A stretch of 27,529 nucleotides of DNA from a virus. A program made the translations under genes and the position numbers. The notes beneath the pieces were generated by a model. It saw only the letters and a program-made list of their open reading frames with translations. It did no database searches and was not told the DNA's origin. The DNA is taken from positions 1 to 27,529 of the IMG/VR virus record IMGVR_UViG_3300033143_003041; one strand, 5' to 3'. Each line of letters starts with the position of its first letter. Within the stretch, counting starts at the first letter, position 1. Shown here piece by piece: positions 1 through 27,529 of the stretch.

Positions 1-600
1 AATTTATCGGTCCTATTTTTTGGCGACTTGTCTAAAAATGGGGTTACAACTCAAAGGGTCGGCGCGGACATTATTACAACATTCGAGGCCGGCGACTCGC
101 AAACCATTATTAAAAACGCTAGTATTGAAATCGGCCTGGCCCAAGGCGCGACTAATCAACAAGTTTTGGCCCAAGCTATTGCAAAACTAAAAGTTTCGTT
201 GGGCCCTCAAATTGGAACCAAAACAGTTGTTTATCGCAATGGTTTTAGTTATTCGGGGTCGGTTAGCGGTCTACTAGATCAATTGTCGGCGGAAATGGGC
301 GTTAAATGGTCCATAAACGACGGCGAAATTACTTTTTTAGGTCCTGGCATTACCGAACCGGGTCGAATTATATCACTAGGTCCCGATTCCGGACTAATAG
401 GAACCCCGACAAAAACTAAAGATGGTTTTAAATTCAACTCACTATTAAATGCGGACATTAGACCGGGTAAAATGGTTTTCGTTGAATCTCAAATTGCGCT
501 AGGAATAGCAGGGGCAACGATTAAGGTTCAAAAAGGTAAATATGTCGGCGATACTCATGAGGGCGATTGGTTGGGGAAATTTGAGGGGTTGATTTTATGA
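1..600 (+). CDS. Baseplate hub protein (5' end outside the window)
   Basis: The frame is open from base 1, so the true start lies upstream; the TTG at 28 is only the first in-frame start-like codon. The C-terminal pattern is typical of hub proteins of contractile-tailed phages: a segment reading YSGSVSGLLDQLSAEMGVKW, then WSINDGEITFL, then LIGTPTKTKDGFKF with an LLNADIRPGKMVFVES stretch, ending GDTHEGDW. From family knowledge, such proteins form the central baseplate ring to which the spike attaches and through which the tail tube is built. The stop overlaps the start of the Gp138-like spike gene (TTATGA), so the two are probably translationally coupled, as expected for hub and spike partners. 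The hub assignment rests on motif memory and gene order; I am fairly sure of baseplate, less of the exact subunit. Confidence 0.68.
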   Translation, partial: NLSVLFFGDLSKNGVTTQRVGADIITTFEAGDSQTIIKNASIEIGLAQGATNQQVLAQAIAKLKVSLGPQIGTKTVVYRNGFSYSGSVSGLLDQLSAEMGVKWSINDGEITFLGPGITEPGRIISLGPDSGLIGTPTKTKDGFKFNSLLNADIRPGKMVFVESQIALGIAGATIKVQKGKYVGDTHEGDWLGKFEGLIL

Positions 601-1238
601 GCGAGGAAAATCCAAGAACCCCGACATTGGCCGAAACAATTCAGAAATTGGTTGACGCTAAATTCCTAGATTTGCATACCAACTTACCGGTTAAAATAGT
701 TTCTTATAATTACGTCCAAAATTTGGCCGTTGTTCAACCATTATTAAAAAGAAAATATAAAAGCGAGGATTTCCCGGTTGAGTTGCCGACCATTTCAAAT
801 GTTCCGGTTGCGTTCCCTAGAATTGGAAACGCTTGGTTGCGTTTACCGGTTAAACCAGGGGACGAGGGTTCGATTAAAATAATGGAACGTTCAATAGACA
901 AATGGTTAACCGAGGGTGGTTCCGTAGACCCGAACGACCCTAGAAAATTTAGTTTGTCCGACGCAGTTTTTGAACCTGGTTTAACGAGTCAAAAAAACAT
1001 AATGATTTCGGCCGGTGCAAATGGTAGCCTAGAATTGCAACATAATAATTCATATATTGAGATTTCTGAAACTGGTAAGTTTAAAATTTCGGACGGCGTA
1101 AACGAGTTGTTCGACATACTGGTTACATTAACCGAGGATTTAAAAACAGCAACGGACGGCATGGGAATCCCTTTTAATGGCGCGACAATAGCGAAATTTG
1201 AGGCCTTAAGGGTTAAACTCGATTTAATGAAAGGTTAG
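597..1238 (+). CDS. Gp138-like baseplate spike protein
   Basis: 213 residues. The N-terminal 120 or so residues match the Gp138 N-terminal (OB-fold) family: a short helix (LAETIQKLVDAKFLDLHTNL), then PVKIVSYNYVQNLAVVQPLL, then VPVAFPRIGNAWLRLPVKPGDEG and a downstream DAVFEPGL segment. The rest is short beta repeats and a helical tail (ELFDILVTLTEDLKTATDGM). In this family the OB domain joins the spike to the hub and the C-terminal beta part makes the membrane-piercing needle under the baseplate. The start at 597 has a GAGGGG ribosome binding site and overlaps the hub gene by 4 bases. The protein is short compared with many spikes, so the piercing tip could lie in the next, secreted-looking gene or be absent. 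Confidence 0.78.
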   Translation: MSEENPRTPTLAETIQKLVDAKFLDLHTNLPVKIVSYNYVQNLAVVQPLLKRKYKSEDFPVELPTISNVPVAFPRIGNAWLRLPVKPGDEGSIKIMERSIDKWLTEGGSVDPNDPRKFSLSDAVFEPGLTSQKNIMISAGANGSLELQHNNSYIEISETGKFKISDGVNELFDILVTLTEDLKTATDGMGIPFNGATIAKFEALRVKLDLMKG

Positions 1239-1241
1239 ATT

Positions 1242-1568
1242 ATGAAAAAGTTAATAATTCTTTTATTTTTGATTTTTAGCGTAAATGCTTTTTCGGCAAT
1301 GGTTCCGTCGGTTTGTGCGAACTTAGTTGTTACTCAAATTAAAACAATAAATACATCGTTAACAGGTTCGGCGGAAACCGAGGCCATTGCAATGTGGACG
1401 GCCATTTGTACCGGAATTATTAACCACATAAAAACGTCGGCCGATTTGAATTTACAGGCGGGCGATATTCCAGTTCCGGCCTTAGGTTTAATCGGCGCGT
1501 TACCAGGGGCCCCCGTAACCGGGGCGGCCGTAACTAGTGCAATTTTATTGCCTATGAGGATTCAATAA
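1242..1568 (+). CDS. Small signal-peptide protein within the baseplate operon
   Basis: 108 residues, function not recognised. Residues 1-19 are a clear Sec signal: two lysines, a leucine/isoleucine-rich core, then a cleavage-like FSA before MVPSVC. The mature part has two cysteines and a C-terminal Gly/Ala/Pro/Val-rich stretch (PVPALGLIGALPGAPVTG). An AAGG ribosome binding site precedes the ATG; the gene sits 3 bases after the spike gene and 1 base before the wedge gene, so it is expressed with the baseplate. Small Gly/Ala/Pro-rich proteins do occur between spike and wedge genes in related phages, but a signal peptide there is unexpected because baseplates assemble in the cytoplasm. Alternatives are a spike-associated protein whose hydrophobic N-terminus is not cleaved, or an exported factor. 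Confidence 0.62.
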   Translation: MKKLIILLFLIFSVNAFSAMVPSVCANLVVTQIKTINTSLTGSAETEAIAMWTAICTGIINHIKTSADLNLQAGDIPVPALGLIGALPGAPVTGAAVTSAILLPMRIQ

Positions 1569-1569
1569 T

Positions 1570-1935
1570 ATGACCCAAATAATCCAAACACTAGAGGGCG
1601 ACATTGATTTTACAAATAACACTTTTTCAATAACTAAAAATTTATCGGACGAGGAAATTGTTCAATCCTTAAAACAAAATCTAAAAACGTTTTTAAATGA
1701 ATGGTTTCTAGATTTGTCGATTGGTTTGCCTTATATTCAAATTCTTTTTGTAAAAGGAACGCCGCCCGAGGTTATAGAGGCCGCGTTTAAGGATGCGATT
1801 ATTAAGACTAATGGGGTCGAAACATTAAACAGTTTCGACGATTTGGATTTAGATTCGGGAACCCGCAAATTGTCGGTTAATTTTGACGTTACGACAATCA
1901 ACGGGAATAATGTAACCATTAACGAGGTAATTTAA
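1570..1935 (+). CDS. Baseplate wedge protein, gp25-like
   Basis: 121 residues, the usual length for the T4 gp25 / P2 W / Mu gp46 group. Diagnostic layout: an early DIDFTNNTFSI segment, a central KQNLKTFLNEWFLDLSIGLPY helix-loop, where gp25 members have an LLT-x-x-GEW-type patch followed by GLP-Y, and a C-terminal pair of beta strands. The protein is a small structural part of the wedge that contacts the sheath and J-like proteins. A GAGGA ribosome binding site lies at about 1555-1559. It is immediately followed by the J-like gene, the standard order in contractile tails. Confidence 0.8.
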   Translation: MTQIIQTLEGDIDFTNNTFSITKNLSDEEIVQSLKQNLKTFLNEWFLDLSIGLPYIQILFVKGTPPEVIEAAFKDAIIKTNGVETLNSFDDLDLDSGTRKLSVNFDVTTINGNNVTINEVI

Positions 1936-1936
1936 T

Positions 1937-3133
1937 ATGGCGTTTGGTTTAACGGTTGACGGATTTTTTATAAAACGTTTGGCCGACATAAAAGCGGAAA
2001 TAGAACAACGGTTTCGGGATGAATTCGGCGACGAAATAGATTTGCGCCCTCAAACACCCCAAGGCCTAATTATCGGCATCATGTCCGAACGCGAGGCGTC
2101 GGTTTGGGAACTAGCTCAAACGGTTTACGACTCCCAAAACCCAAACAAAGCAATCGGGAAACAATTAGACGATGTTGTTGCCATTACCGGGACAACTAGA
2201 ACACCGGCCCAAAACTCAACTATTGACGACGGCGTTGCCAGGGGTGACAACGGAACGGTTCTAGACCCCGGACTAGGCGACATTATTGTTAGCGTTGCGG
2301 GAAATCCGGACGCTAGGTTTAAAGTTACCGGCGGGCCTTATACGATTGACATTGTTGACGGCGGAACTTTTAAATCGTTGCCAATTACTCTAGTTTCCGA
2401 GGAAACCGGCGAAATTGTGGCCAACACCGGAACGCTAACAGTTATCGAAACACCCCAAGCGGGTTTAGATTCATTTATAAATGAATCCGACGCAACTCTA
2501 GGGTCGGTAATTGAATCCGACCCCGATCTAAAATTAAAAAGAAATACGGAATTACAAATTGCCGGTTCGGCAACAATTGACGCTATTATTGCCGAGCTAA
2601 ATGCTAGAGCATTAACAACGGCCGTCATTGTTTTTCAAAATGTTACCAGTATTATTGACCTAGACGGTCGACCCCCGCATTCGCTCGATATTGTTGTTTT
2701 GGGCGACATTGAACAAGACTTGGCCGAGGCAATTTTTGCGGTCGTTGGCGGCGGTATAGAAACAATCGGCGACATTACTAAGGCCGTTCTAGATTCCGAG
2801 GGGTTTTCCCATACTGTTAAATTTTCAAGGCCAGCACCGATTGAAATTTACATTGAAATGGACCTAACCATTAATGGGGATTTATACCCGGTTGACGGCG
2901 ATGACCAAGTTGAGGCCGCGTTATTAGCCTATGGGGAATTGCAAAACGTGGGACAAGACGTTATTGTTTTTGGTTCCAATTCATTAATTTGCGCAGTTAA
3001 TGACATTCCGGGTATTACGGACGTCGTTATTAGAGTTGGTAAAAATGCCGGACCGCCAAACGACAACAATGTTGTTATTGCGGCCCGAGAAATAGCGGAA
3101 TTTGATTCGGCTAGAATAACAATAGTGAGTTAA
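1937..3133 (+). CDS. Baseplate J-like wedge protein
   Basis: 398 residues, normal for Mu gp47 / P2 J relatives. The N-terminus (RLADIKAEIEQRFRDEFG, then LRPQTPQGLIIGI and EREASVWELAQTVYDSQNP) and the following GKQLDDVVAITG-x-TRTPA are hallmark J-family features. The middle has beta-rich decoration (GTVLDPGLGDIIV, ETPQAGLDS) and the C-terminal half contains AVIVFQNVTSIIDLDGRPPHS and EIYIEMDLTING. J-like proteins form the wedge dimers that cross-link the baseplate periphery and carry tail fibres. A GAGG site at 1925-1928 within the end of the wedge gene gives a good ribosome binding site. Its place between gp25-like and DUF2612 genes supports the call. Confidence 0.88.
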   Translation: MAFGLTVDGFFIKRLADIKAEIEQRFRDEFGDEIDLRPQTPQGLIIGIMSEREASVWELAQTVYDSQNPNKAIGKQLDDVVAITGTTRTPAQNSTIDDGVARGDNGTVLDPGLGDIIVSVAGNPDARFKVTGGPYTIDIVDGGTFKSLPITLVSEETGEIVANTGTLTVIETPQAGLDSFINESDATLGSVIESDPDLKLKRNTELQIAGSATIDAIIAELNARALTTAVIVFQNVTSIIDLDGRPPHSLDIVVLGDIEQDLAEAIFAVVGGGIETIGDITKAVLDSEGFSHTVKFSRPAPIEIYIEMDLTINGDLYPVDGDDQVEAALLAYGELQNVGQDVIVFGSNSLICAVNDIPGITDVVIRVGKNAGPPNDNNVVIAAREIAEFDSARITIVS

Positions 3134-3136
3134 TTA

Positions 3137-3826
3137 ATGGCGACGGAAATCGTTAAAATTACCGACCATGAGGCCCGAGCGTTTGCCCGGTTTTTCGAAC
3201 AATGGAAAAATAAACCTAACATGGTTAGCTCGATTAGTTCCTTGGGTGGCGGTTATCCCGACATGGAAACCATGTTTTTCGACTTACTTGACAAGCGATT
3301 TAATATTGATGCCGCCGAGGGCGAACAATTGGACGTTATCGGAATTATTGTTGGCCAAGGGCGTTTAAATTTCGACGACGCTTTTTATCGGATTTTATTA
3401 AATGTTAGAATTGGAATAAATATTTCCGAGGGCGAACCCGAATCAATTATTTCAACGGCCAAAATATTAACCTCGGCCGATTTTATTCATTATATGAACC
3501 TAAGGGACGGCGAGGTTGCAATTGGGACGGACGGCGTTATTGATTTAGTTACTAAGGATTTTTTATTATTTAATTTACAAAAAGTTTTAATGGGGGGCGT
3601 TCGCCTCGATTATGTTGCAACATATGAAAAAGACGAGGCATTTGCGTTTAGCGGCGTAAATGCGACCGCGGCCGCTAAGGGTTTCGGGACAATAGCCGAC
3701 GGATTAGTTGGCGGAAAACTGGCAAAAATTCACGTTTTAAAAAATAATTTTTCATTTAATGGAAACGCAACCGGCGATAATGGGTTTGGAACAATTGCCG
3801 ACCCGTTGGTTGGCGGTGTATTCTAA
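3137..3826 (+). CDS. DUF2612 baseplate/tail protein
   Basis: 229 residues. The N-terminal 120 residues fit DUF2612: an early helix followed by METMFFDLLDKRFNIDAAEG, then EQLDVIGIIVGQGR and a FYRILLNVRIGINISEGEP segment. Family members sit directly after J-like genes and occupy the place of tail protein I / Mu gp48, linking wedge to fibre. The C-terminus carries a duplicated Gly/Ala motif: GFGTIAD-x-LVGG occurs twice, near residues 182-193 and at 218-228. Such repeats are typical of the fibre-facing end and may be the docking site for the next gene product. The ATG follows the J stop by 3 bases, with only a weak ribosome binding site. Confidence 0.78.
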   Translation: MATEIVKITDHEARAFARFFEQWKNKPNMVSSISSLGGGYPDMETMFFDLLDKRFNIDAAEGEQLDVIGIIVGQGRLNFDDAFYRILLNVRIGINISEGEPESIISTAKILTSADFIHYMNLRDGEVAIGTDGVIDLVTKDFLLFNLQKVLMGGVRLDYVATYEKDEAFAFSGVNATAAAKGFGTIADGLVGGKLAKIHVLKNNFSFNGNATGDNGFGTIADPLVGGVF

Positions 3827-3850
3827 TGAAAATACAAGGGGAAAATAGAA

Positions 3851-4471
3851 ATGGCAAAACCAGTAAGTAAACCGGATTGGACGGTTGGAAATCCGGATTT
3901 CGGGACCGTAACGGTCGAACCAACCGCGCAGAAAAAAGAAGATGGTTGGTTTGCCGATGAAAGGCCGCCAAGGGAATTTTTCAATTGGTTATTTTATATT
4001 ATCGACGCTTGGATTAAGTATTTCGAGGGCGTAACGGACGGATTGATTGCGCTGCAATCGACGTTTGATGCGGTTGTTGGAACGGGCGGAACTCATGCCG
4101 ATATTAACGAGGTTATGAACGACGGGAACATTGCCAATATAAAGCGAATTTTAGTTATTTCGCCCTTGGTTGTTGTTGTTAAGCAAACTATAAACCAACC
4201 CGACATTCACATTGAATTTAAACCTAACGCAACGTTTACGGACGGGGCGGACTTACCGACGGGCCTAGAATTGACCGCCGTCGCAAAACGTTGCAATATT
4301 CTTTATGGGCGTTTTTCGGGGTTTGACAATGGCGGCGGCGACGAGGCAATTACCTTGTTAGCAGGGGCCGACAATTGTCTATTAATGGGAAATAGATTTT
4401 TTAGCAATAGTAATGATATAACCGACAACGCAGATAATACGAGCATGGTCGGAAACATAGTTGAGGTATAA
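3851..4471 (+). CDS. Tail fibre / appendage protein
   Basis: 206 residues. The N-terminal third is the kind of segment that attaches fibres to the baseplate: WTVGNPDFGTVTVEPT, then GWFADERPPREFFNWLFYII, a pattern seen at the start of many phage fibre proteins. The C-terminal part is built of short beta strands with Asn and Gly turns (GRFSGFDNGGGDEAITLL, LMGNRFFSNSNDI, MVGNIVEV), consistent with a short beta-helix. It is probably the first fibre component, made after the DUF2612 protein. The ribosome binding site is AAGGGG at about 3837-3842. The last codons overlap the ribosome binding site of the next gene. Receptor specificity cannot be judged. Confidence 0.65.
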   Translation: MAKPVSKPDWTVGNPDFGTVTVEPTAQKKEDGWFADERPPREFFNWLFYIIDAWIKYFEGVTDGLIALQSTFDAVVGTGGTHADINEVMNDGNIANIKRILVISPLVVVVKQTINQPDIHIEFKPNATFTDGADLPTGLELTAVAKRCNILYGRFSGFDNGGGDEAITLLAGADNCLLMGNRFFSNSNDITDNADNTSMVGNIVEV

Positions 4472-4475
4472 CGAA

Positions 4476-6347
4476 ATGAGATTAAAAACAAAAATTTTAT
4501 TGGGGTTTCAAATCTCAATACTTTTAACCTCGGGCGCAATGGCGGCCGGGATTCCCGAGAAACATCAAACCGATTTTGTTCAAATTGGCCGACAATCCTC
4601 GGCCGACCCGGCGGAATTTATTTTTGATGTTGGGGACGGGGCAACCAATCCGACAATTTCGGTCGACAAGGCCGCAAAAACGTTTGATTTAGACAAGGCT
4701 ACGAGAATTCAGGGCGATTTAAGTTTAGGCGATGGTTCGTCGGGCGACCGATCTATTACCGTTGACGAGGGCGCGGGTTCCGGAAATCCTTATATGAAAT
4801 GGGACACGGCCACAAATAAATGGAAACAATTCGACGGGACAACCGAACGAGATATTGGGGCCGGCGGCGGTGGTGCGGCCGATGCAATTAATATTATAGC
4901 TGGTTTAAATCCAGGGGCCGAGGACGGCGAAATTAATTGGACCTATTCGGGGACGGGGTCATTTACAACAACAAGTGTTTTGGCCGAACGTTATGACGGC
5001 GAAAAATCATTTGTTACGGATTTTGACGTTCAAGCGGAAACATTAAAAATAGTGGAAACAACAATTTCCGAGGGCCTTTATGGCCAGGCCTGTCAAGCTA
5101 GGTTTTTCTATATTGGCGGCGACTCAACCATTGATATTACGGCAACGGTTGAAAACGGGAACGATAATCAAGTTGGTTCGCAATCATTTATTTTAAAGGC
5201 CGTAACGGTATGGACCCCAAATGCAACCGACATAGGCGGCGACGCTCAATTGGCCAATTTATATTTACAAATTGAACAAACAGGCGTTGGCAACTCGGCA
5301 TCGTTTAGACATGACAAGGTTCATTTGGGCGGTTTGATTGGATTGGTTGAGGTTGCGACGCCGGACGCAATGGGCGCAAAAATAGGGTCGACGGGAACCG
5401 TTACAAGCGAGAGCGCCGATTTTATTCAAGGGGATTGCACCAACGCCGACCCTAAAGTATGTACCTTTGTTTCGGGGTCATTTACCGTTACACCTGTTTG
5501 CGTTGCCAGTATTGAAAACGGAACGGCTAGAGTGGCGACAATTGAGGCTATAAGTAATACAAGTGTTTCCGTGCAATCCTACTCAACTAGATATAGTCCG
5601 GTTGAAGAGGCGGCCGATTCATTATTTTTAATTTGTCACAAACAAGGCGTCGACGCAAAACAATCCGTTACGGTTATAAAACATTTTCCTAAAGTTAGTG
5701 AGATAACTAACGTGTTTTCCGCTAAACATGACGGGTCTAGCATTATTTCTGACGAAAACGTTGATTGGATAAGTGGAAATTGTACCGCAGCGAACCCAAC
5801 GGTTTGCACTTTTTCTGCAAATTTTTCCACAATCCCTAATTGTGTTGCAACAGGAACGCAATCAGAAACCAAGGCAGAAATAACGGCATTGTCAACTAGT
5901 TCTATATCAATCCAAAGGCTTGACTCGGCCGGGTCCGGCGTTTTAAGACCGTTTACCCTGGTTTGTCATAAAACGGGCGACGATTACAAAACCCCAACGG
6001 TTCAATATATTATTCCTAATCAGGTTGAAACTACGGTTTCAAAAGGAACCAAGACAACATCATGTCGGGTTAATTTAGTTGGCGGAACACCGGGCGACGG
6101 AAATTCTCATTGCGCTAGTTGGGTTGATTCTTACACCGATACCGGGGTCGGCGATGTAACTCTAAATTTAACGGCCGGCGTTTTTTCAGATGAACCCATG
6201 TGCAACGTTACAACGGTTGGGAATGCTGGAAATATTTTATCAACACCCATAGTCGCAATAAGCAACTCGTTGATAAGGGTTAGGGTTTACGACGACATAA
6301 CTTTAAGTGATTACGATTTTAACATTCGATGCGAAGGAGCGAGATAA
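4476..6347 (+). CDS. Exported fibre-like protein with repeated cysteine modules
   Basis: 623 residues from the ATG at 4476, chosen over the in-frame TTG at 4461 because GAGG lies 9 bases upstream at 4463-4466. Residues 1-23 form a Sec signal (basic start, hydrophobic core, AMA|AG). Next comes a fibre-like passage (DPAEFIFDVGDGATNPTISV, then LSLGDGSSGDRSITVD) and a Gly-rich linker near 129-135. A beta-sandwich-like region spans about 135-290. The C-terminal half repeats a module: cysteines at 321, 329, 342, 387 and again at 436, 444, 456, 497, with VCTF, P-x-CVA and a final CHK shared. A divergent third set is at 530, 546, 576, 619. The spacing suggests conserved disulfides, which fits export. 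By position it is a receptor-binding fibre; the signal peptide suggests it could instead act at the host surface. Confidence 0.6.
   Translation: MRLKTKILLGFQISILLTSGAMAAGIPEKHQTDFVQIGRQSSADPAEFIFDVGDGATNPTISVDKAAKTFDLDKATRIQGDLSLGDGSSGDRSITVDEGAGSGNPYMKWDTATNKWKQFDGTTERDIGAGGGGAADAINIIAGLNPGAEDGEINWTYSGTGSFTTTSVLAERYDGEKSFVTDFDVQAETLKIVETTISEGLYGQACQARFFYIGGDSTIDITATVENGNDNQVGSQSFILKAVTVWTPNATDIGGDAQLANLYLQIEQTGVGNSASFRHDKVHLGGLIGLVEVATPDAMGAKIGSTGTVTSESADFIQGDCTNADPKVCTFVSGSFTVTPVCVASIENGTARVATIEAISNTSVSVQSYSTRYSPVEEAADSLFLICHKQGVDAKQSVTVIKHFPKVSEITNVFSAKHDGSSIISDENVDWISGNCTAANPTVCTFSANFSTIPNCVATGTQSETKAEITALSTSSISIQRLDSAGSGVLRPFTLVCHKTGDDYKTPTVQYIIPNQVETTVSKGTKTTSCRVNLVGGTPGDGNSHCASWVDSYTDTGVGDVTLNLTAGVFSDEPMCNVTTVGNAGNILSTPIVAISNSLIRVRVYDDITLSDYDFNIRCEGAR
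6335..6339 (+). promoter_or_regulatory. AGGAG ribosome binding site
   Basis: AGGAG sits 7 bases before the ATG at 6347 and decides that start over an upstream in-frame codon at 6329. It is one of only seven GGAG/CTCC occurrences counted in the whole window; nearly all other genes use GAGG or AAGGG instead. The preceding GAAG at 6333-6336 overlaps it. Confidence 0.6.
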
Positions 6348-6916
6348 TGAAAAAATATTTAATAATTATATGTCTATTTTTGGTTAGTTTTTCGGCGCAT
6401 TCTCTTTATATGTCTAAATCGGACATGGAAAACTGCGAACAAATAAAAAAAGTTTACCGCCATAAAGCAAAATGCGGAAACGATTGCGTCAAGGTTCCAA
6501 AAAGCCATAACTGTGAAACCTTTTCCGAACAACCTACAAATGTTGACGATTTAGAAAAACCAAAATATTCAAAAAACCAATTGAACAAATGCGGAGAATA
6601 TTGCGAGTCATTATTTCCCGACTTGGTTTGTGTAGATTCAAATGAGAGACCAATTTTAAATTTAGACCTAGAGGAAATTTATTGCACTAAGTTTACTGGT
6701 TACGAACAAAAATCGGTTATGAGGTTCCGCGAGGATGCCGCTAAAAAAGCTAGTTACGAGGCCGCAAAACAGGTTTTAAAAGACGAAAAAGCGGCGGACA
6801 AATCTAAACGAGCGCAATTAAAATCGTTGTTAGATGGTTTAAAAAGCGGGACGGATTTAACACCCGCACAAAACAGGAAACTGCAAATTCAGGTTATTAA
6901 GAAACTTTTTAAATAA
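6347..6916 (+). CDS. Secreted Cys-rich protein of the lysis region
   Basis: 189 residues, family not recognised. The ATG overlaps the previous stop (TAATG) and has an AGGAG ribosome binding site. Residues 1-19 are a Sec signal (MKKYLIIICLFLVSFSAHS). The mature protein has eight or nine cysteines in pairs before residue 110 (AKCGNDC, NKCGEYC, LVCVD, IYCTKF), suggesting a disulfide-bonded periplasmic or surface domain. The C-terminal third is a charged, alanine/lysine-rich helix (YEAAKQVLKDEKAADKSKRA). It lies between the fibre and holin-like genes, so a role in lysis, host-envelope modification or virion decoration is possible. Its pattern resembles the Cys-rich lipoprotein at 7791-8123, though I see no convincing overall alignment. 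Confidence 0.6.
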   Translation: MKKYLIIICLFLVSFSAHSLYMSKSDMENCEQIKKVYRHKAKCGNDCVKVPKSHNCETFSEQPTNVDDLEKPKYSKNQLNKCGEYCESLFPDLVCVDSNERPILNLDLEEIYCTKFTGYEQKSVMRFREDAAKKASYEAAKQVLKDEKAADKSKRAQLKSLLDGLKSGTDLTPAQNRKLQIQVIKKLFK

Positions 6917-6925
6917 GGGTTCGCC

Positions 6926-7162
6926 ATGTCCGACGATGTTCAAAAATTGATTTTAACCGAAATGCAAAACATACGAAAAGAGGCCAGGGCCGACAATCGG
7001 GATTTGCATACTAAAATCGACAAAAATTATAAAGGTTTGAACGAAAAAATTCACGCAATGGACCAAAAAGTTTTGGGCAACAAGTTAAAACTTGGAACAA
7101 TGTTGAGCGTTTTAACTATTTTTTGGACCGGACTAGTAAATTATTTTAGTAAAAAATTATAA
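6926..7162 (+). CDS. Holin-like protein, XhlA-like topology
   Basis: 78 residues. The first 50 are a soluble coiled-coil-like helix with heptad spacing (NIRKEARADNRDLHTKIDKN, then GLNEKIHAMDQKVL); residues about 57-74 form one membrane helix (LGTMLSVLTIFWTGLVNYF), closed by a KKL tail. This topology, with soluble N-terminus and single C-terminal membrane span, is that of XhlA/hemolysin-type phage proteins that work with holins. An AAGGG ribosome binding site precedes the ATG. The endolysin lies four genes downstream, supporting a lysis role. It could instead be a generic membrane-tethered phage protein. Confidence 0.6.
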   Translation: MSDDVQKLILTEMQNIRKEARADNRDLHTKIDKNYKGLNEKIHAMDQKVLGNKLKLGTMLSVLTIFWTGLVNYFSKKL

Positions 7163-7199
7163 GTTTTGGCAATCATGTCAATGAATAACGAGGTAAAAA

Positions 7200-7490
7200 A
7201 TGAGTAAATTAGGCGTAAAATTTGACGACGGAAAACTGGTATTTGGAGTTGATGCAAACCAGGACGGGGAAAATTCTCTAACCGCTAGATTGCATATGAG
7301 TGAGGCAATTAGTGAAATGATTGCCAAGGGCGGAAAAATTGAGGGCGCTAAGGTTGTCGATTTCAGTTTTAGCGGGACAAAACTAAAATTAAAACTAGAC
7401 ACGGACAAGGACGGCGAGGAAATGTTTGACCTTGAACTTGATTTGGCCGAATCGTTTGACGAGGTTACTAGTTTTGCAGCAAAAAAATAA
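7200..7490 (+). CDS. Small acidic protein with two Asp-rich loops
   Basis: 96 residues, no family recognised. The protein looks internally duplicated: each half has a beta strand (KLVFGV / KLKLKL) running into an acidic loop (DANQDGEN at 18-25, DTDKDGEE at 67-74), then an amphipathic stretch ending in ..AxSxxE or AESFDE. The loops resemble the D-x-N/D-x-D-G part of calcium-binding loops, but the following helix of a true EF-hand is not evident, so calcium binding is only a possibility. A GAGG ribosome binding site stands 7 bases before the ATG in a short 37-base gap after the holin-like gene. Its end overlaps the next gene. Confidence 0.55.
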   Translation: MSKLGVKFDDGKLVFGVDANQDGENSLTARLHMSEAISEMIAKGGKIEGAKVVDFSFSGTKLKLKLDTDKDGEEMFDLELDLAESFDEVTSFAAKK

Positions 7491-7794
7491 AAAAGATCGA
7501 AAATATTACCGGGACAAGGTTTCCGGATTAATCAAAACAGGCGTCGTCAATTCGGCGCTTGTTTATGTTGGCGGTATTTGGACTAAATTCGCCGGGGGCC
7601 CAATCGGTTGGATTGCCGAAAAACTACTTGAATACGTTTGGGATAAAACGGGCGACAAATTTATTAGGTTTCTGGTTAGAAAATCCTATCTAGGGGTTGA
7701 TTTAAAAACCGGACAAATAAGAATAAAAAAAATAAACAAGGCCAAGATTGAGGGCGACGAACAAGAATATTGGCGCAACATAGGCGACATATGA
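7474..7794 (+). CDS. Small basic protein of the lysis region
   Basis: 106 residues if started at the TTG at 7474, preferred because GAGG at 7461-7464 gives 9-base spacing; the frame stays open upstream to 7426 but only inside the previous gene. The N-terminus is basic (QQKNKKDRKYYRDK). Residues about 15-48 are hydrophobic and glycine-containing (TGVVNSALVYVGGIW, GGPIGWIAEKLLEYVW), which could be a membrane-associated hairpin or amphipathic helices. The C-terminus is hydrophilic and basic. Position between holin-like and lipoprotein/endolysin genes suggests a second holin or antiholin, but this is inferred from context alone. Confidence 0.5.
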   Translation: MQQKNKKDRKYYRDKVSGLIKTGVVNSALVYVGGIWTKFAGGPIGWIAEKLLEYVWDKTGDKFIRFLVRKSYLGVDLKTGQIRIKKINKAKIEGDEQEYWRNIGDI

Positions 7795-8123
7795 AATATT
7801 TATTAATAATGGTTGTTTTGTATGGTTGCGGGTGTTTTAAAATAAAGGACGACGTTCGCGTTATTTGGTCCTTTAGATTTAATAAATGTAGTTGTCAATG
7901 GTATTCGTTTAAAAAAGTTAGAAATACAACCGAACCGATTCCATGCGAGGATTTTTTTTTAAAATATTTCCCCGAACTAGAATTGAAACCAAATCATTTA
8001 TATTGCGACGACTTGGTTGGTTTCTCTAAAGAGTCATGGGCCAAAAATATAACACCCCATGGGCGGGAAACGGTCGCATGTCTAGAGGACAACAAAAAAA
8101 TAAAAAAAAGAAAATGTAACTAA
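7791..8123 (+). CDS. Cys-rich lipoprotein of the lysis cluster
   Basis: 110 residues from the ATG at 7791, which overlaps the previous stop (ATGA). Residues 1-13 are a short lipoprotein signal (KYLLIMVVLYGC) with a lipobox ending at Cys13, followed by another Cys two residues on. The mature part holds about seven further cysteines (KCSCQW, PCEDFF, YCDDL, ACLED, KCN), so disulfides are likely after export. Being next to the endolysin it could serve as an outer-membrane spanin (Rz1-like), but Rz1 proteins are usually short and proline-rich and no matching inner-membrane partner is evident. An envelope-modifying role is equally possible. Confidence 0.55.
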   Translation: MKYLLIMVVLYGCGCFKIKDDVRVIWSFRFNKCSCQWYSFKKVRNTTEPIPCEDFFLKYFPELELKPNHLYCDDLVGFSKESWAKNITPHGRETVACLEDNKKIKKRKCN

Positions 8124-8641
8124 TGAGTTTATGCAAATGGTTAAGGGCCAAGAAAATGGAACCAACAAAACCCGAGCAAGAAAAAATCGAATTATCCGAA
8201 ATGGAAAAATCCGATTTCATTTCGCCATGGTATAACGTTGCAAAAAAAGAATTGGGCGTTTTTGAAATAGCCGGTCCAAAACATAACCCTAGAATTTTAG
8301 AATACTTGCAAACCGTTTCGGACGAATTTAAGGCCGACGAAATTGCTTGGTGTTCGGCATTTGTTAATTGGTGTTTTACGGAATGCGACGCCGAGGGAAC
8401 AAAAAAGGCAAACGCTAGGTCCTGGTTAAAATGGGGCCGCATGACGGAAAAACCCGAACTCGGGGACGTTGTTGTTTTTTGGCGAGTTGATCGGAATTCG
8501 TGGCAAGGCCATGTCGGATTTTATGCCGGCGAAAAAGATAGTAAGATTTTAATTTTAGGCGGAAACCAAAAAAATAAAGTATCATTTCAATATTATTCTA
8601 AAAACAGATTGTTAGGTTTTAGGACACTAAGACCGGTATAA
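8123..8641 (+). CDS. Endolysin, CHAP/NlpC-P60-like (TIGR02594 type) peptidase
   Basis: 172 residues. The catalytic core is recognisable: AWCSAFVNWC with the nucleophile Cys77, GHVGFYAGE with His130, and LGGNQ with Asn148, the order Cys-His-Asn used by CHAP/NlpC-like amidases and endopeptidases and matching the TIGR02594 phage family. It should cut the peptide part of peptidoglycan at the end of infection. No signal peptide is seen, so release needs a holin. ATG 8123 overlaps the previous stop; an ATG at 8156 has a better ribosome binding site (AAGGG at 8143-8147) and may be the real start, which would drop a basic 11-residue leader. The enzymatic call is strong, the start uncertain. Confidence 0.82.
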   Translation: MSLCKWLRAKKMEPTKPEQEKIELSEMEKSDFISPWYNVAKKELGVFEIAGPKHNPRILEYLQTVSDEFKADEIAWCSAFVNWCFTECDAEGTKKANARSWLKWGRMTEKPELGDVVVFWRVDRNSWQGHVGFYAGEKDSKILILGGNQKNKVSFQYYSKNRLLGFRTLRPV

Positions 8642-8651
8642 GGGGTAAATA

Positions 8652-10079
8652 ATGGCCGACAACGATTCCGAGATTAAATTACTTTTTAATAATCCAGCTA
8701 GTTTTATATTTGATTCGGATTTGGTTGAATTTGTCGGCGGAAAAGATAAATTAAAAGATCAAACACCTATAAACGAAATGTATTACAACAATTTTGTTAG
8801 TAAAAATTTGTTAAGATCGGCCGGCGGTATAAAAACCGGGACCCTAGTTAATGGGGCCCTGATAACCGGCGAACGACTTGATTTGACGGCCCTAACATCG
8901 CCTTATTGGCATTTCAATCCGACCGGAATGCTAGGGGGCGACCCGAGGATTGCGACCTATTTATTTGAATGGGAACCTCAATTTACAGGGCCGCCGGCCG
9001 CTAGTTATAATTTATTTATTGAACAAAAGGCCGTCGGGGATAACACAAACCAGTTAGAGGTTCGACATAATGCGGGTAGCGGAATTATGATGCTTTCATT
9101 GAGGAACGCGGCCGGTGGATTCGTTGGCGCTTTAAATGTTCCAAGTTTTGCGGTTGCTGCAACTAAGTTCGAAATAGCGATTATTTTAGATTCAATCAAC
9201 GGTAATCAATACTTTTTTGTTAACGGACTATTAAAAGACGACGCCAATTTTGTTTACGCTCGCAGTAACGAAATAGGTTATAGTGTTTTTGGCGATTCCG
9301 CCCAAGATGCTAAATGCTTTATTGATAATGTCCAAAAATTTGACGTTGTTCAAAATGACGAGGATTTTCCGGACGATTTACCTAGAGTTATACCTCAAAC
9401 CATTTATTCGTTAACTAAACCAACGGTTGAATCAATAACCCCTATTTCCATGACCCAATTAAACGAAATGGCGGCCGCGGAAACAAAACCAGGCGCGGAC
9501 GAAATTAAATATATGCTGAAATGGCAAAACGATCTATATTGGTTAAATGCCGGCGTTGTTGAGATTTCGGACGGAACACCGGCCCAGCGGAATACGTTAA
9601 CAGAAATTCAAGCGGCGTTGGCCATTGCCCCCATTGACATTAGTCCCGATTCGGCGGTTTTTTTAGTCCATGATTTACAGTCGGCGGACGGAGAGTCAAC
9701 CCCTGAATTGGAATCGGTTACGCTTGGCTATGGGTTTTTTCTCGACCCCACATTGCCGGGAACCTGTTTAGTGACCGGAATAGTTACCGACAATTCGGGC
9801 AAACCGGTTGTTGGCGCGACTGTTAGCTTTGAATCCGTCGACCATTTTAATAACGACCATTTTGTTGGCCCAAAATCTAAATTTACAACCGACGCCAAGG
9901 GCGAGTTTTTTGCGCGACTATTCGAAACTGCGACTCTAGGAAATTTAGTCGACGCCATTATTACATATATTGACTCGGATTTTCCGGACGAACCAATTGA
10001 AAAATCCTATAAAGGTTTAATTATTCCCGATTTACCCGAGGAAAAATTTTCAAAAATTGTAGCCGATTCCCAAGCTTAA
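8652..10079 (+). CDS. Adhesin-like structural protein with LamG-like and Ig-like parts
   Basis: 475 residues, no single family recognised. The middle (about residues 100-235) reads like a concanavalin/LamG beta sandwich (YNLFIEQKAVGDNTNQLEVR, FEIAIILDSINGNQYFFVNG). The C-terminal domain (about 380-450) has the carboxypeptidase-regulatory/Ig-like signature GIVTDNSGKPVVGATVSF followed by FTTDAKGEFFARL. A short ISDGTPAQRNTLTEIQAALA segment sits between. Such combinations occur in tail adhesins and capsid decorations. It has no signal peptide and an AAGGGG ribosome binding site, and it is the last gene before the opposite-strand exonuclease. Location after the endolysin, away from the other tail genes, suggests an accessory host-range or decoration protein. 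Confidence 0.5.
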   Translation: MADNDSEIKLLFNNPASFIFDSDLVEFVGGKDKLKDQTPINEMYYNNFVSKNLLRSAGGIKTGTLVNGALITGERLDLTALTSPYWHFNPTGMLGGDPRIATYLFEWEPQFTGPPAASYNLFIEQKAVGDNTNQLEVRHNAGSGIMMLSLRNAAGGFVGALNVPSFAVAATKFEIAIILDSINGNQYFFVNGLLKDDANFVYARSNEIGYSVFGDSAQDAKCFIDNVQKFDVVQNDEDFPDDLPRVIPQTIYSLTKPTVESITPISMTQLNEMAAAETKPGADEIKYMLKWQNDLYWLNAGVVEISDGTPAQRNTLTEIQAALAIAPIDISPDSAVFLVHDLQSADGESTPELESVTLGYGFFLDPTLPGTCLVTGIVTDNSGKPVVGATVSFESVDHFNNDHFVGPKSKFTTDAKGEFFARLFETATLGNLVDAIITYIDSDFPDEPIEKSYKGLIIPDLPEEKFSKIVADSQA

Positions 10080-11570
10080 TTAAGGTAAACTAGATAGGTC
10101 GTCGGCCAGGCCAGCGGCCCTCTTTTTAGTTTCCGGATGCGTGTCGGCCCTTTTTACTAATTTCCTTAAATAATCAATCCGTTCCTCGCGGGTTTTATTT
10201 TCCCATGAGCGAGGCGATTTACCTTTTTCAGTCTTAAAAGTATTTGATTCCGCTTGAATTGTTTGTTGTTCGGGTGTTAACGATTTCCAATATTCTTTTT
10301 TGTCGGCGATTTTAATAACCTTGGTTTCGGGTTCCGGGGCGGTAACGGTTGTTTCTACGGTAATTGCAATTTCAGTCGATTTAATATCAATGTTCGGCGG
10401 TTGATTATCATTACCAAGTTCCGGAATATTGCCGTCAATTGGTTTATGGGTTTCGCGAACCTCTTTTTCCTTTTTCGGTTTTTTAACTTTTTCTAATTTA
10501 ATCGAATAAGTTGTTGAGTTGGCCTTTTTAAAGTTATCTAGCTTTAATTCTAGAACGTTTTTTAAATCGCTTATCATTGACGCCATGTCTTGATAATTTT
10601 CATTTACCATATTGGAATAAACGAACTCTAAATTGTCCTTAAAACTGTTAAACGCCGAGGCGTAATCAATTGAACCGGCCTTGGTTCCTTGGGTCATTGT
10701 CAAGCCCTTGCAAACCATTTTTGGCGCATTTACAAGTTCCATTTTAAAAATCTCGATTTTTAGTTTCTTTTCCGTTGATTCCAACGGTTTTAACTTTTCC
10801 TTTAATGATATTATTTTTTCTTGGTTTTTCTTGTATTCGGTGACTTTTTTGCCAACATCAATATTTTTGATTTCTATAATGTCGGCCTCGGTTGCCGGGG
10901 GTTCAATGTTTTTGTCGATATATTCGGTTTGAAATTTAACGGCCGCCGGAATTAGGGTTTCGTTAATATATTCCATATTCAAAGGGACGACTTTTCGGAC
11001 ACTTTTATAAGTTTTTTTGCCGTGTTCGTCTAAAATGTAAACCAATTTATTGTCAACTTTTCTAGGCGTTAGCCCGTCGTCCTCGGTTTCAACTAGTTCC
11101 GTCGCCGCAATTAAGGCCATTTTTTTAGCGCCCGCGCACAAATATTGTTGTTGAATTTGGGGGTAATATTGAGGCAACGGAAACGGTTCACTTGAACCCG
11201 GTTCCCATAAAGCAACTGCAATATAGTCGTCCTGGCCGACATATTTAACCTCTATTCCCATTTTCCATTGCTCATTAAACCCGTCCATTGACGCCATTAA
11301 ATAATCAATTTGGTCGTGAATCCTAATCTCGGGCGGGAAATCGCAACCGGTTTCTAGTTCGATTTCGGCCCTCATTTTGGCCTCGATATAATGACCCTTC
11401 GCCGCTATAAATTCCATGTCGGATTCGGGTTTTCTAGGCGGTAAATCTTTTTTCTTTAAATACAAATCAAGCGGCGTCATAAAACCGGAAACGCCTAAAA
11501 TTATAGGAATATCCGACGCGCCAATTTTTAATTTTCTAAGGGCGTCCCATTCGGGTGTATTTTGTTGCAT
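10080..11570 (-). CDS. YqaJ-type viral exonuclease (lambda Exo-like)
   Basis: 496 residues. The nuclease domain covers the first 200 or so: IGASDIPIILG (17-26), GHYIEAKMR with Glu63, MASMDGF with Asp96, and GIEVKY with Glu107 and Lys109, the D-E-x-K arrangement of the PD-(D/E)XK YqaJ/lambda exonuclease family. It should chew one strand of double-stranded ends to give 3' tails for annealing. The C-terminal 230 residues are unusual: charged helices, a Thr/Glu/Pro-rich linker and a compact basic tail (SPRSWENKTREERIDYLRKL). The gene is the only minus-strand one in its neighbourhood; it is divergent from the Cro/Sak4/SSB block and its stop abuts the stop of the preceding plus-strand gene with no gap. 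Confidence 0.85.
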   Translation of the reverse strand: MQQNTPEWDALRKLKIGASDIPIILGVSGFMTPLDLYLKKKDLPPRKPESDMEFIAAKGHYIEAKMRAEIELETGCDFPPEIRIHDQIDYLMASMDGFNEQWKMGIEVKYVGQDDYIAVALWEPGSSEPFPLPQYYPQIQQQYLCAGAKKMALIAATELVETEDDGLTPRKVDNKLVYILDEHGKKTYKSVRKVVPLNMEYINETLIPAAVKFQTEYIDKNIEPPATEADIIEIKNIDVGKKVTEYKKNQEKIISLKEKLKPLESTEKKLKIEIFKMELVNAPKMVCKGLTMTQGTKAGSIDYASAFNSFKDNLEFVYSNMVNENYQDMASMISDLKNVLELKLDNFKKANSTTYSIKLEKVKKPKKEKEVRETHKPIDGNIPELGNDNQPPNIDIKSTEIAITVETTVTAPEPETKVIKIADKKEYWKSLTPEQQTIQAESNTFKTEKGKSPRSWENKTREERIDYLRKLVKRADTHPETKKRAAGLADDLSSLP

Positions 11571-11594
11571 CTCGTTATCCTTTTTTTAGTTTTT

Positions 11595-11623
11595 ATTTGT
11601 TGCAAATTAAGTACAAATTTGTA
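11595..11623. promoter_or_regulatory. Candidate operator between divergent genes
   Basis: The 93-base gap between the exonuclease start and the Cro-like gene contains a perfect 12-base palindrome, TACAAATTTGTA, at 11612-11623 and, just before it, an inverted pair ATTTG-TTG-CAAAT at 11595-11607. Repeated CAAAT half sites next to a small Cro-like DNA-binding gene suggest an autoregulatory operator controlling both directions. The TTGCAA at 11600-11605 could be a -35 element, but no convincing -10 lies 17 bases downstream. The rest of the gap is AT-rich. Confidence 0.45.
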
Positions 11624-11663
11624 ATTGTTCCGTCAACCAAAATTTAAAAACAAGGGCAATCAA

Positions 11664-11843
11664 ATGATTAAACGATTGAAAACCAGGATTAAAAGGGACG
11701 GTATTAACGTTGTCGCAACTGCGCTAGGTTATCGCTCGCCGTCAACCGTTTATACTTGGATTAGAAACGGCGAAATTCCGGACTTAGCTAAAACCAAGGT
11801 TCGTAATTACTTGAGAAACAACAAAAAGAAAAAGGCTTTATAA
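11664..11843 (+). CDS. Cro-like helix-turn-helix regulator
   Basis: 59 residues from the ATG at 11664, chosen because AAGGG lies about 10 bases upstream; in-frame codons at 11625 would place the start inside the operator-rich gap. The centre reads NVVATALGYRSPSTVYTWIRNGEIP, a helix-turn-helix in which the second helix (SPSTVYTWI) would contact DNA, like Cro and other minimal phage repressors. The C-terminus is basic (RNYLRNNKKKKAL). It leads the Sak4/SSB block and is coupled to it by a TAATG overlap. It probably represses or times the divergent promoters in the gap upstream. Confidence 0.7.
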   Translation: MIKRLKTRIKRDGINVVATALGYRSPSTVYTWIRNGEIPDLAKTKVRNYLRNNKKKKAL

Positions 11844-12814
11844 TGGCAACTAAACTATTATTTGGAAAACAAATGTCGCCGGATTACGGCATTATTATGG
11901 GCGTTCCCGGTGTTGGTAAAACTTCATTTCTAGCGGGTTGGACCGATCTAGTTAATAATGTTGAACACCCCGGCGCGCCTAACTGCGTTTTGCTTGGCCC
12001 TGAAAATATCGCCGAGGCAAATTGCGCTAAGTTCCCCAAATCCGAAACCTATCAACAATTATTAGGTCAAATTAACGAACTGTTAAATGGCGAACATGAC
12101 GACAAAAAATTTGAAACCGTCGGAATTGATTCGTTAGACATGGTTGAAAAGTTGATTCATAAAGAGATTTGCGAGCGCGCCAAGGTTGATAATATCGACT
12201 CATTTAATTATGGAAAAGGGCGAGCGCAAACGATTGCGGACCTCATTAAGTTCGAGGAACTTGTTTATCGCCTGGTAAAAGAAAAAGGTTTGTCGGTTTG
12301 GTATATTGCTCATTGTGTTGCAATGGACGTCAACGACCCGGTTCTAGGTTTAAATTATATGAATTACGAATTGGCCTTGCATAAATCTAAAAAAATGGAC
12401 GCGTCTAAAAATTTCGTCGACAAGGTTTCGACAATCTTATTCGCGAATCATAAATTAGTGAAAACTAAAGACGGTTACGCAAAATCAACGGAACAACGTG
12501 GTTTATTTACCGAGTTTAGGCCTGGCCATTTGGCAAAAAATCGTTATGGGTTTCCGTATGAATTGCCTTTAGAGTATGATCAATATGCCTATGGGAAAAA
12601 TTTGTTTTACTCGGGCGGGGTTTCGACTCAACAACTAGCGAATAGCGGGGCGGCCGAATATAACAGGGTTTTAAACGAGACCTATAAACTAATCAACGAA
12701 AATAGTATAGACGTTTCCATGGTTCAAAATATCGAGCAATCTATTCAAATGACCAACGGAAACCTCGACGAATTAAATCGAATTCATAATAAAGTTTTAA
12801 CATTGGTTCAATAA
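11843..12814 (+). CDS. Sak4-like RecA-fold ATPase (AAA_24)
   Basis: 323 residues. Walker A is GVPGVGKT at residues 20-27, and the Walker B-like strand is ETVGIDSLD near 91-99. This short RecA-fold ATPase with IGYGKG-like elements is typical of the AAA_24 phage group that includes Sak4 recombinases, which anneal or exchange single strands with help from a phage SSB. The SSB-like gene follows directly, a pairing seen for Sak4 systems, and the YqaJ exonuclease lies divergently upstream. A segment around residues 185-210 (KMDASKNFVDKVSTILFANH) fits the C-terminal half of the family core. The last 60 residues are helical. Another AAA_24 role is less likely given the neighbours. Confidence 0.75.
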   Translation: MATKLLFGKQMSPDYGIIMGVPGVGKTSFLAGWTDLVNNVEHPGAPNCVLLGPENIAEANCAKFPKSETYQQLLGQINELLNGEHDDKKFETVGIDSLDMVEKLIHKEICERAKVDNIDSFNYGKGRAQTIADLIKFEELVYRLVKEKGLSVWYIAHCVAMDVNDPVLGLNYMNYELALHKSKKMDASKNFVDKVSTILFANHKLVKTKDGYAKSTEQRGLFTEFRPGHLAKNRYGFPYELPLEYDQYAYGKNLFYSGGVSTQQLANSGAAEYNRVLNETYKLINENSIDVSMVQNIEQSIQMTNGNLDELNRIHNKVLTLVQ

Positions 12815-12843
12815 CGAACCTATTTTAACAAAGGAATAATAAG

Positions 12844-13662
12844 ATGCAAGAAGGTAAATACCGCGCGAGACTTGTCCAATATGGTTTTTTATCGGGCAAC
12901 GTGGACCCCGCGACCGGTCAAGAACGACCGCCGCAATTTTTCGCCCAATTTAGCTTTAAAGATGAAACCGACGCCAATAAAAAGGAAACTTGGTTTGGCG
13001 GGTTCAAGGAATTACAACCCGGTAAAAAAACGAGTCAAAAACAAATCACGTTCGACACCATTGAACTGTTAGGCTACACCGGAACCCAAATCGCCTCGTT
13101 AGCGGGCGGCGTTCAATCGGGAATTTTGAACACCGAAAAAGAATTTGAAATTGATATGGCCTACCAAAAAGATGCAATGGGCGCAGTTAAATGCGACGAC
13201 AAAGGTAATCCTCGTTTTCAAATTCAATGGGTTAATGACCCCGAAAAAACTGGATTTAAAAACCTAATGACAACTCAAGACGCCGCCGTAAAAATTGGCG
13301 GACTAAATCTAGACGCGGACATTATGGCATCAAGGGCCGAAAAGGGCGGCGGACAAGCGCAAACCGGTTTTAATACTCAACAAAATAATGGTCAACAAAA
13401 TAATGGTCAACAAAATAATGGCGGCGGTCATGTTGCGAATAATGGGCAAAACAGCGCCCAAAATTATCAACAAAATAACGGGCAACAAAACAACAATGGT
13501 CAAAATAACGGCCAACAAAACAACGGGCAACAAAACTTTCAACAAAACAATGGTCAAAATAATGGCCAACAAAATTTTCAACAACCGCCTAATAACGGGC
13601 AAAACCAACAACAACACAATCAAAATATGGGATTCAATCAAAAAGGCGAACCGCCCTTTTAA
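12844..13662 (+). CDS. SSB-like protein with long Q/N-rich tail
   Basis: 272 residues. The first 160 look like an OB-fold-bearing DNA-binding protein: GKYRARLVQYGFL, then PPQFFAQFSFKDE, ETWFGGF, and a QIQWVND strand. Residues about 171-266 are almost only Gln, Asn and Gly, encoded by imperfect 15-base repeats. The final residues GEPPF resemble the acidic/aromatic SSB tip (bacterial SSBs end in a DIPF motif), which recruits partner proteins. Location right after the Sak4-like ATPase supports a recombination SSB. The Q/N tail is much longer and more uniform than usual SSB linkers. A strong terminator follows. The fold is inferred from pattern and context, not proven. Confidence 0.66.
   Translation: MQEGKYRARLVQYGFLSGNVDPATGQERPPQFFAQFSFKDETDANKKETWFGGFKELQPGKKTSQKQITFDTIELLGYTGTQIASLAGGVQSGILNTEKEFEIDMAYQKDAMGAVKCDDKGNPRFQIQWVNDPEKTGFKNLMTTQDAAVKIGGLNLDADIMASRAEKGGGQAQTGFNTQQNNGQQNNGQQNNGGGHVANNGQNSAQNYQQNNGQQNNNGQNNGQQNNGQQNFQQNNGQNNGQQNFQQPPNNGQNQQQHNQNMGFNQKGEPPF
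13378..13422 (+). repeat. Three tandem 15-base units within the SSB-like gene
   Basis: Three consecutive copies of CAACAAAATAATGGT (the third ends in C) encode repeated Gln-Gln-Asn-Asn-Gly. More degenerate copies continue to about 13630. The array stays in frame and probably expands or contracts by slippage. Confidence 0.85.
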
Positions 13663-13685
13663 TAGAATTTTGTAAATTAGCATTT

Positions 13686-13711
13686 GGCCGGGTTCGCCCG
13701 GCCATTTTTTT
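13686..13711 (+). terminator. Rho-independent terminator with UUCG tetraloop
   Basis: A 7-base-pair stem, GGCCGGG/CCCGGCC, closes a TTCG tetraloop and is followed by A and seven T. It lies 23 bases after the SSB-like stop and ends the Cro-Sak4-SSB transcript. Confidence 0.92.
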
Positions 13712-13733
13712 AAACTAAAACATTTCGGTAACA

Positions 13734-14393
13734 ATGATAAAATATAATTTCGTTTGCGATTTAGAATTTACAGCGTTGGACCCAATGAGGGGGCAAATTA
13801 TCGAATGCGCCTTGTTGGTCATTGATGCCGTTACGTTAGAGGTTGTAAACGAGTTCTATTGCCAGGTAAGGCCCGAGCAAATAAACGCTCTAACGTGGAC
13901 CCAACGGGCCCAAGACGTCCACAAAATAACACCCCAACAAGCAATGGCATTCACTCACTCTAGACGAGATTTTTGTTTTGCATTGTTAAATTTCTTGGCC
14001 CCATACTATTTCGAATGCCTAGAACCGCAACCGTTTGTTTGTCATTCACTCGATAAGGGTTTTATGGGAAAAGAAAATTTTTCCTGGCCTTACATTGATT
14101 TTCATTTTTTAGATTGGGCATTTCGTTATGAAAATCTAGAATTATCTTTTTGGAAAATAATAAACCAGGGCCGTTTATTGTCAACGATAACCATGGCCCG
14201 CGAATTTGGGTTATTTGCCCGCAATAAAATTACCGACGTCAACGGAAAAGTTTCAAATAGAAAAAGTTACAAATTAAATTTATTATGCCCGCTAGTCGGG
14301 TTTGTTTTAGATCACCATAAAGCAATGGCCGATGCCTATGGTTGTTTGGCCATAATGCGACATTGTCGCCAAAACGAGGGGGTTCTAGCGTGA
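13734..14393 (+). CDS. DnaQ-like DEDDh 3'-5' exonuclease
   Basis: 219 residues. Exo I is CDLEFTALDP (Asp9, Glu11), followed by the usual GQIIECALLVID strand. Exo II is plausibly CHSLDKGF (His104 to Asp107), and Exo III is LDHHKAMADA with His195 and Asp200, preceded by a YKLNLLCPL helix as in RNase T/DnaQ members. It should remove nucleotides from 3' ends of DNA or RNA, acting in proofreading, end trimming or repair. The region between Exo II and III is longer than in minimal family members. It opens the block after the terminator; the ribosome binding site is weak (GGTAAC). Its stop overlaps the GTG of a tiny membrane gene. Confidence 0.78.
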   Translation: MIKYNFVCDLEFTALDPMRGQIIECALLVIDAVTLEVVNEFYCQVRPEQINALTWTQRAQDVHKITPQQAMAFTHSRRDFCFALLNFLAPYYFECLEPQPFVCHSLDKGFMGKENFSWPYIDFHFLDWAFRYENLELSFWKIINQGRLLSTITMAREFGLFARNKITDVNGKVSNRKSYKLNLLCPLVGFVLDHHKAMADAYGCLAIMRHCRQNEGVLA

Positions 14394-14491
14394 AATATTT
14401 GTTAGGATATTTAGCGGTTTTAATTTTTTTATTATGGGTTAATTATCGGTTTTGGAAAACAGTCGGAAAAGATAACGACGAGGGGTATTAA
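14390..14491 (+). CDS. Tiny single-span membrane protein
   Basis: 33 residues, GTG start overlapping the exonuclease stop. A strong GAGGGGG ribosome binding site lies 8 bases upstream. Residues 4-20 are hydrophobic (LLGYLAVLIFLLWVNY) and the tail is basic then acidic. Such one-span peptides are common in phage early regions; function unknown. Confidence 0.55.
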   Translation: MKYLLGYLAVLIFLLWVNYRFWKTVGKDNDEGY

Positions 14492-14492
14492 A

Positions 14493-14615
14493 ATGACCGG
14501 GTTAACTTTTTGGTGGAAAAAATACCAAAATATAAAAGAAATTTTAAAAGATGAAATCGACAAAAAAGAATCGGTCGAGGATTGTATTAAAAGATTAATA
14601 AGGGAAAAGAAATGA
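14493..14615 (+). CDS. Tiny charged helical protein
   Basis: 40 residues, rich in Lys and Glu after a short aromatic start (TGLTFWWKKYQN). GAGGGG at about 14480-14485 is a good ribosome binding site, and the stop overlaps the methyltransferase start (ATGA), so it may serve as a translational coupler. Function unknown. Confidence 0.5.
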   Translation: MTGLTFWWKKYQNIKEILKDEIDKKESVEDCIKRLIREKK

Positions 14616-15511
14616 AATATGGTTCAACATTTACAGGGGTCGGCGGTTTTGAAATTGGGATTAATTCAGTTTTTCCAAATGCCAAATGCGCCTATTATTC
14701 CGAGTTTAATAAATTCGCCGATCAAACCTATTTAAAACATTTTAAAAGTCATGCTGGTTTAAATGTTGGCGACATTGAAAGGGCCGTTTTTGATTTGCAG
14801 GGCAAAAAATTAATCGTAAACGAGTATAGGGTTAAAAAGTTATTCCCTCGGGTTGACTTATTTGTTGGCGGGCCGCCATGTCAGGACTTGAGTATTGCAA
14901 ACCGTCAAAAAGGTAAGGGCCTGGCCGGGGAAAAATCTAAATTATTTTTTGCTTATTTGGAAATTATTAAAGTTACAAAACCTAAATACTTTTTAATGGA
15001 AAATGTTTTTTCAATGTCGAACGATAACCGGGACAAAATTTCGGAATTGCTCGGGGTTGAACCGGTCCATATTTGCGTTGACAGATTTACGCCGCAAAAA
15101 AGAAATCGTTACTATTGGTTTAATTGGGATTTCGATATTAGTAAATTGCCGGTTGAGGGTTTTCGCTGGCCTGAATTAGTCGCATGGTCGTCGAGTAATG
15201 ATTACGCACCAAACGGAAAACATTTAGGAAAACGCCAGCGGGAAACTCGCGACGGCCGGGCCAACACTCAAACAACGGGAAAAGGTTGCGGGAATTACTC
15301 TAGTCAAAACTATATTATAAGGCCGCGCGGAAAAAAGGAAATATTAACCCCAACCGAATGCGAAAAATTACAAGGGTTGCCGCAAAATTGGACCGCCGGC
15401 GTTTCTAGTTCGCAGCGATATAAACAAATTGGGAATTCAGTTAATCCGGACACGGTTCGGGAAATATTAAAACAATGTCCGTTAAACAATCAATTAGATT
15501 TAGGGGTTTAA
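14612..15511 (+). CDS. DNA cytosine-5 methyltransferase
   Basis: 299 residues, a compact C5 methyltransferase. Motif I is FTGVGGFE (7-14, cofactor binding). Motif IV is GGPPCQ with the attacking Cys90. Motif VI is MENV (129-132). Motif VIII is QKRNRYYW (162-169). Motif IX is LTPTECEKLQGLP (245-257), and motif X is KQIGNSV (271-277). The stretch 180-240 is the target recognition region and is short, with a TTGKGCGNYSSQN element before motif IX. No restriction endonuclease gene is next to it, so it is an orphan, probably protecting phage DNA from host restriction or marking it for a phage process. The target sequence cannot be deduced. A DUF550 gene follows after 1 base. Confidence 0.92.
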   Translation: MKYGSTFTGVGGFEIGINSVFPNAKCAYYSEFNKFADQTYLKHFKSHAGLNVGDIERAVFDLQGKKLIVNEYRVKKLFPRVDLFVGGPPCQDLSIANRQKGKGLAGEKSKLFFAYLEIIKVTKPKYFLMENVFSMSNDNRDKISELLGVEPVHICVDRFTPQKRNRYYWFNWDFDISKLPVEGFRWPELVAWSSSNDYAPNGKHLGKRQRETRDGRANTQTTGKGCGNYSSQNYIIRPRGKKEILTPTECEKLQGLPQNWTAGVSSSQRYKQIGNSVNPDTVREILKQCPLNNQLDLGV

Positions 15512-15512
15512 G

Positions 15513-15809
15513 ATGCAAAAAATGGAACAATTTTTAAGTGAACAAAAAGAATTTTCCGAAAAAGTTTTTATTCACGGAACGACTAGTTCCGTTATGGAAC
15601 ACTTGAGGCGCGAGACAAGGGAAATTGAGCGAAAACCCGACGACCTATCAGAATGGGCCGACGTATTTTTGTTATTTCTCGACGGTTTGTGGCGAAATGG
15701 TTTCACTTTTACGCAACTATTTAAAGCGGCCCAAACTAAATTAAAAATAAATAAATCAAGAAAATGGAAAAAACCGGACGCCCAAGGCGTTGTCGAGCAT
15801 GTTAAATAA
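15513..15809 (+). CDS. DUF550 dATP/dGTP pyrophosphohydrolase (MazG-like)
   Basis: 98 residues. The family core is intact: RRETREIE (Glu34, Glu37) followed by DDLSEWADVFLLFLDGLWRN (Glu47, Asp50), the paired ExxE/ExxD metal-binding motif of all-alpha NTP pyrophosphatases, and the tail TQLFKAAQTKLKINKSRKW typical of DUF550. It should hydrolyse dNTPs to dNMP and pyrophosphate. In phages this can alter nucleotide pools or the ppGpp response, or feed DNA modification. AGGGG precedes the ATG. It sits between the methyltransferase and a helicase, so it is probably co-expressed with both. Confidence 0.82.
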   Translation: MQKMEQFLSEQKEFSEKVFIHGTTSSVMEHLRRETREIERKPDDLSEWADVFLLFLDGLWRNGFTFTQLFKAAQTKLKINKSRKWKKPDAQGVVEHVK

Positions 15810-17524
15810 TGGGCTACGAACTACGAGACTACCAACTAAAAGCAAAACAAATGATTTCCAGGGCATTTGCCCAAGGTCATAAAAAAGTTATGTTATGGGC
15901 CATGACGGGCGCGGGAAAAGGCTTTTCCATGTCCGACTTTAACGACACGGCCCTGAAATCAAATCAACGCGTTTTAAATGTAATGAAACGACGGGCGATT
16001 ATTTTTCAGACAATCGAAAATTATGCTAAATATCATGGTTTAAAACCCTCGCCAATTATGGGGACCGTTAAAGGTAACGACCCAAATAATTTTTGCCAAG
16101 TTGCCAGCATTGACACGTTGAGGGCCAGGATTAAAACCGGTCAATATGATTGGTTGAAACAATTTGATTTAATAATAATAGACGAATGCCATGATTTAAC
16201 CTCTAGGTCCTATAAAACACTTATTTGGTTTCTAGAGGGTTTTGATGTTGACCATTATTCGGACAAAAATTTTGAAAATACCAAGGCCAATTTTAAGAAA
16301 TATTATATCGGTTTAACTGCGACACCATTTCGAGTTGGAAACCGCGCCCATACTTTTTGGGACGTTGTTGTTAAACCTATTGAGGCCCATGAGTTGCGGG
16401 ACCTAGGCGTTTTAGTTCCAACCCGTGAGTTCCAACCATTTGTTATCGACGTTAAAGGGATTAGATTAAACAGCGTTGGCGAATTCAGTCAAAACGAACT
16501 ATTTGAACGTTGCACTCAAATGGGAATTGTTGGAAATGTTGTTGAGACATATAAAAAATATGGTTTTATTGACGGTCGATTTTTACCGGCGATATATTTT
16601 TGTGTTAACAAGGCCCATGCTAAAATTCAAACTAAGGCATTCAACGACGCCGGGATTCCGGCCAGGTATTGCGACGATTCACATACTCAAAAAGAGAGGG
16701 ACAAGGCCAAGGCCGATCTAAAAAAAGGCGTCATACACGTTTTATTAAATGTAATGTTATTTTCCGTTGGTTTTGACGCGCCATTTATTGAGGTTGGCGG
16801 TTTTTTACGACCGACGGAATCCGAGAATCTAGCGGGCCAACAATGGGGGCGGGTTCTACGCCCTTATAAGATTTGCGAGCGTTGCGGGACCGAATACGGC
16901 GGCGACCCGACTTGCTTTAAATGCGGTTCAAATATTTTAAAGTTCGAAAAGAAATTTGCGATTATTTTAGACCATGCCGCCAATTTGCAGCGACACCCCG
17001 GAAAAAAAATGATTGGCAATAGTGTCGTTTACGCCATTAGAGAGGCCGAATTAAATGACCGAGACATTGCCCATAAAAACGCGCAACTAAGCGGCAAACC
17101 TAAGGAATGCCCGGATTGCGACGGAATTCTATTCCCCTCGGCGACTGTTTGCGAATATTGCGGTTATGAATATGGCGATTCCAGCGACAACGACCCTGGT
17201 ATTAATGAACAAGACGGCGAACTAGTTGAGGCCAATGCCGATTTTTTACGGGAACAATTAAAGGCAAAAATAGAATCCAGGTTTAAAGGTTATGAAACCG
17301 CCCAACGGTTAAGGCGCTGGCCGAATGAAACTAAATATTTCAAAATTTACGAGGATTTTGGGAACGATATTTTTATGTTAAATTTTAAGCTTGGAATAAA
17401 TGAAACGCTCGAAACGAATTTAAGAAAAAAGGGCGAACAACAACGATTAAAAGATTTGAATAGTAATACCGAAAAATTACTTGCAAGTTTGAACTATAAA
17501 AACGAGGCGGTTGTTAATGATTGA
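15809..17524 (+). CDS. SF2 DEAD/DEAH-type helicase with two zinc ribbons
   Basis: 571 residues. The Q-motif-like start is ELRDYQLKAKQMI. Walker A is MTGAGKG at 32-38, lacking the usual Ser/Thr after Lys. Walker B is IIIDECH at 121-127. Motif III is GLTATPF (167-173), and motif VI is QQWGRVLRP (343-351). Two zinc ribbons are inserted or appended: CERCG...CFKCG (Cys 355, 358, 368, 371) and CPDCD...CEYCG (433, 436, 447, 450). It should unwind nucleic acid; family members act in phage replication and recombination. ATG overlaps the previous stop (TAATG). The C-terminal 110 residues are charged and of unknown role. Confidence 0.85.
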   Translation: MGYELRDYQLKAKQMISRAFAQGHKKVMLWAMTGAGKGFSMSDFNDTALKSNQRVLNVMKRRAIIFQTIENYAKYHGLKPSPIMGTVKGNDPNNFCQVASIDTLRARIKTGQYDWLKQFDLIIIDECHDLTSRSYKTLIWFLEGFDVDHYSDKNFENTKANFKKYYIGLTATPFRVGNRAHTFWDVVVKPIEAHELRDLGVLVPTREFQPFVIDVKGIRLNSVGEFSQNELFERCTQMGIVGNVVETYKKYGFIDGRFLPAIYFCVNKAHAKIQTKAFNDAGIPARYCDDSHTQKERDKAKADLKKGVIHVLLNVMLFSVGFDAPFIEVGGFLRPTESENLAGQQWGRVLRPYKICERCGTEYGGDPTCFKCGSNILKFEKKFAIILDHAANLQRHPGKKMIGNSVVYAIREAELNDRDIAHKNAQLSGKPKECPDCDGILFPSATVCEYCGYEYGDSSDNDPGINEQDGELVEANADFLREQLKAKIESRFKGYETAQRLRRWPNETKYFKIYEDFGNDIFMLNFKLGINETLETNLRKKGEQQRLKDLNSNTEKLLASLNYKNEAVVND

Positions 17525-17633
17525 TTTAGACGAGGAAATTGAATTTACAAGGTTCGATAAAATTATTTTGCAAATACTTTTATTCCGCGCATTTATCGAC
17601 GCCGTAACAAATATTATAAGTTGGTTTAAATGA
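17517..17633 (+). CDS. Tiny amphipathic protein
   Basis: 38 residues. The ATG lies inside the helicase 3' end (8-base overlap) and the stop overlaps the next ATG (ATGA). GAGG about 9 bases upstream is a fair ribosome binding site. Acidic start, then a hydrophobic helix (IILQILLFRAFIDAVTNII). Function unknown; it could be a membrane-associated peptide. Confidence 0.45.
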   Translation: MIDLDEEIEFTRFDKIILQILLFRAFIDAVTNIISWFK

Positions 17634-18070
17634 ACGCTAGAACCGACAAATACGCCCAACATGAGAACCTTAGAAACCAAACAAAACCATTGGTTCAAAA
17701 AGCTTTTCGCTCAATTTCATTATACACCCGCCACGTTGGGCAATTTTATATTAGGCGAATTATAGACGGCGGCGCGGCCGTTGATTATATCCCTATTAAG
17801 ATCGAGAAAAAAGGACGTTGCGACGATTGGTTTGTTTTGCCTTGTACGTTTATTCATTACCCGAATATTGTTTTACCAATTCACGGCGAAATAGAAACCA
17901 AAACAGGTAATTCCGTTTTGTCGCCCGACCAAATTATTTGGCGCGACAAATGTTTGCGAAAAGGAATCCTATGGTTTGAAAACCGAGATTCTAAAATTTT
18001 AATACAAAATATAAATTTAGAGCTACAAAAAAGGGGGTTGGTTCCATGGACGATTTTGAAAAAAGCCTAG
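17630..18070 (+). CDS. VRR-NUC-like nuclease
   Basis: 146 residues. The core is a PD-(D/E)XK pattern: GRCDDWFVL with Asp65/66, then HGEIETKTG with Glu89 and Lys91, then SPDQIIWRDKCLRKG with the conserved Gln101 and following helix, ending ILWFENRDS. This is the layout of VRR-NUC and small Holliday-junction-resolvase-like phage nucleases. It should cleave branched or flapped DNA during recombination or packaging. Residues 1-60 are basic and may contact DNA. It is coupled to the tiny gene upstream and overlaps the next gene by 25 bases. A nuclease fold is likely; the exact substrate is not known. Confidence 0.75.
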   Translation: MNARTDKYAQHENLRNQTKPLVQKAFRSISLYTRHVGQFYIRRIIDGGAAVDYIPIKIEKKGRCDDWFVLPCTFIHYPNIVLPIHGEIETKTGNSVLSPDQIIWRDKCLRKGILWFENRDSKILIQNINLELQKRGLVPWTILKKA

Positions 18071-18291
18071 CTAACCAGTTAAAACCAAAACCGGAAACGG
18101 TTACGTTGGAACGGATTTTAAATTTTTATATTTATATAAAGTCGCAAAACTTTTCCGGGTCAATTATATTTTACAGGGGCGAGCATTCGGCCTGGATTAA
18201 TACGCATGGAAACGGCGTTTTCGAGGGCCACGGGGCAACAATCGACGACGCTTTAACCGATATTATGAATCATTTACAAACAAAGGCGTAA
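18046..18291 (+). CDS. Small unknown protein
   Basis: 81 residues, not recognised. Two short beta strands (SGSIIFYRGEHSAWINTHGN) and a final helix (TIDDALTDIMNHLQTK) suggest a compact alpha/beta fold. An AGGGGG ribosome binding site lies before the ATG. It overlaps the VRR-NUC-like gene by 25 bases and is followed closely by another small gene. Confidence 0.6.
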   Translation: MDDFEKSLANQLKPKPETVTLERILNFYIYIKSQNFSGSIIFYRGEHSAWINTHGNGVFEGHGATIDDALTDIMNHLQTKA

Positions 18292-18294
18292 ATT

Positions 18295-18543
18295 ATGAGC
18301 GAAAAAATTGAAATTAAATTAAGACGAGACGGCCGAAAAAAGGGCGGGTTTTCCTATGAGTTAGTTAAACGTTATCAACATAACGGTAATATTCGTTATG
18401 CTAACAATTTATCGTTAGTGGCGGCCCGCCAATTAGTCGACCAACATGGAAAAGAAAATATTAATTTTACAACAAGCAATCGCGCCGCAAACAAATTAGA
18501 TGGTTCGGAAATTACTAGCGCGAAATGGGTTATAGGGGCATAA
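18295..18543 (+). CDS. Small basic unknown protein
   Basis: 82 residues, basic start (EIKLRRDGRKKGGFSYELVK), one helix with NNLSLVAARQLVDQHG and a final Trp-Val strand. No family recognised. It sits 3 bases after the previous gene and 1 base before the lipoprotein gene, so all are probably on one transcript. AAAGG upstream is a fair ribosome binding site. Confidence 0.55.
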   Translation: MSEKIEIKLRRDGRKKGGFSYELVKRYQHNGNIRYANNLSLVAARQLVDQHGKENINFTTSNRAANKLDGSEITSAKWVIGA

Positions 18544-18544
18544 A

Positions 18545-18850
18545 ATGAAATTATTATTATTATTAATATTGTTAACAGGTTGCTCGGAAATGAGCGACAA
18601 ACTTATTGGGAAACCGGGTTTTCCGCCGACTAATTATGTCGTTAATATTGTTGTTCAAAAACAATGTCAGTCGGTTATTAACGACGACAAGAAAACTAAA
18701 CATGAGGTTTGCAAGGATTTAATTTATTATGAATGCGCTTATTATTTTGTAAATCGTAACCGTATGAAACTATTTAAAAAATTAAAACCGGCAAACGAAT
18801 ATTGCGAGTCGTTACGAAATAAGATTGCCGGGCCTAGCATACCCAAGTAA
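18545..18850 (+). CDS. Small Cys-containing lipoprotein
   Basis: 101 residues. The signal MKLLLLLILLTGC ends in a textbook lipobox (LTGC, Cys13), so the mature protein is lipid-anchored in the host envelope. Four further cysteines (KQCQS, EVCKD, YECAY, EYCES) could form disulfides. AGGGGC is the ribosome binding site. Placed among replication genes, it may be an early envelope protein, for example one blocking superinfection, but that is inferred from the location of the product only. Its stop lies inside a hairpin (18829-18859). Confidence 0.66.
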   Translation: MKLLLLLILLTGCSEMSDKLIGKPGFPPTNYVVNIVVQKQCQSVINDDKKTKHEVCKDLIYYECAYYFVNRNRMKLFKKLKPANEYCESLRNKIAGPSIPK

Positions 18851-18859
18851 ATAGGCCCG
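18829..18859. other. Hairpin over the lipoprotein stop codon
   Basis: An 8-base-pair inverted repeat, CGGGCCTA/TAGGCCCG, encloses 15 bases with the stop codon. No T-tract follows on either strand in the correct place (an A-tract follows on +), so it is not a standard terminator; it may stabilise the 3' end of the message or bind a protein. Confidence 0.55.
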
Positions 18860-18865
18860 ACAAAA

Positions 18866-18926
18866 AAAACGGTGTTCATTTCGGTAAAAATGAATATATG
18901 ATTTATAACCTAAAACGGTTTTCATT
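18866..18926. promoter_or_regulatory. Paired direct repeats and palindrome before the primase-helicase gene
   Basis: AAAACGGTGTTCATT (18866-18880) recurs as AAAACGGTTTTCATT (18912-18926), a 15-base direct repeat with one mismatch, starts 46 bases apart. Between them TTCATTT-CGGTAA-AAATGAA (18875-18894) is a palindrome sharing the TTCATT element. They occupy the 89-base gap before the replication gene and look like an operator or part of a replication origin. Confidence 0.5.
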
Positions 18927-18939
18927 AACAAGGTAAAAA

Positions 18940-21501
18940 GTGAGTTTTCAAGAAAAACTAAATTCCGAAATTATATCGAAAATAGGGCCTAACTTTCAAT
19001 TGCCCGAAATCCCGTTCGACGGGACCAACGTTCGTTTCGACATTGAAAAACAGGGCGACAAGGCCGGTTGGGTTTATGTTAACCCTTGGGACTATAAAGG
19101 AAACGAGCAATTTACCGCAACGTTTGGGTCATGGCGCGCAGGGGTTCAATTTAAAGTAACAAGTTACGACCCTAGAAATGTTGATAAATCCTTTATGAAG
19201 GCCGAGAAAAAGAAAATCCAAGAAACGCAACAAGCAATCGCCGAGCAAAAACAATTAAAATATAAACAATGTCGCGAAAAATGGGGGCCAATTTATGAGT
19301 CGTTACCTACCAACGGGAATTTACACCCGTATTGTGAGTATAAAAAAATTAACTCTAACTATTTTGGCCGGGTTGATTTTAACGGTGTTCTATATATTCC
19401 TAGTTGGAACGAGCGCGGTTTTGTTGGTTGTCAACGTATTTTTGCCAACCCCGAATACTCTAATTCGTCTAACAAGGATTCTAAGCGGTTCACTAAACGT
19501 TATACATTTGGAATCGAAAAGTTAGGTTCGTTTTGTCCGTTTGGGAATATTAGAAACGCGGAATTTGTTTTTATTGGCGAGGGTTTCGCAACCGGCGCGA
19601 GCGTATTCGAGGCCGTCGGTTCCGATAATCATGCCGTTGCAATAGTTTGGGACACGTCCAATATTTATGCCGGCATGGTGTCGATTAGAAAAATAAACCC
19701 TAATTGTAAATTTATAATTTGCTCGGACCGGGACATTCACGCCGAACCGCATTTGCATAATATCGGCGAGAAAAAAGCAAAACAAGCGGCCTTTAAATTC
19801 TCAAATTGCATCGTTAGAACGGTCAAATTCCCCGATGGTAACGAAACATGGTCGGACTATAATGATTTACATTGTTTCGAGGGTATAGACGCAGTTAAGG
19901 AACAATTAGAAATTGACGCCGCCGATTTTGTCGAAATTGTCCCCTTAGGATATAACGAAAAAAAGAATTATTATTTTGCGACCCATCAAAAAAGAATTTT
20001 TGCCCTTACCGCTAACGAGCATAATCAAAACCAATTTTTGTTAATGGCCCCCGAAAAGTATTGGGGCGACCGTTACGGTTGGTTAAAAGATGCCGAGGGC
20101 GAAAAGACGACGGCCAACTATAAAAAGGTTGTTGAAAAATTAGGAATAGAACAAACAAAGGCCGGGTTTTTTAACCCCGAAAATATTAGGGGAAAAGGTT
20201 GTTGGTTTGAGAACGACGAAATTGCGGTCAATTTAGGCGACCAAATTTATTATAAGGGCGAATATAAACCAATTTTCAACCATGATATTAAAACTAATTT
20301 CTTTTATGAGGCCGGGGAATCGGTCGAGGTTGATTTTAATTCTCAACTTAATTACGAACAAGCAACCATTGTCTCGGATGCTTTTAAAAAGTTGAGATAT
20401 AAAAACCCCAACGATTATATTTTTCTGTTAGGTTGGATTGCAATAGCTCAAATTGCGGGGGCCGTTCATTGGCGACCCCATATTTATCTAACAGGTTCTA
20501 GAGGTTCGGGAAAATCAACCATTTTAGATTGGATTTATTCAATGATTCCGTTGTCCATTTCCGTTACCGATGCAACCGCCGCCGGCATTAAGCAGAATTT
20601 AAAAAACAATGCCAAGGCCGTTGTTTACGACGAATCCGAACCCAACTCGGAAAAGGACCGCAACCAAATGGACGAGGTTATTAAGTTGGCCCGCCATTGC
20701 TCAACTAGAACGAGCGGAAAAGCGTTAAGGGGAACGGCGGGCGGAAAAGCAATTTCCTATAATACCAACGCCATTTTTTGCCTTGGTTCAATCCAAAAAC
20801 TTAATTTCAATTCGGCGGACGATTCTAGGTTTTTCGTTATCGAAATGGACTCGGTTAAAGGCCAGGAACATGACGAGCTAGTTGAAATCGAGCGATTAAT
20901 GGGCGAGGCCAAAAAACTCGCGCCAATGCTGTTTTCGCGCATGGTTAATCATTACAAAATAACAATGCAAAATATTGAGTTATGCAAAATTCATTTGAAA
21001 AAATTAAAATATGAGGCGCGTTTAGCCGATCAACTGGCCCCTATTTTGTCCGGGTATTTTTCTTTTTTTAGTAATGAGTTAATCGAATCCGACACCATCG
21101 ACGAGTTAATTAAAATGATTGATTTCAAAGGTTCGGATTATGTCGAGGCCAATGCCGAGTCGGATGCCGAAAAATGTTTGTCGATTATAATGCAATTGTC
21201 GCCGGACAATAGTTCAATGTCAGTTTCGCAAATAATTGAACTAATGAGGATGAACCCAAACCCGGCAAATTTTGAGTTACATAATAGAACGCTGGCATTC
21301 AATGGAATAAGGTTCGACTATAAAAACAACGAATTATTTTTTGTTGCGGGCAACGTTCATTTAAAAGATAAATTGCGCAAGGTTTCGAACTACTCGGATT
21401 ATATCGGTTTACTGAAAAGGCATAATAAATTTAGTGGTTATAAAAATAATTGGATTAGTGGCGAAACTCGAAAGGGCGTCCATATAAGGTTGGGGAAATA
21501 A
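18940..21501 (+). CDS. Toprim primase-helicase
   Basis: 853 residues from a GTG with AAGGT upstream. The N-terminal part holds a Toprim primase: FVFIGEGFATGASV with Glu214 (209-222), CSDRD (261-265), and a later DYNDLH (306-311), as in phage and plasmid Toprim primases. A zinc-binding Cys pattern at the very N-terminus is not evident. A C-terminal helicase/ATPase (about 490-720) has Walker A TGSRGSGKS (518-526) and Walker B VVYDESEP (561-568), then an arginine-rich stretch (ARHCSTRTSGKALRG), resembling DUF927/D5-type helicases. The protein probably primes and unwinds at the phage origin. The last 150 residues may contact partner proteins. It is the lead gene of the rightmost plus-strand block and overlaps the CsrA-like gene. 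Confidence 0.85.
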   Translation: MSFQEKLNSEIISKIGPNFQLPEIPFDGTNVRFDIEKQGDKAGWVYVNPWDYKGNEQFTATFGSWRAGVQFKVTSYDPRNVDKSFMKAEKKKIQETQQAIAEQKQLKYKQCREKWGPIYESLPTNGNLHPYCEYKKINSNYFGRVDFNGVLYIPSWNERGFVGCQRIFANPEYSNSSNKDSKRFTKRYTFGIEKLGSFCPFGNIRNAEFVFIGEGFATGASVFEAVGSDNHAVAIVWDTSNIYAGMVSIRKINPNCKFIICSDRDIHAEPHLHNIGEKKAKQAAFKFSNCIVRTVKFPDGNETWSDYNDLHCFEGIDAVKEQLEIDAADFVEIVPLGYNEKKNYYFATHQKRIFALTANEHNQNQFLLMAPEKYWGDRYGWLKDAEGEKTTANYKKVVEKLGIEQTKAGFFNPENIRGKGCWFENDEIAVNLGDQIYYKGEYKPIFNHDIKTNFFYEAGESVEVDFNSQLNYEQATIVSDAFKKLRYKNPNDYIFLLGWIAIAQIAGAVHWRPHIYLTGSRGSGKSTILDWIYSMIPLSISVTDATAAGIKQNLKNNAKAVVYDESEPNSEKDRNQMDEVIKLARHCSTRTSGKALRGTAGGKAISYNTNAIFCLGSIQKLNFNSADDSRFFVIEMDSVKGQEHDELVEIERLMGEAKKLAPMLFSRMVNHYKITMQNIELCKIHLKKLKYEARLADQLAPILSGYFSFFSNELIESDTIDELIKMIDFKGSDYVEANAESDAEKCLSIIMQLSPDNSSMSVSQIIELMRMNPNPANFELHNRTLAFNGIRFDYKNNELFFVAGNVHLKDKLRKVSNYSDYIGLLKRHNKFSGYKNNWISGETRKGVHIRLGK

Positions 21502-21713
21502 TGGGAAATTGCGGAGTAAAAGGAAAAGGTGGCGTTACTGTTAGGTTAGAAAAAGGCGAATCCGTTTATATTGGAAACGATATTGAGGTTATTGTTCAAA
21601 AAAATAATAGTCCCGGTTCAACTCAAACAAATTTAAGGATTATTGCGCCAAGGGATAAAAGGGTTATTCGCAGCAATTACAACGGGGACAAACCAAACGA
21701 GGTTAAGAAATGA
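21501..21713 (+). CDS. CsrA-like RNA-binding regulator
   Basis: 70 residues. After a short leader, residues 12-59 align with CsrA/RsmA: VRLEKGESVYIGNDIEVIV (Gly19-Glu20, Ile24-Gly25, Asp27-Ile28), a variable loop, then LRIIAPRDKRVIR (Leu45, Arg46, Ala49-Pro50, Val55, Arg57). CsrA proteins are dimers that bind GGA in leader RNAs and block or alter translation. The loop is somewhat longer than in E. coli CsrA and the usual N-terminal LTRR is changed to VRLEK, so RNA-binding affinity is uncertain. The start overlaps the primase-helicase stop (TAATG). It may regulate host or phage messages; a tudor-like or other small beta protein is a less likely alternative. Confidence 0.66.
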   Translation: MGNCGVKGKGGVTVRLEKGESVYIGNDIEVIVQKNNSPGSTQTNLRIIAPRDKRVIRSNYNGDKPNEVKK

Positions 21714-22072
21714 AAACGGAACAATGGAAAAAACACAACGACAAATACGCGGTTTCCTCATGGGGGCGATTCTATAACCTGGAAACTAAAAAGTTTATTA
21801 AAGGCCATTTGCATCAATCCAATGGCGGGACATATAGACGGGTTAAGTTTGGCGAACTTAGGGTAATGGCCCATGTTCTCGTTGCTTATTACTTTAAAAT
21901 ACCGCCCAAGTTTTTTGTTTTAGGCGGTTATCATAGTTGGGTTGTTAACCATTTGGACGGGAACACTTTAAACAATAACGAAAATAATGTTGAGTTTTCA
22001 ACGCAATCTAGAAATGTCAGTCATTGGCATTTATTAAAAAAGGGGCCTAGTTTTGAAATCGGACTATATTGA
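21710..22072 (+). CDS. HNH homing-type endonuclease
   Basis: 120 residues. The N-terminal NUMOD4-like part reads YAVSSWGRFYNLETKKFIKG; the HNH core is VAYYF followed by VVNHLDGNTLNNNENNVEF and STQSRNVSHW, with the His-Asn pattern of the HNH_3 family. It should nick or cut DNA, often as a free-standing mobile gene that spreads between related phages. GAGG upstream and an ATGA overlap with the CsrA-like gene place it in the operon. No intron is seen around it, so it is not intron-borne. Confidence 0.85.
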   Translation: MKTEQWKKHNDKYAVSSWGRFYNLETKKFIKGHLHQSNGGTYRRVKFGELRVMAHVLVAYYFKIPPKFFVLGGYHSWVVNHLDGNTLNNNENNVEFSTQSRNVSHWHLLKKGPSFEIGLY

Positions 22073-22709
22073 TAAATTTGGCAACGTTACCGTCGAGAAA
22101 AACGTTAGGGTCGAGCATGGCAACCTATACCGCGCAATCCTAGACAATTGGACAAGGATTCGAAAAATTCCCCATTTTGTCGAGTATGAAAAATCTATTG
22201 CTCGAACTATAATCGACAAAAATAATTTCCTGGCCAATCAAGGTCCGTATTTCTCGCGAAACAATATGTTAGGCCTTTATTGTCAATGCAAAATTCACGG
22301 CATGGAAAAGACTTTGAAACTTTTACCTTTAATGGTTTGGAACGATCATAAATGGTATAACCCAAAAAACTGGAATCCGAACACTTGGGCGGTTTTCTTG
22401 GCGTTTAAATATCCTATCTTTAAATTGAATCCGTTGATTTATATAATGGGTTTATGGTCGTTGCTCTCAACTGATTACAGAAATACGTTCCATAAAAATG
22501 TTTGGTTCCTAACGTTTACAGTTCTAGGGATTGACTGGCCCCTAAAAATGGCGCAAAAACGTTATTCCGAGAAATCAATACTCAACGGTTATAAGCTTTT
22601 TGAGTATTCGCATCAATATTATTTTAGCGGTTCGTTAAGATATAACAACGGCGACAATCCAATTAGGGAACAAGTTAGATTATATTATCAACATGAGCGG
22701 GAATTTTAA
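22053..22709 (+). CDS. Aromatic-rich unknown protein
   Basis: 218 residues, TTG start preferred with AAGGGG about 9 bases upstream inside the end of the HNH gene. No family recognised. It is rich in Trp, Tyr, Phe and Asn (WNDHKWYNPKNWNPNTW, then FKYPIFKLNPLIYIMGLW). The stretch around residues 126-141 could be a buried or membrane-associated helix. The C-terminus is polar (SGSLRYNNGDNPIREQVRLY). It lies in the replication operon; role unknown. Confidence 0.6.
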   Translation: MKSDYIDKFGNVTVEKNVRVEHGNLYRAILDNWTRIRKIPHFVEYEKSIARTIIDKNNFLANQGPYFSRNNMLGLYCQCKIHGMEKTLKLLPLMVWNDHKWYNPKNWNPNTWAVFLAFKYPIFKLNPLIYIMGLWSLLSTDYRNTFHKNVWFLTFTVLGIDWPLKMAQKRYSEKSILNGYKLFEYSHQYYFSGSLRYNNGDNPIREQVRLYYQHEREF

Positions 22710-22711
22710 TT

Positions 22712-23071
22712 ATGATTTTCCTATTAGTAACCCAAAAACAGTTTAAAACCTTAGGTCATATTATGGGCGAAATCGCAACCATGTCTAAACATGACTGGCC
22801 AGACAAATTTATAAAATTCGAACTAGCATTTCTAAATTTCCTAAAACAACGCGATGAAACAAAAACTCACGTTGGGGCAATACTGGATTCGAACACCCTA
22901 AAAGGATTTTTGTCGACCCTGGCCGGCTATATGGAACTGTTAGAGGTCGAAATTAAGGCCTGTAATAAGTTCTGGCCCCGTGTTTACGCTAAACGTTCCC
23001 GCAAATTACTTGAGTCGCTTAGAACGGAAATTTCGACCCAATTGAGCGCGCAAAAAATCAATGTAAACTAA
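22712..23071 (+). CDS. Helical unknown protein
   Basis: 119 residues, not recognised. Mostly alpha-helical with Lys- and Leu-rich heptad-like runs (KQFKTLGHIMGEIA, FLKQRDETKTH, YMELLEVEIKACNKFW). It is the last gene of the plus-strand block and ends about 65 bases before a bidirectional terminator. An alternative start at MGEI is possible but the AAAACAG-like upstream sequence does not decide. Confidence 0.55.
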   Translation: MIFLLVTQKQFKTLGHIMGEIATMSKHDWPDKFIKFELAFLNFLKQRDETKTHVGAILDSNTLKGFLSTLAGYMELLEVEIKACNKFWPRVYAKRSRKLLESLRTEISTQLSAQKINVN

Positions 23072-23136
23072 TGTTAGTTGTCCCGCGTTGAATTACGCGC
23101 AACAATAGTTTTAAGTTAATTTTTATCGGTTGACTA

Positions 23137-23181
23137 AAAAAATCCCTGCCATTTCAAGGACGAATAAGCAGGGATTTTTTT
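23137..23181. terminator. Bidirectional rho-independent terminator
   Basis: Arms AAAAAATCCCTGC (23137-23149) and GCAGGGATTTTTT (23168-23180) with an 18-base loop form a hairpin with T-tract on + and the mirrored T-tract on -, between convergent genes ending at 23071 and 23181. In the preceding gap a short CGCGT-ACGCG pair is also visible but without T-tract. Confidence 0.85.
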
Positions 23182-23405
23182 TATTTATTTTCTAAGCATT
23201 CGCAATTTATAATTTGGTCCTGAAAAATCTTTTCTGGAAATGGCGACCCCTCTAACCATATTTCTATAAACCCCGTAATGTTCCCGATGGTGGTTTTTTG
23301 CATAACCCCATAATTGCCTTTGTGGCCGTCGCTAAAATATTGTATTTTATGCCCAATATGAGATTCTATTTTTTTTCGCGTTTCGGATTTAGTCATTTTT
23401 GCCAT
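23181..23405 (-). CDS. Small unknown protein
   Basis: 74 residues, basic helical start (KSETRKKIESHIGHKIQYF) then a beta hairpin (YGVMQKTTIGNITGFIEIWL). Not recognised. Its ribosome binding site is GGAG (23413-23416), one of the very few GGAG motifs in the window, with 7-base spacing. It forms a two-gene unit with the gene at 23408-23677 and ends at the bidirectional terminator. Confidence 0.6.
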   Translation of the reverse strand: MAKMTKSETRKKIESHIGHKIQYFSDGHKGNYGVMQKTTIGNITGFIEIWLEGSPFPEKIFQDQIINCECLENK

Positions 23406-23407
23406 TT

Positions 23408-23677
23408 TTATTCTCCATAATAAATTATAAATTCGCGGGGCATGTTTTTATACCTTTTACACTTGCCTAACAAATAGTCGATAAGATCAATTTTCGCCAA
23501 TATTTCTAGATAATATTTGTCAAAATCTTGGTCGTCGATTATTACGGATTGGTCCATATATTTTTTTTTAGTGGAAACGTCGACTTGCCAACCTGGAATA
23601 CATTTAAGCGACTCACGCAATTGCGTCCTCATAGTTATGAGTTCGCGCGACCTTAATAATTTGGGACTATTTGCCAT
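23408..23677 (-). CDS. Small unknown protein, helical
   Basis: 89 residues, not recognised. A basic start (ANSPKLLRSRELITMRTQL) is followed by a compact CIPGWQVDVS segment and a long helix (FDKYYLEILAKIDLIDYLLG). It is the first gene of the small minus-strand unit; a terminator-like hairpin sits just upstream in its leader at 23692-23716, which could attenuate its expression. The ribosome binding site is weak. Confidence 0.55.
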   Translation of the reverse strand: MANSPKLLRSRELITMRTQLRESLKCIPGWQVDVSTKKKYMDQSVIIDDQDFDKYYLEILAKIDLIDYLLGKCKRYKNMPREFIIYYGE

Positions 23678-23691
23678 GTCTACTTAAATGC

Positions 23692-23716
23692 AAAAAGCGG
23701 GCCGAATAGCCCGCTT
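23692..23716 (-). terminator. Terminator/attenuator in the leader of the minus-strand unit
   Basis: AAGCGGGC-CGAATA-GCCCGCTT (23695-23716) is a perfect 8-base-pair stem and, read leftwards, is followed by five T. It lies about 15 bases upstream of the minus-strand gene start, so it acts inside that leader rather than after a gene. Confidence 0.75.
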
Positions 23717-23832
23717 GAATATCAATGGTTTAAATAGAAAAAGTGTCTAAAGTTTAGTCGGTTATTTGTTTATTATAGGTCCCTTAAAAATGCTATAATG
23801 ACCCAAACGGTAACAATTAACCAAGGGTAAAA
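23717..23832. promoter_or_regulatory. Divergent promoter region
   Basis: This gap separates divergent genes. A perfect -10 TATAAT lies at 23794-23799 on +, 33 bases before the ATG, though a matching -35 is weak. On the minus strand TATAAT occurs at 23773-23778. No strong operator palindrome is apparent. Confidence 0.5.
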
Positions 23833-24141
23833 ATGGACACCATCGCAAAATTGAGGGCCAGGAAATCGAGAATCGAGCAACCTGGTTACGGTTGGGTTAT
23901 TACGGCGGACGTTTTGGACGGGCCAGAATCTCGCGAGGTTGGAATGCTGGGCCCGCGCGGACTAAAATTCTCAAAGGATGAAATTATTTCAAAGGGCAAA
24001 AAATTCGAAATGTTCGACGACGACGGCGAGCTATATTACGAGGGTTATTTATTGGGCGGAACTGGCCTAGAACCATTAGACGATTTCGGAATGCCTAACG
24101 CCGGTTGCACTGAAATAAAAATAAATGGGGAATCGGTTTAG
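23833..24141 (+). CDS. Conserved unknown protein of mobile elements
   Basis: 102 residues. The core, GYGWVITADVLDGPESREVG, then MLGPRG, FEMFDDDGELYYEGYLLG and PLDDFGMPNAGCTEI, is a pattern I recognise from hypothetical proteins of phages and plasmids, but no function is known to me. AAGGG at 23823-23827 is the ribosome binding site. It is a single-gene transcript, with its own promoter region and terminator, in the middle of minus-strand genes; this isolation suggests an independently regulated accessory gene. Confidence 0.62.
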   Translation: MDTIAKLRARKSRIEQPGYGWVITADVLDGPESREVGMLGPRGLKFSKDEIISKGKKFEMFDDDGELYYEGYLLGGTGLEPLDDFGMPNAGCTEIKINGESV

Positions 24142-24167
24142 TTTTTATAAAAATTAACAAATAAATT

Positions 24168-24192
24168 AGGCCGGTTTAATCCGGCCTTTTTT
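24168..24192. terminator. Rho-independent terminator between convergent genes
   Basis: AGGCCGG-TTTAAT-CCGGCCT is followed by TTTTTATT on +, 27 bases after the stop at 24141. The A-rich left flank may also make it work for the minus-strand operon ending at 24191. Confidence 0.88.
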
Positions 24193-24583
24193 ATTTCGGC
24201 AACGTCCCAAAAAAACCGCCCTCGGTGTCCGTTTTTGTCATTAACCCCAATTCAATACTCGATTGCAACATTATGTTTTCGTCGATTTGACTCATTAATT
24301 TACGGCGATAAATTTCTATTTGCTTGGCGGTTAAGGCGCTAGTCGCATCTTTAGTGTCGAGGTCCTTATTGAACCGATCAACAAACCCCTGGATTCGTTC
24401 CGCTTGTTTTGCGATGGTTTCTTTTAAATAGGTATTATCGTCCGTTAAATCATTGCTCGCGGAACTGATTTTAATAAATTTTTCCTCGGCCTCATGGGTT
24501 AATTTTTGGCCATCAATAATTTTCTGGGCCAGTTCCTTACTAGTAAATTGTTTAACTAAATTTTCGATTTGTTTTTTGCTCAT
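24191..24583 (-). CDS. Coiled-coil unknown protein
   Basis: 130 residues, not recognised. Predominantly helical and charged (KKQIENLVKQFTSKELAQKI, LKETIAKQAERIQGFVDRF), with a Gly/Phe-rich end (GGFFGTLPK). It is the last gene of the minus-strand operon and overlaps the DUF3820-like gene by 4 bases (ATGA). A coiled coil suggests a scaffold or partner protein. Confidence 0.55.
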   Translation of the reverse strand: MSKKQIENLVKQFTSKELAQKIIDGQKLTHEAEEKFIKISSASNDLTDDNTYLKETIAKQAERIQGFVDRFNKDLDTKDATSALTAKQIEIYRRKLMSQIDENIMLQSSIELGLMTKTDTEGGFFGTLPK

Positions 24584-24783
24584 TTTTTTGCCTCTAACGC
24601 CGTTTCAATCGCCGTTCTTAAATAATCGTTAACAGTTATTAAGTCTTTAAACCAATCTAAATAGTTAGGGTCAACCGCTAAAATATCGCCGACCGATTCG
24701 CCCTTATATTTGCCAAACGGTAAAATTGCGTCGAACGCCCATTTGGGCGGTTTGCCTAATATTTTTCTAATTATGTCGTTCAT
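24580..24783 (-). CDS. DUF3820-like / ExoX C-terminal-like protein
   Basis: 67 residues. The signature LPFGKYKGESVGDILAVDP, then NYLDWF, matches DUF3820 and the C-terminal extension of exonuclease X-like proteins, where the FGKYKG loop is thought to bind nucleic acid. It overlaps its neighbours by 4 bases on both sides. As a stand-alone domain it may adapt a nuclease or helicase; the Pif1-like helicase is two genes upstream. Confidence 0.7.
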   Translation of the reverse strand: MNDIIRKILGKPPKWAFDAILPFGKYKGESVGDILAVDPNYLDWFKDLITVNDYLRTAIETALEAKK

Positions 24784-25118
24784 TTTAATTGGCCCCTGGC
24801 CCAGCGTTTGAATTGTCGCCGGGGAATAGTTTGTTTATGGTTTTGTTTTTTGTATAAAATTTTACCGTGAATACGTTTTTCAATTTCCGACAAGTCGTCA
24901 ATATAAACGCCGCTAATGTTGTATCCGTCGGGAATCAAAACCGAATTACCGAAAAGCATTTTAGAATAAACCCTAGATTCAAAACGTCGACCGGGGCAAC
25001 GGGGTGTCGGGGTAATTATGCGTTCACTATTTTTTATTAGCTTAATCATTTCGATTTGGTATGGTCTTAATTTTTCGCCACTAACAAAATGCTCGCCCCT
25101 AATTATTTTATTTCCCAT
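24780..25118 (-). CDS. Unknown protein with helicase-like PYQ motif
   Basis: 112 residues. Residues 17-27, LRPYQIEMIKL, look like the Q-motif/first helix of SF2 helicases, but no Walker A follows: the equivalent place reads TPTPRCPGRRF. The C-terminus is basic (KKQNHKQTIPRRQFKRWARG). A related string, LYPYQTEAIKL, ends the XRE repressor protein two genes upstream. It may be a remnant or a helicase-interaction protein. It overlaps the Pif1-like gene by 11 bases. Confidence 0.55.
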   Translation of the reverse strand: MGNKIIRGEHFVSGEKLRPYQIEMIKLIKNSERIITPTPRCPGRRFESRVYSKMLFGNSVLIPDGYNISGVYIDDLSEIEKRIHGKILYKKQNHKQTIPRRQFKRWARGQLK

Positions 25119-26457
25119 TATTCAACCCCATATAAAAATCGTATGCCGCCGGGTCCGTCATAACCTTGGCAATTGACCAATTCTTAACAATCAATCCCTC
25201 GTATTTCCTGGCCCTGCTTAATGCAACATAGGCCTGGCCCGACATAAAAACGTTGCGAAAATCAACCTCTAGGTAATCCAGCGACATACCTTGCGATTTA
25301 TGAATTGTAATTGCATAGGCCAGTTTAACCGGGTATTGCTCAAACGACGCTAACAGTTCAACAATAACCTCGCCCGTTACCTCGCTAACTTTTCGTTTCT
25401 CGTTTTTCCAAGTATGTTTGGGAACGTAAACAATGGCCTCGGGTTCGAAAATCTTAACCTTCATACAACTAGCGGTTTCCATTATCCGGGTTCCGTCGGT
25501 TTCAAAACCAACGCAAATTTCGGCGTTCTCTAGACCCAAATACTCGCCCATGGAACCATTAATATATTCGTCGCTGGAATCGTTTTTAAGGGTCATTACT
25601 TGCGCCCCAACCTTAATACTCAACATTTGCAGGGCCGGACAATCCTTTATAATGGTTTCAATATGCTTTTCCGATATTCCGTCAACCTTAGCGGCGTAAC
25701 CCTCGGCGACCGAATCAATATTTCTAAGCATTTTAGAGTTCCAACGATTCGATTCGTCATTAGTGCTAACCAATTTAATCGGTTCGACACCCTTGGGCAT
25801 TACGTTATGCCTAGTTGCATAAATGTAATTAGAAACCCGTTGTTCCATTTCCGGGGTCATGGCCTTGCGACCCGCTCGAATCCAGTTCAAACAGTTACTA
25901 AAATCCTTGTCCGTTTGGCGTTTTACCTCGGTCAAATTTATTATTGTAAAATTTAAGGCCGTCCATACGGGTGATTGAAATGCCCAAAACTCGGGCAAAT
26001 TGTCGGTCCTTTTAACGACCGGGGGCAATTGCATAAAGTCGCCCGCAAAAACGATTTGTTTGCCGCCAAATGGCAATTCCGGTTTGTCCATAACGTACTT
26101 AAAAAGCGCGTCGAGCAAACCTAAAACATCGGAACGCAGCATTGAAACCTCGTCAATAAACAAAATGTCGCAATCCTCAATATCGTAAATGGTTTGAGTT
26201 CTAAATTTTCGAGACTTGGTTATAAATTTAAGTTGATCGACATGGTTATTGATGCCAATTCCGGTAAATTTATGAATCGTTTGACCGTTAACGTGTAATG
26301 AGGCCAGGCCAGTCAACGCAGTTCGGACAATTAACTTGTCCTCGAATGCCTCGACGATTTTGTTTTGTAGGAACGTCTTACCAGTTCCCGCGCCGCCGGT
26401 GATTAGTACGTTGTCGCCCGCTTTAATGGCCTCAATTATTTTAGTTTCATTGTCCAT
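25108..26457 (-). CDS. Pif1-like SF1B helicase
   Basis: 449 residues. Walker A GGAGTGKT (21-28), motif Ia TALTGLASLHVNGQTIHKF, Walker B ILFIDEVSML (98-107), motif III FAGDFMQLPPV (137-147), motif IV-like NLTEVKRQ, and late motifs YAITIHKSQGMSLDYLEVDF and YVALSRAR are all typical of Pif1/RecD2-type 5'-3' helicases. It should unwind forks, R-loops or structured DNA during phage replication. It is the largest gene of the minus-strand operon. The length is normal for phage Pif1 members and no insert is evident. Confidence 0.9.
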   Translation of the reverse strand: MDNETKIIEAIKAGDNVLITGGAGTGKTFLQNKIVEAFEDKLIVRTALTGLASLHVNGQTIHKFTGIGINNHVDQLKFITKSRKFRTQTIYDIEDCDILFIDEVSMLRSDVLGLLDALFKYVMDKPELPFGGKQIVFAGDFMQLPPVVKRTDNLPEFWAFQSPVWTALNFTIINLTEVKRQTDKDFSNCLNWIRAGRKAMTPEMEQRVSNYIYATRHNVMPKGVEPIKLVSTNDESNRWNSKMLRNIDSVAEGYAAKVDGISEKHIETIIKDCPALQMLSIKVGAQVMTLKNDSSDEYINGSMGEYLGLENAEICVGFETDGTRIMETASCMKVKIFEPEAIVYVPKHTWKNEKRKVSEVTGEVIVELLASFEQYPVKLAYAITIHKSQGMSLDYLEVDFRNVFMSGQAYVALSRARKYEGLIVKNWSIAKVMTDPAAYDFYMGLNNGK

Positions 26458-26689
26458 AGTTAATGGCCTTTAGTATTTCGTGAACCGTTAAATTAGAGTG
26501 TGAATTTTTTATTAAATCAACCAAGCTTGTTGATTGGTCAAAACTTAAACCGTATAAAATGCACGCCTTTATTTCCTGTAATTGGTTAAAAGAATAAAGA
26601 CTAGTTAACCCAATTACAGCCGAGAGGTTATAAGTTGTTATGGTTGACAATTCTTTTATCATTGATTTGCGTCGCTCTATTTCTGACAT
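26447..26689 (-). CDS. Small unknown helical protein
   Basis: 80 residues, not recognised; helical throughout (MIKELSTITTYNLSAVIGL, NQLQEIKACILYGLSF). It overlaps the helicase by 11 bases and the repressor stop by 1 (TAATG), so it is translated together with them. It could be a partner of the repressor or helicase. Confidence 0.55.
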   Translation of the reverse strand: MSEIERRKSMIKELSTITTYNLSAVIGLTSLYSFNQLQEIKACILYGLSFDQSTSLVDLIKNSHSNLTVHEILKAINYGQ

Positions 26690-27021
26690 TAGAAAACACC
26701 ATTAAAGGAACTGCGTTCCTTATTTAGTTTGATTGCCTCGGTTTGGTAGGGGTATAAAACCATAGTTTTCACTTCATTAGAATAATTGATTTCAAAATCC
26801 TTGACGGCGGCGTTGATTATTTCTTGTTGTTGAATGCCTAGTTTTTTAGCGGCCGCCGCAACTCGCTCGGGCGGAATGCTACATATACCCCGCTCGATAT
26901 TTGAAACGAATTGACCATTTTTATAACCTAAATGTTTGGCCAAATCGTTTTGGGAAATAGTTGTTACTTGTCTCGCTAGGCGAATCACCTTAGCGACATT
27001 GTCGAATTTTTTTGTTTCCAT
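26689..27021 (-). CDS. XRE-family repressor-like protein
   Basis: 110 residues from the ATG at 27021; the frame stays open upstream to 27153, but that part overlaps a small membrane gene and does not look like a protein domain. The N-terminal 65 residues are an XRE helix-turn-helix: VIRLARQVTTISQNDLAKHL, GYKNGQFVSNIERG, then SIPPERVAAAAKKLGI. This is the CI/Cro-like fold. The C-terminal 35 residues are short for a CI oligomerisation domain and end with LYPYQTEAIKLNK, a helicase-like string. It leads the helicase operon and may control the lysis/lysogeny or early/late decision. Confidence 0.8.
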   Translation of the reverse strand: METKKFDNVAKVIRLARQVTTISQNDLAKHLGYKNGQFVSNIERGICSIPPERVAAAAKKLGIQQQEIINAAVKDFEINYSNEVKTMVLYPYQTEAIKLNKERSSFNGVF

Positions 27022-27053
27022 TTTTACCGAATCCTTTATGTTAACCGTTTTTT

Positions 27054-27194
27054 TTATAATACAAAATGCAATATTGTTAAATTTATAATACTGATAATTA
27101 AACCGAAAATTATTCCGCCAACCGCGCCGCTTTGAGGTAGCCAAAATTGCCAATACTTAGCGGGTTTTTTACACCATTTATTAATTATTTCCAT
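27054..27194 (-). CDS. Tiny single-span membrane protein
   Basis: 46 residues. GAGG lies 6 bases upstream of the ATG at 27194. A basic/aromatic start (NKWCKKPAKYWQFW) is followed by one hydrophobic span (GGIIFGLIISIINLTILHFV). It overlaps the preceding minus-strand gene by 14 bases. Function unknown; a holin-like or inhibitory peptide is possible. Confidence 0.6.
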   Translation of the reverse strand: MEIINKWCKKPAKYWQFWLPQSGAVGGIIFGLIISIINLTILHFVL

Positions 27195-27453
27195 TTTTAA
27201 CCTCACGAATCGCGCTTTTTACCATACCAATATGGCCCGACATTTGTTTAGTTGTTACGCTACCTGATAAGGATTTTAGGCCTAGTTTTTTAGCGGCAAC
27301 CCTATAATCCTTTAACCCGACTAGTTCGGCATAAACACCGAGCAAACGATTTAAGTTGTCTTGTAATGGGTCCTTAGTTCTAAAACTGTTTTTAGATTTT
27401 TTGGTTTTTTTTTGAATACTGGCATGAGTATTATTTCTAGTTAAGCGTGTCAT
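27181..27453 (-). CDS. Small basic unknown protein
   Basis: 90 residues from the ATG at 27453, selected because GGGGG lies 6-7 bases upstream, in preference to the TTG at 27465. The N-terminal 35 residues are basic and low-complexity (KKTKKSKNSFRTKD); the rest is helical (NLNRLLGVYAELVGL, KQMSGHIGMVKSAIREV). It may bind nucleic acid, on charge alone. It forms part of the same overlapping operon. Confidence 0.55.
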   Translation of the reverse strand: MTRLTRNNTHASIQKKTKKSKNSFRTKDPLQDNLNRLLGVYAELVGLKDYRVAAKKLGLKSLSGSVTTKQMSGHIGMVKSAIREVKNGNN

Positions 27454-27529
27454 TATTGCCCCCAAGTCAAATTTAAGTAATATCCCGCTAAAAAAGCGAC
27501 AAAAAATAAACCCGCTATTCCAACAACTA
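27453..27529 (-). CDS. Membrane peptide, 3' end only
   Basis: Only the last 25 codons are in the window. They encode GIAGLFFVAFLAGYYLNLTW, a hydrophobic span with an aromatic end; the TAA overlaps the next ATG (TAATG). The start lies beyond the right edge. Function unknown. Confidence 0.5.
   Translation of the reverse strand, partial: VVGIAGLFFVAFLAGYYLNLTWGQ

Follow-up and report, generated by a model that had tools for sequence, protein, structure and literature searches.

In the usual picture, assembly of tail fibres takes place in the reducing cytoplasm. A gene at the fibre position of a viral contig in IMG/VR (27,529 bases, analysed at full length and referred to here as the window) nevertheless appears to encode an exported protein with regularly spaced cysteines. 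This raises the question of whether the protein is mounted on virions after passing through the periplasm or, as the original prediction also allowed, is a host-surface protein such as a receptor mask or exclusion factor. The best explanation, to which we give roughly an even chance, is a receptor-binding fibre that undergoes folding and oxidation in the periplasm and is taken up by virions when the cell lyses.

A gene for a probably exported protein and its tail-cluster setting

The gene (positions 4476–6347, + strand) extends from an ATG at 4476, with a Shine–Dalgarno sequence, GAGG, 9 nt 5′ of it, to a TAA at 6345–6347, and was assigned as an exported fibre-like gene from its translation, a module profile and its relatives. 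The 623-residue precursor had no matches in PHROGs and nothing better than E 0.15 in Pfam. It is carried by one contig; the identical contig L002 stops upstream of the gene. The tail cluster preceding it (28–3826, +), assigned from PHROGs and Pfam, comprises a baseplate hub (28–600, cut by the window edge and 283 codons long in L002), a spike (597–1238), a gp25-like wedge protein (1570–1935), a J-like wedge protein (1937–3133) and a DUF2612 baseplate protein (3137–3826), all on the + strand. These are followed by a short, 206-residue tail-fibre-like protein that has no signal (3851–4471, +; weak PHROG tail-fibre matches, E 5e-4), a possible docking partner or ordinary fibre. The gene at 4476–6347 comes next, at the usual place of a phage tail fibre.

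The setting is similar in other phages, with the gene and its relatives lying within or adjoining the tail or baseplate cluster, as is characteristic of tail fibres. In myophages, including the window and the cultured Bdellovibrio phage phi1422 (NC_019525), the exported gene comes directly after baseplate or fibre genes. In G005 and G006, two siphophage contigs examined over their whole length (gene functions being our reading of the sequences), it comes after tape-measure and Dit-like genes; a large tail-hub-like gene then follows it in G006, and a similar hub-like gene lies at the opposite contig end in G005. Some of the genes downstream of the exported fibre are endolysins.

The TAA of the fibre gene overlaps the ATG (TAATG) of a second gene for an exported, Cys-containing protein of 189 residues (6347–6916, +), recognised from its sequence. 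Signal-bearing genes occupy the +1 position also in L077, L079 and L085, and exported Cys-containing proteins at this position were noted in these three and in L026 and L033; the C-terminal helical domain of the L079 and L085 proteins resembles that of signal-less +1 proteins in L073, L071 and L083. A downstream tail-fibre-assembly (Tfa) partner was considered and is not relied on, the match covering only about 50 C-terminal residues.

Two other window genes are of separate interest. Between the spike and gp25-like genes, 1242–1568 (+) encodes a second Sec-signal protein of the tail cluster, which the alignment of phrog_5576 (65 residues) enters at residue 27. A homologue in L003 (6514–6837) has a signal and an apparent one in L079 (about 1586–1804) has none, which suggests from sequence a tail-cluster protein that has gained or lost its signal. 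After a CHAP endolysin gene, 8652–10079 (+) encodes a signal-less 475-residue protein, perhaps a further adhesin, with carboxypeptidase-regulatory and Big_1 matches (Pfam) and a region that may be LamG-like.

The Sec signal and the cysteine pairs

Residues 1–23 (4476–4544, +) form a predicted Sec signal peptide, composed of an n-region (MRLKTK), an h-region (ILLGFQISILL) and a c-region with the predicted cleavage site (TSGAMA^AG). Signals were scored with a home-made heuristic, not SignalP. Its first, stricter form missed the window protein owing to a Gln in the h-region; it was loosened once, and the final form, with which the window protein is positive, accepts 2.5% of shuffled N-termini. 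A signal was likewise found in 40 of the 41 relatives with intact N-termini, 35 of the 40 having Ala as the predicted −1 residue, at odds with the cytoplasmic assembly, free of any export signal, that characterises tail fibres. L070, the only negative intact relative, is signal-like by eye (MKKLFLLLLLFTLDCFA^QP). The start of L026 was set by hand to an upstream, signal-bearing ATG in place of the internal ATG chosen automatically.

Upstream genes passed the same heuristic, allowed any start codon among the first 40, in 4 of 114 cases (3/39 at −1, 1/38 at −2 and 0/37 at −3). The three positive −1 genes (L036, L080 and L081) themselves encode signal-bearing, fibre-like proteins. None of 26 fibre-region genes was positive in phiPLPE, ZF40, As56 and CP-T1, which belong to the phi1422 virion group and infect other hosts (PMC3391216). 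Export does not extend to fibre-type stalks as a class, an idea ruled out by the stalk homologues of one exported fibre, which mostly have no signal in other phages. In L120, an unrelated phage type, two signal-bearing, fibre-like genes (2633–4780 and 5428–8079) stand in tandem after a tail-hub-like gene, from which exported fibres may be wider than the present family.

Cysteines occupy positions 206, 321, 329, 342, 387, 436, 444, 456, 497, 530, 546, 576 and 619 of the precursor, and the two four-Cys modules first noted from the sequence are recovered from them exactly. Module 1 (C321, C329, C342 and C387; spacings 8-13-45) lies at 5358–5657 (+) and matches at residues 295–394, with an E of 5e-31 that is coloured by its membership of the training set of the profile, which was built from relatives' modules. 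Module 2 (C436, C444, C456 and C497; spacings 8-12-41; 5703–5990, +) matches at residues 410–505 (E 2e-25). The proposed third, diverged module (6063–6335, +) is real to judge by a profile match at residues 548–620 (E 2e-8); it keeps Cys3 and Cys4 (C576 and C619), and an additional pair, C530 and C546, lies before it.

Of 71 non-redundant modules, 51 contain both Cys1 and Cys2, 20 contain neither and none has one alone (Fisher p = 4e-18), and among modules below 40% identity the counts are 20/0/0/11 (p 1e-8). Cys5 and Cys6 show the same tendency (9/1/3/58 in 71 modules; 3e-8), Cys3 and Cys4 are nearly invariant, and 35 of 44 proteins have an even total of cysteines (p 1e-4), the redundancy filter controlling for relatedness in part in these covariation statistics. 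Such a pattern is the one expected of disulfide pairs and is hard to explain otherwise. Because Cys1 and Cys2 are never discordant, the disulfides are very probably real, and we hold export and disulfide formation, as read from these sequences, with high confidence. The combination of a signal and paired cysteines, far beyond chance in the sequences compared, recurs in about 42 independent phage contigs. The conflict with a wholly cytoplasmic fibre that was originally pointed out for one gene is thus general, given the 40 of 41 signals and the perfect covariation of the pair.

Likely receptor-binding domains and the mosaic of relatives

The mature protein begins with a glycine- and acid-rich, stalk-like region (residues 24–139; 4545–4892, +), delineated by alignment and a low-confidence model, the start of which is similar to those of L079, L038 and L085 ('..IGR/KPQS..'). 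It leads into a CBM4-like β-sandwich domain with the single Cys 206 (residues about 140–287; 4893–5336, +), located by structural alignment of the predicted model. The full-length AlphaFold2 (AF2) model is of low confidence (mean pLDDT 56) and was used for this middle domain only; its neighbours in VIA-align are TSP4 of phage CBA120 (Z 12.7), CBM4-2 (Z about 11) and the K2-2 tailspike (Z 10.7), and on this model it is a tailspike-type CBM4 domain.

The structure prediction originally proposed for the Cys module gave a lectin-like knob: AF2 modelled module 1, with 53 module sequences, at pLDDT 90.8. At Z 5–6.8 it resembles the tailspike C-termini of Pam1, LKA1, phi297 and AP22, the AP22 fibre gp53 and the R1 and R2 pyocin fibre knobs, together with H-type lectins and discoidin; the next matches have Z 4.5 or lower. 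Since Foldseek alone gave E 0.035 or worse for the module model, an H-type-lectin knob of the kind found in tailspikes and R-pyocin fibres is a likely but not certain assignment. H-type lectins such as Helix pomatia agglutinin, the top Foldseek matches (Z about 6), are animal lectins, sharing 22% identity across 73 residues in the structural alignment and giving no significant sequence match. Searching solved structures by sequence returned only noise with the module profile and, with the whole family, a match of the CBM region to 8qpg (E 1.5e-6). Some members match BppL_N or CBM_5_12 and some match tail-fibre PHROGs, the window protein itself having no sequence-family match; L029 contains phi1422-fibre repeats (64% over 42 residues). 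With receptor-binding domains of fibre and tailspike type present, 'not a fibre' is unlikely to hold at the level of structure, and we are confident, if slightly less so than of export, that the protein is of the receptor-binding fibre type. Tailspikes, fibres and pyocin knobs are virion or tailocin parts assembled in the cytoplasm; the export signal and covarying Cys pairs set the present family apart from them.

Queried directly, the window protein found no relatives in IMG/VR or 50,697 phage records. With the C-terminal half as query a single weak relative emerged, L004, which supplied the motif SDENVDWI; searches of IMG/VR with this motif and with module alignments then yielded sets of 16 and 36 loci, partly overlapping, and about 42 relatives altogether. 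All baits were C-terminal modules, leaving the N-termini of the relatives unselected. Over its first 90 residues, the mature protein varies with tail type (Mantel r 0.43; permutation maximum 0.18), whereas the C-terminal modules, common across tail types, do not (r 0.17; maximum 0.20). In these sequences, a tail-linked N-terminus joined to C-terminal modules common to several tail types is a mosaic of the kind seen in virion fibres. Unrelated tails are combined with one and the same N-terminal type in L034/L068, and the link could also come from simple gene proximity or shared descent.

The exported gp68 of phi1422, a hypothetical protein in its record with QIKG as the predicted start of its mature form, joined the relatives by gene position. 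Like the window protein, it has a Sec signal, directly follows a fibre gene (the ordinary fibre gp67), starts with a CBM-like sequence ('NFINNAIKNPSAEI') and has Cys-containing C-terminal domains; unlike it, gp68 has no four-Cys module (0 module-profile matches). It matches the relatives L025, L034, L059 and L083 by blastp at E 1e-6 to 3e-8. The primase, helicase, Sak4-like and exonuclease genes of the window have their best match in phi1422 among five reference phages, and phi1422 is among the top matches, with others, of the primase against the whole phage collection. Because of phi1422, whose host is given by its record, and of these window genes, the other members likely also infect Bdellovibrionota.

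Confirmation sought in genomes was not obtained: genome scan A5 gave no loci, genome scan A3 gave one, and the terminase of one siphophage member gave no host clue. The single locus, L038, is the sole genome-collection match and lies on a 42.8-kb phage contig in the 1.2-Mb MAG ADurb.Bin212, which was not accepted as its host because the tetranucleotide profiles of the contig and the MAG fit less well (r 0.84–0.89) than those of two MAG contigs with each other (0.96) and because 192 genomes sampled from the phylum of the MAG held no further match.

Virion fibre or secreted adhesin

In the proposed pathway, the tail-operon gene would give rise to a receptor-binding protein of tail-fibre type, which the host Sec pathway would export with removal of the signal. 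Folding in the periplasm would lock the C-terminal lectin-like knobs by disulfides Cys1–Cys2 and Cys3–Cys4, and virions leaving the cytoplasm at lysis would meet the soluble fibre, which would dock on the tail and then bind surface glycans of the next host. The docking, its timing and the binding of receptors are what we infer from signals, Cys covariation, tail-cluster position, receptor-binding domains, the link between N-terminus and tail type and the L120 tandem, which together suggest a virion fibre. Against docking, the window may already have its ordinary fibre in one of the signal-less candidates 3851–4471 and 8652–10079. Virion proteomics was found for no member (the phi1422 paper makes no mention of mass spectrometry), nor was an exported tailed-phage fibre found in the open-access full-text literature, and we know of no tailed phage shown to mount a Sec-exported fibre.

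Display on the infected cell, either as a receptor mask against superinfection in the manner of other exported phage morons or as a phage-supplied, prey-binding adhesin resembling the MAT fibres described below, is a less probable account of the family, though one to be taken seriously, and is kept alive by two precedents. The mosaic adhesive trimer (MAT) superfamily of Bdellovibrio consists of bacterial, surface-displayed adhesins with a conserved β-rich domain of about 130 residues after the signal (PMC10769870). Compared by that description, they share with the present family a signal peptide followed by phage-fibre-like modules, whereas the genes here are phage genes in tail clusters; fewer than 20 residues separate the signal from the first binding domain in several relatives, leaving no room for the MAT domain in L023, L018, L078 and L080. 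Lambda Lom is an exported outer-membrane protein whose gene lies between those for the tail spike and the side fibre (PMC12309495), but it is a β-barrel, and the domains modelled here are β-sandwich or lectin-like parts of a modular fibre. A surface protein would also suit phi1422, which has gp67 besides gp68, and the several phages with a signal-less fibre-like gene just upstream. On the other side, we recognised no lipobox, β-barrel, second transmembrane segment or anchor of another kind in the exported proteins, the gene is embedded in a tail operon, and the mature N-terminus follows tail type where a common host anchor would be conserved across phages. The sequence does not decide between the two readings first proposed, and leans to virion mounting because of the tail-cluster position, the fibre and tailspike domains and the lack of a recognised anchor.

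A soluble lectin that is freed at lysis, coats receptors on debris and neighbouring cells and so spares the progeny, never becoming part of the virion, is improbable. The predicted soluble, exported, anchorless lectin-like architecture would fit it, as would the second exported Cys-rich protein, coupled to the first through overlapping stop and start codons, but it leaves unexplained the tail-linked N-termini and the fibre stalk repeats of members such as L029. Least credible, an outside chance, is a hydrophobic N-terminus that anchors the protein in the virion with no export, the cysteines being oxidised only after release. This would preserve the orthodox cytoplasmic route; against it stand the positive n-region, hydrophobic core and small −3/−1 residues in 40 of 41 otherwise unlike members, and a Cys content of 2.34% in the family versus 0.21% in the −1 gene, a difference biased upwards in part by the Cys-containing baits.

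With gp68, an exported relative in a cultured phage, the choice between a virion fibre and a secreted adhesin becomes directly testable. Signal-bearing, disulfide-patterned fibre genes recur in the tail clusters of siphophages and myophages, so that either some tailed-phage assembly is extracytoplasmic or secreted fibre-like adhesins are widely encoded by phages beside their tails. We tentatively suggest, at somewhat less than even chance, that several tailed-phage morphologies, probably on Bdellovibrionota-like hosts, and at least one other group (L120-type) carry disulfide-bonded periplasmic fibres that are mounted on the virion only at lysis, a second, extracytoplasmic stage of assembly. 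Were they secreted adhesins, phage genes would be linked, in Bdellovibrio-like predators, to the MAT-type adhesins by which prey is recognised.

Follow-up and report, generated by a model that had tools for sequence, protein, structure and literature searches.

The gene at positions 12844–13662 of a 27.5-kb IMG/VR virus record (27,529 nucleotides; the whole of this stretch is hereafter called the window) very probably encodes an SSB cognate to the Sak4-like recombinase encoded upstream of it, whose domain would coat ssDNA, whose linker would hold out a C-terminal tip and whose tip would recruit Sak4. Observed here are the domain homology, the gene order, the OB-like model, the predicted disorder of the linker and the resemblance of the tip to those of other SSBs; ssDNA binding, tetramer formation and tip-dependent stimulation of Sak4 are what the SSB of phage HK620 would lead one to expect. 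The core of the protein is thus that of an ordinary Sak4-cognate SSB, joined to an unusual linker, and the sequence-only reading that first singled out this gene had described the feature correctly. In the following sections, we describe the gene and its relatives, its pairing with sak4, the tip and the linker, and weigh what the linker may do.

The gene and the architecture of its product

In the window, contractile-tail baseplate genes precede a replication and recombination module. The start of the SSB-like gene is well defined: an AAAGGA sequence at 12830–12835 stands 8 bases 5′ of the ATG at 12844, and because the open frame continues upstream for five codons at most, there is no competing start. 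The first 169 of the 272 residues form a domain of ordinary composition. Our analysis confirmed that the feature is real and combines an OB-like N-terminal domain, a charge-free linker and a GEPPF end.

12844–13662, plus strand: gene for the putative Sak4-cognate SSB-like protein, 272 aa (from the ORF list; ATG start)
12844–13248, plus strand: predicted OB-like domain, residues 1–135 (AlphaFold2 model)
13249–13350, plus strand: predicted helical C-terminal extension of the domain, residues 136–169, at lower confidence (helices 144–152 and 156–166, pLDDT 63–71)
13363–13641, plus strand: Q/N/G linker, residues 174–266, with no charged residues (composition; predicted disorder)
13377–13421, plus strand: 15-base repeat in three perfect copies, coding for QQNNG units (3.0 copies at 100% by Tandem Repeats Finder)
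13468–13575, plus strand: imperfect 12-, 15- and 27-base repeat arrays in the linker (Tandem Repeats Finder)
13645–13659, plus strand: GEPPF tip, the proposed partner-binding peptide (sequence; likeness to relatives and to the HK620 SSB)

Two other open frames overlap the linker. The frame at 13388–13675 on the plus strand was rejected, as it arises from the repeat codons, and the 134-codon frame at 13330–13734 on the minus strand is most likely no gene, since CAA and AAT codons read in antisense yield very hydrophobic Leu/Ile/Val repeats.

Homology and family placement

Direct searches with the window protein gave no match in Pfam or PHROG and, with tblastn, none among 50,697 phage records; sequence searches of the PDB returned chance-level titin- and kinase-like matches or nothing. 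At the curated Pfam cut-off, DUF669 (PF05037) does not match the protein, and the bacterial SSB model PF00436, which matches 12 of 14 control genomes, has no match in the window at E ≤1. No close relative was found in viral contigs with either the domain or the window sak4 alone as query; relatives were reached only through sak4 alignments. The window sak4 itself matches 180 phage records, including Bdellovibrio phage phi1422, whose gp09 shares 25.5% identity with the window domain across 145 residues; the local alignment scored 94, compared with at most 57 in 1000 shuffles. In the same local-alignment test against the window domain, proteins encoded next to Sak4 in five other phages scored no higher than shuffles.

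Scans with sak4 alignments yielded 107 loci, consisting of the best 80 of at least 576 viral relatives and 27 loci from bacterial genomes; they are not independent of one another, several contigs appearing near-identical (for example L021, L022, L025 and L026). Among these 107 listed loci, phmmer with the window domain matched six of 278 downstream ORFs, each of which is the first ORF after sak4 (E-values 5.8e-10 for L024, 4.2e-8 for L051, 1.3e-6 for L010, 6.4e-6 for L034, 7.6e-5 for L012 and 0.0054 for L011). A profile built from these six proteins and phi1422 gp09, with the window protein excluded, recognized the window domain at 83.8 bits (E 8.4e-25); the best of 1000 shuffles reached 9.4 bits, and the top score among the 98 other frames of the window was 6.2. 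By this score, and through seven relatives that all lie directly downstream of sak4, the window protein shares the homologous domain of HK620-type Sak4-cognate SSBs.

Four of the eight members of the resulting alignment match phrog_378 SSB at E ≤0.1. Profile–profile comparison related the window group to the DUF669 group (probability 87, E 3.8e-6, 102 columns) but not with confidence to an acidic-tipped group, A6 (probability 25), which is itself clearly related to the DUF669 group (probability 95). Further family scans recovered phi1422 and the contig of L051 again and nothing else. Since the likeness appears between profiles while neither DUF669 nor PF00436 matches the protein itself, we name it a DUF669-like, Sak4-adjacent SSB and not a DUF669 protein.

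Fold of the N-terminal domain

The sequence-only reading had taken the protein for SSB-like and proposed an OB-fold prediction for residues 1–160 as a check. The AlphaFold2 model of residues 1–169, built on 8 sequences, confidently predicts an OB-like fold (mean pLDDT 83.1), with a five-stranded barrel composed of strands 4–16, 31–39, 45–52, 100–107 and 125–131 and with helices 65–75 and 83–92 between strands 3 and 4. Together with the homology to Sak4-adjacent SSB-like proteins and the fold matches described below, this model supports the earlier assignment.

The first viral fold match to the domain was A0A6J5PKH0 (E 1.4e-12), followed by H9C0I3 (E 8.1e-11, 193 residues), which we take to be phi1422 gp09 on account of its length; among the 32 viral fold matches with E ≤0.001, four are named DUF669 and one SSB. 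Against the PDB, Foldseek with the domain model gave no match at E ≤0.001. A second structure aligner ranked PrgE of plasmid pCF10 first among solved structures (Z 8.6 over 104 residues, rmsd 3.2, 14% identity), with SSB chains at Z of about 5–6.5. As toxin B subunits and other unrelated OB domains also score within the Z 5–8 range, the structure matches indicate fold and not function, and the likeness to PrgE, the best solved OB-fold match, is one at the level of the fold only.

Pairing with sak4

The genes surrounding the SSB-like gene include a recombinase, a divergent exonuclease and a terminator.

10080–11570, minus strand: RecE-like/YqaJ exonuclease gene, divergent from sak4–ssb (YqaJ E 3.7e-11; phrog_434 E 3.3e-28)
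11625–11843, plus strand: small HTH gene 5′ of sak4 (weak HTH matches; position kept)
11843–12814, plus strand: sak4, encoding the proposed partner recombinase (phrog_124 Sak4-like E 8.6e-22; Pfam AAA_24 E 5.1e-22)
13685–13711, plus strand: intrinsic terminator after ssb (8-pair stem at 13685–13704 with 7 G–C pairs, then seven T)

The end of sak4 and the start of the SSB-like ORF are 29 bases apart, which makes the two genes neighbours. This setting recurs among the relatives, as the HTH gene has counterparts at the same place in three relative loci (L024, L010 and L011) and a RecE match lies upstream of sak4 on the opposite strand in six of the seven. With a strong terminator after ssb and an exonuclease gene at 13734 beyond it, sak4 and ssb appear to be transcribed together. 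It had been suggested from the sequence that the tail could concentrate the SSB, Sak4 and the exonuclease at replication sites. The functional link to Sak4 is strongly supported by the conserved gene order and by the HK620 experiments (PMC5928155); for the link to the exonuclease we found no specific evidence, and the terminator sets the exonuclease gene at 13734 apart from the sak4–ssb pair.

A closed ORF of 120–300 aa occurs among the first three downstream of sak4 at 94 of the 107 loci, and the other 13 were left out of the counts. In the loci listed, the first such ORF after sak4 matches DUF669 in 51 of the 94 cases and phrog_378 SSB in 52. The HK620 study states that up to 80% of sak4 genes adjoin an ssb gene (PMC5928155).

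Further downstream, the primase-helicase encoded at 18940–21501 matches phi1422 with 26.2% identity over 85%, one of the best of its long matches, so that the whole replication module resembles that of phi1422. An HNH endonuclease gene (21710–22072; phrog_59, E 1.3e-19), possibly a mobile element, lies downstream of the primase-helicase gene.

The C-terminal tip and its candidate partners

The window protein ends in NQKGEPPF, with one acidic residue and a lysine next to the tip. We read this end as a partner-binding tip, because Sak4 binding and stimulation depend on the last six residues of the HK620 SSB, NDYPPF. According to the HK620 study, Sak4 alone anneals poorly, the DUF669 protein adjoining sak4 is a bona fide SSB that elutes as a probable tetramer, and without NDYPPF Sak4 no longer binds the coated DNA and is for the most part no longer stimulated (PMC5928155). 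GEPPF had been likened to the C-terminus of bacterial SSBs; it does resemble such ends, but it holds a single acidic residue, and the nearest published counterpart is NDYPPF and not the acidic DDDIPF. Judged against NDYPPF (PMC5928155), GEPPF qualifies as a tip of the SSB type. The relatives end in NIPF, EIPF, MPF, LPF, ISF or LTF, and the window tip is less acidic than most of these.

A PF-type tip closes 35 of the 94 first ORFs after sak4 in the loci listed and 6 of 799 control ORFs, the controls having been drawn from both strands and including many that are not genes. A W-type end, defined by a loose pattern, occurs in 44 of the same 94 ORFs and in 44 of the 799 controls. The tips of Sak4-adjacent SSB-like proteins (L010–L116) fall into two classes, PF-type (DEIPF, NIPF and others) and W-type (PPWKR, KKPWE and others). 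The W-type end is common in the DUF669 group and may represent a second partner-binding tip. The Sak4-adjacent SSB-like protein of a Pleomorphomonas MAG (L094:4742–5365) contains the stretch richest in Q/N among 81 neighbours compared (16 of 60 residues) and ends in DDDIPF. Shigella phage Sf11 gp09 (L006:5258–5779), encoded in the vicinity of Sak4 and a Gam-like gene, terminates in SNEPPMDFDDDIPF, the same end as that of E. coli SSB, as though the phage had copied the tip of its host.

A further candidate partner is encoded downstream:

15809–17524, plus strand: RadD-like SF2 helicase, further candidate tip partner (RadD is the best match of solved structure, E 1.6e-10)

In E. coli, the C-terminus of SSB is bound by RadD (PMC10238739), and the RadD-like helicase of the window is therefore a second candidate partner of the tip. 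This protein has zinc-ribbon matches as well.

In the mechanism we propose, the OB-like domain would coat ssDNA arising from phage replication and end resection, and the long, flexible, uncharged Q/N/G linker would extend the GEPPF tip. The tip would then recruit Sak4 to the coated DNA, where Sak4 would anneal strands, and might also recruit the RadD-like helicase. The protein could instead be some other OB-fold component of the recombination module, as OB folds occur in many proteins and no family matches the window protein directly; this is improbable, as the evidence from family, gene order and tip speaks against it.

An extreme linker

The linker is the unusual part of the window protein. 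Residues 174–272 (99 aa) comprise 32 N, 30 Q and 16 G, which amounts to 63% Q+N and 79% Q+N+G; the tail is therefore dominated by these residues, as had been noted from the sequence, although the original wording, almost pure Gln/Asn/Gly, was slightly strong. Residues 174–266 contain no charged residue and five aromatic ones, spaced Phe and Tyr, with no Trp, Arg or Lys. Q+N content peaks at 45 of 60 and 56 of 80 residues. The next-best frame within the window reaches 15 of 60, and the maximum among 1182 stop-to-stop frames of at least 150 aa from the fetched loci is 16 of 60. In the full-length model, residues 169–247 and 249–272 have pLDDT <50 and no secondary structure. The window protein thus possesses a disordered Gly/Gln-rich linker, a trait of the E. 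coli-type condensing SSB, with the disorder being predicted.

The description of the tail as built from 15-base repeats holds within limits: three perfect copies lie at 13377–13421, and imperfect 12-, 15- and 27-base repeats follow up to 13575. A degenerate DNA pattern search for sequence encoding QQNNGQQNNG gave no match in other viral contigs. All seven relatives, among the matches listed, have short tails without Q/N enrichment, and the linker is therefore a feature of this phage or of a narrow lineage.

Comparison with known systems

A close published counterpart is the HK620 SSB (HkaK, DUF669), whose gene likewise adjoins sak4 and which has a DUF669-type domain and ends in PPF (PMC5928155). 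The window domain differs in being too divergent for a Pfam match, and its linker is Q/N-rich and uncharged, whereas the HK620 tail has three aspartates within its last 13 residues; its monomer is of 21.3 kDa, compared with 272 aa for the window protein. Phi1422 gp09 is also encoded directly 3′ of sak4, close to a divergent RecE gene, and has a weak phrog_378 SSB match, but at 193 aa it carries a charged, Lys/Glu-rich linker and ends in NDELPF.

More distant likenesses are found among bacterial SSBs. E. coli SSB (PF00436) shares the layout of OB domain, disordered carboxamide- and Gly-rich linker and C-terminal partner-binding tip; its linker is Q/G-rich and includes Arg and Trp, whereas that of the window protein is N/Q-rich and has neither. 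Campylobacter hominis SSB also bears a prion-type region (PMC11175392); this is a bacterial protein whose prion behaviour was assayed in E. coli, whereas the window tail is known from its composition.

Possible roles of the linker

We consider it slightly more likely than not that the linker is a passive, expanded spacer, lengthened by slippage and tolerated as soluble and uncharged, so that domain and tip alone matter. The three perfect 15-base repeats are consistent with slippage, the Gln codons of the linker are all CAA (30 of 30), as they mostly are in eight other stretches of the phage (131 of 146), and short tails suffice in the relatives. Conversely, the repeats past 13468 are well diverged, mainly at third positions, and so are not all fresh, and the length of the linker and its zero charge over 93 residues are extreme. 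For the codon-position comparison, repeat pairs were picked by DNA identity, as picking QQNNG units by amino acids is circular and was dropped. Differences numbered 67 at third, 38 at first and 28 at second positions (172 columns each); the pairs overlap and are not independent, and no significance is claimed for these counts. The excess at third positions is a mild hint that the protein sequence has been kept.

That hint would fit a linker acting beyond a spacer, as a functional condensation domain that holds SSB, Sak4 and ssDNA in droplets at phage replication sites. We regard this as possible but doubtful, and place the passive spacer somewhat above it. The Q/N content (45 of 60), the absence of charge, the predicted disorder and the spaced aromatic residues all suit such a role, and E. 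coli SSB condenses through its own linker (PMC12143593). That linker, which dominates condensation, has 56 residues, with 11 Q, 17 G, R116, W136, F148 and R155, and Arg and Trp are discussed as contributors (PMC12143593). The window linker lacks Arg, Lys and Trp, and nearby charges are confined to the tip. The R116D-W136D change abolished condensation of E. coli SSB at every crowder level tested, though it also adds negative charge (PMC12143593). Moreover, none of the seven relatives, among the matches listed, has such a tail, so the family works without it, and no second Q/N-rich protein able to mix with the tail was found among the frames of the window. A list published in 2017 already includes phage SSBs predicted to have prion-like domains, one of them with a high PLAAC score of 45.89 (PMC5694896); these lend condensation some plausibility and also mean that prion-like phage SSB tails are not new as such.

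Condensation as an additional property of the window protein is speculative. Its fullest form, a charge-free Q/N/G condensation domain added to a Sak4-cognate SSB that coats ssDNA and also builds a droplet-like recombination compartment, in which the tip gathers Sak4 and possibly the RadD-like helicase as well, appears rather unlikely. It is very improbable that the linker forms amyloid and works as a prion switch, comparable to the C. hominis SSB domain, which is one of three experimentally characterized bacterial prions and propagates as a prion in E. coli but has no known function (PMC11175392): the Q/N content of the linker is of the prion-domain type (56 of 80 residues), yet an amyloid SSB would presumably be costly during a short infection.

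Implications

Our searches of open-licence papers turned up neither a Sak4-cognate SSB described with such a linker nor an account of condensation by a phage SSB. Sak4–SSB pairs are a widespread phage recombination module, in one of which the role of the tip has been proven. The window protein places about 100 uncharged Q/N/G residues between domain and tip, in contrast to the short linkers of its relatives, and therefore provides a natural test of how the length and composition of the linker bear on SSB condensation and on recruitment of the recombinase. If the linker is inert, the protein would still be a useful example of a prion-like composition that is not in itself a sign of function; if condensation is true, it would represent a phage-made, SSB-driven replication condensate.
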